Part shown: positions 1-64,000 of the stretch, in pieces
Position numbering within the stretch: the stretch's first letter is position 1
How the letters are laid out: each line of letters starts with the position of its first letter
From: Flexithrix dorotheae DSM 6795
GTDB lineage: Bacteria > Bacteroidota > Bacteroidia > Cytophagales > Flammeovirgaceae
Reading direction: 5' to 3'
Assembly (NCBI RefSeq): GCF_000379765.1
Contig: NZ_KB903431.1
Coordinates: 62,001-126,000 of the forward strand
Length of the DNA: 64,000 nucleotides
The notes under the pieces: model-generated
What the model saw: the letters and a program-made list of their open reading frames with translations, nothing else
What the model was told of the DNA's origin: nothing
Database searches by the model: none
Program-made: the position numbers and the translations under genes

Positions 1-977
1 TTACTTGCCTGACTGGTTACAAAACCAATTTCAGTAGGTAAATTCCAGTTAGAATGAGAAAATGTCAATCCTTTAATTGATAAATTGTTTACAGGCTCTT
101 CAAGGCTTCCAATGATAGACAATAGTGTGTCTGTGGCAGGAATGATAAAATTGTTTTCCAAACTATCAGTCTGATCAAATTCAGGAAGGAAATATAAGGT
201 GTGTGTGGTTTTATCAAAATACCATTCATTTGCCTGATCCATAAATTGATAATTATTCTCAAAATGATACGAAACATTTCCAGATCTTTGAGGAAAATCA
301 AATTTAAATGTTTCTTCTCTTTCTCTATCAAAAGGTGTGACGTAAATTGTACCCCAATTATTTTCAATCTCGTTAAGCCTGTAAATCTGTAAACCCCAGT
401 GTTTCTGGACAAACATTTCTGTTGGATTATTATCAGACAGGAATTTAACGTTGGCCACATCTGGTTCATTAACAATAATTTTCTTAATATTTTCATCCCA
501 GTCAACAATTCTGAAGAAGGCACAGGGATTGGGGGTTCTGGCCCTTATTGCTTTTTGATCTTTGAAATAAAGTTGTCTGAAATTGCTAATTGGAACCGTT
601 GCTTTATAAATTCCTTTCTCATGTTTTTTCCATCCATTCACTGGAATGCCACCACTGATTACTGGTCTGTCTCCAGGGAATGCTTCCAGGCTAAGTATTC
701 CATTAGGTAAATTGTGGGAAGAATTTATATGAATTGGTTTATTAATAAAATAATGTCCTTCTTTAATATAGATGGTTAGGTCTCCTTTTATACTATTTTT
801 GTTGAACTTTACCCATTCGATTGCTTTATCAATTGTGTTAAATGGGTTTTTCAATGTACCAGTTCCTTGTATATTGTTGGATTGATTGACATAAATATGA
901 TCTTGGCTAAAAAGAATCTGAGAGTAAAAAAGAAGGAGAATAAGCAGTGATTTTTTAATATTGAAAATGGCTTTCAT
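1..977 (-). CDS. Secreted right-handed beta-helix protein, partial (C-terminal part outside window)
   Basis: The minus-strand frame is open from an ATG at 977 to the window edge with no stop, giving about 325 N-terminal residues. The start is a typical signal peptide: basic residues near the N-terminus, then a leucine-rich core ending at FSQ. The mature protein begins with a YVNQSN...GTG...NPFNTIDKAI pattern, then a GHYF..KPI segment and a PVISGG motif. These are the hallmarks of secreted parallel beta-helix proteins, including GH141-like and polysaccharide-lyase-like families. Such proteins bind or cut polysaccharides at or outside the cell surface. It is divergent from the glycosyltransferase cluster, so a role with that surface glycan is possible, but this is inference. 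The catalytic region is not in the window, so the enzyme class cannot be set. Confidence 0.72.
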   Translation of the reverse strand, partial: MKAIFNIKKSLLILLLFYSQILFSQDHIYVNQSNNIQGTGTLKNPFNTIDKAIEWVKFNKNSIKGDLTIYIKEGHYFINKPIHINSSHNLPNGILSLEAFPGDRPVISGGIPVNGWKKHEKGIYKATVPISNFRQLYFKDQKAIRARTPNPCAFFRIVDWDENIKKIIVNEPDVANVKFLSDNNPTEMFVQKHWGLQIYRLNEIENNWGTIYVTPFDREREETFKFDFPQRSGNVSYHFENNYQFMDQANEWYFDKTTHTLYFLPEFDQTDSLENNFIIPATDTLLSIIGSLEEPVNNLSIKGLTFSHSNWNLPTEIGFVTSQAS

Positions 978-1162
978 AAGTTATTGTTAGTTAGAAACCT
1001 TGTAAAAAAGATAGCAATATAAATGAATTGAAAAATTTTTATACTGATGCTCTTTCATGGGAGAGTTTTATCTTACAACACTTTGTTTAAAAAGTGGTGA
1101 ATAAGTTCAATTATTATCAAAGAAAATAAATTTTCTGTTAATTTTGGGACTTCATCATTTTT

Positions 1163-1897
1163 TTGCTACCAATTTTATTTGTATTGAAAAATCTTATAAA
1201 GAAATTCCTGATTAAGTCTGGCTTAAGCAACAAACTTATTTTTACGGCTCTTTCCACCGAGTCTGCTTTACAAAGGATATCAAAAAGAAAAATTGAAATT
1301 AACGCTGTGATTGATATAGGAGCATCAAATGGTTCATGGTCGAAAGTTGCCATGGAATATTTTTCTGATGCAGAATATTTTTTGATTGATGCCTCCGATG
1401 AACATATTGAAGGTTTAAAAAAGTTTAAGAAAAGCCATAAAAATGTAGATTATATTATTGCAGCAGCAGGGGAGAAAGATGGGGAAATATATTTTGATAA
1501 TTCTACCTTATATGGAGGAAAGGCCTCAAAGGAAGCGCTTAACGAAAACTTTAAAAAAATAAATGTTAGAAGTGTTGACAGTCTGGCAGGAGAATATGAT
1601 TTAGAGGGACCATATTTATTAAAACTGGATACTCACGGGTTTGAGCTTCCCATATTTGATGGTGCTACGGAAGTATTAAAGCATACCAATTTAATTGTAG
1701 TAGAAACCTACAATTTTAATATTACCAGTGAAAGCATGTTGTTCCACGAAATGTGTGCCTTTTTAAAGGAAAAAGGGTTTAGGTGTATTGATATATCTGA
1801 ACCTTTATTCAGGCAATATGACAAATCTTTGTGGCAGTTTGACTTATTTTTTATTCCTGAGTCAAGGAAGGAGTTTGAGGTAAATACTTATGAATAA
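1163..1897 (+). CDS. FkbM-family SAM-dependent methyltransferase
   Basis: This 244-residue protein has the FkbM methyltransferase signature: the SAM-binding motif VIDIGASNGSWS near residues 50-61, an acidic DAS after the second strand, and LLKLDTHGFELPIFDGA near 154-170. FkbM-type enzymes O-methylate sugars or secondary metabolites, so here it probably caps or decorates a residue of the surface polysaccharide. It is the first gene of a cluster whose next gene overlaps its end by 8 bases. The start is uncertain. No ATG fits; TTG at 1163 is used, with an in-frame stop at 1139-1141. A TAATTTTG box at 1139-1146 matches the Bacteroidota -7 consensus and would give a very short leader. Function is well supported, substrate unknown. 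Confidence 0.85.
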   Translation: MLPILFVLKNLIKKFLIKSGLSNKLIFTALSTESALQRISKRKIEINAVIDIGASNGSWSKVAMEYFSDAEYFLIDASDEHIEGLKKFKKSHKNVDYIIAAAGEKDGEIYFDNSTLYGGKASKEALNENFKKINVRSVDSLAGEYDLEGPYLLKLDTHGFELPIFDGATEVLKHTNLIVVETYNFNITSESMLFHEMCAFLKEKGFRCIDISEPLFRQYDKSLWQFDLFFIPESRKEFEVNTYE

Positions 1898-2723
1898 AGT
1901 TGGAAAAATTACGATACTCACCCCTTGCTATAATAGTGAAAAATATATAGAGGAGACTGTTGGTTCTGTGATCAATCAGAATGCTGTTATTAAGGGTAAG
2001 GTAGAGCTGGAATATATTATTTGCGATGGTAATTCAACAGATAAAACTATAGCACTAATTAAATCTTTCAATTCCAGTCAGATAAAGATTATTTCAGAAC
2101 CTGATAACGGGATGTATGATGCACTTGCAAAGGGATTGCAATTGGCTACAGGTGATATAATAGCCTATTTAAATGCAGGGGATTATTACCAGAAATATGC
2201 TTTTGATACTGTTATTGAAGTATTTGAAAGTAACCTGGACATCAAATGGATTTCTGGATTAATTGTCTATTATAATGAAAATTCCCAAGTTATTGATGTA
2301 AAGACTCCGTTTAGGTATAGGAAGAGTTTAATAAAAAGTGGTATTTATGGAGAAGTACTTCCCTATATTCAACAGGAATCGGTTTTCTGGAAATATTCTT
2401 TAACTAATGGTATAAATTTAGAAAAGCTAGGAAGCTTTAAACTGGCAGGTGATTATTTTTTATGGTATTCCTTTTCCGAAATGGCAGAACTATTTATTGT
2501 TAATTCTTATTTGGGAGGATTTAAAGTCCATGAAGGACAGCAGTCGGAACTGATACAGGAATATAATAATGAGAAAAGTAGCTTTTGTGAAAGGAAAACG
2601 GTTTCCAGTTATTTAATGGCTTTAATCGATCTGGTTTGTTGGCAATTTCCCTCTTTTTTGAAAAAAAAACTAAATGCATCTTATTTTATTTCCTTTGATT
2701 TAGAAGCGAAAAAATGGATTTAA
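1890..2723 (+). CDS. GT2 family glycosyltransferase
   Basis: A 277-residue GT-A fold transferase. The N-terminus reads ITILTPCYNSEKYIEETV, the nucleotide-sugar binding start of GT2 enzymes, followed by YIICDGNSTDKT and by YLNAGD near residue 90, which takes the place of the metal-binding DXD. The residues EPDNGMYDA are typical of WcaA-like enzymes that add single sugars to a lipid-linked repeat unit on the cytoplasmic face. It overlaps the FkbM gene by 8 bases and is followed after 10 bases by another GT2 gene, so the three are almost surely co-transcribed. The donor and acceptor sugars cannot be read from the sequence. Confidence 0.88.
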   Translation: MNKVGKITILTPCYNSEKYIEETVGSVINQNAVIKGKVELEYIICDGNSTDKTIALIKSFNSSQIKIISEPDNGMYDALAKGLQLATGDIIAYLNAGDYYQKYAFDTVIEVFESNLDIKWISGLIVYYNENSQVIDVKTPFRYRKSLIKSGIYGEVLPYIQQESVFWKYSLTNGINLEKLGSFKLAGDYFLWYSFSEMAELFIVNSYLGGFKVHEGQQSELIQEYNNEKSSFCERKTVSSYLMALIDLVCWQFPSFLKKKLNASYFISFDLEAKKWI

Positions 2724-2733
2724 AAAAAATAAA

Positions 2734-3624
2734 ATGATTGATTCGGTAATTGGAAGTGTATATAATAAGGTAATTGATGAAAATCCTATAATTTCATTTA
2801 TAATTGCTGTTTACAATGGCGAAAAATACCTTGAAAAAGCTATTGAGAGTGTCCTGAAACAGTCCTATAAAAACATCGAATTAGTTGTAATTGATGGTGG
2901 ATCACATGATAAATCTGTTGAGATAATTAAAAAATATGATTCATCTATAAAATATTGGGAAAGTAAGCCAGATAAAGGCATATACAATGCATGGAATAAA
3001 GGTCTGAAAAAAATAGATGGTGATTGGGTTTGCTTTGTTGGGGCAGATGATTTTTTATGGGATGAAAAAGTGGTTGAAAATTTAATTCCCTCACTTCAGG
3101 AAGCTGGCATGAAGCAAATAAGGTATGTGTACGGCAAAATAAAATACCTGTCGGCAGATAGTCTTGAATTAATTGAAGAACTTGCTGAACCTTGGGAAAA
3201 TTCTAAACGGAAAATCCGTGATAAAATGACCCTTTCACATTGTGCATCCTTCCATCATAAAGACATGTTTGAAGAGCATGGGTACTTTAATGAAGACTTT
3301 ATTATCGCTGGAGATTATGAGTTTTTGCTTAGGGAATTTGGAACTCTGGAAAAAGAAGCGCTATTTGTTGATTCTTTAACTATTGCAGGTATGAGAAGCG
3401 GAGGAGTTAGCGGAGATTTAAATAAAAGATTAACCTTAGCAAATGAGTTTAATTTAGCAAGAAATCTAAACGGAATAAAAGGATTTTCTAAAGATATTTT
3501 TTTGTGGAAAATAAGGATTTGGGGGATAATAATCCTAGAAAAAATCTTTGGTAAAGGGGTTTCTAACCAATTGGCTGATATTTACAGAATTATTAACGGT
3601 AAAAAAAGAAGATGGTCTAAATAA
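2734..3624 (+). CDS. GT2 family glycosyltransferase
   Basis: A second GT2 enzyme, 296 residues. It shows ISFIIAVYNGEKYLEKAIES at the start of the Rossmann-like domain, then LVVIDGGSHDKS, KPDKGIYNAWNKG and a metal site FVGADDFL near residue 108. The C-terminal part is hydrophobic and basic, suggesting membrane association. It resembles the preceding gene in length and motif order (PDKGIYNA against PDNGMYDA), which fits an old duplication with divergence. It probably adds another residue to the same repeat unit. ATG at 2734 leaves 10 bases after the previous stop. Substrate unknown. Confidence 0.88.
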   Translation: MIDSVIGSVYNKVIDENPIISFIIAVYNGEKYLEKAIESVLKQSYKNIELVVIDGGSHDKSVEIIKKYDSSIKYWESKPDKGIYNAWNKGLKKIDGDWVCFVGADDFLWDEKVVENLIPSLQEAGMKQIRYVYGKIKYLSADSLELIEELAEPWENSKRKIRDKMTLSHCASFHHKDMFEEHGYFNEDFIIAGDYEFLLREFGTLEKEALFVDSLTIAGMRSGGVSGDLNKRLTLANEFNLARNLNGIKGFSKDIFLWKIRIWGIIILEKIFGKGVSNQLADIYRIINGKKRRWSK

Positions 3625-3638
3625 TTTCAAATAATAAA

Positions 3639-5015
3639 ATGATTTTATTTCCAATTGGCTGGATAATAATCCCTTTAAGCATATTCTTTTTTGTGTATTT
3701 TCCAAAAAGGCTTCTTTATCTTACCGTTTTTTTCATTCCCTTCACGGGTACTTCGGTATTCAAAATTTCATTATCAGGTATCGATGCTGATGGTATCCGG
3801 GTTTCCATGTTTCTGGGAACGCTTTGCTTATTACAGTTCATTTTAACAAATCTTAAAAAGTTTCGGAAAGTAAATGAAAAAATAAAATCTACTACTTTTA
3901 TATTAATTCTAATTTCTTTATCAGTAACTATTTCAGCCTTTATGCCTGCTATCATTAATGGTTCCTTGAAGGTACTTGATCCTTATGGGGAAGGTCTAGT
4001 TTATTACGCCAAAGAAGTACCTTTAACTTTTAGATTTCAGTATATTACGCAATATTTATTTTTTCTTTTTGGATTACTTTTTTCACTTTATCTAAATAAA
4101 ATAACAGTAGGCAAAGACCTGCTTACTAATGTGATTAAAATTTACTTGATATCAAGTATTTTTGTAAGCTTTTGGGGGTGGTTTGAATACTTTTGTTTTT
4201 TTACAGGGATAAAATACCCCGGGTTCTTATTCAATCAAAATTCAGTGAATTTTTCTAGTATTCTGTTAGATGACAATGGTTTTCCCAGGATTACTTCAGT
4301 AGCTCTGGAGCCTTCTATAATGTCTCAACAATTACTCACAGCGCTGCCATTTCTTTTTTGGGCATTTTACTTTAAAGAAAAGATACTTTCAAGAGTATTT
4401 GACTTTATCGGGGTATTATCAATTTCACTGGTGTTGGTGTTTTCATTAAGTACTACAGCATATGTAGGGTTAGCCTTAATGTTCCTATTCGCCATAATTA
4501 TTCTATTCAGGGAGGGAAAAATAAAAAGATGGTTTGTTTTTTTGCTTTTCACTATAATTACAGGAATTGGGTTTGTTTCTCCTGTTTTAGTTGAAAATGT
4601 ATTACTTAAACTTGGTAGTTATTCGGGGATTGAAAGGTTCAAGTCACTAGAATATGGGTGGAAATATTTTTTAGAATACCCAATATTTGGAATAGGCTGG
4701 GGGGTATTTCCAAGTTGGGATTTAATAACATGTACTTTGGCTGGAGGTGGATTAATTACCTTTTTCCTATTTGTTTTACTTTTTACAAAAAACCTGTTTA
4801 AACAATCAAAAATTGTGAAAAAAGTAGGCGATTACAGTAATTCAAATTTTTCAAGACCTATACTTACAGGAATTTTTCAATCTACAATAATGCTTTTAAT
4901 TGTTAGCCAAATTTCCGGATTCACTTATTATGCTATGTATTTTTGGTTTATTCTTGCTATTTCCATTTCAATGAATCAACTAAATTTAATTTCTAAAAAT
5001 AAAATAAATGGATAG
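3639..5015 (+). CDS. O-antigen polymerase/ligase-like membrane protein (Wzy/WaaL type)
   Basis: A 458-residue integral membrane protein with roughly ten to twelve hydrophobic segments and one larger extracytoplasmic region. Near residues 330-360 it carries the pattern RFKSLEYGWKYF...PIFGIGWGVFP, typical of the O-antigen ligase/polymerase superfamily, where such a motif follows the big periplasmic loop. These proteins polymerise or transfer undecaprenyl-linked oligosaccharides in the periplasm. It lies between GT2 genes (14 bases after one, overlapping the next by 8 bases), so it is probably the Wzy polymerase for the polysaccharide made here. Polymerase and ligase cannot be told apart by eye, and a second such protein is encoded at 8212-9444. 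Confidence 0.8.
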   Translation: MILFPIGWIIIPLSIFFFVYFPKRLLYLTVFFIPFTGTSVFKISLSGIDADGIRVSMFLGTLCLLQFILTNLKKFRKVNEKIKSTTFILILISLSVTISAFMPAIINGSLKVLDPYGEGLVYYAKEVPLTFRFQYITQYLFFLFGLLFSLYLNKITVGKDLLTNVIKIYLISSIFVSFWGWFEYFCFFTGIKYPGFLFNQNSVNFSSILLDDNGFPRITSVALEPSIMSQQLLTALPFLFWAFYFKEKILSRVFDFIGVLSISLVLVFSLSTTAYVGLALMFLFAIIILFREGKIKRWFVFLLFTIITGIGFVSPVLVENVLLKLGSYSGIERFKSLEYGWKYFLEYPIFGIGWGVFPSWDLITCTLAGGGLITFFLFVLLFTKNLFKQSKIVKKVGDYSNSNFSRPILTGIFQSTIMLLIVSQISGFTYYAMYFWFILAISISMNQLNLISKNKING

Positions 5016-5868
5016 GTTTAAATTTTCATTAATCATTCCTACTCTGAATAGATCAAAAGAACTGATAATCCTACTTCATTCCTTAAAAAAACAAAGTTTT
5101 GATGATTTTGAAATAATCATAATCGATCAGAATAAAGATGATAAAGTAAATCAAATTATTACAAAACACGGTGATGGTTTAAATATAAATATTAAAAAAA
5201 TATCAAAATCGGGAGCCTCTATAGCAAGAAATGAAGGAATAAATTTGGCAAAAGGCGATATTATTACATTTCCCGATGATGACTGTGAATACGCTGAAGG
5301 CTTGCTTAATGAAGTAAGTGATATATTTAAATCTCGAAGAGATTTGGATGGCATTACTTTAAGCTCAAAAGATAAATCAGGAGAGGGGGCAATGGTGAGG
5401 TTTTCTGATGAACCAGGTGTTATTAACAAGTTCAATGTGCTTAAAAAAATGGTTGAATTTACTGTTTTTGTGAGGAAAGAGAGCCTTAGTGAAATACGGT
5501 TTGATGAGACTTTTGGACCTGGAGCAAAAAGTGGATACTGGTGTGATGAAGGGCCTGATCTAATACTTCGGCTGTTGGAAAAAGGCTGTAGATTCGAGTT
5601 TTTCCCTAACCTTGTTATTTATCACCCCAATCCTACAAGAAAGTTCAATAAAAAAATATTTAAAAGGTCCTACAGATATGGATTAGCGAGAGGGAGATTT
5701 ATTAGGTTACATAAATATCCTATTTGGTTCGCCTTTTATATTTGGGGATTATATTTAGCAGGAGTAATTCTGGGTTTATTGCATTTCAATCTTAAGGAAT
5801 CATATTATTATATAATTGGTCTAAAAGGACGGGTTTTAGGCTACTTTTTTCATAATAGGAATATTTAA
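5008..5868 (+). CDS. GT2 family glycosyltransferase with C-terminal membrane segments
   Basis: A 286-residue GT2 enzyme. It starts with FSLIIPTLNRSKELIILLHS, has EIIIIDQNKDD, then SGASIARNEGINLAKGDIIT and the metal-binding FPDDDCEY near residues 91-98. A TFGPGAKSG..CDEGPDL segment is typical of capsule-type GT2 proteins. Two hydrophobic stretches at the C-terminus (about 230-270) suggest anchoring to the inner membrane. It overlaps the polymerase gene by 8 bases and is the last gene of this run; the next gene is on the other strand and ends 3 bases past its stop. Substrate not assignable. Confidence 0.87.
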   Translation: MDRFKFSLIIPTLNRSKELIILLHSLKKQSFDDFEIIIIDQNKDDKVNQIITKHGDGLNINIKKISKSGASIARNEGINLAKGDIITFPDDDCEYAEGLLNEVSDIFKSRRDLDGITLSSKDKSGEGAMVRFSDEPGVINKFNVLKKMVEFTVFVRKESLSEIRFDETFGPGAKSGYWCDEGPDLILRLLEKGCRFEFFPNLVIYHPNPTRKFNKKIFKRSYRYGLARGRFIRLHKYPIWFAFYIWGLYLAGVILGLLHFNLKESYYYIIGLKGRVLGYFFHNRNI

Positions 5869-5870
5869 AA

Positions 5871-8054
5871 TTATTCAATAACAATTTTTTGTATCATATT
5901 AATATCTTTATTTTTTAATTGCAAAATATAAAGTCCTGAAGGGATTTTAGAGACATCAATAAAAAAATCGCTAATTCCTGCTGGAATTAATTTAGTTTCA
6001 TTTACAATTTCTTTCCCTGAAATACTAATTAATGAAAAAACTAAGGTTTTAAATGTTGTTGAATTGAAATCGAAAATCAATTTGTCAGTAACTGGATTAG
6101 GGTAAATTTCAATTTCATTTGGCATCTCTTTAAATACTGCTGTAAATGTTTGAGCAGTTGGAGGTGTTGTTATTTCCTGAATGATTTCTCCACCATGTTC
6201 CCAATGATCAAAAATATACGCAATACTATCTACAATTTGTGGGGAAAATGATCCTAGCTCACGGATTACTCCAGAAACGCCATCAAATGTAATTGGCGAT
6301 TTTAGCTCTTTATGGCCATCTAAAGAAAGCCATAGGTTTACTGGTTTAGTATTTAATGTTATGGTTGAAATATTGGGGAAATACTCCTTATAAACCCGAT
6401 CTGTTAACCCCCCAGAATCTTCCACTTTCAAATATAATCTATACCAAACATCACTATCTACTTCTCCTACTGTGGGAATTACAAAAGACCCTTCTTTAGA
6501 TCCCGTGGCTATTGGGGGACCATCATGGGTATGATCTTCATGATGAAATACTACAGACCAGGAAAAAGTACTATCTGCCATTTCCCCATCTTCTAAATCT
6601 ATTCCTTTACCAGAAAAATAAATTGTATCTCCCGCAGTATAAAGTGTATCCATTCGTGGTATCATGATCTTGGCAGTTGGTCTGGCATTAAACCCAACAA
6701 CAGAAATTGAACTTTTCTTACTTTCAATTTCTCCCCATTCATTGCTAATTACTACGGAATATTTCCCTGCATCAGAAAAAGAAGCCGATGCTATAATTAG
6801 ATCACTCGAAGTCTCCCCAGGAAGAATTACTCCATCCTTTTTCCATTGATAGGAAATTGGTTCTTTGCCAGATACATAAACACGTAATGAAAAATTTTCT
6901 TTTTCAGAAGTTTGGAAGGAGTCGGGATTTCTTAAAACCTGTGGTTTTTTTTCCTCAGTATAAATGATCTTGTGCAATTTGCCCGCTGACCTTTCGAGAA
7001 AGTACAAATTCCCATCAGAACCTGTAGTTAAAGAAACATTACTTCCTCCAATATTTTCAGCAAATGTGGAGACAGAAGAATCTGCTAAATCCAGCAGTTT
7101 AATCCACCTGTTACAATAGTCCATAAAATAGTATTTATCCTTGTAATCTGATGGATAATTAGAACTTTCACCTAAAAAAAATGTTCCACCAGAGATGGCG
7201 CAGCCTTTTGTGCTAGACTCTTCTGATTCATGTGGATATGCATAAAGTGGATTTTTATATTTATCATCATTTCCATTCCCTTCAAATATTGGCCACCCAA
7301 AATTTTGATCTGGTTCGGTAATGTCATTTATTTCTTCCCAGCTTTCTTCCCCAACATCATTCACGAATATTCTTCCAGTTTTGGGGTGGATATCCATGGT
7401 ATATGGATTTCTAAGTCCCCAACTCCAAATATATTTAAGGTTTTCATTGCTGTGGTTATTATAAGGATTGTCCTCAGGAATAGAACCGTCAGAGTTTATT
7501 CTAATCACTTTCCCATGATGATTCCAGTATTGAGAAGAAGGTCCATGGCCGTTTTCCCCATGTGCAATATATAATTTTCCATCTAGTCCAAATCTCATTC
7601 CTCCACCATTGTGGATTGTAGAAGGGCCCAATGGGGTAAAATCGAGCAAGTTTTCTATTGTTGACACATCTGCGGTGTCATTTACTGCTTTTACTTTGAT
7701 TAACCTGTTATTTACTCCTTTTGGAAGTGTATAAAAAAGATAAACAAAACTGTTTTTTTCAAAATTAGGATCTAGAGTTATACTTTCAAGACCTTGTTCA
7801 AAAGGAACCAGATTGGCATCTAATTCAATAAAAGGCTCTTTTTGTAAAATTCCATTTTTTATTACTCGTACAGTACCTTTCTGCTCCCCTATTAAAATTC
7901 TATTATCAGGTGTAAAAACCATCGAAGTGGGTGAACTTAATCCATCCACCAAAGGAAAAGTGAAAAAATTTTCGAGGAGTTGTTGTCCAAAACAGGTTGT
8001 GGAAAAAAACACAAGTAATACAAAAAATATTTTTTTTAATAATAATATTTTCAT
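5871..8054 (-). CDS. Secreted PQQ-type sugar dehydrogenase with Ig-like and type IX sorting domains
   Basis: A 727-residue multidomain secreted protein. Residues 1-23 form a signal peptide ending FGQ. Residues about 30-365 are a six-bladed glucose/sorbosone dehydrogenase propeller, with QGLESITLDPNF, GGGMRFGLDGKLYIAHGENG, WGLRNPYTMDIHP and NFGWP..EGNGNDD blocks. An Ig-like domain follows (YQWKKDGVILPGE, SDAGKYSVVISNEWG), then a beta-rich region about 460-640. The last 80 residues are a type IX secretion C-terminal domain, with EIYPNPVTDKL, SGLYILQL and a terminal KIVIE. The protein should be exported, crosses the outer membrane by T9SS and is attached to the surface. It sits antisense inside the glycan locus, and oxidation of soluble sugars is the family activity. 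A downstream effect on the local glycan is only a guess. Confidence 0.88.
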   Translation of the reverse strand: MKILLLKKIFFVLLVFFSTTCFGQQLLENFFTFPLVDGLSSPTSMVFTPDNRILIGEQKGTVRVIKNGILQKEPFIELDANLVPFEQGLESITLDPNFEKNSFVYLFYTLPKGVNNRLIKVKAVNDTADVSTIENLLDFTPLGPSTIHNGGGMRFGLDGKLYIAHGENGHGPSSQYWNHHGKVIRINSDGSIPEDNPYNNHSNENLKYIWSWGLRNPYTMDIHPKTGRIFVNDVGEESWEEINDITEPDQNFGWPIFEGNGNDDKYKNPLYAYPHESEESSTKGCAISGGTFFLGESSNYPSDYKDKYYFMDYCNRWIKLLDLADSSVSTFAENIGGSNVSLTTGSDGNLYFLERSAGKLHKIIYTEEKKPQVLRNPDSFQTSEKENFSLRVYVSGKEPISYQWKKDGVILPGETSSDLIIASASFSDAGKYSVVISNEWGEIESKKSSISVVGFNARPTAKIMIPRMDTLYTAGDTIYFSGKGIDLEDGEMADSTFSWSVVFHHEDHTHDGPPIATGSKEGSFVIPTVGEVDSDVWYRLYLKVEDSGGLTDRVYKEYFPNISTITLNTKPVNLWLSLDGHKELKSPITFDGVSGVIRELGSFSPQIVDSIAYIFDHWEHGGEIIQEITTPPTAQTFTAVFKEMPNEIEIYPNPVTDKLIFDFNSTTFKTLVFSLISISGKEIVNETKLIPAGISDFFIDVSKIPSGLYILQLKNKDINMIQKIVIE

Positions 8055-8211
8055 TTGAAAAAAATGAGATTAAAAAGGAAAAAACAGTTATTGCTTAGGG
8101 CTTTTAAAAGTATTATATACTTTGATTTTGTTTAAATATTAGGTATGCTTGCGACCAAATTATCGGTAAAAATACATCATCAAAATTTAATTTTTATATC
8201 ATTTTTTTAAC

Positions 8212-9444
8212 TTGTTCAAATTGACCTGGAATTTTGACTTTAGAAAAGATTTTCAAAAACTGGAGATTTTAACCCTTTTTTTAGTGGTTGTTACATTACC
8301 ACTTCCTTTTGATAATCTTATAAGCAGGGTTATAATCGCGTATGTTATTTTTGGTTTGATAAAATTTTTTTATTTCAAACTGAAGGTTAAAAAGATCCCT
8401 TATTTATTTTACCTTTTGATTGGATTATATTTGGTTCATTTAATACCTTATTTCACCTCCGAAATCTTCCGTCCTGTTAATTTTGATCTGGAAAAAAAAG
8501 CTTCCATTCTGGCTTTTGCCATTATTCCAGGATTATTACTTCCATATAATAAAAAAATACTAGACAGATTGTTGCTTTTATTTTTGCTTACTACTACAAT
8601 TTTGGCATTGATTACATTTAAGGATGGTTTTCAAGTGGCTTGGAACAATGTGGAAATGCAGGAAAACTTAATTATTCACAGACCCTATTTTGGGATTTAT
8701 TGTATTTTCAATTTTTTAATTTCCATTTCATTTATTCTAAATAGAAATTACAGGACAGTTTTTAAGGCGATAATTTTATTAACTGGATTATTTAATGTAG
8801 TCTTTATCTTTATTATCCTGGCCAAAATGGCAATAATTTCCTTAGGTATAATTATTTTATGCTTAATCGGATACTTTTTTTGGATTAATAATTCCTCCAA
8901 AGTATTGGTTGGATATACAGCAATTTTAATTTCCATCACTATTTATTTAGGTGCTATTAATCCTTACATATCTAAGGCTGTAAAAACGGTGTTGTCCGGC
9001 AATGAACTTTCTTGGGAAGAATATGATAGTCGCCTTGTCAACAGTTTGAATTTGAGGGTTTTGAAATGGAACTGCTCAAAAAAAGTCTTGAAGAACAACT
9101 ATCATTGGTTAGTTGGAGCAGGTACTGGAGATACACAATCTTTGATAGATAAATGTTATAAGGAAACATTAGGAGAAAATCATTTTTTTCTTGAACACAG
9201 CTATAATCCTCATAATATGTATTTAACTATTTGGTTAAATACAGGTTTAACAGGACTTTTATTGCTTTTATTAATTCTTGGTTGGGGATTAGTTTTTTCA
9301 TTAAAACGAAAAAATCTACTGTTTTTTGGGTTTATGCTTTTAATTATCCTTTCAGGAGCAACAGAAAGCATTTTAGATGTTCAGAAAGGAGTAGTATTTT
9401 TCGCTTTTTTCTTTTCAATCTTTTCCCTAAACCAACAAAATTAG
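8212..9444 (+). CDS. O-antigen ligase/polymerase-like membrane protein
   Basis: A 410-residue polytopic membrane protein with about ten hydrophobic helices. After a charged loop (about 255-330) it shows LVGAGTGDTQ and later HSYNPHNMYLTIWLNTGLTG, the His-Asn pattern seen in WaaL/Wzy-type O-antigen ligases. It probably acts on lipid-linked glycan in the periplasm. The start is a TTG at 8212; no ATG lies close by, so the first residues are uncertain. It follows a 157-base divergent spacer shared with the sugar dehydrogenase. With the protein at 3639-5015 the locus has two members of this superfamily, and one may be the polymerase and the other the ligase. That split is inference. Confidence 0.78.
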   Translation: MFKLTWNFDFRKDFQKLEILTLFLVVVTLPLPFDNLISRVIIAYVIFGLIKFFYFKLKVKKIPYLFYLLIGLYLVHLIPYFTSEIFRPVNFDLEKKASILAFAIIPGLLLPYNKKILDRLLLLFLLTTTILALITFKDGFQVAWNNVEMQENLIIHRPYFGIYCIFNFLISISFILNRNYRTVFKAIILLTGLFNVVFIFIILAKMAIISLGIIILCLIGYFFWINNSSKVLVGYTAILISITIYLGAINPYISKAVKTVLSGNELSWEEYDSRLVNSLNLRVLKWNCSKKVLKNNYHWLVGAGTGDTQSLIDKCYKETLGENHFFLEHSYNPHNMYLTIWLNTGLTGLLLLLLILGWGLVFSLKRKNLLFFGFMLLIILSGATESILDVQKGVVFFAFFFSIFSLNQQN

Positions 9445-9529
9445 CTACGTTTGAAACCAATATTGGCAATCTTAATCTGTATTGCTTTTTTTGTAATTAG
9501 CTGTAAGGCTATATTTTAATATTTTTACC

Positions 9530-10669
9530 TTGGAGGGAAATCAAATTTCTAAATTAACAAACCCGAAAATCGCCATTGTTCATGAATGGTTTGTGGATCA
9601 TTCTGGTTCTGAGAAGGTGCTGGAACAGATGTTGAACGTTTTTCCCGATGCGGATCTTTTTGGGGTGGTGGAGTTTCTGCCGGATGATCTGAAATGGTAT
9701 ATTAAAAATAAACCTGTTAAAACCACTTTCATCCAAAGGCTTCCTTTTGCAAAAACAAAATACAGAAATTACCTGCCTTTAATGCCTTTTGCTATAGAAC
9801 AACTCGATGTTTCTGAATATGACATCGTAATTTCCAATAGTCATGCTGTTACAAAAGGCGTTATAACCAATCTTAATCAATTGCATCTTTGCTATTGCCA
9901 TTCCCCAATCCGGTATGCCTGGGATTTGTACCACCAATACCTCCGGGAGTCCGGGCTCAATAAAGGTCTGAAAGGTTTTATTGCCAAGAAAATTTTGCAT
10001 TACATCCGAATGTGGGATTTGTCAACCGTGAACTGAATTGACCATTTTATATCTAATTCTGCCTATATTGCCAAAAGAATTAAAAAGGTATATAATAGGG
10101 AGGCTACGGTTATTCATCCTCCTGTGGATACAAGTGGATTCGAGTTTTGTGCCGAAAAGGAAGATTATTTTATTACTGCTTCCAGAATGGTGCCTTACAA
10201 AAAGATTGATCTAATTGTAGAAGCATTTAATGAATTACCAGAAAAAAAACTTGTGGTGATAGGTAATGGGCCTGATTTTGAGAAAATTAAAGCTAAAGCT
10301 GGAAGCAATATTGAGTTGATGGGATTTCAAAAATTTGAGGTACTAAAGGAAAAAATTAAAAAAGCCAGGGCTTTTGTATTTGCGGCAGATGAAGATTTTG
10401 GTATAATGCCTGTGGAGGCCCAGGCTTGTGGAACTCCAGTAATCGCCTATAGAAAAGGGGGGGCTTTGGAAACGGTGGTGGATAATGAAACAGGATTATT
10501 TTTTGAAGAACAATCTGTAGAATCCCTAAAAAATACGGTTCTAAAATTTGATCAGGGGAGTAATAAATTTAAGCCTGAGGATATAAGAGCGCATGCCCTG
10601 AAATTTGACAATAAAGTATTTCGTGAAAGTTTTGAAAAGTTTGTAATTGAGGCCTGGAAGAATAAATAA
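9530..10669 (+). pseudogene. GT4 glycosyltransferase interrupted by an in-frame TGA
   Basis: Two adjacent reading segments in the same frame, 9530-10036 and 10124-10669, together form one GT4 (GT-B fold) transferase of about 379 codons. The N-terminal half begins KIAIVHEWFVDHSGSEKVLE and ends MWDLSTVN; TGA at 10034-10036 follows. Translation past it continues without a break as IDHFISNSAYIAKRIKKVYN, the expected next block of the family, which usually has Arg here; CGA to TGA is a single transition. The second half keeps SRMVPYKKIDLIVEAF, VIGNGPDFEKI and the donor-site EDFGIMPVEAQACGTPVIAY. Either the gene is a very recent pseudogene, the stop is read through, or the base is a sequence error. 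The start is TTG at 9530. Confidence 0.85.
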
Positions 10670-10742
10670 AGAATAATAGTTTACTAACTAAATTCTTTTT
10701 CCGAAAAAATTGTTTTTAATTTGTGTCAGGATAGTCTTAAAA

Positions 10743-11144
10743 ATGATATTTAGGAAAATTTCATATGGATTTCATTTTATAGCAATTTTGTTCCTTCTGG
10801 GGCACATGATGGTTCCTCATGTCCATAATAATATCAAGGAAACATCGATTCTAGAACCCTGCCATAGTGGAGATAAGGGACTTCTGGGAATGCTTGAACA
10901 TGTTTTCTCCATAAATCTTGGGGGAGATCATCTTCAGGAGCTTGTAAAGGACGAAGTGGCAAAATCTAACCTAAAGGATTATTCTCAGCCTATTCTTTGT
11001 CCTAATTTCATTGAGCAGGATTTCTTCGTCTTTTCGGCTATTCAGGCCAATAATCTTGATTTTTGGGATTCAATCATTCCTTTTAAGAATCATATATTTT
11101 TAAATTCTCCCGGCCTCAGAGCTCCTCCCTATTTGTTCTTATAA
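10743..11144 (+). CDS. Small secreted/membrane protein upstream of the metal efflux genes
   Basis: A 133-residue protein not assigned to a named family. The ATG at 10743 is preferred over a TTG at 10710 because it puts a hydrophobic signal segment (FHFIAILFLLGHMMVPHVHNN) directly after a short basic start. The segment is rich in His and Met, followed by a Cys-His pair (EPCHSGD), and the C-terminus is LRAPPYLFL. Short secreted proteins with a His-rich front and an LR-PP ending often precede CzcA-type genes in Bacteroidota, as I recall them. A role as periplasmic metal binder or pump accessory is plausible, not shown. The efflux pump gene starts 196 bases downstream. Confidence 0.6.
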   Translation: MIFRKISYGFHFIAILFLLGHMMVPHVHNNIKETSILEPCHSGDKGLLGMLEHVFSINLGGDHLQELVKDEVAKSNLKDYSQPILCPNFIEQDFFVFSAIQANNLDFWDSIIPFKNHIFLNSPGLRAPPYLFL

Positions 11145-11174
11145 CCACTTCTTTTGATCATTATTTAATTATAG

Positions 11175-11198
11175 TAATACCTTGATTTCAAGGGTATT
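11175..11198. promoter_or_regulatory. Near-palindrome between the small protein gene and the pump gene
   Basis: The arms TAATACCTTGA and TCAAGGGTATTA are complementary apart from one extra G and are separated by two bases. There is no T-run after it, so it is a weak terminator candidate. A binding site for a metal-responsive regulator of the downstream efflux genes is an alternative. No regulator gene is adjacent. Confidence 0.25.
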
Positions 11199-11340
11199 AT
11201 AAGATGTTTCTTTTGGATAAACCAATCTGAAAGTTAATGTTTTGTTGTAACCTTATAATTTCATTTTAGGGGAAATGAATTTGTTCAAAAGAAGGACCTT
11301 TCTGAAATTCTTATTTTGAAATACAAAATCAAACCAATAA

Positions 11341-14300
11341 ATGATCAATAAAATCATCAGGTTTTCCATAAACAATAAACTTGTCGTTGGTCTTTTTACT
11401 TTTCTTTGGATAGGGGTAGGAATATATTCCTTACGTCAGCTTCCAATTGATGCTGTTCCTGATATTACCAACAATCAGGTTCAGGTAGTGACCATTTCTC
11501 CATCTCTGGCCCCTCAGGAAGTTGAAAAATTTATCACCTATCCCATAGAAATATCTATGGCAAATGTGCCGGGAGTGATAGAAATCAGATCCATTTCCCG
11601 ATTTGGGCTCTCTGTTGTGACCATTGTATTTAAAGATAATATTCCAGTCCTGGAAGCCCGACAACTGGTGGGAGAAAACCTGAATATTGCAAAAGGGGAA
11701 ATCCCTGAAAATTTGGGAAGCCCTGAACTCATGCCGATTACCACAGGATTGGGCGAAATTTTCCAATATACTGTAGATATTAAGCCCGGTTATGAATCAA
11801 AATATAATGCCACTGATTTAAGGACAATTCAGGATTGGATTGTAAAAAGACAATTGTCGGGGACAGCTGGAATTGTAGAAATTAGCAGTTTTGGTGGGTA
11901 TTTAAAGCAATATCAGGTATCTATTGATCCCATTAAAATACGTTCCTACGATGTAACTATCAATGAAATTCAGGAGGCATTGTCCTTAAATAATGAAAAT
12001 ACAGGAGGTAGTTATATCCAAACAGGGCCCTATGCTTTTTATATCAGGGCTGAAGGATTATTGAAAAGCATCCGTGATATTGAAAATGTGGTGGTAAAAC
12101 AGCTTGAGGGTCTGCCATTACTGATAAAAGACATTGCTCAGGTAGAAATTGGGCATTCCCCCAGGTTTGGAGCCATGACCAAAGATGGAAAGGGTGAGGT
12201 AGTAGGAGGGATTACCCTGATGCTAAAAGGGGAAAATGCTTCTGAAGCCATTCAAAATGTAAAAGAAAGAATTGCTCAAATTACCAAATCATTACCGGAA
12301 GGAATTGAATTAAATCCTTATCTGGACAGGGCAGAGTTGGTAAGCAAGGTTATTAAAACCGTACAGAAAAATCTTATCGAAGGAGGGCTTATTGTTATTT
12401 TTATTTTGGTTTTACTGCTCGGTAGCTTTAGAGGAGGATTAATTGTAGCCTCTGTAATTCCCCTTTCCATGCTGTTTGCCTTTTCTTTAATGAATATTTT
12501 TGGTGTTTCTGCAAATTTGATGAGTCTGGGGGCAATTGATTTTGGAATTATTGTTGACGGGGCGGTAATTGTGGTGGAAAGTATCATCCATCACCTTCAT
12601 TTAAACTTTAAAAACAAATCTGTTTCACAGAAAGATTTGGATAACACTGTTTACCTTTCGGCCAGTAATATCATGCGCTCTGCGGTATTCGGAATGTTAA
12701 TTATTTTAATTGTATTCTTTCCTATTATGAGTCTGGTGGGAATTGAAGGAAAGACTTTCAGGCCCATGGCTTTCACCGTTTCTTTTGCTTTAATCGGAGC
12801 CCTGATACTATGCCTCACCTACGTGCCCATGATGGCTTCTGTATTTATGGAAAAGGAAATCTCGAAGAAAATTACCCTGGCCGATAAGATTAATAATTTT
12901 ATTCATCGATTGTATAAGCCATTTATCCGAAATGCTTTAGCATATAAAAAAACTGTCTTACTTACTGCAATGCTTCTGCTTGCAATTAGCCTTTTTGTTT
13001 TTACCCGATTGGGAGCCGTATTTATTCCTACCCTTGAAGAAGGGGACCTGGCCATGCAAATGAATATTCCCCCGGGAAGTTCTCTGAATGAAAGCATTAA
13101 AATTTCCACCAAGGCCGAGCAGGTTTTATTAGCCAACTTTCCTGAGGTGAAAAATGTGGTATCCAAAATTGGAACTGCTGAAGTTCCTACGGACCCCATG
13201 GCTATTGAAAGTGCAGATATTATGATTATCCTGAAAGATAAGGACAACTGGACAAGTGCGGCTACTACAGAAGAATTGGCAGGACAAATGAAGGAAAAAC
13301 TGGAAGTTATTACTGGTGGATCTTTTGAGTTTACCCAGCCAATCCAGTTGAGATTCAATGAACTGATGACGGGTGTAAAATCTGATATTGCCCTTAAAAT
13401 ATATGGAGAAGATATTGATTTACTTTTTCAATATGGCAATAAAGTAAAGGATCTAATACAAAATATTCCAGGAGCGGCTGATGTAAAAGTAGAACAGATT
13501 GAAGGACTTCCACAAATTTTTATCGATTACAGAAGAGATAAAATGGCCAGGTATGGATTGAATATTAAAGACTTAAATGAAACTATAAATGCGGCTATGG
13601 CCGGTGGAAAAGCAGGAATTATTTATGAAGGAGAAAGAAAATTTGATTTGGTAGTCAGGTTAAATGAAAATTACCGGAATGATTCCAGGATCTACGAAAA
13701 ACTTTTTATCAGAACAGCAAGTGGGATGCAGGTACCTCTAATGGAGGTGGCTAATATTCGAAGGGAAGAAGGACCAATGCAAATTTCAAGGGATAATACA
13801 CAACGGCAGATTTCTATTGGTATCAATGTGAGAGGAAGGGATATTCAAAGTCTGGTAGAAGAAATTAAACTGAAACTGGATGGGAACTTAAATCTTCCTC
13901 CAGGATACTTTATAACCTATGGTGGACAGTTTGAAAATTTAAAAACAGCTATAGAAAGGCTTGAAATCGCAGTTCCTGTAGCTTTAGGGTTAATCTTTAT
14001 CTTATTGTATTTCACGTTTAATTCCCTTTCTCAGGCGCTAATTATTTTTTCTGCGATTCCCTTTTCTGCTATTGGTGGAATCATTGCCCTTTGGCTAAGA
14101 AATATGCCTTTTAGTATATCTGCAGGTATTGGCTTTGTTGCCTTGTTCGGTGTAGCTGTACTGGACGGCCTTGTGCTTATTTCTTGTTTTAATCAACTGA
14201 AAAAGGAGGGTGTTTTTGATTTAAAGGAACGAATTTTAAAAGGAACTGCTCTGCGAATAAGGCCGGTAGTAATGACTTCACTGGTCGCTTCTCTTGGTTT

Positions 14301-15678
14301 TTTACCGATGGCGCTTTCAACCTCTGTTGGTGGTGAAGTACAGAGACCGCTGGCTACTGTGGTAATAGGTGGATTAGTATCTGCCACCATTCTTACCTTA
14401 TTGGTTCTACCAGTGATTTACAGTTTTGTGGAATCCGGTAGTTTTAGCAAATTCCTTAAAAAATCTTCAGTAAAAACAGCTGTTATTTTGCTGATTTTAA
14501 CCGGTGGGTTTATAGCTTATTCTCCTGCTAAAGCGCAGGAATTAAAAACAATTTCTCTGCAAGAGGCTATTGGCATGGCAGTAGTCAATAATCCGAAAAT
14601 GAAGGATGCAGAATTGAAAATTAAAGGCACTTCTTATTATAGGAAATCTGCTTTGAATTTTGGAGATACTGAGCTTGAATATACTAAAGGCCAGATAAAT
14701 GATGCCATAATTGATTATCAGTTTTTTATAAAACAAAACTTTGGAATGCCCCTGGAACATTCAGCTAAGGTGAAATTTAATAAACAGGAAGTGAGAGTTT
14801 ATGAAGTGGAACGAGAAAATATTAGGAGGGATTTGGTGAAAAATATTACCCTGACTTATTATGAGTGGGTTGGATTATTGAATAAAAAGGGGATAATAAA
14901 TCAATACCTTCAGTATTTCGATGAGATGGTAGAAGTGGCAGATCTTCGGTATGAAACAGGAGATTCGAATTTGCTATCCAAAATTGTAGCGGAAACCTGG
15001 AGAGAGGAAACAAAAGTAAAGCTCAATACTATCAATGCAGACATTGAAGTACAGGAAGGCAAATTCCAACAATTGATATTCACAGAGGGGAATTTTATAC
15101 CCGATACTTCCAATACTACAAAAGCGTCCATGTTACCCCTCCAAAATTTTCAGGATTCTCTTGAGGCGAGTAGTCCTTTAGTAAAGTTGATGGAGGAAAA
15201 ATATATACTGGCTCAAAAGGAATTAAGCATTGAAAAATCCAGAATTACCCCAAAATTGAGTCTGGGCTATTTCAATCAGTCTTTATTAGGGGTAAATAAT
15301 TATGATGGCTGGCAGGTGAAATTAGCATTCCCTCTTTGGTTTGTTCCTCAAAAAGGAAATATTCAGGCTAAAAAAATAGAAATTGACAGAGCTGCTAACT
15401 TATATGTGTATAGTCAGTTTCAGTTGAATAAAGAATTGGAAATCAGGCTGCAGGAATACAGGAAATACAGCAACAAACTGGATTATTTTGAAAATACTGC
15501 TTTAAAACAAGCCGAAATAATTACGGGAAAATCCGGGGAATTATACCAGCTTGGGGAAATTGGATATTATGAGCATATTCAAAATTTATCCAAAGCTGTG
15601 GAGATTCGTCTGGACTATTGGGATACACTCAAAGAATATAACAAAACCATTATCCAAGTCAATTATCTCATAGAGTAG
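11341..15678 (+). CDS. czcA: CzcA-type RND metal efflux pump fused to a CzcC/TolC-type outer membrane channel
   Basis: A 1445-residue fusion. Residues 1 to about 1040 are a full heavy-metal RND pump: an N-terminal helix, two large periplasmic halves, twelve membrane helices, and the proton-relay helix DFGIIVDGAVIVVE near 400-413. The DFG..VDG form is that of pumps for divalent ions (Zn, Co, Ni, Cd) and not the Cu/Ag CusA form. About 1043-1066 is a basic-hydrophobic stretch ending in SPAKAQE, which looks like a signal peptide. From about 1067 to the end is an outer-membrane-factor domain with long coiled-coil helices (LQEAIGMAVVNNPKMKDAEL). The following gene encodes the adaptor, completing a CzcCBA system. 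The fusion is known in Bacteroidota; whether it is cleaved is unknown. Confidence 0.92.
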   Translation: MINKIIRFSINNKLVVGLFTFLWIGVGIYSLRQLPIDAVPDITNNQVQVVTISPSLAPQEVEKFITYPIEISMANVPGVIEIRSISRFGLSVVTIVFKDNIPVLEARQLVGENLNIAKGEIPENLGSPELMPITTGLGEIFQYTVDIKPGYESKYNATDLRTIQDWIVKRQLSGTAGIVEISSFGGYLKQYQVSIDPIKIRSYDVTINEIQEALSLNNENTGGSYIQTGPYAFYIRAEGLLKSIRDIENVVVKQLEGLPLLIKDIAQVEIGHSPRFGAMTKDGKGEVVGGITLMLKGENASEAIQNVKERIAQITKSLPEGIELNPYLDRAELVSKVIKTVQKNLIEGGLIVIFILVLLLGSFRGGLIVASVIPLSMLFAFSLMNIFGVSANLMSLGAIDFGIIVDGAVIVVESIIHHLHLNFKNKSVSQKDLDNTVYLSASNIMRSAVFGMLIILIVFFPIMSLVGIEGKTFRPMAFTVSFALIGALILCLTYVPMMASVFMEKEISKKITLADKINNFIHRLYKPFIRNALAYKKTVLLTAMLLLAISLFVFTRLGAVFIPTLEEGDLAMQMNIPPGSSLNESIKISTKAEQVLLANFPEVKNVVSKIGTAEVPTDPMAIESADIMIILKDKDNWTSAATTEELAGQMKEKLEVITGGSFEFTQPIQLRFNELMTGVKSDIALKIYGEDIDLLFQYGNKVKDLIQNIPGAADVKVEQIEGLPQIFIDYRRDKMARYGLNIKDLNETINAAMAGGKAGIIYEGERKFDLVVRLNENYRNDSRIYEKLFIRTASGMQVPLMEVANIRREEGPMQISRDNTQRQISIGINVRGRDIQSLVEEIKLKLDGNLNLPPGYFITYGGQFENLKTAIERLEIAVPVALGLIFILLYFTFNSLSQALIIFSAIPFSAIGGIIALWLRNMPFSISAGIGFVALFGVAVLDGLVLISCFNQLKKEGVFDLKERILKGTALRIRPVVMTSLVASLGFLPMALSTSVGGEVQRPLATVVIGGLVSATILTLLVLPVIYSFVESGSFSKFLKKSSVKTAVILLILTGGFIAYSPAKAQELKTISLQEAIGMAVVNNPKMKDAELKIKGTSYYRKSALNFGDTELEYTKGQINDAIIDYQFFIKQNFGMPLEHSAKVKFNKQEVRVYEVERENIRRDLVKNITLTYYEWVGLLNKKGIINQYLQYFDEMVEVADLRYETGDSNLLSKIVAETWREETKVKLNTINADIEVQEGKFQQLIFTEGNFIPDTSNTTKASMLPLQNFQDSLEASSPLVKLMEEKYILAQKELSIEKSRITPKLSLGYFNQSLLGVNNYDGWQVKLAFPLWFVPQKGNIQAKKIEIDRAANLYVYSQFQLNKELEIRLQEYRKYSNKLDYFENTALKQAEIITGKSGELYQLGEIGYYEHIQNLSKAVEIRLDYWDTLKEYNKTIIQVNYLIE

Positions 15679-15754
15679 GTCGGGATATGTGAATCTGGAA
15701 ATTTAAAAAAGCTCAAAAATCTGAGGAATCAATGCCTCTTTAAAAATATTAATT

Positions 15755-16906
15755 ATGAAAAATTTACTCACTTTAATTTTGGCTCTAGTGTTTATTGGCT
15801 GTGCAAAAGAAGCTCCTGACCATCATGAAAATGACCATGATCATGATGAAAATACCAAAAATGTAATTTTTACATCAGAGCAATTGGAAATGGCCGAAAT
15901 AAAAACTGCCAAAATACAGGAACAGGAAATTTCAGATGAAATTAATTGTATTGGTATAATTGATCTTCCACCACAGAACAAAGCCACTATTCATCCTCAA
16001 ATCCAGGGTTTTATAAAAGAAATCAGAGTTTTAATAGGAACCAAGGTGAAAAAGGGAGAACTGCTGGTAGTTTTGGAACATCCAGATTATATCAAACTTC
16101 AGGAGGCCTACCTTGAGGTTTTATATCAGTTTAAGTTTGCTGAAAAGGAGTTTAGCAGACAGAAAACCTTGTCGGAAGGGAATGCCACAGCCAAAAAGCA
16201 ATTCGAAAAAACTGAATCAGAATATGGTTTACTTAAAGCCAAAAAAGCATCACTTGAAGCTCAGATGAAAATGGCCGGCTTAGACTTCAAAAATTTAACT
16301 CCGGAAAAAATTACCAATCAGGTAAATATTTATGCACCTTTTTCCGGCTCTATTTCTAACGTTTTTGTGCAAACCGGGCAGCATGTTACCATTGAGGAAA
16401 GAATTCTGGATATGATAAATAAAGAGCACATTCATCTGGAACTTCAGGTTTTTCCCAGAGATGCGGTGAAAATTGCCCTGGGGCAGGAAATTAAATTTGA
16501 AGTACAGGGTTTGCCGGAAAGGAAGTTTGCCGGAGAAGTTTTCCTAATTGGAGAAACAGTGGATCAGCATAATAATGCGATTAATATTCATGGTCATATT
16601 GAAGAAGAATTGGATTTGTTTAAACCTGGAATGTATGTAAGTGCCACTATTAAAGTAAATGCGCAAAAATTGCCAGTGGTGCCTGAAAATGCGCTGATAA
16701 ATGATGAAGGACAATATTTTGTTTTTGCCAAAACCGGGGATTCGGAATTTGAGAAAATGCCGGTAGAAATTGGACTGGTAAATGGCGGTTTTGTGGAGAT
16801 TTCATCCGGTTCATTTCAAATGATAAAGGGAATGGAAATAGTAACGGAAGGAGCAAATTACATTAAAGCTCAGATGCATGGGATTTCCGGAGGACATGAC
16901 CATTAG
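15755..16906 (+). CDS. czcB: CzcB-type periplasmic adaptor lipoprotein of the RND efflux system
   Basis: A 383-residue membrane fusion protein. The signal peptide ends in a lipobox, VFIGC, with Cys at about 16, so it should be an anchored lipoprotein. Directly after it is a metal-binding patch PDHHENDHDHDE, and the C-terminus again has His residues (GGHDH). The body shows an HlyD-like order: a lipoyl/barrel-sandwich half (HPQIQGFIKEIRVLIGTKVKKG), a helical hairpin (about 110-180), the second lipoyl half (NIYAPFSGSISNVFVQTGQHV), a beta-barrel and a membrane-proximal domain. It bridges the pump and channel encoded by the preceding fusion gene, 76 bases upstream. The His-rich ends fit Zn/Co/Ni handling. 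Confidence 0.92.
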   Translation: MKNLLTLILALVFIGCAKEAPDHHENDHDHDENTKNVIFTSEQLEMAEIKTAKIQEQEISDEINCIGIIDLPPQNKATIHPQIQGFIKEIRVLIGTKVKKGELLVVLEHPDYIKLQEAYLEVLYQFKFAEKEFSRQKTLSEGNATAKKQFEKTESEYGLLKAKKASLEAQMKMAGLDFKNLTPEKITNQVNIYAPFSGSISNVFVQTGQHVTIEERILDMINKEHIHLELQVFPRDAVKIALGQEIKFEVQGLPERKFAGEVFLIGETVDQHNNAINIHGHIEEELDLFKPGMYVSATIKVNAQKLPVVPENALINDEGQYFVFAKTGDSEFEKMPVEIGLVNGGFVEISSGSFQMIKGMEIVTEGANYIKAQMHGISGGHDH

Positions 16907-16916
16907 AATGATTTTA

Positions 16917-19900
16917 TTACTGCCCCTGAAGTGAAAACTGCTTGGGGGGCATGCCATATTTTTTCCTGAAACAACGGCTGAAATATTGGAGATCATTAAA
17001 GCCTACATCATATGCGGTATCGGAAACTCTTTGACCCTGCTGTAATAACTCTGCTGCTTTTTTCAGTCTTATATTTCTGATAAATTCATTTACCGATTGC
17101 CCGGTCAGTGCCTGAAGTTTTCTATAAAGCTGAGGTCGGCTAATGCCTACTTCCTTACAAAGCACTTCTACTCCAAATTGAGCATTGGTCAGATTTTTAT
17201 TCACAATTTTAATCAGGTCATCAAGTAATTTCTGGTCTATTGGGTTAAGTCCTGGTTGCTTTTGTGCAAAGGCATGATTTTGATTAAATTTTTGTTGAAG
17301 AGCCTGCCTTGAGGTAATCTGATTTTTCACTCTGGCCTTTAATTCCTGAATATTAAAAGGCTTGACTACATAATCATCGGCTCCGTTTTCCAGTCCTTCA
17401 AGTTTGTGTTGCTGAGATGATCTTGCTGTGAGCAAAATAAGTGGGATATGACAGGTCCTTTTATCAGTTTTTACCTGACTGCAGAATTCAATCCCATCCA
17501 TTTCCGGCATCATGATATCACTAATGATTAAATCAGGAATTTTCTCCTGGGCCAACTCCAAACCTTCCCTTCCATTTTTGGCCCAGCTTATTTCATAGGC
17601 AGATTTAAACTCTTCCGAAATATATTGGAAAATGTCTTCATTATCTTCAGCAATAAGTAGTTGAGGATGCTTTCCGTTTACTTTATGTTGCTGGAGGGAT
17701 TTTTGGGTTTTCTTCCCCATATTCTGGGGTAAAGTTTTTTTGGATTCAGGTTGTTCTCTTCCTAAAATGGTTTCACTCAAATAACTGGATTTCCCTATTG
17801 GAATCAGGATGGAAAATGTAGTTCCTTCATTCTTTTTGCTGGAAACCTCAAGTTTACCTTTGTGTAATTTCACCAGTTCTTTGGAAAGTGAAAGTCCAAT
17901 TCCAGTTCCGGGCTGATACCTTGATGCCCCATTATCTTCCTGATAAAATCGCTTGAATATTAAATTCAGCTTTTCTTCGGAAATGCCTTCTCCGTTATCT
18001 GATACAATTATTTTTACCTGATCCGGATGGCTTTCCGAAATTAAAATTTGAAGAGAAATTTTTCCACCATTTGCAGTAAATTTAAATGCATTGGAAATTA
18101 AATTGGTGAGCACTTTATCGAGTTTGTCCCCATCAAAATATCCCCAAATTTTTGGTTGATTGGCAAGGAAATCAAAATCTATATTTTTATCCAGGGCCAT
18201 CCATTGGAATGACTCATGGATATTTTTTATAAACATGACCAAATCTCCTTTCTGAATAGAAAGTTTGAGTTTTCCCGCTTCCAGTTTTCTGAAATCCATT
18301 AGTTGATTCACCAGATTTTTTAGTTTCTGGGCATTTTTGTAGATTAACTTAATGGCTCCCTCGTCCAGTGGGTTTTTGCTGGAAAGCATATTTTCCAATG
18401 GACCAAGTATGAGGGTAAGTGGAGTCCTGATTTCGTGGGAAATATTGGTAAAAAAACGCAATTTTAGCTGATGAAGTTCTTCTGATTGTGAGTGCTTTAA
18501 CCGCTCCATTTGCAATTCCCCTTTTATTCTCTCCCTTCTCACAGTAAGCTTGTAGGATATAAATAGAAGCAATACCAGCAAAAGTGTATAGATAAAATAA
18601 GCCCATTTGGTTTTCCAGAAGGGCGGTAGTACTACAATTTTTATTTCAATTCCTTCTTCATTCCAAATCCCATCATTATTGCTGGCTTTTACCCTGAATT
18701 TATACTCGCCCGGAGGAATGTTGGTATATTTTGCTTTTTTCTCTGTATCTTTTTTACTCCAGTTTTTATCAAAATTTTCTAGTTTATAGGTATACTGATT
18801 TCGTTTACTATTCGAATAATTCAGGGCTACATATTCAAATGAAAAAGTGGATTGATTGTGATTGAGGGTAATCGACTTTACTTGATTTAGCGGTTTTGAT
18901 AATGGCCCTTCTTCAGTTATGGGAACGGGCTCATTGAAAATATTAAATCCTGTAAAGGCTATTTTTGGAACAGAGGGATTGTCCTGAATACTATCCGGAT
19001 GGAAATGTAATATTCCCTGACCGCATCCAAACAACATTTCCCCATTAGGAAGTTTTAAACTTGACTTGGGTAAAAAACTGGTGGTTAACAATCCGTCTTC
19101 CTCATCATAATTTCTTACAAGGTTATTTCGGTAATTAAATTTGATGATACCACCCTCAGTGCTTAGCCAAAGATTTCCATGATCATCCTCCAAAATACCA
19201 TGAATCCTGTCATTGCTAAATCCATCGGAGATAGAGTATCTTTGAAAAGAGCTATCCTGCTCATTCCATTTGTTTAATCCGGCATGTGTCCCAATCCAAA
19301 GGTTTCCTTTACTATCTTCAAAAATGGTTTCGACAAAGTTATTACTGATGCTTGAAGGATCATTTACCTTATAACTAAATAGGGAAAATTTACCCTTATC
19401 TGGATCGAACTTACTTATGCCCCCTCCATAGGTCCCTACCCAGAAAGTACCTTGGCTGTCTTTAAACAATACACTGGTATGATGGCTGTAAACCAGGCTT
19501 TCCGGGTTTTCAGGATCGTTCTCATACCTTTTTAAAAGCTTTCCCTGGCTGTCATAATGATTTAACCCCAAAACACTTCCTGCCCAAATTTCATTATTTT
19601 GATCTACTAAAACAGATCTTAAATCCCAGTGATGTCTTAACTGTTCAGGGGATTTTGTAGTGGAAATGATAGAATTGTTTTTGGTGTCATATAATATCAT
19701 TCCAGTGTTGGAGGCTAGGGCAAATTTTTGCTGGTTTATTTCAGCGATCTCCTGGATAGGGGAGTTGAGGGTAAAAAACGCTCCAAAATCTCCTGAACTT
19801 TTCAAATTGCTTTCATGGAGCTTTATCATGCCTCCAGGGTTGCCGGCCCAAATATTTCCGGTTTCATCCCGATGAAGAGAATGAATGATTTTTTCAAGTG

Positions 19901-21005
19901 GATTATGCTTTTGTAAAAGATAGTTAAATTGTTTGTTGTTCGGATCAATTTTAAACAATCCGCTGTTTGAACCCAACCAGATAATTCCATCATTCGCTTT
20001 AAAAAAACAACTGATATGATTGCTTTGTAAGCTGTCCTTATGATTGGCCTGCTGATGATGTTCAACAAGTTTTTTAGAAATGGGATTCACCGCTAACAGA
20101 CCTGAATAAGAACCTATCCACAACAGACTATCATTTTCACAGTGGAAAAAAGTTGCCCTCTGATTGTTGTTAGCGGAGGGTAAGAAAGGCATTTTCCTAA
20201 ATAAGTAATTATTTTCTGAGGTTTTGGTAATTATTTCTCCGCCATGTTCGGAAGTTCCAAGCCAAATTTCCCCATTTCCCATATTTTCTATGCCCCAAAA
20301 ATTATTATTTTCAGGGGTATGACGATCATCTTTATTTGCGATAAATCGTTCGACTTCACCTGTGTTTTTGTCTAAAAGGTTCAGCCCACTCCAGGTGCCC
20401 ACCCAAATTTTGCCATCATCATTTTCTCCTATAGAAAGTACATTATTGTGGCTAAGGGTTTTAAGGTTTCCGGACTGGTGTTTATAAACTTTAAATTTAC
20501 CCGTTTCCCAGTTATAATTGTTAATTCCTCCTCCATCAGTGCCAATCCAGAATTCGCCTTCGCTATCTTCAAAAAAGCTGATGATTTCGTCAAAACTGAG
20601 GCTTTCAGGGTCATCGGGATTGTGGAAGATATGCTTAAAATCATCGTAACCCTTGGGTAAAATATTAATTCCTCCTCCATAAGTTCCTATCCATAAACTG
20701 CCGGATTTATCTTCATAAATACACCTGATTTTATTATCGCTAATACTATTAGGATTGGTAGGGTCGTGCCTGTATACTTTAAAATTATAGCCATCGAATT
20801 TGTTAAGGCCATTTTCGGTGCCCACCCAGATAAAACCTTCACTATCCTGAAAAATGCAGGTAACAATATTGTTGGACAGTCCATTCTGGGAATTGAGTTG
20901 CTCAAAGGCAATAGATTTTAGTTCCTGACCATGTAAATGGTAAGCGGGCAGGGTAGGAATGAGATATACAGCGATTAAAGTTAGTTTAAGCCAAAAATTG
21001 AGCAT
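16917..21005 (-). CDS. Hybrid two-component system protein: propeller sensor, histidine kinase, receiver and AraC regulator
   Basis: A 1362-residue HTCS protein. After a signal peptide (about 1-26) come many regulator-propeller repeats (WVGTENGLNKFDG, WIGTYGGGINIL and similar) forming two seven-bladed propellers to about 680. A Y_Y_Y domain follows (GEYKFRVKASNNDGIW), then a membrane helix near 800-820. The kinase domain has SHEIRTPLTLILGP (His near 857) and an ATPase with NLISNAFKFT and GTGIGLSL. A receiver domain begins LLIAEDNEDI with phospho-Asp in DIMMPEMDG. An AraC DNA-binding domain ends the protein (YFSRCFRKKYGMPPKQF). In Bacteroidota, such proteins bind an oligosaccharide in the periplasm and activate a glycan utilisation locus. 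No obvious target operon adjoins it. An unrecognised secreted protein gene lies 36 bases upstream. Confidence 0.93.
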   Translation of the reverse strand: MLNFWLKLTLIAVYLIPTLPAYHLHGQELKSIAFEQLNSQNGLSNNIVTCIFQDSEGFIWVGTENGLNKFDGYNFKVYRHDPTNPNSISDNKIRCIYEDKSGSLWIGTYGGGINILPKGYDDFKHIFHNPDDPESLSFDEIISFFEDSEGEFWIGTDGGGINNYNWETGKFKVYKHQSGNLKTLSHNNVLSIGENDDGKIWVGTWSGLNLLDKNTGEVERFIANKDDRHTPENNNFWGIENMGNGEIWLGTSEHGGEIITKTSENNYLFRKMPFLPSANNNQRATFFHCENDSLLWIGSYSGLLAVNPISKKLVEHHQQANHKDSLQSNHISCFFKANDGIIWLGSNSGLFKIDPNNKQFNYLLQKHNPLEKIIHSLHRDETGNIWAGNPGGMIKLHESNLKSSGDFGAFFTLNSPIQEIAEINQQKFALASNTGMILYDTKNNSIISTTKSPEQLRHHWDLRSVLVDQNNEIWAGSVLGLNHYDSQGKLLKRYENDPENPESLVYSHHTSVLFKDSQGTFWVGTYGGGISKFDPDKGKFSLFSYKVNDPSSISNNFVETIFEDSKGNLWIGTHAGLNKWNEQDSSFQRYSISDGFSNDRIHGILEDDHGNLWLSTEGGIIKFNYRNNLVRNYDEEDGLLTTSFLPKSSLKLPNGEMLFGCGQGILHFHPDSIQDNPSVPKIAFTGFNIFNEPVPITEEGPLSKPLNQVKSITLNHNQSTFSFEYVALNYSNSKRNQYTYKLENFDKNWSKKDTEKKAKYTNIPPGEYKFRVKASNNDGIWNEEGIEIKIVVLPPFWKTKWAYFIYTLLLVLLLFISYKLTVRRERIKGELQMERLKHSQSEELHQLKLRFFTNISHEIRTPLTLILGPLENMLSSKNPLDEGAIKLIYKNAQKLKNLVNQLMDFRKLEAGKLKLSIQKGDLVMFIKNIHESFQWMALDKNIDFDFLANQPKIWGYFDGDKLDKVLTNLISNAFKFTANGGKISLQILISESHPDQVKIIVSDNGEGISEEKLNLIFKRFYQEDNGASRYQPGTGIGLSLSKELVKLHKGKLEVSSKKNEGTTFSILIPIGKSSYLSETILGREQPESKKTLPQNMGKKTQKSLQQHKVNGKHPQLLIAEDNEDIFQYISEEFKSAYEISWAKNGREGLELAQEKIPDLIISDIMMPEMDGIEFCSQVKTDKRTCHIPLILLTARSSQQHKLEGLENGADDYVVKPFNIQELKARVKNQITSRQALQQKFNQNHAFAQKQPGLNPIDQKLLDDLIKIVNKNLTNAQFGVEVLCKEVGISRPQLYRKLQALTGQSVNEFIRNIRLKKAAELLQQGQRVSDTAYDVGFNDLQYFSRCFRKKYGMPPKQFSLQGQ

Positions 21006-21041
21006 TTACAAATTTAAGCATATTCGTCTTTATCCCGGGTA

Positions 21042-22025
21042 TTAATTACGGCCTTTTCTTTTTACTGTAATTTTGTATTTGAATTTGGGAACCCCACCAA
21101 TGGGAATAGTATAAAAGGGCAGAGATTCACCATATTGGTTGGTCATATAAAAAACAATGTTGTTGTTTAGCTTTTTTTGTTTTTGTGATTTGATGAATTG
21201 GATATCCAAAGAGGTGTTGTGTTCTTCCTTATAAATTTCGTGGGTACTGGTTGCCCATTGTCCTTCCCTGGAAGATTTAAATAATACTCCGTTTTTAGCT
21301 ACAGAAATTACCCTGATTAAGCCATCATTGTCGTGATCGAAATTATGTTGTTTAATGGATATAACCCTTTCATCTACATAAGGATATAAATGGCTGACTT
21401 CCTTGGGATTGTCGTAAAGCCTGAATGTATATTCAAAAGTAAAAGCATTTCCCCCTTCCACTCTTTTGTTAAGATTGCCTTCAGTACTTAAATAATAGGT
21501 GTACAAATTCCCGTCATTACCCGATATTCCCTCTGCGATTAATTTAAAAACATAGCCACCTAATTCCTCTATAAATTCACCTTCTTTGGGATTAAATGGT
21601 CCAAAGGTAAACCAGTTGTTGTCATATTTGGCGGATACGCCAAAGGTTTTGGTATCCAGTAGATAGCCGCTTTTAAATCCTGAAACCGGATCGATATTTT
21701 GAGCGGCTTCGTTGGAATAAGCTCCTTTTCCCCCATAAAGCGAAAACCGTGTCTGCGTATCGAAATAGTCAAATAATTCATCGTTTTCCCCACCAGTATC
21801 CGGATCGAAAATTCGGAAATATACCGGATCTACCTGTGTAGCAGGAATGCTGAAAAAGAATACCTGGCAATGGTCATCGTCACCGTAAGCCTTGGGTGCA
21901 TTTGCTCCAAATGTGACCAAAAATGAAATGTTTTCGTCTTCAGCAGGAACTGGCTGAGCATTTAGCTTAAAAAAATGCAGGAATAAGATAATAAGGATAT
22001 TTATGCTTAGTTGTAATTTCGACAT
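21042..22025 (-). CDS. Secreted protein of unknown function, upstream of the hybrid sensor gene
   Basis: I do not recognise this 327-residue protein. Residues 1-23 are a signal peptide ending LNAQ. The mature part is beta-rich, with many aromatic and acidic residues, for example FGANAPKAYGDDDHCQVFFF, FRIFDPDTGGENDELFD and a C-terminal PFYTIPIGGVPKFKYKITVK. DPDTGGENDE looks like a calcium-binding loop, but that is only suggestive. It lies on the same strand as the HTCS gene with a 36-base gap, so the two may share a transcript. It could therefore be a surface or periplasmic partner of that sensor. It has a single Cys and no lipobox, so it is likely soluble in the periplasm or exported further. 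Confidence 0.65.
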   Translation of the reverse strand: MSKLQLSINILIILFLHFFKLNAQPVPAEDENISFLVTFGANAPKAYGDDDHCQVFFFSIPATQVDPVYFRIFDPDTGGENDELFDYFDTQTRFSLYGGKGAYSNEAAQNIDPVSGFKSGYLLDTKTFGVSAKYDNNWFTFGPFNPKEGEFIEELGGYVFKLIAEGISGNDGNLYTYYLSTEGNLNKRVEGGNAFTFEYTFRLYDNPKEVSHLYPYVDERVISIKQHNFDHDNDGLIRVISVAKNGVLFKSSREGQWATSTHEIYKEEHNTSLDIQFIKSQKQKKLNNNIVFYMTNQYGESLPFYTIPIGGVPKFKYKITVKRKGRN

Positions 22026-22385
22026 AGCTTGAGAAGAAGTAGGTCAAAAATAAAAACGGTATTATTTGGTGACTACTTCCTGATTGTAAGTAAAATTTTT
22101 TCCAATTAAAAAAGTCTAAGGACTTAGTAATTTTTTTTAACTAAATAATGGGTCCGGTGCCACAGATATGATTAAAAAAATAGTTTAGCCTTGATAACCA
22201 GTTTGTTAGCCAGTAGGAAAACCTTCGGGATGTCTTCCGGGACCTCCCAGGATCATTTGGTATTGGTTTTCACCGGGAATTATTTTTAATCTAAACTTAT
22301 CAAATCTACAGCTTACCAAAACTTAATAATTTGCAAATCTATAATTAACATCAACTTTTTTTACTATTTTCTAATAATTAATATC
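22026..22385. other. Intergenic region with a GC-richer patch at about 22200-22290
   Basis: No convincing gene is present. Most of the spacer is AT-rich, but about 22200-22290 is clearly richer in G and C. Read on the minus strand, this patch encodes a short open stretch, including PGENQYQMILGGPGRHPEGF, ending at TAA. It has no good start or ribosome site and is bounded upstream by an in-frame TAA, so it may be the relic of a lost gene. The distal end holds the typA promoter. Confidence 0.3.
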
Positions 22386-22393
22386 TACTTTTG
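22386..22393 (+). promoter_or_regulatory. Putative promoter -7 box of typA
   Basis: TACTTTTG matches the Bacteroidota -7 consensus TAnnTTTG exactly. A T-rich stretch at about 22355-22363 sits at the expected distance for the -33 element, though without a clear TTTG. The ATG of typA is 30 bases downstream of the box, leaving a leader of roughly 20 bases. Confidence 0.42.
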
Positions 22394-22422
22394 CGCCCTT
22401 AAAATATGACCTTAAATTTCTT

Positions 22423-24219
22423 ATGGATAATATCAGAAATATTGCAATAATTGCCCACGTTGACCATGGCAAAACTACACTTGTAGATAAGATATTGCAT
22501 GAATGTAGCATTTTTCGAAGTAATCAGGATGTTGGAGATTTAATTCTTGACAATAATGATCTCGAAAGAGAAAGAGGAATTACTATTCTTTCTAAGAATG
22601 TTTCTGTAATGTATAAAGATACAAAAATCAACATTATCGATACTCCCGGTCACGCAGATTTTGGTGGTGAAGTGGAAAGGGTGTTGAAAATGGCTGATGG
22701 CGTATTATTATTGGTAGATGCTTTTGAAGGCCCTATGCCACAAACCAGGTATGTATTGCAAAAAGCAATAGAAATTGGTTTAAAGCCAATTGTGGTCATC
22801 AATAAAGTGGATAAAGAAAACTGCAGGCCAGACGAAGTTCATGAGTCGGTTTTTGATTTGATGTTCAACCTGGATGCTACAGAAGACCAGCTGGATTTTC
22901 CTACAATTTATGGTTCAGCCAAAAACGGCTGGATGTCAGAACATTGGGAAAAACAAACTGATAATGTTTCTTATTTATTAGATTGTGTGGTAGAACATAT
23001 TCCTGCTCCTAAACAAGTGGAAGGTCCATTACAATTACAAATTACTACCATTGATTATTCAACTTATGTAGGTAGGATTGCCATTGGAAGAGTAGCCAGA
23101 GGGGAATTGAAAGTAAATGAGCCCATTGTATTAATTAATAGAGCGGGAGAAATTTCCAAATCCAAAATCAAAGAAGTTTATGTTTTTGATGGATTGGGCA
23201 AGGCAAAAGCAGACCGAGTAGGTTGTGGTGATCTTTGTGCCATTACCGGAGTGGAAGGGTTTGATATTGGAGATACCATTACAGATCCGGAACATCCTGA
23301 GGCTTTGCCTCCAATTGCTATTGATGAACCCACCATGAGCATGTATTTTACCGTAAATAACTCTCCGTTTTTCGGAAAAGACGGTAAATATGTGACCTCC
23401 AGAAATTTAAGGGACAGGCTTTTCAAGGAAACTGAAAAAAATCTGGCCTTAAGAATTGAAGAAACTGATTCTCCGGATTCTTATTTGGTATATGGTCGGG
23501 GTGTACTTCACTTATCAGTTTTAATAGAAACAATGAGAAGGGAAGGTTATGAATTACAAATTGGACAGCCAAGGGTAATTATTAAGGAAATTGATGGTAA
23601 AAAGCATGAGCCTGTTGAATTATTGACCGTAGATACTCCTGAAGAAACCTCCGGAAAAGTAATTGAACTGGTAACCCAAAGGAAAGGGGAGCTGGTGATT
23701 ATGGAACCCAAAGGAGATTTGATCCACCTGGAGTTTAATATTCCTTCCAGAGGGTTGATCGGATTGAGAAATTATATTTTAAATGTGACTGCAGGGGAGG
23801 CGATAATGGCTCACCGGTTCACCAGCTTTGAACCATGGAAAGGGGATATTCCATCGAGATTTAGCGGGGTAATGATCGCTTTTGAAACAGGATCTTCTTT
23901 TGCCTATGCTATTGATAAACTTCAGGATAGGGGTAAATTTTTTATTGAACCAGGAGAAGAAGTTTATGGAGGACAGATTGTTGGAGAACATATCAGAGCT
24001 AATGATCTTTCAGTAAATGTGACCAAGTCCAAAAAGCTTTCCAACGTAAGGGCTGCCGGATCTGATGATAAAGCCAAGCTTGCTCCGGCTATTAAATTTT
24101 CATTGGAAGAAGCTTTGGAATATATTCAGAAGGATGAATATGTAGAAGTTACACCTAATCATTTGAGGCTTAGGAAAATACACTTAACCGAAACCGAAAG
24201 GAAAAGAGCGGTATATTAG
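22423..24219 (+). CDS. typA: Translational GTPase TypA/BipA
   Basis: A 598-residue ribosome-associated GTPase of full family length. The G1 loop AHVDHGKTT is at residues 11-19, the switch region has RERGITI, G3 is [14 protein letters not shown], and G4 is NKVD near 127-130. The EF-G-like domains follow, with [20 protein letters not shown] in domain III, and the BipA-specific C-terminal region is complete ([20 protein letters not shown]). The protein binds 70S ribosomes, helps 50S assembly and growth at low temperature or under stress. ATG at 22423 gives the canonical N-terminus. It stands alone with its own promoter box and a likely terminator. Assignment is secure. Confidence 0.98.
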
Positions 24220-24252
24220 TCCTTAAGTAATCAACTGAAGATATAATTGGAC

Positions 24253-24320
24253 AAACGTTCATTTTAATTACCTGTCATTCATTCTAGAGTGATTAGGTTT
24301 TTGAAATGAACGTTTTTTTT
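24253..24320 (+). terminator. Long-loop inverted repeat with T-run after typA
   Basis: AAACGTTCATTT (24253-24264) and AAATGAACGTTT (24304-24315) are perfect 12-base complements separated by 39 bases, and the right arm runs into eight T residues in total. The T-run supports rho-independent termination of typA, although the loop is longer than usual. Confidence 0.5.
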
Positions 24321-24605
24321 GAGTTTATTTCTCCATTTTCAGCGGTATGGAATACTTCTGAATTTATTGTTTACCTTAACAATAATTAAGGTATTAATTT
24401 TGTGATTTGTAACGAATAATTGGTTTATCCGTTAATGCTACAGATTAAAATCTGAATTGGAATTCACTTTTATTTGAAATTGAGGATTGTGTTCTACAAT
24501 TCGAATAATTGACTTCCACAGTGGATGGGGAAATGTTTCTACATTTACTTTCCATTTAAAAATTCACAAAAACAGTTATTTTAATTTTCACGAAAAAACT
24601 AAATA
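24321..24605. other. Leader region of the outer-membrane barrel gene
   Basis: I see no gene here. A TAATTTTG box at 24395-24402 fits the -7 consensus TAnnTTTG and would leave a leader of nearly 200 bases before the ATG at 24606. No riboswitch-like conserved structure is evident. Confidence 0.3.
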
Positions 24606-25250
24606 ATGAAAAAACTATTTTTTGCTTTATTGGTGTTAGTTACCATTCAGACTGCGAATGCCCAACTTTTAAAATTTGGTTTAAGAGCCGGACTTAGTTC
24701 TTCCTCAGTAAAAGCCAATGATTTATTGATAAGCAGTCAGGATGAATTAAATGAATTTTTATTGAAAACAGGGGATTCTAAGGTAGGATACCATGTGGGT
24801 TTAATGTCACAAATTAATATCCCAATCTTACCATTTGCCATTATGCCTGAATTATTATTAACCAATACTGGTGGAGAATATCAGGTAAAAGATGTTGCCT
24901 CCGGAGAAATAAGAAAAGCTGATGTTTCATTCGCCAGACTTGATTTTCCAATCCTTCTGGCTTTTAAACTTGGCCCACTCAGGTTAAATGCTGGTCCGAT
25001 CGGGAGCATCATTCTTAGTGAAGATAATGGTTTGGAAGACATCGGTGCAGATGTTTCTCAATCCTTTAATGGCGCTACCTGGGGTTATCAGGCTGGCCTT
25101 GGTGTAGATCTTGCCAAAAAAGTTGCCCTAGATTTAAAGTATGAAGGAAATTTATCTGATTTGGGAGATAAAATAACCGTTGGAGGTAAAGATTATAATT
25201 TCGATACCAGAACCAATCAGTTAATCCTTAGTTTAGGATACTATTTCTAA
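24606..25250 (+). CDS. Outer membrane beta-barrel protein (PorT-like family)
   Basis: A 214-residue protein with a cleavable signal peptide (MKKLFFALLVLVTIQTANAQ) and a series of alternating hydrophobic strands ending in an aromatic, SLGYYF, the usual C-terminal signature of outer-membrane barrels. The pattern FGLRAGLSSSSVK, GYHVGLMSQINI, LPFAIMPELLLTN, and LDFPILLAFKLG matches small eight-stranded barrels of the PorT/OMP_b-brl_2 type in Bacteroidota. Members serve as structural or secretion-related proteins, and the specific role here is unknown. It is monocistronic, with a strong bidirectional terminator behind it. The closeness to PorT itself (a T9SS component) cannot be judged by eye. Confidence 0.82.
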   Translation: MKKLFFALLVLVTIQTANAQLLKFGLRAGLSSSSVKANDLLISSQDELNEFLLKTGDSKVGYHVGLMSQINIPILPFAIMPELLLTNTGGEYQVKDVASGEIRKADVSFARLDFPILLAFKLGPLRLNAGPIGSIILSEDNGLEDIGADVSQSFNGATWGYQAGLGVDLAKKVALDLKYEGNLSDLGDKITVGGKDYNFDTRTNQLILSLGYYF

Positions 25251-25265
25251 AAGAATATTTGTTAT

Positions 25266-25307
25266 AAAAAAAGCCCTCAGAAATTTCTTCTTCTGAGGGC
25301 TTTTTTT
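25266..25307. terminator. Bidirectional rho-independent terminator
   Basis: A perfect stem with arms AAAAAAAGCCCTCAGAA (25266-25282) and its complement (25291-25307) and an eight-base loop. It has T-runs on both strands, so it serves the barrel gene on the plus strand and galU on the minus strand, which converge here. Confidence 0.92.
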
Positions 25308-25334
25308 ATACTTTAGATTTTAATTCCTTAATCT

Positions 25335-26204
25335 TTATTTCAATCCTTTTACGGTTTCTTTTAAAAATTCTGCGAACGGTTCGGCAAATTCTTTCCTTCT
25401 TAGGGCAAATTCAACAGTGGTTTTTAAGAAATCAAGTTTGTTACCGATATCATACCTTTTTCCTTCAATGGTATCAGCAATTACTTTTTCCCTTTTGGAA
25501 AGCAACATCAATGCATCAGTTAGTTGCACTTCATTGTTTTTTCCTCTTGGAGTTTGCTCAAGAGCTCTGAAAATTTCCGGAGTTAAAATATATCTGCCGG
25601 CAATAGCCAGGTTGGAAGGGGCTTGACCTACTGGGGGTTTTTCCACAAACTGAGTGACTTCCATGATATTATCGCTCAATTTTTCTCCACCTACAATTCC
25701 ATATCGGGAAACTTTATCTTCAGGAACTGTTTCCACTGCTAAAATAGTAGATTTATATAAATCATATGCATCTATAAGTTGTTGAGTAACAGGAATTACC
25801 GAGTCAATTATAGTATCTCCAAGCAATACCGCAAATGGTTCATCCCCGGTGTGGTGTCTGGCATAATAAATTGCATCTCCAAGGCCATTAATTTCTTTTT
25901 GTCGGATGTAATGGATATTAGCCATATCACCAATATGCCTCATTTCATTATATAGTTTATCCTTTTCTGATTCCTCCAATCTTGCCTCCAGTTCAGGATT
26001 GCGGTCAAAGTGATCTTCAATAGCTCTTTTCCCTTTTCCCGAAATAATTAAAATATCTTCAATCCCGGCATCTACGGCTTCCTGCACCACATATTGAATA
26101 GTAGGGGTATCTATAATGGGAAGCATTTCCTTAGGTTGAGCTTTAGTAGCGGGTAAAAATCTGGTTCCGTATCCTGCTGCTGGTATTACTGCTTTTTTTA
26201 CCAT
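25335..26204 (-). CDS. galU: UTP-glucose-1-phosphate uridylyltransferase
   Basis: A 289-residue nucleotidyltransferase that makes UDP-glucose from glucose 1-phosphate and UTP in the cytoplasm. The N-terminus KKAVIPAAGYGTRFLPATKA holds the nucleotide-binding GxGTR loop and the conserved Lys region (AQPKEMLP). DEPFAVLLGDTIID, VSRYGIVGG, QFVEKP and LAIAGRYILTPEIF are all GalU blocks in the expected order, and length is normal. UDP-glucose feeds surface polysaccharide synthesis such as the locus at 1-10.7 kb. The upstream gene (87 bases away, same strand) is a glucuronokinase-like GHMP kinase, so the pair may also work on uronic acid 1-phosphate. That is inference. Confidence 0.96.
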   Translation of the reverse strand: MVKKAVIPAAGYGTRFLPATKAQPKEMLPIIDTPTIQYVVQEAVDAGIEDILIISGKGKRAIEDHFDRNPELEARLEESEKDKLYNEMRHIGDMANIHYIRQKEINGLGDAIYYARHHTGDEPFAVLLGDTIIDSVIPVTQQLIDAYDLYKSTILAVETVPEDKVSRYGIVGGEKLSDNIMEVTQFVEKPPVGQAPSNLAIAGRYILTPEIFRALEQTPRGKNNEVQLTDALMLLSKREKVIADTIEGKRYDIGNKLDFLKTTVEFALRRKEFAEPFAEFLKETVKGLK

Positions 26205-26291
26205 TTTTAGTTGTTAAGTTTTTTATGAAAAATATTTTATTTTAATGACAATCCTTAATCTCAAAACCTTTTTGGTTTAATAAGGATTTTT

Positions 26292-27287
26292 TTAAACTAT
26301 ATAAGGTTTAATCACTCTGGCATTAATTTTCTTCATTTCCAATACCAGTTTGGTTAAAGTTTCATCATCCTGATACATGCCGATAATTGATCCGCCAGAA
26401 CCTGTGAATTTGGCAGAAGCACCACAATTTCTTGCCGACTGCACCAATTCTATATTGCTATCAGTAATGTTCATGATTTTGGCCCTCAGGTCAAAGTTAG
26501 TATTGATGAGTTCATTTAACAATCCGTAGTTCTTTGCTTCAATGGCTTTTTTCCCTTCTTTTGCAAGCTCTCCAATTTCCCTTAAAGTATCCACTACCAA
26601 AGCTTCACCTTCTTCATATCTTGTTTTGATATTATTTAAAACTGTCCCGGATACTTTTCCCAAATCTACCTTATATGCTATATAAAGATTGGGCAATTGA
26701 CCCGGATCGATTCTCTGGTATTTTCCGTATCCTTTTTCCTGGAGATGCTTTTTTTCAAAATCCATATACACGCAGCCCTCATAAGCCTGAATTACCCTGT
26801 CTTGTAATCCTGCATTAATGCCCAGTTCTTCCTGTTCTATGGAAAGTACAATGCTGGGTAATTGTTCCAAAGGAATTTCTACGTCATAAAACTTCATTAA
26901 AGCTCTAATGGTGGCGGTAATAATGGCACTGGAACCGGCCAGGCCTACTTGTCTGGGGATGGAAGAACCGTATCTTATGGTAAAATTCCTACTGGGAATT
27001 TTCTTTCCATTGTTATACAGGTACTCCCCAAATTTTTTAATGGCAGCTTTTACCAGTCTGGTGCCTCCATAATATCCGGTAAGGTTTACCGATTCAATTA
27101 AATGAAAAATGTTTCTGAATTGGTTTTTATCCTCTTCCTGAGGTTCAATGCGAAGTTCTGGTGTTTCATAAAGAGAGATGTGGGCACCAAAGTTCCTCAC
27201 GGAGATGGAAATGGTTTTGCCAAAGTACCCATCAGAAGGATTTCCCAACAAACCGGCTCTGGCATAAGCTCTGGATTCAATTATCAT
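26292..27287 (-). CDS. GHMP kinase, glucuronokinase-like
   Basis: A 331-residue sugar kinase. The start SRAYARAGLLGNPSDGYFGK closely matches my memory of the N-terminus of plant glucuronokinase, which phosphorylates D-glucuronate at C1. The GHMP ATP-binding loop is IPRQVGLAGSSAIITA (near 108-123). ELGINAGLQDRVIQAYEG and SGKVSGT-like residues follow, and the C-terminal motif is GASAKFTGSGGSI. YYGGTRLVKAAIKKF is also shared with the plant enzyme. It would yield glucuronate 1-phosphate in the cytoplasm for activation to UDP-glucuronate, and galU lies directly downstream. Bacterial homologs are often just called GHMP kinase, so a different sugar is possible. Confidence 0.82.
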   Translation of the reverse strand: MIIESRAYARAGLLGNPSDGYFGKTISISVRNFGAHISLYETPELRIEPQEEDKNQFRNIFHLIESVNLTGYYGGTRLVKAAIKKFGEYLYNNGKKIPSRNFTIRYGSSIPRQVGLAGSSAIITATIRALMKFYDVEIPLEQLPSIVLSIEQEELGINAGLQDRVIQAYEGCVYMDFEKKHLQEKGYGKYQRIDPGQLPNLYIAYKVDLGKVSGTVLNNIKTRYEEGEALVVDTLREIGELAKEGKKAIEAKNYGLLNELINTNFDLRAKIMNITDSNIELVQSARNCGASAKFTGSGGSIIGMYQDDETLTKLVLEMKKINARVIKPYIV

Positions 27288-27544
27288 AAAATTCTAAAAT
27301 ATTTTATATGTTTGGTTATGAAGTTGTCTAAAGTTTTAATTTATTAGCGAAAATGGAAGATAAAAAAGGCCATTTATAACATAAAGTAATAACTTTAAAC
27401 CACTCCTTTATTAAGTGGACTAAAAATCACAATTTTAAGGGTGAAATCCCAATGTTTATATTCGTTGTTAAGACTTATTATTTTTTTAATGAAGCACCAA
27501 AGCTTCCCAATTTGACCAACTAAGTAAAACCAGAGAAGGAATAA

Positions 27545-28879
27545 ATGCCAAGGAAAAAGAAGACGCCAAAGATTTTTGTGCTGGACACATCGGTATTACT
27601 GTATGATTACGCATCAGTTTCAAATTTTGAAGAAAACGACATTGCCATTCCCATATCAGTGCTTGAGGAATTAGATCACTTTAAAAAAGGGAATGATATC
27701 ATTAATTTTAATGCCAGAGAATTTATCCGGTTTATGGATAATATTTCCCTAAACGGAACCCTGCATGACTGGATTCCCTTAGGGAAAAAGGGTAGTGGAA
27801 GTATTCAGGTAATAATGAATGAATCCAGTACTCCCGATGCAAGAAAAGTATTCGGTGCAGACAAAGCCGATCACCGAATTCTTAATGTAGCCATCCAAAT
27901 GCAAAGTGAGTTTCCCGAGAGAAAAGTCATTTTGATAAGTAAGGATATAAACCTTAGAATTAAGGCCAGGTCCCTGGATATCAATGCAGAGGATTATACA
28001 ACGGGTAAAATCAAGCATGTGGATGAGCTTTATGCGGGCAAATCCATGATTGAAGAGGTGAGCAGTGAGGCTATAGACAAACTGTACTCTGAAGGTTCAG
28101 GAAGTCCTGAGGAATTTGGAATTTCCGAGCCTAAACCCAATCAGTATTTTATCCTCAAAAATGCCAGTTCTTCTGCGCTGGCTTATTTTAACCCGGAGAC
28201 CAAGATGGTAGAAAGGGTGCATAAAAATTCTGCCTATGGCATTAAGCCAAGAAATGCAGAACAGGCATTTGCCCTGCACGCTATTCTGAATACCAATATT
28301 AAACTGGTAACCCTTCAGGGGGTGGCAGGTACAGGAAAGACGCTCTTAGCGCTTGCCGGGGCAATTGAAAGAAGGTCAACGGTGCATCAGATTTATCTGG
28401 CAAGGCCAATTGTGCCTTTAAGCAATAAGGATATCGGATTTTTGCCCGGAGATATTAAATCCAAGCTCAACCCCTATATGGAACCGCTTTTTGATAACCT
28501 GAAATTGATCAAAAGTCAATTCAAGGAAACCGAAAAAGAGTTTAAGCGGATCAATGAGATGCAGGAGAATGAAAAATTGATTATCACGCCCCTGGCATAC
28601 ATCAGAGGACGAAGTTTATCCAATATTTTCTTTATAGTGGATGAAGCCCAAAACCTGACTCCGCATGAGGTGAAAACCATTATCACCAGAGCAGGGGAGA
28701 ACACCAAGATCATTTTCACCGGAGATATTTTCCAGATTGATACGCCATATCTGGACACTCAAAGTAATGGATTATCCTATTTAATTGACAGAATTAAGGG
28801 ACATCCACTGGCCGCACACGTAAAACTAGAAAAAGGGGAGCGGTCGGAATTGGCTAATCTGGCTAATGATCTTTTGTAA
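27545..28879 (+). CDS. PIN domain and PhoH-type ATPase protein (PhoH2-like)
   Basis: A 444-residue two-domain protein. Residues about 8-150 are a PIN nuclease domain: KIFVLDTSVLLYD with the first acidic residue, VLEELDHFKK, and KADHRILNVA. Residues about 235-444 are a PhoH ATPase: LVTLQGVAGTGKTLLALAG is the Walker A region near 259-268, IYLARPIVPL follows, and FFIVDEAQNLT is Walker B near 362. PhoH2/YlaK-type proteins are RNA helicase-nucleases, sometimes studied as toxin-like modules. No antitoxin-like small gene precedes it; the nearest upstream gene is divergent. Start at ATG 27545 fits the family. A terminator follows. Confidence 0.93.
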   Translation: MPRKKKTPKIFVLDTSVLLYDYASVSNFEENDIAIPISVLEELDHFKKGNDIINFNAREFIRFMDNISLNGTLHDWIPLGKKGSGSIQVIMNESSTPDARKVFGADKADHRILNVAIQMQSEFPERKVILISKDINLRIKARSLDINAEDYTTGKIKHVDELYAGKSMIEEVSSEAIDKLYSEGSGSPEEFGISEPKPNQYFILKNASSSALAYFNPETKMVERVHKNSAYGIKPRNAEQAFALHAILNTNIKLVTLQGVAGTGKTLLALAGAIERRSTVHQIYLARPIVPLSNKDIGFLPGDIKSKLNPYMEPLFDNLKLIKSQFKETEKEFKRINEMQENEKLIITPLAYIRGRSLSNIFFIVDEAQNLTPHEVKTIITRAGENTKIIFTGDIFQIDTPYLDTQSNGLSYLIDRIKGHPLAAHVKLEKGERSELANLANDLL

Positions 28880-28912
28880 TCTGTAATTGCAGATAAAATA
28901 ATTATTGAATGA

Positions 28913-28943
28913 TGGCGCAGGGGATTTACCTTGTGCCATTTTT
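28913..28943 (+). terminator. Terminator after the PhoH gene
   Basis: TGGCGCAGGG (28913-28922) pairs with CCTTGTGCCA (28929-28938) over ten positions when three G-U pairs are allowed, with the loop GATTTA. Five T residues follow directly. Confidence 0.65.
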
Positions 28944-28949
28944 ATTTCT

Positions 28950-28978
28950 GCAATTCCATTCAGGGGCAATGGAATTGC
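28950..28978. repeat. Perfect 11-base hairpin
   Basis: GCAATTCCATT and AATGGAATTGC are perfect complements around the seven-base loop CAGGGGC. There is no T-run on either side. It overlaps the end of the minus-strand reading frame at 28960-29142 and could be a transcript 3' end for that strand. Confidence 0.6.
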
Positions 28979-29142
28979 GATTGGGTTAAGATTAGTATTT
29001 TTAATGCTTTATGAATGGCATTTAAAATGCCGGTGGTTTTGTTGGTTTCGCCATGCAATTGCTCACTAGTGGGATCCTTGTTGACTGAGATGATAGATCT
29101 TCTGGTGGCTAAATTTAAATTATTTGGACCTAAGAAGGGCAA
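28960..29142 (-). CDS. Possible small protein or gene remnant
   Basis: I do not recognise this 60-codon frame. It opens with TTG and contains a plausible soluble stretch (NLATRRSIISVNKDPTSEQL followed by HGETNKTTGILNAIHKALKI), which looks more like real protein than the last residues do. Its stop lies inside a perfect hairpin. It follows, in another frame, the small membrane protein gene at 29165-29449. It could be a downstream cistron, a fragment of a decayed gene, or chance. Confidence 0.28.
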   Translation of the reverse strand: MPFLGPNNLNLATRRSIISVNKDPTSEQLHGETNKTTGILNAIHKALKILILTQSQFHCP

Positions 29143-29164
29143 TTCGATTCTGCTTCGTGTTTTT

Positions 29165-29449
29165 TTATATTAATCCTACCCAGTATTTCAGGAATATGTA
29201 AATTATTATAATGGAAAACAAGGATATAAATAATTCCATTGATTTCCTTTTGTAAGCCATTATAGCAAGTATTGTCATCTGGCCAATTGAGGTCAGGTCT
29301 GCATTGAAATCTGGCGCATTTGCACTGGCTCCCCAACCGAGAAATATAAATTGGAAAAAAATTGATCCATAAACCAATGAAATAAATATCAGCACATTGA
29401 GACTCACAACAAGAAAAACACGAAGAATAATATTTTTAGGTAGTTTCAA
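29165..29449 (-). CDS. Small hydrophobic membrane protein of unknown function
   Basis: A 94-residue frame with ATG at 29449. It begins MKLPKNIILRVFLVVSLNV, a basic start then a hydrophobic helix, and continues with two further hydrophobic segments (about 65-92). A central polar stretch, GWGASANAPDFNADLTSIGQ, would face the outside. The layout is that of a three-helix membrane protein, and this is the best candidate gene in the 768-base gap between PhoH and rnfA. I cannot name a family. Confidence 0.5.
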   Translation of the reverse strand: MKLPKNIILRVFLVVSLNVLIFISLVYGSIFFQFIFLGWGASANAPDFNADLTSIGQMTILAIMAYKRKSMELFISLFSIIIIYIFLKYWVGLI

Positions 29450-29647
29450 ATTTATTGGAATCTAAAAATGCATCAATTTGGGAATGTACCTCAGAAAATC
29501 AAGTGATCTAAATTAATTGTTTTTTACATACTACCGGGTCAGAATGGCTAAAGAGTTTCTTTATATTTTTGGAGCTAAATTTAGCAGAAAATATAAGTAG
29601 AAGTATAACATCTACTTATAAGATAGTTTTTATTGAATTCTGCTTGC

Positions 29648-30220
29648 TTAGACCATCCCGGCAAAGCCCATAAAAGCCATGGATAAAATTCCCGCTACAA
29701 TTAGCGCTGCGGGAACGCCTTTCATGCCTTCTGGTAATTCAGTCATTTCCATTCTTTCTCTTAAACCTGCAAATAAAATAATGGCTAGCCCAAAACCTAT
29801 TGCACTGGCAATGGCAAAAATTACACTTTCTATCAGGTTGTAATCATTTTGTATCACCAGAATGGCTACACCCAAAATGGCACAGTTAGTTGTAATTAAA
29901 GGAAGGAAAACGCCCAATGCCTGAAATAGGGCAGGACTCACTTTTTTTAGAATAATTTCCACCATTTGGACAAGCGAGGCAATCACCAGAATGTAGGCAA
30001 CAGTTTTAAGGAAGGTAATCTCAAAGGGAACCAGAATAAAGTGCTGAATCAGATAAGTGACAATTGTGGCTACTGTCATTACAAAAAGCACTGCTCCACT
30101 CATACCCAATGCCGTAGTCGTTTTATTGGAAACTCCCAAAAACGGACATATCCCCAAAAATTGAGATAAAACAATATTATTGACAAAAATAGCGGAGATA
30201 AAAATGATGAAATATTCCAT
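29648..30220 (-). CDS. rnfA: Rnf electron transport complex subunit A
   Basis: A 190-residue integral membrane protein with six helices. FVNNIVLSQFLGICPFLGVS at the N-terminus and LITTNCAILGVAILVIQND in the middle are the RnfA/NqrE signatures; the Cys residues in each half hold the membrane iron-sulfur centre shared with the paired RnfE subunit. It forms the ion-conducting core of the ferredoxin (or flavodoxin):NAD+ oxidoreductase. It is last in the operon and lies 280 bases after rnfE, while all other gaps in the operon are short, because a hairpin repeat lies in that gap. It may rely on read-through or its own promoter. Confidence 0.95.
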   Translation of the reverse strand: MEYFIIFISAIFVNNIVLSQFLGICPFLGVSNKTTTALGMSGAVLFVMTVATIVTYLIQHFILVPFEITFLKTVAYILVIASLVQMVEIILKKVSPALFQALGVFLPLITTNCAILGVAILVIQNDYNLIESVIFAIASAIGFGLAIILFAGLRERMEMTELPEGMKGVPAALIVAGILSMAFMGFAGMV

Positions 30221-30285
30221 AATATCAGAATGATTAATGCTTTTTAAATTCCTTAACTTTTAAACTCACTCTCATTTGAATAAAG

Positions 30286-30390
30286 GTGGCTGAGAAAGGC
30301 GATTGTATCGCCAGTTTTGCGGAAAGTTGCAAACTTTCTTTTATTTAACAGGCTTAAGTAAACGTTTCGCTTGATACTTAAGCCATCTGC
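30286..30390. repeat. Multi-hairpin repeat (family A), copy between rnfE and rnfA
   Basis: Three nested elements follow one another: GGCGAT-TGT-ATCGCC (30298-30312), GAAAGTT-GCA-AACTTTC (30322-30338), and GGCTTAAGTA...TACTTAAGCC (30351-30384). The whole unit is the reverse complement of the unit at 35621-35745, with most bases conserved including loops' positions. It interrupts the otherwise compact rnf operon. Confidence 0.85.
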
Positions 30391-30500
30391 GGAATAAACT
30401 GAAAATTCAACTTTAACCGCATCTCAGATGCTATCTTTTTTCTTCTCATTGATATAAAAGCGTTGAAAAATTCTACGCTTAGCTGGGTTTTTAAAATTCC

Positions 30501-31127
30501 CTAACTACTAACCTTCACCCTTTCCTTCTTTTCTTTTTTCCGTTTGAGCCAACCCATCAAGGCAATTAAAAATCCAAGTGCTATAAAGGCTCCTGGTGCC
30601 AATACAAAAACCAACAATCCATCACCAGGAAAAAATTTAAATCCGAATAAAGACAGACTTCCAAGAATTTCCCTGACTGCTCCAAGTAAAGTAAGGGCAA
30701 AAGTAAATCCCAATCCCATTCCCAGCCCATCTACCAAGGAGGAAATTGCATTATTTCTGGAAGCAAATGCTTCTGCTCTGCCCAGTACAATACAGTTTAC
30801 CACAATCAGGGGAATAAATAATCCCAGTTGTTCGTGCAACCCGGGTAAATAGCCTTCCATCACTAAATCCACAATGGTTACAAAAGAGGCAATAATTACA
30901 ATGAATGAGGGAATCCTGACTTTATCCGGAATCAGGTTTTTGATCATTGCCACTACAATATTGGACATTACCAACACAAAAGTAGTGGCCAGCCCCATGC
31001 CTAATCCATTGATAGCGGTGCTGGTTACACCGAGGGTTGGGCATAATCCAAGCAACAAGGTAAATACCGGATTTTCTTTGATAAAACCCTTTAGAAAATT
31101 TTGCTTTTGATCAATTACCTTTTCCAT
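30501..31127 (-). CDS. rnfE: Rnf electron transport complex subunit E
   Basis: A 208-residue membrane subunit, homologous to RnfA and inserted in the opposite topology. [20 protein letters not shown] near the N-terminus and [20 protein letters not shown] in the middle are the RnfE/NqrD signatures, with the two conserved Cys residues. It closes with a basic tail ([14 protein letters not shown]). It starts 6 bases after rnfG ends, so it is translated with the operon. With RnfA it makes the membrane core for electron and ion transfer. Confidence 0.95.
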
Positions 31128-31133
31128 GGCGAT

Positions 31134-31712
31134 TTAATTTTTTTGTTCTTGTTGAAAAGCATCATAAGCAATTTGAACGGCCTCACAGAATGCTCTTGAG
31201 GAAATGGTCGCTCCGGAAATGGCATCCACTTCTCCACCATCTTTAATTACTTTCATATTATAAGTTTCCGGGTTTTGATCAATAAACTGATTTTTAAATT
31301 TTTCCTCACCCATTTTGGAGCCGAGTCCCGGAGTTTCTTTATGGCTTAAAACAGAAATATTATTAATTTTTCCGTCAGCTTTGAATCCTACCATTAATTG
31401 TATTTCACCACTATAGCCTTTATTCGAACTGGTTTTAATGGCTATGCCCAACAATTTCACTCCTTTTTTTACCAGGTAAAATTCCAGACTGTCTTCACCA
31501 TTGGGCATGGGTACTTTTCTTAATTCTTCCAGAGGCTGATTGTCAAAATCTGGTAAAACTGCTGCAATGGCCTGCTTTTTCTTTTCCATTCTGGCCTTCT
31601 GGATAGGAGCTTTGGTAAATTCATAAACAAATCCCAAGGCTGCTGAGGCTACTAAGGTCACCACCAGAAGGGTCAAAAACATATTGAAAAATGATGATTT
31701 TTTCTTTCCCAT
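31134..31712 (-). CDS. rnfG: Rnf electron transport complex subunit G (covalent FMN)
   Basis: A 192-residue protein with one N-terminal membrane helix (FFNMFLTLLVVTLVASAALG) and a periplasmic FMN-binding domain. The flavinylation motif is DAISGATISSRAF near residue 168-180, with the Thr of SGAT as attachment site. SHKETPGLGSKM is the second family block. It moves electrons on the periplasmic side between RnfD and the membrane core. It starts 12 bases after rnfD. Attachment needs the flavin transferase ApbE, which is not in the window. Confidence 0.95.
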   Translation of the reverse strand: MGKKKSSFFNMFLTLLVVTLVASAALGFVYEFTKAPIQKARMEKKKQAIAAVLPDFDNQPLEELRKVPMPNGEDSLEFYLVKKGVKLLGIAIKTSSNKGYSGEIQLMVGFKADGKINNISVLSHKETPGLGSKMGEEKFKNQFIDQNPETYNMKVIKDGGEVDAISGATISSRAFCEAVQIAYDAFQQEQKN

Positions 31713-31724
31713 GGCATTAGTTTT

Positions 31725-32726
31725 TTAACTTAAAAATCCCTTTGCTCCAAACCGATGCGGTTTGATGTATTTATCAATAAGCGGTACGAATGCATTCATA
31801 ATTAATATGGCAAAAGATACGCCTTCCGGATAGCTTCCGAATGCCCGAATCAGTACGGTAATCAGGCCAATTCCCACCCCAAAAACTAACATTCCCTTTG
31901 TGGTCATGGGAGAAGTGACATAGTCTGTTGCCATAAAAATAGCCCCCAGCATTACCCCACCAGTTAAAACATGAAATAACGGATCGGCATGTTGGGTAGG
32001 ATCGATCAACCAGAGTAAGCCCGAAAAAACGAAAATGCTGCTTATCATTGCTACCGGAATATGCCAGGTAATGATTTTTTTGTAAAGCATGTAAACTAAC
32101 CCCAGCAATAAAGCAAAGGCAGAAATTTCCCCAAGTGATCCACCCTGAAAACCCCAAAACAATTCAGAGTAGGAGGGGGCAGAAACCATTAAGGTTTCCA
32201 TGCTTTCTCCATTACCCAGGCCTTCTTTTAAACTTCCCAAAATAGTGGCTCCCGAAGCACCATCAATTTCCATAAAACCATTGCCAGGAACGGGCCAGCT
32301 CGTCATTTCAACAGGAAAAGAAATGAGTAGGAATACTCTGCCTACCAAAGCCGGATTGAAGGGATTATTCCCCAATCCGCCAAATGACATTTTACCTATC
32401 CCAATCGCCACCAGACTACCAATTACAATAATGTACCATGGAAGACTGCTGGGCACATTGAAAGCCAGCAAAATACCAGTAATAATTGCTGACCCATTCC
32501 AGACATCGGGTTCTCTTTGTAGCAAGTATTTGGCAATTGTAAATTCGAAAATTAAACAGGAAATAACAGCCAGACTGGTTACATAAATGGCTTCAATCCC
32601 GAAATTGTAAATGGAAAAAAGCAAGGCTGGTACCATGGCAATCACCACTCCATACATTAATTCCTTCACCGACTGCTCCTGATGAACATGGGGAGAGGGA
32701 GAAACGGTCAAAAATTTGGTACTCAT
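31725..32726 (-). CDS. rnfD: Rnf electron transport complex subunit D (covalent FMN)
   Basis: A 333-residue membrane protein with about nine helices. It begins LTVSPSPHVHQEQSVKELMY, typical of RnfD/NqrB, and has GLGNNPFNPALVGRVFLLIS. The covalent FMN site is GASGATILGSL near residue 157-167. GGVMLGAIFMATDYVTSPMT and PLIDKYIKPHRFG close the family pattern. It couples electron transfer to ion pumping in the Rnf complex. The gap to rnfC is only 4 bases, so translation is probably coupled. Confidence 0.95.
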   Translation of the reverse strand: MSTKFLTVSPSPHVHQEQSVKELMYGVVIAMVPALLFSIYNFGIEAIYVTSLAVISCLIFEFTIAKYLLQREPDVWNGSAIITGILLAFNVPSSLPWYIIVIGSLVAIGIGKMSFGGLGNNPFNPALVGRVFLLISFPVEMTSWPVPGNGFMEIDGASGATILGSLKEGLGNGESMETLMVSAPSYSELFWGFQGGSLGEISAFALLLGLVYMLYKKIITWHIPVAMISSIFVFSGLLWLIDPTQHADPLFHVLTGGVMLGAIFMATDYVTSPMTTKGMLVFGVGIGLITVLIRAFGSYPEGVSFAILIMNAFVPLIDKYIKPHRFGAKGFLS

Positions 32727-32730
32727 CGCT

Positions 32731-34068
32731 TTAGTTGTTTAGTTTCTTCACCATTATTTTTCCCAATCGCATATAATCCACAATTGGTCGATTGGAGGGA
32801 CATTCGAAAGAACAAGAACCACATTCTATGCAATCCATAATGTTGTCTTCCTTCGCTTTTTCGTAAAATCCTTTTTTGGCCAGTAACATCATATGGAATG
32901 GCTCCAAACCCATAGGGCAGGCTTCTACACATTTTCCACAGCGAATGCAATTGTATTCTTTGGCTCTTTTGGCTTCATATTCGGGAATGATCAAAATCCC
33001 TGAAGTTGCCTTGGCAATGGGAACTGAAATATCCGCAAGGGCTTTTCCCATCATTGGGCCACCACTTACCACTTTTCCCGTGTTTTCTGGTAAACCGCCA
33101 GCAGCATCAATTAAATGGCTGACCGGAGTGCCAACCCTTACCCAGAAATTCGAAGGTTTTTCCAAACCCTTTCCGGTAACTGTCACCACCCTTTCTATTA
33201 CTGGTTTATTTTTCTGAACGGCCTGATAAACCGAGAAAGTAGTTCCTACATTATGCACCACACAGCCCACATCAATGGGCAATCCACCCGGAGGAACTTC
33301 ACGGTTTAATAAAGCCTTAATCAATTGTTTTTCACCACCTTGTGGATATTGGACCTTTAAAGAGGCGATTTTTATTCCCCGGTAATCTTTGCTTTTTTTC
33401 TTTAGTAATTTAATGGCATCTTTTTTATTATTTTCAATTCCGATGATGGCATTTTCCACGCCAAGAGATTTCATTAGGATTTGGGTACCGACTAATATTT
33501 CTTCAGGTTTTTCCAGCATTAACCGATGATCTGCAGTAAGATAGGGTTCACATTCCACACCATTTACAATCAAATGATCAGCTGATTTTCCTTCTGGCAC
33601 AGAAAGTTTTACATGGGATGGAAAAGCGGCTCCTCCCTGGCCAACCACACCCATTTCCATGATTTTCGCTAATATTTCTTTTTTATTCAGTTCTATTTCT
33701 TTTACCAAACCCGGAGTTCTGTCAATGCCCTCTTCCCAATCATCTCCCTTTACCCTGATGGCAATCGCCATTTTTTTGAATCCGCTGCTATCCATTATTT
33801 CTTCCACTTTTCCTACTTTTCCTGAAACTGAAGCATGAATGTTAGCCGAAACAAATCCTTCATGAACTGCAATGATTTGCCCTGCTTTTACTGTATCTCC
33901 TCTTTCCACTAATGGTTCTGCAGGTTTGCCAATATGTTGGGAAATAGGAATGTAAACTATTTTAGGCAGGGAAATCTCCTGGATATGGGATTTTGCAGAT
34001 AACTTGTTGTCATCGGGATGAACACCGCCCTGTGGGAAAGTTTTAAGATGGTTCAGTAAGTTTAGCAT
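32731..34068 (-). CDS. rnfC: Rnf electron transport complex subunit C (NADH/FMN and iron-sulfur)
   Basis: A 445-residue peripheral subunit. The N-terminal half has a barrel-sandwich part (AEPLVERGDTVKAGQIIAVH), then the NADH/FMN-binding domain with MGVVGQGGAAFPSHVKLSVP and VNGVECEPYLTADHRLM. An SLBB region follows. The C-terminal third carries two [4Fe-4S] motifs, CIRCGKCVEACPMG and CIECGSCSFECPSN. It is the site of NAD+ reduction or NADH oxidation on the cytoplasmic face. It lies 13 bases after rnfB and 4 before rnfD. Confidence 0.96.
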   Translation of the reverse strand: MLNLLNHLKTFPQGGVHPDDNKLSAKSHIQEISLPKIVYIPISQHIGKPAEPLVERGDTVKAGQIIAVHEGFVSANIHASVSGKVGKVEEIMDSSGFKKMAIAIRVKGDDWEEGIDRTPGLVKEIELNKKEILAKIMEMGVVGQGGAAFPSHVKLSVPEGKSADHLIVNGVECEPYLTADHRLMLEKPEEILVGTQILMKSLGVENAIIGIENNKKDAIKLLKKKSKDYRGIKIASLKVQYPQGGEKQLIKALLNREVPPGGLPIDVGCVVHNVGTTFSVYQAVQKNKPVIERVVTVTGKGLEKPSNFWVRVGTPVSHLIDAAGGLPENTGKVVSGGPMMGKALADISVPIAKATSGILIIPEYEAKRAKEYNCIRCGKCVEACPMGLEPFHMMLLAKKGFYEKAKEDNIMDCIECGSCSFECPSNRPIVDYMRLGKIMVKKLNN

Positions 34069-34081
34069 AATTCTTTAGGTT

Positions 34082-35005
34082 TTAGGCTTCATCTTTTTTA
34101 TCATTCTCCTTTTTTACCATTCCAATAATATCTACATCCTCCTTTTTAGCAGTTGCCTTGGCTTTCCTCGGTGGGCGTTCTTTTTTGGGAGGAAAATTAA
34201 CAGCTATGATATTGTGGGCATCGCAAACATCTACGCATTTCCTGCACAACTTACACAATTCCGGGTCAATTCTGGCCAGGTTATTTTCTATAGTTATGGC
34301 ATCGTATCGGCATACCTCATCACATTTGGCACAGCCGGAACAGGCCACTTCACAAACTTTTCTGGCAGCTCCTCCTTTGTCCGTATTCACACACCCGACA
34401 TAGATTTTCCGGTTCCTTCTTCCCTGGGGCCAAAGCTCCATAATTTCCTTGGGACAAGCCGTAACGCAGGCATTACAGGCAGTACACTTATCCTCAATCA
34501 CCACAGGCAGCCCTGTTTTTTCATCCATATACATGGCATCGAACTGGCAGGCATCTACACATTCTCCCAAGCCCACACAACCATAAGCACATCCGGTATC
34601 ACCGCTATATAAACTGGCGGCTATGGTACAGTTTGGTGCACCATCATAAATATTTGTTTTTTTGCGGTATTCCACCGATCCGGTACATCTCACTACAGCC
34701 ACATAAGGATCGCGTTCTTCCACTTCCAGTCCTAAAATTTCCGCCACCTGTTTCATCACTTCATTTCCGCCAACCGGGCAATGCAATTCAGATAAATCAT
34801 TTTTACTTACAGCTGCTTCTGCAAAGGCCCGGCAACCCGGAAATCCGCAACCGCCACAATTGGTGGTCGGTAAAACTTCTTCCACATTACCGATTTTTGG
34901 ATCTTCATAAACTTTAAATTTCCTTGAAACAAAATATAGTATGATGGCTGCAATTGCTCCTAAGGCGCTGAGAGAAAGGATGGTATAAAGAATTGAATCA
35001 CTCAT
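34082..35005 (-). CDS. rnfB: Rnf electron transport complex subunit B (polyferredoxin)
   Basis: A 307-residue protein with one N-terminal membrane helix (about 8-26) and many iron-sulfur sites. TNCGGCGFPGCRAFAEA (from about 48) is the RnfB-specific cluster motif. Further groups are CTACNACVTACP, CSGCAKCDEVC and CKLCRKCVDVC, plus CAYGCVGLGECVDAC, so this is an extended polyferredoxin form. It accepts electrons from ferredoxin or flavodoxin in the cytoplasm and passes them into the complex. The tail is Lys/Asp rich. It starts the rnf genes proper, 42 bases after the rseC-like gene. Confidence 0.95.
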   Translation of the reverse strand: MSDSILYTILSLSALGAIAAIILYFVSRKFKVYEDPKIGNVEEVLPTTNCGGCGFPGCRAFAEAAVSKNDLSELHCPVGGNEVMKQVAEILGLEVEERDPYVAVVRCTGSVEYRKKTNIYDGAPNCTIAASLYSGDTGCAYGCVGLGECVDACQFDAMYMDEKTGLPVVIEDKCTACNACVTACPKEIMELWPQGRRNRKIYVGCVNTDKGGAARKVCEVACSGCAKCDEVCRYDAITIENNLARIDPELCKLCRKCVDVCDAHNIIAVNFPPKKERPPRKAKATAKKEDVDIIGMVKKENDKKDEA

Positions 35006-35047
35006 TTGCTTAAGGTTTATGTTAATCGGGAAGAAAGGTATAAGTGT

Positions 35048-35467
35048 TTACAAATGTTCCACCCGATAGGAAAATGTAGATTTCATCCGTTTTCTTAAAA
35101 AAAATAGCAGAAGGTAGTACGGACCTAAAACTAAAAGTGAGAAAAGCCCGGCTAAGCCTTCGTTTAGAGAAAATTTATTGGCTATAAATAATGCGCTTAT
35201 AATTAAAAGGAAGGGAAAAATGTAGCCCCAGAACAAGGCAAGAAAGCCCTGAGAAGTGCTTAATAAAACCTTCACTTCCTGTCCTGTTTTAAAACTATTT
35301 TTGAAATAAGGAACTTCTACTTTTTTATCCATGGGGCTGTTTGTTCCACAAGCACTCTTTAGGCTACAGGCCGAGCAGCCTTCCATATCAACCAGGCTGA
35401 TTTCCATTTTTCCGTTTGATATGTTTTTCACAATTCCCCGATGCGATATGTTAGTGCTTTGCTCCAT
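35048..35467 (-). CDS. rseC: RseC/MucC-family membrane protein
   Basis: A 139-residue protein. A small Cys-rich N-terminal domain has EGCSACSLKSACGTN near residues 29-43, then EVPYFKNSFKTGQEVKVLLS, followed by two membrane helices (about 75-120) and a basic end. This is the RseC layout. RseC genes adjoin rnf operons in many bacteria and the protein is tied to SoxR reduction and Rnf function. It is the first gene of this operon. The two-Cys motif could bind a metal or act in redox. Confidence 0.85.
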   Translation of the reverse strand: MEQSTNISHRGIVKNISNGKMEISLVDMEGCSACSLKSACGTNSPMDKKVEVPYFKNSFKTGQEVKVLLSTSQGFLALFWGYIFPFLLIISALFIANKFSLNEGLAGLFSLLVLGPYYLLLFFLRKRMKSTFSYRVEHL

Positions 35468-35620
35468 GGGACTAGTTTTTTAGGACAACGTAAATGTAGC
35501 AATAAGCCCAGGGCAGTCACATGACAATTATTAGCTTTTAGGGTGTTTTTTGTCAGGGTGGGGGGATGGGAGTTAAAAAAAGAAAAACTGGTTCGAGCAT
35601 TTGCCAGGACTTTCAAATAG

Positions 35621-35745
35621 CAGATGGCTTAAGTATAAAGCGAAGCGATTACTTGAGCCTTTATAATAAAGGAAAGTTACAAACTTTCCGCATGACTGGC
35701 GATACAATCGCCTTTCTCAGTCATCCTCGTTGCAAACGAGGATGA
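35621..35745. repeat. Multi-hairpin repeat (family A), copy upstream of the rnf operon
   Basis: Four elements in a row: GGCTTAAGTA...TACTTGAGCC (35626-35659), GGAAAGTT-ACA-AACTTTCC (35671-35689), GGCGAT-ACA-ATCGCC (35698-35712), and TCATCCTCGTT-GCA-AACGAGGATGA (35721-35745). The first three match the copy at 30286-30390 in inverted orientation. Each inner hairpin has a three-base loop and perfect arms. Confidence 0.88.
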
Positions 35746-36036
35746 TAAATGGTTATGTTATATGATATTTGAGCTTAGACATTAGCCCCGAATATTGAAA
35801 ATTAATTAAAAGTATGGTTCCCAAACTAAATTCACCAAAAAAGGATGAAATTTTGTTAGTCTTTCAATAGCTAAAAAATTATTTTGTGATAATGTTATAA
35901 TAAGCGATACTGCCTTCAAAATTAGTGTGGGAAAGATTGTCAGATACTGGTGAATTTTTTCAAGTCCCTACTGGGAAAGGGTTAAAGATACCTTTTATAC
36001 TTGCTCGGAAAACCTTTTTGAAGGCAAGATTTTTTC

Positions 36037-36066
36037 GTCTATTTTTCATCGACTGGAAAAATAGAC
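36037..36066. repeat. Hairpin, 11-base perfect arms
   Basis: GTCTATTTTTC (36037-36047) and GAAAAATAGAC (36056-36066) surround the loop ATCGACTG. No T-run follows. Confidence 0.7.
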
Positions 36067-36190
36067 AAAAGCTAACTCCACATGCTCTGCTTATATTTTA
36101 GTATTGAAAGTATATTTGAAAATTTTATTTCGAAATTTTGCAAGAAAATGAATTTTCTACTAAGACATGAATGGAAGTGCTATGTTCATT

Positions 36191-36227
36191 TTTTCTTGAT
36201 AAAAAACGAACCAAAAAATCAAGAAAA
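36191..36227. repeat. Inverted repeat, 10-base perfect arms
   Basis: TTTTCTTGAT and ATCAAGAAAA lie around a 17-base loop. Inverted repeats of this type, when translated, give spurious frames rich in Lys and Phe in Bacteroidota intergenic DNA. Confidence 0.6.
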
Positions 36228-36571
36228 TCTTAAGCTTCCCCCCGCATGTCCATCGCACCTCCCCGCCAGATTTTCGGTCCCGCCCACTTTAACTCTTTAA
36301 ATATTAATTATTTATGTTTTGATTTTAAAAAATTATACAAGCTCTGAAGTTTTGAGTGAAAGGTAATCAGTATAGTCAAATAAGTTGCAAAGACTTCCAA
36401 AAAAAAGATATAGCAACTTTTATTAATTCTTAATATTCTACCCTACAAACGAGGATGAAAAATGTGTTTTAAAACAGTTTCCAATACAGTGGGAAAGTTA
36501 AAAATTCAATCACCTCTGTGGTTGTAAAAAAACATGAACAACTTCGCTTTTCATGAGAAGCTCTTCATGTT

Positions 36572-36588
36572 AAATCCCTATGGGATTT
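36572..36588. repeat. Hairpin with three-base loop
   Basis: AAATCCC-TAT-GGGATTT is a perfect hairpin of the same architecture as the family A and B units. Confidence 0.6.
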
Positions 36589-36632
36589 TGTTTCCAAACT
36601 GGCTTTGAGTTGTGTTTTATACTAAAAATATT

Positions 36633-36649
36633 TTTGCCACAATGGCAAA
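36633..36649. repeat. Hairpin with three-base loop
   Basis: TTTGCCA-CAA-TGGCAAA has seven-base perfect arms. Confidence 0.6.
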
Positions 36650-36863
36650 GGTTTTAATACGAATAACTTTATTTCTTAACTTCAAATGCTATTTTCCTTT
36701 TTTCTGACCATGCGATTTCGGCCTTGCTCCAATAGCGTTAAGCATTTCATGGAATTTAGCGTTAAAAAAACATCCGTGTTTGAGAACCACTTTGTAAAAG
36801 TTGTTCGAGTTCGGATGGTTTTAGTGAAATGTAGCTATTGGTGCACAGCCTTTATTTTTTGCT

Positions 36864-36885
36864 ACTTTTGGATCAAGCCAAAAGT
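36864..36885. repeat. Hairpin, 8-base perfect arms
   Basis: ACTTTTGG and CCAAAAGT flank the loop ATCAAG. The segment lies within the short frame at 36686-36916, which I treat as noncoding. Confidence 0.55.
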
Positions 36886-36981
36886 TGAGAAAGCAAATAG
36901 GTATAAAATCATCTAAATGGTAAAGGGAATGTTGAAAAAGAAACCTTAATTATTTTATGCAAGACCTTGAAGCAGGAATAC

Positions 36982-37007
36982 GCAGGGTTTTGTGCCGAAA
37001 ACCCTGC
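36982..37007. repeat. Hairpin, 10-base perfect arms
   Basis: GCAGGGTTTT (36982-36991) and AAAACCCTGC (36998-37007) flank GTGCCG. It lies about 100 bases downstream of the stop of the minus-strand response regulator gene and could end its transcript, though no clear T-run is present on that strand. Confidence 0.65.
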
Positions 37008-37111
37008 TGGGAAAGTCGAAAGCATATTTTTAAAATTATTTCTGCTCAACTGATTATTAACATTGTCAAGCAGGGTCTGCTTTTCTCAACTCTGTATTTT
37101 CAGAAAACCCT

Positions 37112-38182
37112 TTACCTCCTCAAACTAAAGCCACCAATCACATTCTGAAGTCCTCTTTTGTTGATTATACTGATTTTCTTTCCTTTGATCTCAATTAGTT
37201 TTTCATCTTTAAAATCCGAAAGGGTTCTGATTACCGATTCAATGGCTGTACCTACAATTCCGGCCAGGTTCTCCCTGGTGATTGAAATGGCATTTTCCTT
37301 ATCTTTATCCAGTTTCTCTTCCAGCATCAATAGCGCTTCTGCTACTCTTTGCCTTACAGAGCTATAGGCTAGCGTAAGGAGTTGTTCCTCTTTTTCCAGA
37401 AGGTCATTGGAGAGCATTTTGATGAACTTGTTGGCTACGTCCCTGTTATTGTAAATCAATTTGATGAAATCATCTTTGGGAATTACACAAATTTCTGAGT
37501 CTTCCAGCACCATGGCAGATTCTGCATGATTTGAGCCTTCAAGCAGGGAAATATAACCTATGAAATCTCCATCTTCAAAAAGACCGGTGATGTAGTCTTT
37601 CCCATCGGTATTGGTTTTGTAGGTTTTTACCTTTCCTTTATTGATAAAATAAAGTGCATTGGCAAGGTCGCCTTCCAGGTAAATATTGTTTTTGTTTTTA
37701 TACTTCCTGATTTTGCGCTCTTTAGATAGATTTTTTAGTTCTGCCAGGTCTCCTGCTGTATCCATAAAGGCATTCAGCCCGGACATATCTTTCTTAAAAT
37801 CTTTTTGGAATAATTCTCCCTTCCGCAGCCTTGTTTCTACCGCATCCAATAATTCAATGTCATCAAATGGTTTAGTAAGGTAATCATCTGCACCTAAAGT
37901 CATCCCTTTTCTAAAATCACCTTTATCAGACTTGGCAGTAAGAAATATAAAGGGAATTCGGGCAGTGGATGGAGATTTGCTCAGAATGTGTAATACCCCA
38001 TAACCATCAAGTTCAGGCATCATGATATCGCAAATTATCATGTCTACGGTTTCTTTCTGAGCAATGGTTACCCCTTCCTTACCATTGGCAGCTGCCACCA
38101 CCTGATAATTGGCCAGCTCCAGAATTTCGGAAATGTTCTCTCTTACATCCTCATTATCTTCAATGACTAATATCTTTTTCAT
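37112..38182 (-). CDS. Response regulator with cyclic-nucleotide-binding and Crp-type DNA-binding domains
   Basis: A 356-residue transcription factor with an uncommon layout. Residues 1-125 are a receiver domain (ILVIEDNEDVRENI, phospho-Asp in CDIMMPELDG near 52, and KPFDD). Residues about 145-265 are a cNMP-binding fold (NNIYLEGDLANALYFINKGK and FIGYISLLEGSNHAES). The C-terminal part is a Crp/Fnr winged helix (ITRENLAGIVGTAIESVIRT). It lacks the Cys set of Fnr, so an iron-sulfur oxygen sensor is unlikely. It could integrate phosphorylation with a small ligand, or use the Crp fold for dimerisation only. Histidine kinase genes lie upstream on the same strand at 38394-39992 and 41943-43442. Confidence 0.9.
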   Translation of the reverse strand: MKKILVIEDNEDVRENISEILELANYQVVAAANGKEGVTIAQKETVDMIICDIMMPELDGYGVLHILSKSPSTARIPFIFLTAKSDKGDFRKGMTLGADDYLTKPFDDIELLDAVETRLRKGELFQKDFKKDMSGLNAFMDTAGDLAELKNLSKERKIRKYKNKNNIYLEGDLANALYFINKGKVKTYKTNTDGKDYITGLFEDGDFIGYISLLEGSNHAESAMVLEDSEICVIPKDDFIKLIYNNRDVANKFIKMLSNDLLEKEEQLLTLAYSSVRQRVAEALLMLEEKLDKDKENAISITRENLAGIVGTAIESVIRTLSDFKDEKLIEIKGKKISIINKRGLQNVIGGFSLRR

Positions 38183-38393
38183 AATTTTAAATTAATAATT
38201 CCTGAAAACAACACTTTTGGGTGATCCAAAAACACTGATAAAATAAGTCTCAGCAGGGTTTGCATTTCTGCGATTCTGCTTTTAATTAAGCACTATATCA
38301 TATGCATGGTTTCTCTGAGGAGAAGACCCTGAAAAGATATTTGGTGTTTTGGTTTATATTTATTGCAATACTTTTCATCAGTAAAATTCAAAT

Positions 38394-39992
38394 TTAGTCG
38401 GGGAGTATGACTGTAAATTTACTTCCTTCATTTAATTTACTATCAAATTCAATTTCTCCACCAATCAAATCCAAGTATTTTTTTACAATGTTCAATCCTA
38501 AACCCGTGCCCTGAATATTAGTGGTATTCTTTGCCCTGAAAAATCTTTCAAACAAATGAAGTTGTTCTATTTCCGGAATACCAATACCATGATCCTGCAC
38601 AAGTATTTTTACCTGTTTTGATTCAAAAGTCAGTTTTAAAATTACATCCTTTCCATTGGGAGAGTACTTTATGGCATTGGAAAGGAGATTCATCAGCACA
38701 TTTTTCAACAATTGCTCATCCACAAATATTTCCCGTTTATCCCCTTCCACCTGGAGTTTTATTTCCTGCTCCTTGGTTGCCATCTGTTGGATTTCATCTT
38801 TGATCACTTCACAAACCTCCACAATATTCGTCCAGACAGGAGTGTTATGGATTTTCCCTTCCTCAATTCTTCCGAGTGAGAGAAAATCGTTGAGCAACCT
38901 GTTCAGGTGATTCACATTGGTTTTTATCCTTTCCACATGCTTTACCCTTTTAGGCTGAGCCGTTTCATCATGATAGCGGGCAATTAAAGAGGACGAGGAA
39001 AGAATAGTACTCAATGGTGTTTTGAATTCATGGGAAGCCATGGTCACAAACCTGGATTTCAACTCATTCAGTTCTCTTTCTTTGGCAAGTGCTTTTCGGA
39101 TTTCCTCCTCCGCTTTTTTCCTTTCAGTGATATTTTCAGCTACCAGCAAAATCTGGTTGATTTCATCATCGGGGCCGGGGAGGGGAGAAGTATGGAACTC
39201 ATATTGCCGGTCGTCCCATCCCACATCAAAATTGAGTACCTGACCCTCAAATACTTTTTTAAATTGACTGATGATATAATCTCCTTTTTCCCCGGTAAAA
39301 ACCGAGGAAATTTTCTTTCCAATTAAATCTCGAGTTTCAAAACCAAGTTCAAGTAATTCTCTGCCATCTACAAAGACAAATTCCATCTCCCGGTTAAGCA
39401 CATTGATTGTACCGTTAGGGAAATTTTTGGCTATTGACCTGTAAAGGTTTTGACTTTCTCTAAGGGCTGCTTCGGCAATTTTTCGCACCCTCACCTGGTC
39501 CTTCAGGTTCTGGTTGGTGTATTCCAGTTTCTTTACCGTATTGGCCAGTTCTATCGTCCTTTCCTCCACCCGTTTTTCCAGAGCCACATTCAAATGCTGA
39601 ATTTGCCGGAGATTTTTGCTGTGCTCAATGCTGTATCGGATGGAGCGTTCCAGATCGTATTTGGAAAATGAACCTTTCACCAGATAATCCACTGCTCCGG
39701 CCTTTAAAGCCCTGTCATCCGTTTCAGAATCCCCTTGTCCGGTTAAAAGAATAAAAGGAGAACTTACCCCTTTTGCCACCGATTCCTGAATAATTTGCAA
39801 GCCATCTTTTTCCCCCAAATGATAATCTACCAGATAGACATCATGATTTTCCTTCTGGATTTGCAACATGGCATTTTTGTATTCCGAAACCCATTCCAGA
39901 ATATAATCCTTGTTGGGAATATCGTCCAGGAAGTCCCTGGTGATTAAAAAATCGTCCTCATCATCATCAATTAAAAGTACCTTTATTCCCAT
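38394..39992 (-). CDS. Hybrid histidine kinase: receiver, PAS and kinase domains
   Basis: A 532-residue cytoplasmic protein without membrane helices. It begins with a receiver domain (IKVLLIDDDEDDF, phospho-Asp in YLVDYHLGEKDG), then a coiled coil (about 130-190) and a PAS domain (about 190-300) ending in LVAENITERKKAEEEI. The kinase domain shows MASHEFKTPLSTILSSSSLI (His near 322), NLLSNAIKYSPNGK, DHGIGIPE and GTGLGLNIVKKY. This is the usual layout of receiver-first kinases that take a phosphoryl signal from another kinase. It lies 211 bases upstream of the REC-Crp regulator gene, on the same strand. A functional pair is plausible. The start at ATG 39992 is clear. Confidence 0.92.
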   Translation of the reverse strand: MGIKVLLIDDDEDDFLITRDFLDDIPNKDYILEWVSEYKNAMLQIQKENHDVYLVDYHLGEKDGLQIIQESVAKGVSSPFILLTGQGDSETDDRALKAGAVDYLVKGSFSKYDLERSIRYSIEHSKNLRQIQHLNVALEKRVEERTIELANTVKKLEYTNQNLKDQVRVRKIAEAALRESQNLYRSIAKNFPNGTINVLNREMEFVFVDGRELLELGFETRDLIGKKISSVFTGEKGDYIISQFKKVFEGQVLNFDVGWDDRQYEFHTSPLPGPDDEINQILLVAENITERKKAEEEIRKALAKERELNELKSRFVTMASHEFKTPLSTILSSSSLIARYHDETAQPKRVKHVERIKTNVNHLNRLLNDFLSLGRIEEGKIHNTPVWTNIVEVCEVIKDEIQQMATKEQEIKLQVEGDKREIFVDEQLLKNVLMNLLSNAIKYSPNGKDVILKLTFESKQVKILVQDHGIGIPEIEQLHLFERFFRAKNTTNIQGTGLGLNIVKKYLDLIGGEIEFDSKLNEGSKFTVILPD

Positions 39993-40205
39993 CTTATGTT
40001 AGTGACCTACTATTGTCCTCCGAAAGGACATGCTTTTGAGTTTAGATTTTAGTTATATATACAATTAGCTTGAATCGTGTAAGAATAGCAAGCTTAAATT
40101 ATAAACTTTATGAGAAAAGTCATCTTTTAGCATGAGAAATGTGGTGGGGGAATGATAGAAGTTGTTTCTCTTTCTGGTTAAGGTACCAACTTTTGCCTCC
40201 TACTG

Positions 40206-40232
40206 CAGGAAGAGGTTTATAACCTCTTCCTG
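40206..40232. repeat. Hairpin with three-base loop
   Basis: CAGGAAGAGGTT-TAT-AACCTCTTCCTG is perfect over 12 bases per arm. The central GTT-NNN-AAC core is shared with the family A and B hairpins. Confidence 0.75.
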
Positions 40233-40320
40233 ATATTTTGAGAATGGCAAAAAAGCCAGGTTTTGTAAACTGGATTAATGGTAAGTATTAATTTTTTTTA
40301 AGCTTCTAAAATCTACATCT

Positions 40321-40430
40321 GGCAAAAGTTTGCAACTTTTGCCTTTTAATAATTTTCAGTTTGCAACTGAAATTGAATCTAAAGAAAAAGACGTTTTTGC
40401 AAATTTGACCGAAGTCACAGACTTCTACGT
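40321..40430. repeat. Multi-hairpin repeat (family B), copy 1
   Basis: Elements in order: GGCAAAAGTT-TGC-AACTTTTGCC (40321-40343), TTTCAGTT-TGC-AACTGAAA (40354-40372), and GAAGTC-ACA-GACTTC (40411-40425). Each has a three-base loop. The copy is in direct orientation with the unit at 41262-41368, and the spacing between elements differs by about one base. The pair brackets the unrecognised gene at 40506-41177. Confidence 0.85.
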
Positions 40431-40505
40431 TTTTTGCAGTCAAATTGATTTAAAGATCCAGTTGAAAGAATTGAACCTGCAGCGGGTTTTGAAATTACGC
40501 TATTG

Positions 40506-41177
40506 TTAATTTTCTAATTTGTGATAATGACTTAAAAGTTTGGTTAATTCATCTCCTTTTCCTTTTGATATTTTTTCTTCCCTGGCAAATTCTAAGAGTT
40601 CTGAAGAATGCTGATCCAGGTTTTCAATAAGATCTTTTGCCGAAATAATTCTGGAAATCTCAGTATTGGACATCATAAGGTAATGTTTGTCTGTGCCCCT
40701 TACAAATCGGTCAGGTTTGGGAAATCCAAAGGCCCTTCCAGTTGATTTCTTGAAAAAATCCTTTTTCATTTTAGTTAAAATAGTGGGATATAATTCAGGC
40801 GTCCAAACTTTTACAAATCCAGATAAATCAGTCATTTCGTTCTCTTCTAAGTAGATAAAAACCTCATCTTCCAAAACTACTCTATCAATATTGCCAGCCA
40901 TGGCAAAAGCATAAATTGAATCATTTTTTATAAATTCAAATTCATCATTGTGCAGATTCAATCGCAACGGGAGTTGAATCATTTTGGAATCATTATAATA
41001 AACCTTACCCATTTTAAAATCATCGTAAAGGTAACGTGAACCTTCAAAATACTCTATATCCGGTGACTTCAGTCCACCACCAAATAATTCATTATTACAA
41101 TTGATGGTTTGAGCAGAAGAATAAAAAAAAGTCAGATATAATAAAGGCAAAAACAGGATTTTAAGATAACCATTCAT
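40506..41177 (-). CDS. Secreted protein of unknown function, bracketed by repeats
   Basis: I do not recognise this protein. A longer frame exists to 41276, but the ATG at 41177 is preferred because it starts a clear signal peptide (MNGYLKILFLPLLYLTFFYS, then SAQ), giving 223 residues. The mature part has an acidic beta-rich first half (PDIEYFEGSRYLYDDF, LPLRLNLHNDEFEFIKNDSI) and a helical, Lys/Glu-rich end (KGKGDELTKLLSHYHKLEN). The family B hairpin repeats sit on both sides in direct orientation. It separates the two kinase gene groups, with no shared function evident. It may be a small cargo gene moved with the repeats, though nothing here proves it. Confidence 0.62.
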   Translation of the reverse strand: MNGYLKILFLPLLYLTFFYSSAQTINCNNELFGGGLKSPDIEYFEGSRYLYDDFKMGKVYYNDSKMIQLPLRLNLHNDEFEFIKNDSIYAFAMAGNIDRVVLEDEVFIYLEENEMTDLSGFVKVWTPELYPTILTKMKKDFFKKSTGRAFGFPKPDRFVRGTDKHYLMMSNTEISRIISAKDLIENLDQHSSELLEFAREEKISKGKGDELTKLLSHYHKLEN

Positions 41178-41261
41178 AAGGTGATAATAAATACGTTGAT
41201 ACTTCACACAACATAATGATTTTATTAGTGAAGTCAAAATATATGGATTGTCATTCTCCTT

Positions 41262-41368
41262 GGCTAAAGGTTGCAACTTTTGCTTTTAATAATTTTCAGT
41301 TTGTAACTGAAATTGTATTGGATTAGAGAGTTGTTTTGCCTACCTCACCGAAGTCACAGACCTCTACG
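41262..41368. repeat. Multi-hairpin repeat (family B), copy 2
   Basis: It starts GGCTAAAGG and continues with TTGCAACTTTTGC, so the first hairpin has decayed arms. TTTCAGTT-TGT-AACTGAAA (41294-41312) and GAAGTC-ACA-GACCTC (41350-41364) follow. It aligns with copy 1 over the full unit; the first 58 bases are nearly identical. Confidence 0.85.
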
Positions 41369-41464
41369 GCTTACTTTCATATTAATTTTAAGATTTAACA
41401 ATTCCATTGCGGGTATGAAACTTAAACCAGTAAATGTTGGAAGAGAAAGGCTTACAATCCTCAA

Positions 41465-41926
41465 TTACTCCCCAACGGGCAATTCCCCGTTTTCGAACCA
41501 ATATTCTATTACATTATCCAGAATTTTTACCAAATCGGAAAAGGAATCTGGTTTGCAGATAAAAGTGTTTGCCCCAAGTTTATAGCATTTGGTGATGTCT
41601 TCCTTAGCCCTCGAGGTGGAAAAAATGACCACAGGAGTCAGTGCGTATTTTTCTTCCTTTCTGATTCTTTCCAGTGTTTCGCAACCATCCATTTTAGGCA
41701 TATTCAGGTCGAGAATGATCAGCTCCGGCTCAGGATTAGTTTGTTCATCTCCAAAGTTTCCTTCATGGTGGAGATAATTAATTAATTCTGCCCCATCCTC
41801 TACAAATTTTACTTTATGATTGGCCTTCAGCTCCAATAAGGCATCATTAAAAAACATGCGATCTTCAGGATCGTCTTCGGCATATAATATTAATTTCGAT
41901 TTTTTCTTTTCCTCTTCCATTATCAT
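41465..41926 (-). CDS. Single-domain response regulator
   Basis: A 153-residue receiver-only protein of the Rcp1 type. LILYAEDDPEDRMFFNDALL contains the acidic pocket, LIILDLNMPKMDG the phospho-Asp near residue 72, and VVIFSTSRAKEDI and TFICKPDSF the Thr/Ser and Lys residues. There is no output domain, so it relays phosphoryl groups or acts through protein contact. It starts 16 bases after the kinase gene at 41943-43442 on the same strand, and the two are almost surely an operon. This kinase-plus-Rcp1 pairing resembles phytochrome and PAS kinase systems. Confidence 0.92.
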   Translation of the reverse strand: MIMEEEKKKSKLILYAEDDPEDRMFFNDALLELKANHKVKFVEDGAELINYLHHEGNFGDEQTNPEPELIILDLNMPKMDGCETLERIRKEEKYALTPVVIFSTSRAKEDITKCYKLGANTFICKPDSFSDLVKILDNVIEYWFENGELPVGE

Positions 41927-41942
41927 TATATATAGTCATCAG

Positions 41943-43442
41943 TTAAGGATTCACCGCTAATTTAATCATAAAAACCGCTCCTTTTCCTTCTTCGCTTTCT
42001 GCATCTATGCTCCCTCCGTGCCGTTCAGCAATTTTTTTACAAATAGACAAACCAATGCCTGAACCCGGAAATTTTCTACCCTGCAATCGCTGAAAAATAT
42101 TAAATATTTTATCCAGGTATTGTTCATTAAAGCCTATCCCGTTATCTTTTACTTTTATCAAAACCATATCAGGATTTTCTTTATGAAATGTCTTTTCTTC
42201 CCAAACTTTAATTTTGGGGATAGTCTCTTCCTGCACAAATTTTAGTGCGTTACTCAATAAATTCTGAAAGAGTTGACGCATCTGGGTGGGGTCTGCATGA
42301 ATTGTGGGAAGTCCCCCAATTTCCACTTCTGCATTTTTTTTCTCAATACTTACTTCCAGGTCACTGATTACATCTTTCAAAACTTCATTTAAATCAACTG
42401 CTTTGAAAGATTCCCCTCTTGTGGAAATTCGGCTGTAAGAGAGCAGATCGTTTATCAGGGTTTGCATTCGCTCCGCAGAATTCCTCATCCTTTGGAGGTA
42501 ATCTTTGCCTCTGTCACTTAATGTCTCTTTTTCCATCGCCTCTACTCTTTCCCCAAAAGTTCGTATTTTCCGCAGTGGTTCCTGTAAGTCATGGGAAGCC
42601 ACATAGGCAAAGTCCTGTAATTCCCTGTTACTTTTTTCCAGATCGGAAGCATATTTTTTGAGTTGTTTTCGGCTGTTTCTCAGGGCATTTTCGGCAATTT
42701 TTCTTCTGGTAATATCTTCCATAAAAATGATGAGTCCGCCAATTTTTCCATGGTCATCTTTCCAGGGGTGTATTTCCCATCGCATCCAGTCTTTCGAGCC
42801 GTCAATTCTTAAAATCAGGTCCTCCTCACACTTTCTAACTTCTCCTTTTAGGCAGGTGGCATATACTTCACTCCATCTTTCCTGGTGGTTGGGAAAAACT
42901 TCTTTATGATTGGTTCCTATCAGGTTTTTATCCAACCATTCATAATCCTGTTTCCACCTGGCACTCACCAAAATATAATTTAAATCCCTGTCCGTCATGG
43001 CCAGAGGAGCGGGGGTGTTTTGCACAAAGTACCTCAGTCGTTCCTCACTTTGCAGGATTTTGTTTTCGGCATTCTTTCTCTGGGTAATATCAATGATAAA
43101 AGCAATTGCATAAATGTCACCTTCAAACTCACTGTAGCTCAAACTCACTTCTATGGGAAACTCAGTGCCATCCTTCCGAAGGGCAAACAAGTCCAGGCCT
43201 TTACCCATTTTCCGCTGATGGGGATTATGGAAAAATTCAGTCCGCTGGTTTACATGTCCCTGTCTATACTTATGGGGAAGTATCTTTTCTACTTTTTCTC
43301 CTAAAAGTTCATCTTTTTTATAGCCAAACATCCCCTCAACCGTAGGGTTAGTCAGTACAATGTTCCCTTGCCTATCAGTTATTAATATACCTTCTGCTGA
43401 GGAATCGAATATGCCTCTTAATACTTTTGGATTTTCTAACAT
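41943..43442 (-). CDS. PAS-domain sensor histidine kinase
   Basis: A 499-residue cytoplasmic kinase. The first PAS domain (about 5-115) includes SSAEGILITDRQGNIVLTNP and ends AFIIDITQRKNAEN; the second (about 125-250) ends IFMEDITRRKIAENAL. A coiled coil leads to the dimerisation helix with VASHDLQEPLRKIRTFGERV (His near 283), the HWE/Rcp1-associated form (HDLQEPLR). The ATPase shows NLLSNALKFV, DNGIGFN and SGIGLSICKKI. It has no membrane helix, so it senses a cytoplasmic signal through PAS. The downstream gene encodes its likely single-domain receiver. Confidence 0.93.
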   Translation of the reverse strand: MLENPKVLRGIFDSSAEGILITDRQGNIVLTNPTVEGMFGYKKDELLGEKVEKILPHKYRQGHVNQRTEFFHNPHQRKMGKGLDLFALRKDGTEFPIEVSLSYSEFEGDIYAIAFIIDITQRKNAENKILQSEERLRYFVQNTPAPLAMTDRDLNYILVSARWKQDYEWLDKNLIGTNHKEVFPNHQERWSEVYATCLKGEVRKCEEDLILRIDGSKDWMRWEIHPWKDDHGKIGGLIIFMEDITRRKIAENALRNSRKQLKKYASDLEKSNRELQDFAYVASHDLQEPLRKIRTFGERVEAMEKETLSDRGKDYLQRMRNSAERMQTLINDLLSYSRISTRGESFKAVDLNEVLKDVISDLEVSIEKKNAEVEIGGLPTIHADPTQMRQLFQNLLSNALKFVQEETIPKIKVWEEKTFHKENPDMVLIKVKDNGIGFNEQYLDKIFNIFQRLQGRKFPGSGIGLSICKKIAERHGGSIDAESEEGKGAVFMIKLAVNP

Positions 43443-43595
43443 CCCTTCTCAAACAATTTGCTTCTTCAATGATTTAAAGTTATAAATCAAAGCATTTATT
43501 TCCGCATTTTTATATTAAAAAGAACATGATTTTAGAATTGTTTTTCGTGTGGCGATAGTTCATTTTAAATATAAAGTTGAAGTATTTCTCAATCA

Positions 43596-43627
43596 TTTTT
43601 ATTATCAGAACATTACTGATATTTTTG
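43596..43627 (+). promoter_or_regulatory. Putative ispG promoter
   Basis: TATTTTTG at 43620-43627 matches the Bacteroidota -7 consensus TAnnTTTG. A T-run at 43596-43600 lies where the -33 element would be. Transcription would begin about 43634, just before the ATG at 43651. Confidence 0.42.
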
Positions 43628-43650
43628 TCCAAAACAAGAACAAGGGATCA

Positions 43651-45648
43651 ATGAATCAAAAAACCGAAATTCATCCATTTCAATATTGTAATAGTTTAAC
43701 TGAATACCAGCGCAGGAAAACCATAGAAGTGAAAATAGGCGATATTCCAATGGGTGCCCATCATCCAATAAGGGTGCAATCCATGACCACCATCGATACC
43801 ATGGATACCATTGGTTCTGTGGAACAAACTATCCGAATGGTAGATTCCGGTTGCGAATATGTGCGAATTACGGCTCCAAGCATCAAAGAAGCCCAGAATC
43901 TGGAGAATATTAAGAATGAGCTGCGTAAAAGAGGATACAATGTTCCTTTGGTGGCCGATATTCATTTTACCCCAAATGCAGCAGAACTGGCGGCCAGAAT
44001 TGTTGAGAAAGTGCGGGTAAACCCGGGAAATTATGCCGATAAAAAGAAATTTCAGGTACTTGAATATGATGATAAAACCTATCAGGAAGAGATAGAGCGA
44101 ATTCGGGAAAGGTTTACACCTTTGGTAAAAATCTGTAAAGAATACGGCACTGCCATGCGGATTGGCACCAATCATGGTTCTCTGTCCGATAGAATTTTAA
44201 GTCGCTATGGCGATACGCCAATCGGAATGGTAGAATCAGCTTTGGAGTTTCTGAGAATTTGTGAAGATGAAAGTTATAATAACATCGTCATTTCCATGAA
44301 AGCCAGTAACACACAGGTGATGATTCAGGCTTACCGGTTGTTGGTCCAAAAACTGGATGAAGAAGGTTTACAACCCTATCCTTTGCATTTGGGGGTAACT
44401 GAAGCCGGAGAAGGGGAAGACGGAAGAATAAAATCAGCGGTAGGAATCGGAACGCTGTTGGAAGACGGGTTGGGTGATACTGTAAGGGTTTCTTTAACTG
44501 AAGAACCCGAGTTTGAGGCTCCGGTGGCAGCAGCTTTAATCAATAGATATACAAACAGAAAAGAAAAATCTACTGCAATTCCTCCAATAGCAGTGGCTCC
44601 AAAAGACCCTTTTGGTTATGAGAGAAGGAAAACAGTTGAAGTTCAGAATATTGGTGGAAGTAATGTGCCCAGGGTAATTGCTGATTTTAGCAAGGTGGAC
44701 GAAATATCCATGAACGATTTAAAAAATATTGGTCATTTCTACCTTCCAGCTACAGACAAATGGGGTATGAATGATCAGGGAAGTGATTATATTTATTCAG
44801 GCAAAAATAAAATCAGTTTTATGCTGCCGAATGGCATAAAGGAAATTGTGGATGCTGAGGTTTGGGAAAATGTAACAGATCAGCAAAATACACTTCCTTT
44901 ATTTACCAAAGCAGAATGGCAAAAAGCTACAGCCAGACATTCAAAAATCAATTTCATAAAAGTTGGGATAAAAGATATTGATGAGGATTTTGAAAAAGCA
45001 ATAGCGGGTGCAGAAAATGTGGTTTTAATTCTGGAAACTACTAATGAACATGCGATGCCTGAATTGAGAAGGGTGTTTTTTGAATGCTATCAAAAGAAAA
45101 ACCCGGTACCTGTGGTGATAAAAAGGCAATATGCTGAAATGTCAGAAAGTGATTTACAACTGTATGCCTCTACGGATATTGGTGGGTTGCTTTGTGATGG
45201 ATTTGGAGATGGAGCTCTGATCGGGACAGATTTGCTGGAAAAACCCAAAGCAGAATTACTTTCTGTTCTAAAAATGTATAATGCCACAGCTTTTGGTATT
45301 TTGCAGGCAGCCAGAACCAGGATGACTAAAACCGAATATATTTCCTGCCCTTCCTGTGGAAGAACCTTATTCGATTTGCAGGAAACTACTGCCATGATCC
45401 GGAAAAGAACGGATCATTTGAAAGGTGTAAAAATTGGAATAATGGGTTGTATAGTCAATGGACCAGGGGAAATGGCGGATGCAGATTATGGTTATGTGGG
45501 TTCAGGAAAAGGCAAGATTACCTTATACCGGGGACAAGAAGTGGTAAAAAGAGGAGTGCCATCGGAAAAGGCTGTGGATGAATTGATCGAACTTATTCGG
45601 GAAGATGGAAACTGGCTGGAGCCGGTGGTTGGGGAAACCGTTATGTAA
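43651..45648 (+). CDS. ispG: 4-hydroxy-3-methylbut-2-en-1-yl diphosphate synthase, long form
   Basis: A 665-residue IspG/GcpE enzyme of the non-mevalonate isoprenoid pathway, forming HMBPP from MEcPP with electrons from flavodoxin or ferredoxin. The ATG at 43651 is chosen over a GTG at 43549 because a purine-rich AAGGGA precedes it and a promoter box lies between the two. VKIGDIPMGAHHPIRVQSMT starts the TIM barrel; PLVADIHFTPNAAELAA and RIGTNHGSLSDRI are barrel blocks. A large middle domain (about 270-530) marks the long form found in Bacteroidota, Chlamydiae and plants. The [4Fe-4S] residues are in ISCPSCGRTLFDLQ and GCIVNGPGEMADADYG near the end. A flavodoxin gene lies at 52021. Confidence 0.96.
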   Translation: MNQKTEIHPFQYCNSLTEYQRRKTIEVKIGDIPMGAHHPIRVQSMTTIDTMDTIGSVEQTIRMVDSGCEYVRITAPSIKEAQNLENIKNELRKRGYNVPLVADIHFTPNAAELAARIVEKVRVNPGNYADKKKFQVLEYDDKTYQEEIERIRERFTPLVKICKEYGTAMRIGTNHGSLSDRILSRYGDTPIGMVESALEFLRICEDESYNNIVISMKASNTQVMIQAYRLLVQKLDEEGLQPYPLHLGVTEAGEGEDGRIKSAVGIGTLLEDGLGDTVRVSLTEEPEFEAPVAAALINRYTNRKEKSTAIPPIAVAPKDPFGYERRKTVEVQNIGGSNVPRVIADFSKVDEISMNDLKNIGHFYLPATDKWGMNDQGSDYIYSGKNKISFMLPNGIKEIVDAEVWENVTDQQNTLPLFTKAEWQKATARHSKINFIKVGIKDIDEDFEKAIAGAENVVLILETTNEHAMPELRRVFFECYQKKNPVPVVIKRQYAEMSESDLQLYASTDIGGLLCDGFGDGALIGTDLLEKPKAELLSVLKMYNATAFGILQAARTRMTKTEYISCPSCGRTLFDLQETTAMIRKRTDHLKGVKIGIMGCIVNGPGEMADADYGYVGSGKGKITLYRGQEVVKRGVPSEKAVDELIELIREDGNWLEPVVGETVM

Positions 45649-45669
45649 AATCAAGTTTAAACCTGAAAA

Positions 45670-46299
45670 ATGGAATTAATAGATTACAAAAACTGGAATA
45701 GAAGAGAACATTTCGAATTCTTTTCAAAGTATGATGAACCATTTTTTGGGTTGGTAACTGAGGTGGAATGTACCCAAGCCTATCAAACAGCGAAAGCCAA
45801 TGGCTGGTCGTTTTTTGCTTATTACCTCCATCAGTCCATCCGGGCAGTAAACCAGATTGAGGAATTTAGATACAGGATTATTAATGGGAAGGTCGCTAGG
45901 TTTAAGGAAATCCATGCGGCTTCTACCATTGGCAGACCCGATGGTACCTTTGGTTTTTCCTTTATGCCTTTCTCTGAGGATTTTTCCGTATTTAAAGCCG
46001 CACTGAATCAGGAAATACAGGAAGTTTTGAATTCCAGTGGACTTAGAGCTAATGAAGATGCCATCCGCCCGGATGTAATTCATTATTCTACTCTACCCTG
46101 GAATAAGTTTACAGGATTAACCCATGCCCGGAATTTTAAAAAAGGAGATTCCGTTCCCAAAATTAGTTTTGGAAAAGCTTATATAAAAGATGAAAAACGA
46201 TTCCTGCCAGTTTCTATAGATGCCCATCATGGATTGGTTGATGGTTTCCATGTTGCCAAATATTTGGAAATATTTCAGGGGTTTTTGGAGAATGAATAA
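45670..46299 (+). CDS. Chloramphenicol acetyltransferase-like protein
   Basis: A 209-residue protein with the CAT fold. The catalytic motif HHGLVDGFHV is near residue 177, and the pocket region FAYYLHQSIRAVNQIEEFRYRI is near 47-67. Length is close to the 213-220 residues of CatA enzymes. Acetyl-CoA-dependent transfer to a hydroxyl group is the expected reaction. Resistance to chloramphenicol is not implied: similar CAT-fold proteins are common on Bacteroidota chromosomes, and the surroundings show no mobile element. It follows ispG by 21 bases and may be co-transcribed with it. Confidence 0.88.
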   Translation: MELIDYKNWNRREHFEFFSKYDEPFFGLVTEVECTQAYQTAKANGWSFFAYYLHQSIRAVNQIEEFRYRIINGKVARFKEIHAASTIGRPDGTFGFSFMPFSEDFSVFKAALNQEIQEVLNSSGLRANEDAIRPDVIHYSTLPWNKFTGLTHARNFKKGDSVPKISFGKAYIKDEKRFLPVSIDAHHGLVDGFHVAKYLEIFQGFLENE

Positions 46300-46318
46300 T
46301 ATTATAATGTGTGGTGCT

Positions 46319-46705
46319 CTAAAAACTTTTCAAAATCCCCATCGCCTTCTCCTCATCTTCCTTCCCCACAAAAATATGATCATGGTAGTATCCTGCCATC
46401 ACATTACAACTAATATTTGCCTGAGCAAGGGCTTTGGAAAAGGCAGCAGTCAGGCCGATTGCATTTAAGGAAGAATGAACCTCCAAAGTGATCCAGGAGG
46501 CAAGGTAATCATAAGTTAAATTGAATTGGTCGGCAATTTCTTTTTTTACAATAACAGTAATTCCTTCCTTTTCCCTGAAAGTTCCAATGATTTTTTCCGA
46601 AGGAATATTGGAAATGGATTTTACCGAGGAAAATACGAAAGAACCCGGATTCAAAACCGGGTTCATGTTTTTAAGTAGCTTATCTATATCGGTTTCTCCA
46701 GCCAT
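46319..46705 (-). CDS. ACT-domain protein
   Basis: A 128-residue protein with two ACT-like halves: GSFVFSSVKSISNIPSEKII and TVIVKKEIADQFNLTYDYLA in the first, and LEVHSSLNAIGLTAAFSKAL with ISCNVMAGYYHDHIFVGKED in the second. It resembles small ACT_7 proteins that look like the regulatory part of aspartate kinase or acetyltransferase-associated domains, and it likely binds an amino acid. Its ATG overlaps the stop of the DUF4202 gene as TAATG, so the two are translationally coupled. Ligand unknown. Confidence 0.8.
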   Translation of the reverse strand: MAGETDIDKLLKNMNPVLNPGSFVFSSVKSISNIPSEKIIGTFREKEGITVIVKKEIADQFNLTYDYLASWITLEVHSSLNAIGLTAAFSKALAQANISCNVMAGYYHDHIFVGKEDEEKAMGILKSF

Positions 46706-47295
46706 TAAATTCCCAAGGCTTTTTTGATCACATTCAATTCTCTTTCGGGATATTCCATTTGCAAGGCCAGATCATGTCCTTTTTCTGTCATTTTGCCCCA
46801 GGTTTTTTGTACAATCTCTACCAGCTTTTCATCTGTGTTTTTCTTGGCAAAATCGGGGAAATAATATTGTAGAAAAACCAAACAGATTACATCCTCCAGC
46901 TTTTTGGATTCCGGGTCAGTTTTGAGTTTGTTTTTACTCAATAATAATTTTACCTTTTTTATGGTCTCCTCATCATATCCCGTTTGGGTCATGATTTTAG
47001 CAGCTTCTTCACCGTGGAAAATTTTGAGTGTGGTTCGCCATTTCAGGTAGCCTTTGCGGTCCATCGGGTAATCACTTCTGGGAATGGTCCATCTCTTTAT
47101 ATGCTGACATCTTGCGGCAAGTTGAAGGGCTTCTGAAGGCGCTTTTTCATAAGCCAACAGCATTTGGGTCATTCTCTTGGCGTATAATAATTCCTTAGGG
47201 TATGCTGTTCCCTCAACCACTTCCTTGTTGGGGTCCAGGCTATTAGCCTCATCAAAAAGCTTAATCGTTTTTTCAAATCTTGCTATATCTTCCAT
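46705..47295 (-). CDS. DUF4202-type protein
   Basis: A 196-residue, mostly helical, soluble protein. ELLYAKRMTQMLLAYEKAPS, LAARCQHIKRWTIPRSDYPM and KWRTTLKIFHGEEAAKIMTQ are the blocks I associate with DUF4202. The His/Asp pattern (ARCQHI, FHGEEA) is reminiscent of HD-domain hydrolases, and such a metal-dependent phosphohydrolase fold is possible but not established. It is the first gene of a two-gene operon with the ACT-domain protein. Its function is unknown. Confidence 0.8.
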   Translation of the reverse strand: MEDIARFEKTIKLFDEANSLDPNKEVVEGTAYPKELLYAKRMTQMLLAYEKAPSEALQLAARCQHIKRWTIPRSDYPMDRKGYLKWRTTLKIFHGEEAAKIMTQTGYDEETIKKVKLLLSKNKLKTDPESKKLEDVICLVFLQYYFPDFAKKNTDEKLVEIVQKTWGKMTEKGHDLALQMEYPERELNVIKKALGI

Positions 47296-47522
47296 GGTTT
47301 AAAATTAGGAATTTAATACTTCATATGCATGCAACTTAAAATCAAATATTGACATTTCCATCTTTTCCATTTGATATAAGTCATTTCTGCTACTGACAAT
47401 CCTCATTCTTAAATGTTTATCATATCTCTACCTTCATCCTTATAATGAGCGAGCTAAAATTTTTTGAAACAGCAAACCCATTGAAACATATCCAATTCTG
47501 TTGACCATAAACCATAATTAAA

Positions 47523-50500
47523 ATGGAAAATGAGAAAAAATTTATCACCTGCGATGGTAATACAGCAGCCACCAATATTGCCTATGCTTTTAGTGAAGTA
47601 GCGGCTATTTACCCTATTACCCCTTCATCTGATATGGGAGAAAAAGCAGATGCCTGGTCTGCCATGGGTAAAAAGAATCTTTTTGGGGAATCAATTGATG
47701 TTGTGGAAATGCAATCGGAAGCAGGTGCCGCTGGTGCCATCCACGGAGCCCTGACCGGAGGAGCCTTAACCACCACTTTCACCGCCTCCCAGGGCTTATT
47801 GCTGATGATCCCGAATATGTTTAAAATCGCAGGGGAAATGTTGCCAACCGTTTTCCATGTTTCGGCCAGATCGGTTGCCTGTCAGGCACTTTCCATTTTT
47901 GGTGACCACTCTGATGTGATGTCAACCAGGAGTACAGGATTTGCCATGCTGGCTTCCGGAAATGTGCAGGAAGCTCAGGATATGGCAGCCATTGCTCATT
48001 TAGCTTCTTTGGAATCAAAAATCCCATTTTTACATTTTTTCGATGGTTTCAGAACTTCTCATTCTATTCAAAAAATTGAATCGATTGATTATGAAGTATT
48101 GCGGTCGATGTTGGATATGAAATTTGTAGAGGAATTCAGGTCTGGAGCCTTAAAACCTGAAGATCCTGTATGTAAAGTGGGTGCTCAAAATCCTGATGTT
48201 TATTTCCAGGGAAGGGAAACTGTGAACAAATATTATGATGCCTGCCCTGATATTGTGAATAAATATATGAAATTGTATTTTGAGAAAACAGGTCGGAAGT
48301 ATGAGTTATTTGAATATATAGGGGACCCAAAAGCTGAAAAAATCCTCATTTCCATGGGATCTTCTACTGAGACTATTGAAGAAACTATAGCCTATTTAAA
48401 TAAGCAGGGCGAAAAAGTCGGAGCAATAAAAATTCACCTGTACAGGCCATTCTCAGTTAAAGATTTTGTAGATAAAATTCCTGCTTCTGTCAAAAAAATA
48501 GCAGTGTTGGATAGAACTAAAGAACCCGGAGCCATTGGAGAACCGCTTTATCTGGATGTGGTGACTGCGCTACAGGGAAAACCAATTAAAGTAATCGGTG
48601 GAAGATATGGACTTTCTTCTAAGGAATTTACCCCTGCCATGATCAAAGAAGTATTCAAACATCTGGATAATGATGGCTGGCATAATTTCACAGTGGGAAT
48701 CAATGATGATGTGACTAATTTATCACTTCCAATGAATGGGGAAATTGATACAGAACAGGAAGGTATCGTAAGGTGTAAATTCTGGGGTTATGGTTCTGAT
48801 GGAACGGTAAGTGCCAATAAAAATGCCATTAAAATTATTGGAGATGGCACAGGTTTGTTTGTGCAGGGGTACTTCCAATACGATTCCAATAAATCGGGTG
48901 GATATACGGTTTCCCACCTAAGGTTTGGGAAAAAGCCTATTCAATCCGAATATTTACTGACCAATGTAGACTTTGTGGCCCTTCACCGCCATCAGTATAT
49001 TGGCAGATATGATATCCTGGAAGGTATCACCGAAGGAGGAACTTTTCTCATCAATACCAGTAAAAAACCTGACGCTGTATTCAGCACTTTTACCAAAGAA
49101 ATGCAGGATACCATTAAGGCTAAAAAAATCAAAGTTTTTGCCATAGACGGATCGAAAATCGCCAAAAGTGTTGGGCTTGGTGGTAGAATCAATACCATTA
49201 TGCAAACCGCTTTCTTTAAGTTGTCCGGAATTCTTCCTGAAAAAGAAGCCATTGCCATGATTAAAAAATACATGGAAAAACAATTCAGGAGGAAAGGACC
49301 GGAAATAGTGGAAATGAACCTTAATGCTATTGATGCCGCAGTTGATGCTGTTTTTGAAGTTCCAATTCCTCAGGAAATAGAAAAATTTGCCCAACCTGCA
49401 TTGGTGGTTCCCGAAGATGCCGGAGAATTTGCCAATAAAATAATGGATCCTGTTCTTAGACTAAAAGGAGATAGTATTCCTGTTTCCATGATGCCATTAA
49501 ATGGGGCTATTCCAACCGGAACCAAACGATTCGAACGAAAAGGGAAGCCGGGAAATCCAACCAAATTTGTAGAGAAACTTGATTTTTGTCCGAGTTGCAA
49601 TATTGCAGATCCTTATTTCGAGTATCCCGGATGCTGCAATGGATGTGGGGAAGTTTGGTACATCCATCTGGTGACCCAGCTCTACGGTGATAGAATGATG
49701 ATTGCCAATGCTACAGGTTGTTCCTCTATTTACGGTGGTACATTCCCATCTACTCCTTATACTAAAGACAAAAACGGCAGAGGACCTGCATGGGCCAATT
49801 CATTGTTTGAAGATAATGCTGAATATGGGTTTGGTATGCGTCTGGCGGTTGATTCCAACAGGAAACAACTTAAAAGCAATGTGGAACAGCTATTTGATTT
49901 GGGAACCACTTTAGAGCTCAATACAGTGCTGAAAACTGCCCTTGAAAATTGGGGCAAAGTGGATGATGAAGCAAAAGCCAATGCCGAAAAAATAAAGCAA
50001 TTCCTTCCGGATGCATTGGAAAAAGCTTCGGATAAGGCCAAACCAGTGATTAAAAAGATCATTGAATTACAGGATTACTTTGTAGATAAGAGTGTGTGGA
50101 TTTTTGGTGGTGATGGCTGGGCCTATGATATTGGTTATGGTGGCTTGGATCACATTATGGCCTCTGATAAAAATGTGAATGTATTAGTACTAGATACTGA
50201 AGTTTATTCCAATACGGGAGGGCAGGCCTCTAAAGCTACTCCAAGAGGCGCTGTGGCCAAATTTGCAGCCAATGGTAAACAGGCAGGGAAAAAGAATCTG
50301 GGGATGATGATGACTTCTTATGGTTCCTGCTATGTGGCTTGTGTGAATTATGGAATGGACAGAGAACAAACTGCAAAAGCGTTGGTGGAAGCTGAAAAAT
50401 TTGATGGTCCATCTATCGTGATTGCTTATTCTCCCTGTATCGCCCATGGTTATGACATGAAATTCAATAAGAAGCAAGCGGAAAAAGCTACACAGTCTGG

Positions 50501-50729
50501 CTACTGGCCAATGTACCGCTTCAACCCTGAATTGCTTGAAAAAGGCGAAAATCCATTTATTTGGGAAACTGAAGAAGCGACTATGGAATTCAAGGATTTT
50601 TCCGGAAATGAAATTCGATACAAAACGCTTCAAATGGCGAATCCCGAAGAAGCCAAACGCTTACAGAAATTAGCGAAAATGGATAACGAAAGGCGATTCC
50701 ACGATTTGAAACACCTGTCAGATAACTAA
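47523..50729 (+). CDS. nifJ: Pyruvate:flavodoxin oxidoreductase lacking the internal two-cluster ferredoxin domain
   Basis: A 1068-residue pyruvate oxidoreductase that converts pyruvate and CoA to acetyl-CoA and CO2. The N-terminal domain has YPITPSSDMGEKADAW and SRSTGFAMLASGN-like blocks; the TPP domain has IFGGDGWAYDIGYGGLDHIM and LDTEVYSNTGGQASKATPRG. The proximal [4Fe-4S] ligands are C705, C708 (CCNGCGE), C733 (NATGCSS) and C972 (YSPCIAHG). Usual NifJ proteins have about 1170-1190 residues. The domain with two ferredoxin-type CxxCxxC clusters, which should follow GAIPTGTKRFERKG, is missing and replaced by about 20 residues that include C689 and C692. Electrons must therefore leave from the proximal cluster. 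A dihydroorotate dehydrogenase-like gene and flavodoxin follow. Confidence 0.9.
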   Translation: MENEKKFITCDGNTAATNIAYAFSEVAAIYPITPSSDMGEKADAWSAMGKKNLFGESIDVVEMQSEAGAAGAIHGALTGGALTTTFTASQGLLLMIPNMFKIAGEMLPTVFHVSARSVACQALSIFGDHSDVMSTRSTGFAMLASGNVQEAQDMAAIAHLASLESKIPFLHFFDGFRTSHSIQKIESIDYEVLRSMLDMKFVEEFRSGALKPEDPVCKVGAQNPDVYFQGRETVNKYYDACPDIVNKYMKLYFEKTGRKYELFEYIGDPKAEKILISMGSSTETIEETIAYLNKQGEKVGAIKIHLYRPFSVKDFVDKIPASVKKIAVLDRTKEPGAIGEPLYLDVVTALQGKPIKVIGGRYGLSSKEFTPAMIKEVFKHLDNDGWHNFTVGINDDVTNLSLPMNGEIDTEQEGIVRCKFWGYGSDGTVSANKNAIKIIGDGTGLFVQGYFQYDSNKSGGYTVSHLRFGKKPIQSEYLLTNVDFVALHRHQYIGRYDILEGITEGGTFLINTSKKPDAVFSTFTKEMQDTIKAKKIKVFAIDGSKIAKSVGLGGRINTIMQTAFFKLSGILPEKEAIAMIKKYMEKQFRRKGPEIVEMNLNAIDAAVDAVFEVPIPQEIEKFAQPALVVPEDAGEFANKIMDPVLRLKGDSIPVSMMPLNGAIPTGTKRFERKGKPGNPTKFVEKLDFCPSCNIADPYFEYPGCCNGCGEVWYIHLVTQLYGDRMMIANATGCSSIYGGTFPSTPYTKDKNGRGPAWANSLFEDNAEYGFGMRLAVDSNRKQLKSNVEQLFDLGTTLELNTVLKTALENWGKVDDEAKANAEKIKQFLPDALEKASDKAKPVIKKIIELQDYFVDKSVWIFGGDGWAYDIGYGGLDHIMASDKNVNVLVLDTEVYSNTGGQASKATPRGAVAKFAANGKQAGKKNLGMMMTSYGSCYVACVNYGMDREQTAKALVEAEKFDGPSIVIAYSPCIAHGYDMKFNKKQAEKATQSGYWPMYRFNPELLEKGENPFIWETEEATMEFKDFSGNEIRYKTLQMANPEEAKRLQKLAKMDNERRFHDLKHLSDN

Positions 50730-50823
50730 ACTTAAAGGTTGGGCTGTGGAGCACTGGTAAGTACTTCACAGCCATTAATTCTCCAAAAATGTCTGATTTT
50801 TTTAAATCCAAAACAATTTTGAA

Positions 50824-51867
50824 ATGGCAAATCTGAAAACAAAATATATGGGGATCAATCTCAAAAATCCTGTGATTGTAGGGGCAAGTAACCTGGTGCA
50901 GGATGTGAAAAATCTCCAGAAAATAGAAGAAGCCGGTGCTGCGGCTATCGTTTATAAATCTCTTTTTGAAGAGCAGATTCAACTTGAATCTCTGGAAATG
51001 CAAAATCAGTTGGATTCTTATCAGGACTGGGACCCTGAACATGCTACTTTATTTCCCGACCTGGAACATGCCGGCCCTGCCGAATATATAATGCATCTAA
51101 AAGAGGCAAGGGAAGCTGTGAAAATTCCTTTAATCGCCAGTATTAATGCGGTTTATGAAGATTCCTGGGTGGAGTATGCTAAAAGACTTGAGGCCACTGG
51201 TGTGAATGGGCTTGAATTGAATTTTTATGCCAACAATACAGATTTTTGGAAAGCTGAAACTGACATTGAAGCTGAGCAAGTGGATATTTTGAAAAAAGTG
51301 AAAGCAGCTGTAAAAATTCCGGTAAGTGTAAAATTGAGCCCGTTTTATACCAATACCTTGAGGCATATTGCAAGGTTGGATAGAAGTGGGGCAAGTGCTT
51401 TTATTTTATTCAACAGGTTATTTCAGCCTGATATTGATATTCAAAAAGAGGAACATCATTTCCCCTACAATTTCAGTTCCCAGAATGATAATCGTCTGGC
51501 CATTCGCTATGCCGGGTTATTGTACGGTCATGTGGGAGGATCTATTTGTAGCAATACGGGTATCCATACCGGAGAAGATGCCATTAAAACTATTTTGGCA
51601 GGAGCTGATACGGTTCAGGTAGTGAGTGCGCTTTACAAAAAAGGCATTGGATATTTATCTACCATCATATTGGAAATCGAAAAATGGATGAATGTCAAAG
51701 GTTATCAATCCATTAAAGATTTTCGGGGAAAACTGTCTGCTAAAAATGATCCATCTCCATTTACCTATAAAAGGGCACAATATGTAGATATCCTTATGAA
51801 ATCAGAAAACTTCGAGACTTTCCATCCCAAAGGTAATGAAGAAATTTCCTGGGAAGACAGATGGTAA
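50824..51867 (+). CDS. Dihydroorotate dehydrogenase-like flavoprotein
   Basis: A 347-residue TIM-barrel protein of the PyrD family. It begins LKTKYMGINLKNPVIVGASN, contains LIASINAVYEDSWVEYAKRL, and KIPVSVKLSPFYTNTLRHIA with the flavin-contacting Lys, and ends with ICSNTGIHTGEDAIKTILAG and the phosphate-binding AGADTVQVVSALYKKG. Proteins of this type are commonly encoded next to nifJ in Bacteroidota and cyanobacteria and are annotated as dihydroorotate dehydrogenase-like. The active-site Cys or Ser loop is not clear (FNRLFQPDI replaces the usual motif), so true pyrimidine synthesis is doubtful. A flavin-linked role in reductant handling is inference. Confidence 0.88.
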   Translation: MANLKTKYMGINLKNPVIVGASNLVQDVKNLQKIEEAGAAAIVYKSLFEEQIQLESLEMQNQLDSYQDWDPEHATLFPDLEHAGPAEYIMHLKEAREAVKIPLIASINAVYEDSWVEYAKRLEATGVNGLELNFYANNTDFWKAETDIEAEQVDILKKVKAAVKIPVSVKLSPFYTNTLRHIARLDRSGASAFILFNRLFQPDIDIQKEEHHFPYNFSSQNDNRLAIRYAGLLYGHVGGSICSNTGIHTGEDAIKTILAGADTVQVVSALYKKGIGYLSTIILEIEKWMNVKGYQSIKDFRGKLSAKNDPSPFTYKRAQYVDILMKSENFETFHPKGNEEISWEDRW

Positions 51868-52020
51868 GTACTTGTACTTTTTTTATGTAGAGTAACAATT
51901 TCTCATTATCAATTAGTAAAGCTCTACTTCGGGGTGACAAGTAATAAGACAGTTATTCCTTTTCAACCACTTAAAATTCAAAAACATTTAATTAAAATTT
52001 AATTTTTAAAACATAAAGCA

Positions 52021-52530
52021 ATGGGAAAAATAGGCATATTTTATGGCTCTACTGAAGGTAATACAGAAAGAGTTGTAACTAAAATACAGGAAAAATTGGG
52101 GGGTGAAGGTGTCGCAGAGTTGGTGAATGTAGAATCAGCTTCCGCAGAGGATTTCGATAGCTACGATAACGTAATTCTGGCGTCTTCTACCTGGGAAATA
52201 GGAGAGTTGCAGGAAGACTGGGACAATTTTATCGATGAATTGGAAGATGCTGATTTTGATGGCAAAAAAGTAGCTTTTGTGGGAACAGGTGATGCAGATG
52301 GATATCCGGATACTTTTCTCGATGCCATGGGATTGATTTATGAAAAAATTGAAGATAAGGATATTACGCTGGTAGGACTTTGGCCCACCGATGGCTACAA
52401 TTTTGAAGATTCTAAAGGATTAAAGGATGGCAAATTTTTGGGTCTGGCGATAGATGAAGATAACCAGGCCAACCTGACGGATGAAAGAGTCGCAAAATGG
52501 GTGGAGATGATTAAGCCAGAAATGGTTTAG
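52021..52530 (+). CDS. fldA: Flavodoxin
   Basis: A 169-residue long-chain flavodoxin. KIGIFYGSTEGNTERVVTKI carries the FMN phosphate loop STEGNT at about 10-15. LASSTWEIGELQEDWDNF is the 60s loop with an aromatic near the isoalloxazine ring, and VAFVGTGDADGYPDTFLDAM the 90s loop. Like other flavodoxins it is very acidic, fitting docking to basic partners. It carries single electrons at low potential and is the natural acceptor for the NifJ enzyme encoded upstream and a donor for IspG. The 153-base spacer suggests it may have its own promoter. Confidence 0.95.
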   Translation: MGKIGIFYGSTEGNTERVVTKIQEKLGGEGVAELVNVESASAEDFDSYDNVILASSTWEIGELQEDWDNFIDELEDADFDGKKVAFVGTGDADGYPDTFLDAMGLIYEKIEDKDITLVGLWPTDGYNFEDSKGLKDGKFLGLAIDEDNQANLTDERVAKWVEMIKPEMV

Positions 52531-52580
52531 CGCTGAGCTTAAAGCATGAACTGAACTATCATTAAACTTAACATTTTAGG

Positions 52581-52669
52581 GCAGGGTCATTTTTTCAATA
52601 CCAGTCCGGGTTATTTATTCAGGAAATATTTAACCTTTAGCAGGCCTAACACATTTTTTTTGACCCTGC
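52581..52669 (+). other. Long-range inverted repeat after flavodoxin
   Basis: GCAGGGTCA (52581-52589) and TGACCCTGC (52661-52669) are perfect nine-base complements about 70 bases apart, with T-runs on the inner side of both arms and a pyrimidine-rich CTTTCTATTT after the right arm. It could end the flavodoxin transcript. Confidence 0.35.
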
Positions 52670-52758
52670 TCTTTCTATTTAAAAATTATGGACAATCTAC
52701 TACTAACAGGTCTCCGGATTTTTGACAAAGAAATATTTACTTCTAAAAACATTTAATC

Positions 52759-53817
52759 ATGGCAGCAATTACCACAAAAAAACCTGTGTATCCGATTAGT
52801 GCTTCTCTTAGAAGATTTTTGGTGAATCACCATAGGGAAATTGAAGTGCCAATTACTTATTCCGATTTGTTCCATTATACCAGTTCCATCAATCTTGAAG
52901 ACAAAAATGGAAATGATACTTATTGGGAAACTGTATTTTATTCGCAGGCAGATAATGAGCATATTCAGGCTTGTTTGAAGCAGGTTTATGCACTTATGAA
53001 AGCTGATGGAGATACTTCCATTATGGACCACTTGTATATAGACCGAGTGGACTTATGTATGTATGGCAACACCAAACCTTTCCGGGTTAGGATTGTAAAT
53101 AAGTTAAATGACCTGTTTGACTATTTTTACATTAAACAAGCGGATGCTTCAAGAATTTATGGTTTGGAACTGGAACACCTTTTATCTCCAAATAAAATTA
53201 ATTATCTTGTAAAGGGGAATACTTTACTGGAAGAACACATTCCCGGAATTCCCGGTGATTCCTTTGTGAAGCATTATGTTATTCCCCAAAAAGTAAATGC
53301 AAGACGGCTGGCAAAGGAGTTTGTGAAGTTTAATGAAAGGTGTCTGGTGCAGCTTTTAGGCGATATTCGGGGAGATAATTTTGTAGTGGAAATCATTCCC
53401 GATTTTGATGAAGTGTATTATCGAATGCGTGCTATTGATTTTGATCAGCAGGCTTATGATGGCAGAAAATCCATTTATATGCCTCAATTTTTTAAGGAAA
53501 ATTACCCAATAATTGACCTTGGTCTTAAAAATATGAAACCTGAAGTTGAACTTCAATACCAAAAGGAAGAGCGGAGCAGAATTGCTAATAGAATCAGGAC
53601 TTCAGAATTACAACTAAATGCTTTGGTAAAAACCATGTCAAATGACAGAATTTCTACCGAAGAAAATGTAGATCAATTGAAATATGAACTGGCAGAATTA
53701 TATAATGATTCGGAATTTATTGCCTGCCGAAACATGGGTGAAATTCTAAACTCCAGCTTGAGAATGATTATGAAAAAGCCTGTTAGGTCTGTGGGGAAAG
53801 TTACTTTCAACATGTAA
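52759..53817 (+). CDS. Conserved-looking soluble protein of unknown function
   Basis: I do not recognise this 352-residue protein. It has no signal peptide or membrane helix. A central stretch reads LLGDIRGDNFVVEIIPDF, then VYYRMRAIDFDQQAYDG. A GDI..DN followed about 20 residues later by IDFD resembles the catalytic and metal-binding loops of kinase-like phosphotransferases, but the glycine-rich loop and the rest of the fold are not evident. The C-terminal 80 residues are helical and charged (QYQKEERSRIANRIRTSELQ), a likely coiled coil. It is a single-gene unit between flavodoxin and a small membrane protein. The kinase idea is inference and weak. Confidence 0.65.
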   Translation: MAAITTKKPVYPISASLRRFLVNHHREIEVPITYSDLFHYTSSINLEDKNGNDTYWETVFYSQADNEHIQACLKQVYALMKADGDTSIMDHLYIDRVDLCMYGNTKPFRVRIVNKLNDLFDYFYIKQADASRIYGLELEHLLSPNKINYLVKGNTLLEEHIPGIPGDSFVKHYVIPQKVNARRLAKEFVKFNERCLVQLLGDIRGDNFVVEIIPDFDEVYYRMRAIDFDQQAYDGRKSIYMPQFFKENYPIIDLGLKNMKPEVELQYQKEERSRIANRIRTSELQLNALVKTMSNDRISTEENVDQLKYELAELYNDSEFIACRNMGEILNSSLRMIMKKPVRSVGKVTFNM

Positions 53818-54070
53818 AAGAGGCTTTTCAATCTCTGATTTTCACCTTTTCGGTATTATTTAAATTTGGGCATATTTAAATTTTTGATTTTTTGTTAAAA
53901 TCGTCCCTGGAGGCGAATGTACAGTTCAGGAAATTTGGTTCAGTGTGGTATTTCTTAATTGCTTTGCTGTTACCCAAGAAAATCTTTCTAAAAAGAATAT
54001 TTAACTGAACAGGTTTATGCTTAAATTTAATATGTAAATAAGCGCTTAGCTATCTCAAACCCAAAAAACT

Positions 54071-54571
54071 ATGGAGAGTGATATTATTTATATCGAAAAT
54101 CAAAGATTCAGATCTGAGTGGTTGTGGGGAGTCTTATTACCCACTACCAGTATTTTTGTTTACGGTGCCATCAGGCAGGTATTTTCGGATATTCCCTTCG
54201 ATTTAGTCCGAATGGATAACTTTTTACTGTTGCTTTCCTCGGGATTCCTCTTAGGATTAGTTTTCCTGTTTTACAGAATGGAATTAGAAACAATTATCAA
54301 GGAGGATGGCATTTACTTAAACTTCTGGTTAATCCAGTCCGATGTAAAGTTTATTCCATTTAGTGAGATTTGTAGCTATAAGCCAATTACTTATAATGCC
54401 CTGGAAAACGGAGGAAGGGGAATTACCAGAAGCCGAAATGGGCAGACCTTTTCTATAAGTGGTAACAAAGGAATAGAACTCCATCTGTTAGATGGCTCCA
54501 ATATTATAATTGGAACACAAGATCCGGAAGATTTCATCAGAAGCCTCAACAAACTTAGAATTCATCACTAA
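54071..54571 (+). CDS. Small membrane protein with a PH-like domain (DUF6141-like)
   Basis: A 166-residue protein. Two hydrophobic helices lie near 17-37 and 48-70, followed by a soluble beta-rich domain: LETIIKEDGIYLNFWLIQSD, FIPFSEICSYKPITY, GGRGITRSRNGQTFSISGNK and LHLLDGSNIIIGTQDPEDF. The pattern with GIELHLLDGS and IIIGTQDPE is that of bacterial PH-domain proteins; I associate it with DUF6141. Such proteins are thought to sit in the inner membrane; no partner gene is evident. A strong terminator follows, so it ends its transcript. Confidence 0.72.
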   Translation: MESDIIYIENQRFRSEWLWGVLLPTTSIFVYGAIRQVFSDIPFDLVRMDNFLLLLSSGFLLGLVFLFYRMELETIIKEDGIYLNFWLIQSDVKFIPFSEICSYKPITYNALENGGRGITRSRNGQTFSISGNKGIELHLLDGSNIIIGTQDPEDFIRSLNKLRIHH

Positions 54572-54577
54572 AGTGCA

Positions 54578-54611
54578 AAGGGCTTAACCTTCATAAGGTT
54601 AGGCCTTTTTT
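54578..54611 (+). terminator. Rho-independent terminator after the PH-like gene
   Basis: A 14-pair stem (54578-54591 with 54595-54608), including two G-U pairs, closes on the loop CAT and runs into Ts. Confidence 0.85.
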
Positions 54612-54899
54612 ATTTGGAATGCTTATTTAACCCAAAAACAGGTCTCAGCATGGTAGACGTTTTGGTGATCATAAGCACTTTTGATGATATTCTTCCCATA
54701 CACATTCTTTCCAGAGAAAGTTATACTACCAGGGCATTGGATAAAATTGAATTGGTTGTTGAGGATAAGGTCTTTACAGCATATATTATCATTCTTCAGT
54801 ATTCATGTTTTTTAAAGGAACAAATTAGAAAATCAAATAAATGAGATGTCCACAATCATAAAGATGCAGTCTTTTCATAAATCTCTGCTTCTTTGAATT

Positions 54900-54907
54900 T
54901 ATATTTG
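54900..54907 (+). promoter_or_regulatory. Putative promoter -7 box of the sigma factor gene
   Basis: TATATTTG matches TAnnTTTG exactly. It overlaps a GTG codon at 54907 that opens the longer reading frame, so a transcript from this box would begin after that codon. This favours the ATG at 54940 as start. The -33 element is only a T-run at 54872-54875. Confidence 0.4.
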
Positions 54908-54939
54908 TGGAAACTAGTAACCATTCAGGAAACGAATTA

Positions 54940-55521
54940 ATGGAAAAAAGTCCCCGGAAAAAAAACCAAAAGACATTATGGCAAAGATTCCAGTCAGGGG
55001 ATGAAGATGCATTTTTCGAAATCTACCAGGAAAATCATGCTTTGTTATTTAACTACGCTATAAGATTGTCCTCCAATGAAGAACTCTCCAGGGATTGTAT
55101 TCATGACATGTACCTTGAACTTTGGGAGAAAAAGGGAAAACTAAAATCCTTGGAAAACTTTAAACCATATCTTTTTAAATTTCTCCGGAACATTGTTATC
55201 GACAAAATTAAGGAGCACCATAAATTAATCGGTGAGAGTAATGGAAAAGAACCGGATATGGTAATTTCCCATGAGGATTTTCTTATTGGAAAGGAATATA
55301 AAGAACTGCATGTCCAAAAAGTTACGCAGGCCCTTCAATCTCTTTCCCCCCGACAAAAAGAAGTGGTCTACCTCAAGTTTTATAGCAATTTAAGCTATAA
55401 AGAAATTGCAGAAGTTTATCAAATCAATTATCAATCTGTTCGGAATCTGATGAGTGAATCCCTGAAAAAAATGAAAGAATTACTTTTGTTTTTAGTTTTT
55501 GTGTTGATTTTTTGGTGTTGA
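54940..55521 (+). CDS. ECF-type RNA polymerase sigma factor (FecI-like)
   Basis: A 193-residue sigma factor from the ATG at 54940 (AGGA at 54927-54930 precedes it); a GTG at 54907 would add 11 residues but falls on a promoter box. Sigma region 2 is GDEDAFFEIYQENHALLFNY and CIHDMYLELWEKKGKL. Region 4 is ALQSLSPRQKEVVYLKFYSN and YKEIAEVYQINYQSVRNLMS, the DNA-reading helices. The last residues, LLLFLVFVLIFWC, form a strongly hydrophobic tail ending in Cys, unusual for a cytoplasmic factor. The next gene is its likely FecR anti-sigma partner, then susC/susD, so it probably drives this nutrient uptake locus. Confidence 0.92.
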   Translation: MEKSPRKKNQKTLWQRFQSGDEDAFFEIYQENHALLFNYAIRLSSNEELSRDCIHDMYLELWEKKGKLKSLENFKPYLFKFLRNIVIDKIKEHHKLIGESNGKEPDMVISHEDFLIGKEYKELHVQKVTQALQSLSPRQKEVVYLKFYSNLSYKEIAEVYQINYQSVRNLMSESLKKMKELLLFLVFVLIFWC

Positions 55522-55653
55522 TAATCAGGGGTTTATATATTTTTTTAATTTTTTTTTAAAAATATCCAGTACAAAATCAAAGGAATTCAGAGATAGATAT
55601 AAAGGTTGGGAAATTGAACTGTTCCAAACACCTTTAAAATATTTCAATAAATC

Positions 55654-56715
55654 GTGAAAGACTACAGACAATATACTTTAGAAGATTTTTTAAGTGATGA
55701 ATCCTTTCAGGAATATGTGAGGAAAAGTTCTGCTGATGCGGTGGCATTTTGGGAAAACTGGAAAAAATCTAACCCTGGTCAACTGGAGATCGCAGAAGAG
55801 GCAGAGCGGGTTTTGTCGGGTATAAACTTTCAGACTTATAAACTGGATGAATATAAATATCAAAAAGATTTACATAGACTAAGAACAGCCATTCAGCCTA
55901 AGGATAAATTTTTAACGACTAGGGATAAACGTGAAAATGTAATCAATTTCAAAATTTCGAGGAGCGCTTTGCAAATTGCAGCTTCATTGTTATTGCTGGT
56001 GGCTGTTTCTTTCATTTTTTGGAAAAGTGATCTTCTTGATTTTGGGAATAGAGAAGAGAACCTTTCAGCGGTAGAATGGGTTGAAAAAGTAGTAGATAAA
56101 GGAGAAAAAGTTACTTTGACCATGAAAGACGGGTCAAAAATTAAATTGAATTCTGAGAGTAAATTAAGATTTCCTGAAAACTTTGCTCCGGATAAAAGGG
56201 AGGTATATCTCGAGGGAGAAGCTTTTTTTGAAGTAGCCAAAGATTCTAACCGACCTTTTACCATATATTCAGGAAATCTTTCCACTACAGTATTGGGAAC
56301 TGCCTTTAACGTTAGGGCCTATTCCAATGAGAAGGAAATGAAGGTGGCTCTACTGGAAGGAAAGGTGAAAGTAACCAATCAGGTTAATGCAGGTGAAAAT
56401 ATGTTGCTAAGCCCTATGGAGATGGCATCATTAAATAAAGAAAAAAACAATCTTGTAAAAAAAGAGTTTCTGTTTGAAGATGAGTTGGGTTGGAAAGACG
56501 GGTTACTACTATTCAAGAATGCAAACTTCGAAGAAATCAGGCTTAAACTGGAAAGATGGTATGGGGTTAGTTTTATTATTCAAAATAATCCTAAACTGGT
56601 GAAGGGTTATTCAGGGAGATTTGAAAATGAATCCCTTGAAGAAGTACTGGAAGGGATCAGTTTCACCTCTGGTTTCAAATTCAAAATGGAAAAAGGCAAT
56701 GTAATTATCAACTAA
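55654..56715 (+). CDS. FecR-type anti-sigma factor
   Basis: A 353-residue protein with the FecR layout. Residues 1-100 are the cytoplasmic part that binds the sigma factor. A membrane helix follows (ALQIAASLLLLVAVSFIFW, about 109-127). The periplasmic FecR domain has DKGEKVTLTMKDGSKIKLNS, EGEAFFEVAKDSNRPF and TTVLGTAFNVRAYS. The C-terminal DUF4974-like part (FKNANFEEIRLKLERWYGVS) resembles an STN fold and should contact the SusC STN domain. The start is GTG at 55654, 132 bases after the sigma gene. It senses ligand import through SusC and releases the sigma factor. Confidence 0.93.
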   Translation: MKDYRQYTLEDFLSDESFQEYVRKSSADAVAFWENWKKSNPGQLEIAEEAERVLSGINFQTYKLDEYKYQKDLHRLRTAIQPKDKFLTTRDKRENVINFKISRSALQIAASLLLLVAVSFIFWKSDLLDFGNREENLSAVEWVEKVVDKGEKVTLTMKDGSKIKLNSESKLRFPENFAPDKREVYLEGEAFFEVAKDSNRPFTIYSGNLSTTVLGTAFNVRAYSNEKEMKVALLEGKVKVTNQVNAGENMLLSPMEMASLNKEKNNLVKKEFLFEDELGWKDGLLLFKNANFEEIRLKLERWYGVSFIIQNNPKLVKGYSGRFENESLEEVLEGISFTSGFKFKMEKGNVIIN

Positions 56716-56854
56716 GGAAAGCTAAGAGTTAATACGAAAACTCCATTTCCATGTAATTACAGTTATTACATAATAAAAATCAACTACTAAAAAAAATATG
56801 AAATATGAAGACAAAACTACATTCCCCCCCTAAATAAAGTTTAGAAAAAAAAGC

Positions 56855-56874
56855 CAGTTACCAGATAGTAACTG
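56855..56874. repeat. Short hairpin between fecR and susC
   Basis: CAGTTAC and GTAACTG flank CAGATA. No T-run follows, so attenuation or mRNA end protection is as likely as termination. Confidence 0.35.
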
Positions 56875-56993
56875 ACTTCATTCCTTCATCTTACAATTGC
56901 TCGGTTTTCCCTTAGCCTCGGTATTCAAAGCAGATTGTAAGGGTGGGTGCACTTTGACAAAAAATTAATTTCTCATCAAAACATTGTAAAAAT

Positions 56994-59900
56994 ATGAAAT
57001 TGAATGTAATCCGACAAATCTGGCTTATGTCGAAATATGCAATATATGGAATGTTAATTCAGGGCTTGTGTTATAGCTTCATTTTAGCCAAAAGCGGGCA
57101 TACACAACCTGTGAGTATTGAGGATGTATATCTTTCTATAAAAATGGAAGATGTGACCTTAAAGCAAGCGCTTTCTGAAATTGAACGTAAAAGCGATTTT
57201 TACTTCTCTTTTCATGAAGTTACCCTTGAAGATAAACGTATAACAATCAATAAACGCAGAGAATCTCTTGCTAATTTACTAAGGGAAATTTCCAGCGAAA
57301 CCAACCTGAAGTTTAAGCGAGTAAATGATAATATTCACATTAGTGAAAAGGAGGGAGATCCACTGGCTAGGGTGGAAGAAGTGCTGAATCCAGTTCAAAG
57401 AGAAGTTTCCGGAAAAGTGACCTCAGCCGAAGATGGAGAGCCACTTCCCGGGGTAAATATCCTGGTGAAAGGGACTATGAATGGTACTGTAACTGATTTT
57501 GATGGAAATTTTAAAGTAAATGTAGAGGCAGAAGAAGACATCCTTGTTTTTTCTTATATCGGCTTTATTTCCAAAGAAGTTCCTGTGGCCAACCAATCTA
57601 ATATGGATGTGGCACTTGAACTGGATGTGACCTCACTTTCTGAGGTGGTTGTGGTCGGTTATGGCCAACAAGAAAAAAAGGATGTGACGGGTGTGATTGA
57701 AGAAGTAAATTCAGAAAGTTTTAATAATGGTGCGATTGTAAATCCTGATCAGTTAATTGCCGGAAAGGTAGCTGGTGTTCAAATTATATCCAACTCAGGT
57801 GAGCCAGGAGGTCAGACTTCCATCAGAATCAGGGGTGGAACTTCCCTTTCAGCAAGTAACGAACCATTGTACGTAATTGATGGCGTTCCGGTAGATAACT
57901 CTCCCCATAATCCTGGTGGTTTTCAAAGCGGAAGAAACCCGCTAAATTTTATCAACCCCAATGATATTGAAAGTTTTACAGTGCTGAAAGATGCTTCTGC
58001 TGCTGCTATCTACGGTTCAAGAGCTGCAAATGGGGTAATCATTATTACAACCAAAAAAGGAAATAGAGGAGGCAAAGGAAGCATTTCTTATGATGGCTGG
58101 ATGTCAGTGGCAAATCCAATAAAAATGGTGGATGTTTTGAGTGCAGATGAATTCAGAAGTGTTTTAACAGAAAGAGCTCCAGACAGGGTAGATATTCTTG
58201 GAAATTCAAATACAGACTGGCAGGATCAGATTTACCAAAATGGATTTGGTCAGAATCACGCAGTTAGTTTTTCGGGCGGTGGAGAAAATACTGGTTTCAG
58301 AGCATCTATCGGGCATTTGGATCAGGATGGAATTGTAAAAACCTCTAATACAAAACGGACAAGTCTTGGTATCAATTACAATCAAAGGCTTTTTGATGAC
58401 AAATTGAAAATTGATGCTAATGTGAAGGTTTCTGATACTAAAGACAGGTTTGCCCCGAATGGCATAATTGGAGGCGCAGTAAGAATGGATCCAACGCAGT
58501 CAATTTACGATGCAAATAGTGAGTGGGGTGGATATTTTGAATATGAAAATGATTTGGGAAATAAAAACCCTGTGGCAGAACTAAACCTTACTGAGGATTA
58601 CGGAAAAACATTCAGAAGTTTGGGTAATGTGCAATTCGATTACGAATTACCATATATTGATGGATTGAATGCCAAGTTGAATTTGGGATATGATATTACT
58701 TCCGGGGAAAGAAAAAGATTCCTTCCAAGTAACTTAAGGTCTCAATACACTGACAATGGAGAGATCAGGAGGGCTAATTTTAGAAAAGAAAGCACGTTAT
58801 TGGATTTCTTCCTGGATTATAACAAAAGACTGGATGGAATCAATAGTAACCTTAGTGCTACTGCAGGTTATTCTTACCAGGACTTTTCCAATGAATTTCC
58901 GGAATTCAGAGCATGGGATCTGAGCTCAAACCTTTTAGGCTTCAACAGTGCGGCTCCTGCTTCCAACAACTCTTCTGCAATCAATATTTTGGAAAACAGA
59001 TTGATTTCCTTCTGGGGTAGAGTGAATTACGGATATAAAGATAAATACCTTTTAACCTTAACTTTAAGAAGAGACGGATCTTCCAGATTTGGTGAAACCA
59101 ACAAATGGGGTACTTTCCCTTCAGCAGCTTTCGCCTGGAGAATTTTTGATGAAAATTTTATGGAAGGAATTGCATCCGGTTCATTCCTGTCTGATTTGAA
59201 ATTTAGAGTAGGATGGGGAGTGACTGGTAATCAGGAGATTGGTGATTATAAATTCCTGCCAACTTATACTTATGGTGATAACCTGGCGCAATACCAGTTT
59301 GGCGACCAATTCTATACCACTGTGCGGCCAAATGGTTACGATCCTAATCTGAAGTGGGAAGAAACTGAGTCTTTAAATATAGGATTAGATTATGAATTGA
59401 TAGATGGCAAATTATACGGTTCTATTGAATACTATCAGAAAAATACAAGTGATTTGCTTTCCAACATTACTGTACCTGCAGGTTCTAATCTTACCAATAT
59501 TATCCTGACCAACATTGGTTCATTGGAAAATAAAGGGGTAGAATTTACCATCAATAGCGTGGTGATTTCCAAGCCTGATGTTACCTGGAATTTAGGTTTT
59601 AATATTTCTACCAATAAAAATAAAATCACCAAACTGACCAATTTTGAAGATCCTGATTTTAAAGGATATCCAACAGGTGGAATTTCTGGTGGTGTAGGAA
59701 ATAATATTCAAATCAACAGGGTGGGGGAACCTATTAATTCTTTCTATGTATTCAAACACAAGAGAGATGCCAACGGTAATCCACTTTTAGATGGTGTGGA
59801 TCATAATGAAGATGGGGAAATTAACCTTGCTGATATTTATGAAGATACCAATGGAGATGAGCAGGTGAACGATTTGGATAAGGTAACTTATAAAAATCCT

Positions 59901-60365
59901 GCAGCTGATGTGAGCTATGGCTTAACTTCTCAGTTGAATGTGAAAAACTTCGATTTTAGTTTTACCTTGAGGGGAAATGTAGGCAACTATGTTTATAATA
60001 ATGTGGCTTCTAACGGTGCTTATTACAACCGGATTATTACTGAAATTACCCCTTCTAATCTGGTAAGTTCGATTAATGAAACCAACTTTACTTCCCCACA
60101 GTATTTTTCTGATGTTTATATTGAAAATGCTTCATTCCTGAGAATGGACAACATGACTTTAGGATATTCTTTCAACCAACTTCAGAATATGAAATTGAGA
60201 TTGTATGGAACTATCCAAAACTTGTTTGTAATCACTGATTACACTGGTCTTGATCCTGAGATTGGAAATATTAGTGGCAATACTGGTACACCTAGATTTG
60301 GTATTGATGATAATGCTTATCCAAGAGCGAGAACCTTTATGTTAGGTTTAAGTCTTGGCTTTTAA
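56994..60365 (+). CDS. susC: SusC-family TonB-dependent outer membrane transporter with STN domain
   Basis: A 1123-residue outer-membrane transporter. After the signal peptide comes an STN domain (about 45-115: IKMEDVTLKQALSEIERKSD), the part that talks to FecR anti-sigma factors. A carboxypeptidase-like domain follows (VSGKVTSAEDGEPLPGVNIL), then the TonB-box and plug (SEVVVVGYGQQEKKDVTG, DQLIAGKVAGVQIISNSGEP) and a 22-strand barrel ending ARTFMLGLSLGF. With SusD it imports oligosaccharides. The neighbouring amylase suggests alpha-glucans, and upstream sigma and anti-sigma genes fit transport-coupled induction. The leader is nearly 280 bases with a hairpin. Confidence 0.96.
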   Translation: MKLNVIRQIWLMSKYAIYGMLIQGLCYSFILAKSGHTQPVSIEDVYLSIKMEDVTLKQALSEIERKSDFYFSFHEVTLEDKRITINKRRESLANLLREISSETNLKFKRVNDNIHISEKEGDPLARVEEVLNPVQREVSGKVTSAEDGEPLPGVNILVKGTMNGTVTDFDGNFKVNVEAEEDILVFSYIGFISKEVPVANQSNMDVALELDVTSLSEVVVVGYGQQEKKDVTGVIEEVNSESFNNGAIVNPDQLIAGKVAGVQIISNSGEPGGQTSIRIRGGTSLSASNEPLYVIDGVPVDNSPHNPGGFQSGRNPLNFINPNDIESFTVLKDASAAAIYGSRAANGVIIITTKKGNRGGKGSISYDGWMSVANPIKMVDVLSADEFRSVLTERAPDRVDILGNSNTDWQDQIYQNGFGQNHAVSFSGGGENTGFRASIGHLDQDGIVKTSNTKRTSLGINYNQRLFDDKLKIDANVKVSDTKDRFAPNGIIGGAVRMDPTQSIYDANSEWGGYFEYENDLGNKNPVAELNLTEDYGKTFRSLGNVQFDYELPYIDGLNAKLNLGYDITSGERKRFLPSNLRSQYTDNGEIRRANFRKESTLLDFFLDYNKRLDGINSNLSATAGYSYQDFSNEFPEFRAWDLSSNLLGFNSAAPASNNSSAINILENRLISFWGRVNYGYKDKYLLTLTLRRDGSSRFGETNKWGTFPSAAFAWRIFDENFMEGIASGSFLSDLKFRVGWGVTGNQEIGDYKFLPTYTYGDNLAQYQFGDQFYTTVRPNGYDPNLKWEETESLNIGLDYELIDGKLYGSIEYYQKNTSDLLSNITVPAGSNLTNIILTNIGSLENKGVEFTINSVVISKPDVTWNLGFNISTNKNKITKLTNFEDPDFKGYPTGGISGGVGNNIQINRVGEPINSFYVFKHKRDANGNPLLDGVDHNEDGEINLADIYEDTNGDEQVNDLDKVTYKNPAADVSYGLTSQLNVKNFDFSFTLRGNVGNYVYNNVASNGAYYNRIITEITPSNLVSSINETNFTSPQYFSDVYIENASFLRMDNMTLGYSFNQLQNMKLRLYGTIQNLFVITDYTGLDPEIGNISGNTGTPRFGIDDNAYPRARTFMLGLSLGF

Positions 60366-60506
60366 GAATGAAGTTTTATTCAGAATTAATTAACTGCATT
60401 AAACGGTTGAGTAGAATTAAATATCTTTAATTAGTACTTCAACTATAAGGTAAGGAAATGAAAGTTCCCATATTAAATAGTAGTGATACTTAAAATTGAA
60501 AAAATC

Positions 60507-62081
60507 ATGAGTAAAATATATAAAATCTTTTTATTTGGATTAATTGTGGCTGTAGGAGTTTCCTGCACCGATTTGGAGCTTGAACCCCAAAGTTCAACCA
60601 CAAATGCCATCGTATTTGATGACCCATCTTCATATAAATCATTTCTGGCGAGAGTTTATGCCGGATTGGCGGTTACCGGACAACAGGGGCCTGCCGGAGA
60701 TGGTGATATTCAGGGAATTGATGAAGGTTTTTCCAGCTATTGGAGACAATACTGGGGAGCCCAAGTACTTTCCACAGATGAAGCCGTAATTGGATGGGGT
60801 GATGAAGGTTTACCTGATTTTCACAATCACAGCTGGACTGCCGCAAATCAGTTTGTAACTGCTCTTTACAACAGAATATTTTTCCAGATTGGAATGGCGA
60901 ATGAGTTCTTAAGAGAAACAACTGAAGGCAAATTGGCTGAAAGAGGAACAAATGACCAGTTGAAAGCTGAAATTAATCGATACAGAGCGGAAGCCAGGTT
61001 TTTAAGGGCTTTTAGTTACTGGCATGCGATTGATTTGTTTGGAGATGTTCCGTTTTTTACTGAGGAGGATGCCTTGGGTATAAATGCTCCTGACCAGGCT
61101 ACAAGAACTGAAGTTTTTAATTTCATTGAATCAGAATTAAAGGCCATAGAAACTGCTTTAAGCACTCCCGGACAAGGGGAGTATGGTAGAGCAGACCAGG
61201 CTGCAGCCTGGGCCTTATTAGCCAAAATTTATTTAAATGCCGGAGTTTATACCGGAACTGACAGAAATACAGATTGTGTCACATATTGCAACAAAATAAT
61301 AGCTGCTGGTTATGCCCTTGATGAAAATTATCAATTGACCCACGGGGCTGATAACCATACTTCTGATGAAATTATTTTCTCCATTAATTTTGACGGAGCT
61401 AATACCAGAACCTGGGGAGGAATGACTTTTATTACCCATGCTGCTGTAGGTGGAGACATGGATCCTGCCGCTTATGGAATTGATGGTGGCTGGTGGGGCT
61501 TGAGAACCACAAGTAGTATTGTTGATTTATTCCCTGATATTACAGGAGAAATGGATTCAAGGGCTATTTTCTATACAGAAGGACATACTAAGGAAATTGA
61601 AAATATCTTTAACTTCTTCGATGGTTATGCTGCCCCTAAATTCACAAATATTGCCTCTGATGGATCACCTGGTTCCAATGCTACTTTTCCAGATACCGAT
61701 TTCCCTGTTTTCAGACTTTCGGATGTGTATTTAATTTATGCTGAAGCGGTATTGAGAGGTGGAACTGGTGGAGACAGAGCAACTGCTCTTGGCTTAATCA
61801 ATATGTTAAAGGAAAGAGCTTATGGTGATAATACAGGAAATATTACCGATGCACAATTAACTCTGGATTTTATTAAGGATGAAAGAGCCAGAGAATTGTA
61901 TTGGGAAGCTCACAGAAGAACTGATTTGATCAGATTTGGAGAGTTTACCGATAATGGAATCTGGCCCTGGAAAGGCGGTGTGCAAGAGGGGAAAGAAACA
62001 GAGAGTTTCAGAAACCTTTATCCAATACCTTCTTCGGAATTATTGGCCAACACCAAATTAAAACAAAACGAGGGCTATTAA
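60507..62081 (+). CDS. susD: SusD/RagB-family outer membrane lipoprotein
   Basis: A 524-residue SusD-like glycan-binding lipoprotein. The ATG at 60507 is preferred over a GTG at 60483 because it begins a standard signal peptide (MSKIYKIFLFGLIVAVGVSC) with the lipobox Cys at 20. The TPR-type helical core shows AEARFLRAFSYWHAIDLFGD, VPFFTEEDA and WALLAKIYLNAGVYTGTD, and the C-terminal region has LSDVYLIYAEAVLRGGTG and DERARELYWEAHRRTDLIRF. It caps the SusC barrel outside the cell and presents the glycan. It lies 141 bases after susC and ends just before a strong terminator. Confidence 0.96.
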   Translation: MSKIYKIFLFGLIVAVGVSCTDLELEPQSSTTNAIVFDDPSSYKSFLARVYAGLAVTGQQGPAGDGDIQGIDEGFSSYWRQYWGAQVLSTDEAVIGWGDEGLPDFHNHSWTAANQFVTALYNRIFFQIGMANEFLRETTEGKLAERGTNDQLKAEINRYRAEARFLRAFSYWHAIDLFGDVPFFTEEDALGINAPDQATRTEVFNFIESELKAIETALSTPGQGEYGRADQAAAWALLAKIYLNAGVYTGTDRNTDCVTYCNKIIAAGYALDENYQLTHGADNHTSDEIIFSINFDGANTRTWGGMTFITHAAVGGDMDPAAYGIDGGWWGLRTTSSIVDLFPDITGEMDSRAIFYTEGHTKEIENIFNFFDGYAAPKFTNIASDGSPGSNATFPDTDFPVFRLSDVYLIYAEAVLRGGTGGDRATALGLINMLKERAYGDNTGNITDAQLTLDFIKDERARELYWEAHRRTDLIRFGEFTDNGIWPWKGGVQEGKETESFRNLYPIPSSELLANTKLKQNEGY

Positions 62082-62113
62082 TCAATAGCTAATTATTCAA
62101 ACTACAACAACGT

Positions 62114-62142
62114 AAACGCAGGGCCTAAGCCCTGCGTTTTTT
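62114..62142 (+). terminator. Rho-independent terminator after susD
   Basis: AAACGCAGGGC (62114-62124) and GCCCTGCGTTT (62129-62139) are perfect complements around CTAA, and the right arm continues into Ts. It separates susCD from the amylase gene, which therefore needs read-through or its own promoter. Confidence 0.88.
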
Positions 62143-62329
62143 GAATCTATTTGTTGAATTTCATTCTGGAGGTTATGAAGCACTCTTGCTTTTTAACGGG
62201 AAAAATAGAGTGCCCTATCAGGGTTTCGTAACAAAAAAACTGGTGTTTTTGACCTCATACTTAATATACAAAAGGGAAGAATTATTTTCCCTATCCTCCT
62301 CCGACTTCTAAATCTTAAATTTTACAATA

Positions 62330-64000
62330 ATGAAATTGACCAAACTACTCATTCCAATATTTTCTGCCATACTTATATTTTCAATTAACATTTTGGCTTT
62401 GGGGCAGAATAAAATTGACAGGCTTGAACCGGCTTTCTGGTGGGCTGGTATGGTAAACCCCAACCTTCAACTGATGGTGTATGGGGAAAATATAAGTGAT
62501 TTAAATCCGAAAATTGAATACCCCGGTGTCAGGATAGAAAAGGTGGTGAAAGTGGAAAATCCAAACTACCTCTTTATTGATTTGAAACTGGACAATAATG
62601 TAAAACCTGGTAACTTTGATATTGCCTTTCAGCAAAAGGGCAAAACCAAAACCAGTTTCAATTATCAGCTTTTAGAGAGAGAACCTGGAGCATCCCAAAG
62701 AAAAGGGTTTGATCCTTCGGATGTAATTTACCTGATTACTCCAGACCGATTTGCCAATGGCAACCCGGATAATGATGAATTGGACAATTTGAAGGAAAAG
62801 AAAAACAGGGCTGAAAAATTTGGCAGGCATGGAGGTGATATAGCGGGAATCTCCAAAAACCTTGATTATATCAAGGGACTGGGCTTTTCGGCTATCTGGC
62901 TAAATCCTATTTTGGAAAATGACCAGGTTGATTATTCTTATCATGGATATTCTACTACCGATTTTTACAAAGTGGACGAAAGATTTGGGTCTAATGAATC
63001 CTACCAAAAACTGGCGAAGGAGGCCAGCCAAAAAGGAGTAAAGCTGATTATGGATATGATTTTGAATCATTGTGGATCGGAACACTGGTGGATGAAAGAT
63101 TTACCCTCTTCAGACTGGATTAATTTCCCCGATGAATATGTTCAAACCAATCACAGAAGAACCGTAATTCAGGACCCTCATGCTGCTGAAATAGATAAAA
63201 AAATCATGTCAGATGGTTGGTTTGTGAAAACGATGCCTGATCTCAATCAGAAAAATGACTTAATGGCTACTTATTTAATTCAAAACACCATCTGGTGGAC
63301 GGAATACTTAGGGTTAGCCGGAATAAGAATGGATACATATCCTTATCCCGATAAAGATTTTATGTCGGAATGGACTTGTAAAATGATGGAAGAGTTTCCA
63401 AATTTTAACATTGTGGGAGAAGAGTGGAGTGAAAACCCTGCCATTGTGGCCCACTGGCAAAGGGGAAAGGTAAATGCAAATGGTTATTCTTCTTGTTTGC
63501 CTAGCGTAATGGACTTTCCATTGCAGGCTGCCTTAAGAAGAAGTTTAATAAGTGAGCATAACGGATTTGTGGAGTTATACGAAATGCTGGCCAATGACTT
63601 TGTGTATGCAGAGCCGGAAAATCTGGTGGTCTTTCCTGATAATCATGACATGGATCGGTTTTATGCACAGGTAGGTGAAGATGTGGATTTGCTTAAGTTG
63701 GGTTTAACTTATATGCTTACCACAAGAGGAATTCCCCAAATTTATTATGGTACAGAGATTCTTATGAGTAATCCCGGAGATGGAGATCATGGTATTATCC
63801 GAAGTGATTTCCCCGGAGGCTGGGAAGGTGATGAGATCAATGGGTTTACCGGAAAAGGTTTAACTGAAGCACAAAAAGAAATGCAGGAATGGCTCAAAAA
63901 AGTAATTACCTGGAGAAATGGTCAGGAGGTAATTCATAATGGAAAACTTTTACACTTTGCTCCACAGGATGATGTTTATGTGTATTTTCGGTACTCCGGT
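62330..64000 (+). CDS. susA: GH13 alpha-amylase, neopullulanase/cyclomaltodextrinase-like (partial at window end)
   Basis: The frame is open from the ATG at 62330 to the edge, giving 557 residues; the C-terminus is outside. The signal peptide is MKLTKLLIPIFSAILIFSIN followed by ILALGQ. An N-terminal beta-sandwich domain (about 28-115) precedes the catalytic barrel. Active-site blocks are IYLITPDRFANGNPDND, MILNHCGSEHWWM, GIRMDTYPYPDK (nucleophile Asp), NIVGEEWSENP (acid/base Glu) and FPDNHDMDRF (transition-state Asp). This is the pattern of neopullulanases such as SusA, which cut cyclodextrins, pullulan and maltodextrins in the periplasm. With susCD upstream it completes a starch-type utilisation locus. 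Confidence 0.92.
   Translation, partial: MKLTKLLIPIFSAILIFSINILALGQNKIDRLEPAFWWAGMVNPNLQLMVYGENISDLNPKIEYPGVRIEKVVKVENPNYLFIDLKLDNNVKPGNFDIAFQQKGKTKTSFNYQLLEREPGASQRKGFDPSDVIYLITPDRFANGNPDNDELDNLKEKKNRAEKFGRHGGDIAGISKNLDYIKGLGFSAIWLNPILENDQVDYSYHGYSTTDFYKVDERFGSNESYQKLAKEASQKGVKLIMDMILNHCGSEHWWMKDLPSSDWINFPDEYVQTNHRRTVIQDPHAAEIDKKIMSDGWFVKTMPDLNQKNDLMATYLIQNTIWWTEYLGLAGIRMDTYPYPDKDFMSEWTCKMMEEFPNFNIVGEEWSENPAIVAHWQRGKVNANGYSSCLPSVMDFPLQAALRRSLISEHNGFVELYEMLANDFVYAEPENLVVFPDNHDMDRFYAQVGEDVDLLKLGLTYMLTTRGIPQIYYGTEILMSNPGDGDHGIIRSDFPGGWEGDEINGFTGKGLTEAQKEMQEWLKKVITWRNGQEVIHNGKLLHFAPQDDVYVYFRYSG

Follow-up and report, generated by a model that had tools for sequence, protein, structure and literature searches.

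Can a single-chain pyruvate:ferredoxin/flavodoxin oxidoreductase dispense with the ferredoxin domain built into its own chain and, if so, which carrier takes its electrons? The question is raised by a nifJ gene in a 64,000-nucleotide stretch of the Flexithrix dorotheae DSM 6795 genome (contig NZ_KB903431.1, positions 62,001 to 126,000), hereafter the window, in which the following features are found:

47523..50729, plus strand: nifJ, single-chain pyruvate:ferredoxin/flavodoxin oxidoreductase without domain V, 1068 aa (TIGR02176, Pfam, split alignment to 6cin/1b0p/7plm)
49539..49640, plus strand: junction in place of the ferredoxin domain, residues 673-706 (residues invariant in 12/12 short rows)
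49635..49646, plus strand: C705-x2-C708, proximal [4Fe-4S] ligands, with C733 and C972 (invariant in the short and long rows covering them)

The nifJ reading frame has no internal stop, and its product reaches 1501.2 bits against TIGR02176, the NifJ equivalog model (cut-off 911.35), with the match divided into two stretches. The Pfam domains POR_N, PFOR_II, POR, EKR and TPP_enzyme_C follow one another in this order (E ≤ 0.001). No Fer4-type model matched anywhere in the chain at that threshold, and the identical scan of two long relatives, run as a control, placed Fer4 models between EKR and TPP_enzyme_C. When aligned to PDB sequences with phmmer, residues 9-698 correspond to residues 5-698 of the Moorella enzyme (6cin) and residues 694-1067 to its residues 798-1170. 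The resulting gap of about 104 residues is the 2[4Fe-4S] domain, that is, the intramolecular ferredoxin domain bearing the medial and distal clusters, called domain V in PMC5020499. The alignments to Desulfovibrio africanus PFOR (1b0p and 7plm) show the domain V gap as well, split at the matching position. The proximal ligands C705, C708, C733 and C972 are all present in the same chain, numbered as the first-pass annotation of this DNA had them, together with the C-terminal TPP domain. That annotation, made from sequence alone, had proposed a NifJ enzyme devoid of its internal two-cluster ferredoxin domain, and the Pfam scan, the split alignments and the motif counts given below all bear this out. 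We considered whether the domain might lie elsewhere in the chain or in a neighboring subunit and rejected both: Pfam and phmmer found no other ferredoxin domain in NifJ, and Pfam found no separate Fer4 subunit beside nifJ in the window, the nearest among the Fer4_7 matches listed being rnfB/rnfC, 12.5 kb off. The protein resembles the homodimeric NifJ/PFOR enzymes (TIGR02176; D. africanus 1b0p/7plm, Moorella 6cin) in its single chain, domain order, TPP domains, EKR motif and proximal ligands. It passes the TIGR02176 cut-off; since domain V is absent, we call it a variant of this family and not a standard member.

The same junction is found in the window and in 11 other genomes, whose proteins are 72-94% identical to that of the window, which makes it neither a chance event nor an assembly deletion. 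These counts come from an order-level sample of 291 genomes, of which 13 matched NifJ at E ≤ 1e-50 (8 short, including the window genome, 4 long and 1 fragment), and from 8 further loci obtained by a contig search reaching close relatives only: four short (L034, L035, L037 and L039), one long (L036), one fragment (L038) and two that go with genome G001 (L033 and L040). The short set thus comprises 12 proteins, the 8 of the order sample and those of L034, L035, L037 and L039. In G001 the gene is split across two contigs, with the junction on one and the neighboring genes on the other. Three sequences could not be classed and were left out of the counts: L038 (an N-terminal piece at a contig end), G019 (a 184-aa frame) and G457 (a 141-aa frame at a contig end, 73% identity). 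For comparison we used 35 long proteins, hand-picked from the fetched loci and not all of them; long NifJ proteins are 45-64% identical to the window NifJ over the aligned pieces. A twin CxxCxxCxxxC motif precedes CxxCGE in 35/35 of the long rows and in 0/12 of the short ones.

NifJ matched in 61/395 genomes of a class-level sample and in at least 214/395 of a phylum-level sample. Among the matches listed from these two samples of 395 genomes each, none from outside the order was of the short form, G457, of the same class, being unclassable; other phyla were covered through the contig search for close relatives. The outside-order matches listed either break near the position of domain V or are fragments, with the exception of the second NifJ of G633, which breaks earlier. 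This paralogue, a 1037-aa frame, was examined as a possible short form and rejected, as it keeps its ferredoxin motifs. It (L121:5167-8277, same class as the window) is a mirror-image NifJ that retains the ferredoxin motifs and lacks the proximal CxxC and the ANATGC cysteine, without a Pfam POR match.

The junction is conserved in sequence as well as in position. Residues G674, G677, N678, P679, K685, L686, F688, P697, Y698, E700 and P702 are invariant in 12/12 short rows. C705, C708 and C733 are invariant across the 12 short and 35 long rows, and C972 is found in all 35 long rows and in 11/12 short rows, the twelfth stopping at residue 870. The extra cysteines at the splice behave differently. 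The first-pass annotation had drawn attention to C689 and C692, but a role for them did not hold up: C689 is kept in 2/12 short rows, C692 in 4/12 and C704 in 3/12, and the C689/C692 CxxC pair is restricted, among the 12 short rows, to the window's own genus. There is hence no sign of a replacement cluster, and the idea that C689/C692/C704 form a further cluster or a zinc site was rejected. At nine positions, all short rows share a residue that none of the long rows shows. A 20-residue interval about the splice and the CxxC of the proximal site, chosen post hoc, contains three of these positions, 698, 702 and 715 (P = 0.006 with 350 eligible columns). Purifying selection on the short gene is strong: comparison of the window nifJ with that of its same-genus relative over 870 codons gives dN 0.033 and dS 1.30, a dN/dS of about 0.03.

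On the tree, the short form has a single origin. In this tree of 47 proteins (12 short and 35 long), built without the columns of the trait itself and rooted at the midpoint with no outgroup, all 12 short forms lie on one side of a branch with SH-aLRT support of 100, and one change of state is enough to account for the short and long forms. Because the short clade is nested under midpoint rooting, loss of domain V is favored over gain. Its nearest neighbors are two long forms, from an Elusimicrobia MAG (L036, JAGHAK010000125.1) and from G558 (the locus L114), and both carry the long-form residue at all nine positions fixed in the short proteins. G558 belongs to the same class as the window genome, and no COX1 match was found in it. 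That the closest long relatives are an Elusimicrobia MAG and a same-class genome lacking a COX1 match suggests horizontal transfer or mis-binning.

What, then, receives the electrons? The genes that follow nifJ point to a candidate:

50824..51867, plus strand: dihydroorotate-dehydrogenase-like protein of the PRK07565 subfamily (NF005741, 375 bits against a cut-off of 303)
52021..52530, plus strand: fldA, long-chain flavodoxin, the proposed electron carrier (TIGR01752, 215 bits against a cut-off of 147)
52759..53817, plus strand: conserved protein of 352 aa, fourth gene of the cluster (in 11/12 short-form genomes)

The order nifJ, dihydroorotate-dehydrogenase-like gene, fldA, all on one strand, is kept in 12/12 short-form genomes. 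By comparison, fldA was found in 0/12 long-form loci, nine of which extend at least 4.5 kb downstream and three of which (L111, L114 and L115) extend only 1.5, 1.1 and 0.2 kb. The flavodoxin gene noticed two genes after nifJ in the first reading of the window is therefore a regular companion of the short form. Ordinary NifJ is itself known to use flavodoxin. The dehydrogenase-like gene also adjoins nifJ in 4/12 long loci (L113, L117, L119 and L120), so its adjacency is not special to the short form. Across the order sample, TIGR01752 long-chain flavodoxins occur in 30/291 genomes, namely 8/8 short-form genomes and 22/283 others (Fisher's exact P = 5e-9, a value too small because the genomes are related and the counts are not phylogenetically independent). 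No stand-alone flavodoxin (PF00258) was found in the order's four long-form genomes, G227 matching only within a 575-aa frame. The 352-aa protein is 60-95% identical among relatives; neither Pfam nor NCBIfam matched it at the thresholds applied, and its AlphaFold2 model (mean pLDDT 37.1) was too poor for use. Around the cluster, terminator-like patterns (9 against 6.1 ± 2.6 in shuffled sequence) and promoter-like patterns (14 against 22.2 ± 5.2) are at or near the shuffle level, so that the case for an operon rests on gene order.

A second set of genes in the window may offer an outlet for reduced flavodoxin:

34082..35005, minus strand: rnfB (NF005504 and TIGR01944 over cut-off)
32731..34068, minus strand: rnfC (TIGR01945, 565 bits against a cut-off of 246)
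31725..32726, minus strand: rnfD (TIGR01946 over cut-off)
31134..31712, minus strand: rnfG (TIGR01947 over cut-off)
30501..31127, minus strand: rnfE (TIGR01948 over cut-off)
29648..30220, minus strand: rnfA (TIGR01943 over cut-off)

All six Rnf subunits are thus encoded at 29648-35005, each above an NCBIfam cut-off, 12.5 kb from nifJ and on the opposite strand. The linkage varies among the 11 short loci besides the window. In four of them (L105, L108, L109 and L110) the genes form a co-directional cluster running from nifJ through the dehydrogenase-like gene, fldA and the 352-aa gene to rnf (rnfB onward); no Rnf gene was found within the 2.2 to 13.5 kb following nifJ in five (L035, L037, L039, L102 and L103), and the sequence ends too soon to judge in L034 and L107. 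In G002, Rnf lies 525 kb from nifJ. No Rnf genes were found in the 12 long loci. RnfC occurs in 28/291 genomes of the order sample, comprising 8/8 short-form genomes, which come from five genera in two families (f1: g1, g2 and g8; f19: g26 and g52), and 20/283 others; the P value of 3e-9 (Fisher's exact) is again too small for related genomes. Genetically, short nifJ is thus linked closely to fldA and more loosely to Rnf.

The 20 Rnf genomes without a short NifJ have a different partner. In all of them, a match to a giant PFOR fusion lies 24-43 bases from the rnfC match, with open frames of 1633-1691 aa where they are not cut (for example L124:9589-14598 and L126:8592-13514), so that every Rnf genome in the order sample (28/28) is paired with a pyruvate-type oxidoreductase. 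Besides extra Fer4 motifs, the two fusions that we scanned have a ferredoxin-like domain at the C-terminus. Like the short NifJ, the fusion ties PFOR-type domains to Rnf; unlike it, it adopts the opposite solution of an extra ferredoxin, and its identity to the window NifJ is about 24%. No giant fusion was found in the 8 short-form genomes, a result that is weaker for the incomplete G001 (84%), G011 (77%) and G008 (92%), and no TIGR01752 flavodoxin was found in 19/20 giant-fusion genomes, G044 having one.

Our best reading, to which we assign a probability of roughly 0.6, is that the short NifJ is a lineage-specific one-cluster, single-chain pyruvate:flavodoxin oxidoreductase of the NifJ/PFOR type, coupled to Rnf. 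Judging from the alignments, a short conserved linker stands in place of domain V and its two [4Fe-4S] sites, and the proximal-cluster residues are kept. The company of fldA, and often of Rnf, suggests a stripped-down pathway from pyruvate to flavodoxin to a membrane pump. Pyruvate would be oxidized at TPP with CoA, and the electrons would pass to the proximal [4Fe-4S] cluster, now presumably the floor of the pocket once filled by domain V. Flavodoxin would dock in the emptied pocket and take the electrons directly. Reduced flavodoxin would then deliver them to RnfB, and Rnf would transfer them to NAD+ with ion pumping. Rnf accepts electrons from reduced ferredoxin via RnfB and is reversible (PMC12174285). 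For Treponema pallidum, a PFOR-flavodoxin-RNF route that likewise leads from pyruvate oxidation through flavodoxin to Rnf has been put forward on the grounds of metabolism and the absence of ferredoxin (PMC7512555).

The electron path in short NifJ, its direction and any effect of oxygen are inferred. An analogue is provided by the two-subunit OFORs that lack domain V (Sulfolobus StOFOR, Aeropyrum, Halobacterium; PMC5020499). These enzymes share with the short NifJ a single [4Fe-4S] cluster and the lack of an intramolecular ferredoxin domain; their cluster lies near the surface of a large III/VI pocket able to hold an external ferredoxin, and they are described as relatively oxygen-tolerant. 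Since their cluster is exposed in a pocket, the short NifJ should by analogy expose its proximal cluster to an external carrier, and genetic linkage names FldA as that carrier. We took the pocket from StOFOR because our AlphaFold2 model of NifJ (8 sequences, mean pLDDT 45.3) was too poor for use. The two-subunit enzymes are alpha-beta heterodimers in which one chain carries domains III-I-II and the other domain VI, domains IV and VII being absent (PMC5020499), whereas the window NifJ is one 1068-aa chain in PFOR order; it thus shares with them, by motif, the single cluster without domain V and does not have their separate alpha and beta chains. That its domains stand in PFOR order on a single chain, with 45-64% identity to long NifJ, makes the loss of domain V look independent of the two-subunit OFORs. 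One-cluster OFORs are well known as heterodimers (PMC5020499). Our literature search found no single-chain PFOR without a ferredoxin domain, with most subscription papers outside its reach, and is weak evidence of novelty.

The main rival would keep the one-cluster NifJ and make a free dicluster ferredoxin its principal acceptor, as in the archaeal two-subunit OFORs, flavodoxin being a substitute, for example at low iron. We had entertained the idea that the window genome has no free ferredoxin and dropped it when a lower threshold, a reading of the frames and a family scan gave a YfhL-family dicluster ferredoxin (a 121-aa frame, 96.9 bits against a cut-off of 86). Frames of 120 and 122 aa with a similar weak partial Fer4_7 match occur in G077 and G090, and G090 also has a 126-aa ferredoxin-like frame (below cut-off) beside a 2-oxoacid oxidoreductase alpha-like frame. 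An external dicluster ferredoxin serves StOFOR (PMC5020499), and ferredoxin and flavodoxin are generally interchangeable (PMC5861303). With a second long-chain flavodoxin elsewhere in the window genome besides the YfhL-type ferredoxin, FldA need not be the sole acceptor. The ferredoxin gene, however, lies on another contig than nifJ, and fldA is linked to nifJ in 12/12 genomes; we consider ferredoxin as main acceptor unlikely.

Two sets of relatives of the two-subunit OFORs occur in the window genome (G000). One is a pair in L134. The other comes after a 619-aa GltD-like Fer4 oxidoreductase frame and consists of a 2-oxoacid oxidoreductase alpha frame that passes the TIGR03710 cut-off and a beta-like frame that stays below cut-off (L133, G000:C25:29000-34500). 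A 186-aa Fe-S subunit frame lies between molybdoenzyme large-subunit-like and membrane-anchor-like frames (G000:C80:220263-220820, L129:1263-1820); we considered it as NuoI and rejected this, as it resembles molybdoenzyme Fe-S subunits, with none over cut-off.

A different sink or a reversed flow is a second alternative, in which Rnf would draw on NADH and the ion gradient to reduce flavodoxin, either for biosynthetic Fe-S enzymes such as IspG or for pyruvate synthesis by NifJ. Such reverse flow might occur, given the reversibility of Rnf (PMC12174285), the presence of COX1 in 8/8 short-form genomes and that of ispG upstream of nifJ in the window (43549-45648). Among the fetched stretches, however, no nifJ other than those of the window and of the relative from its genus was found with ispG nearby, which led us to reject IspG as a conserved nifJ partner, and direction cannot be told from sequence; overall, we find this alternative rather improbable. 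Nor does respiration alone separate the forms, since COX1 was found in 15/16 genomes tested (8/8 short and 7/8 non-short). A degraded pseudogene or assembly-truncated nifJ without function, for which nothing speaks beyond the missing domain, can be dismissed given one junction in 12 genomes, the low dN/dS and the conserved gene order.

Beyond the pyruvate:flavodoxin reading itself, we tentatively put forward a wider picture, possible though with the odds somewhat against it as a whole. In this one order of Bacteroidota, Rnf would always be accompanied by a pyruvate-type oxidoreductase in one of two opposite wirings, a fused-on ferredoxin or a discarded domain with flavodoxin. The short form would be the minimal, probably oxygen-hardened version, which would let bacteria with haem-copper oxidases run an ion-pumping branch from pyruvate through flavodoxin to Rnf, and would have converged, as a single chain, on the one-cluster, oxygen-tolerant form of the archaeal OFORs.

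The short NifJ amounts to a deletion experiment, done by nature, on the route by which electrons leave PFOR, and asks whether the two outer clusters set the choice of carrier and the sensitivity to oxygen. The two mutually exclusive solutions within one order, giant fusion with Rnf and short NifJ with flavodoxin and Rnf, open the question of the carrier to comparison. If functional, the pairing with Rnf would give an ion-pumping pyruvate branch to bacteria that also have haem-copper oxidases.
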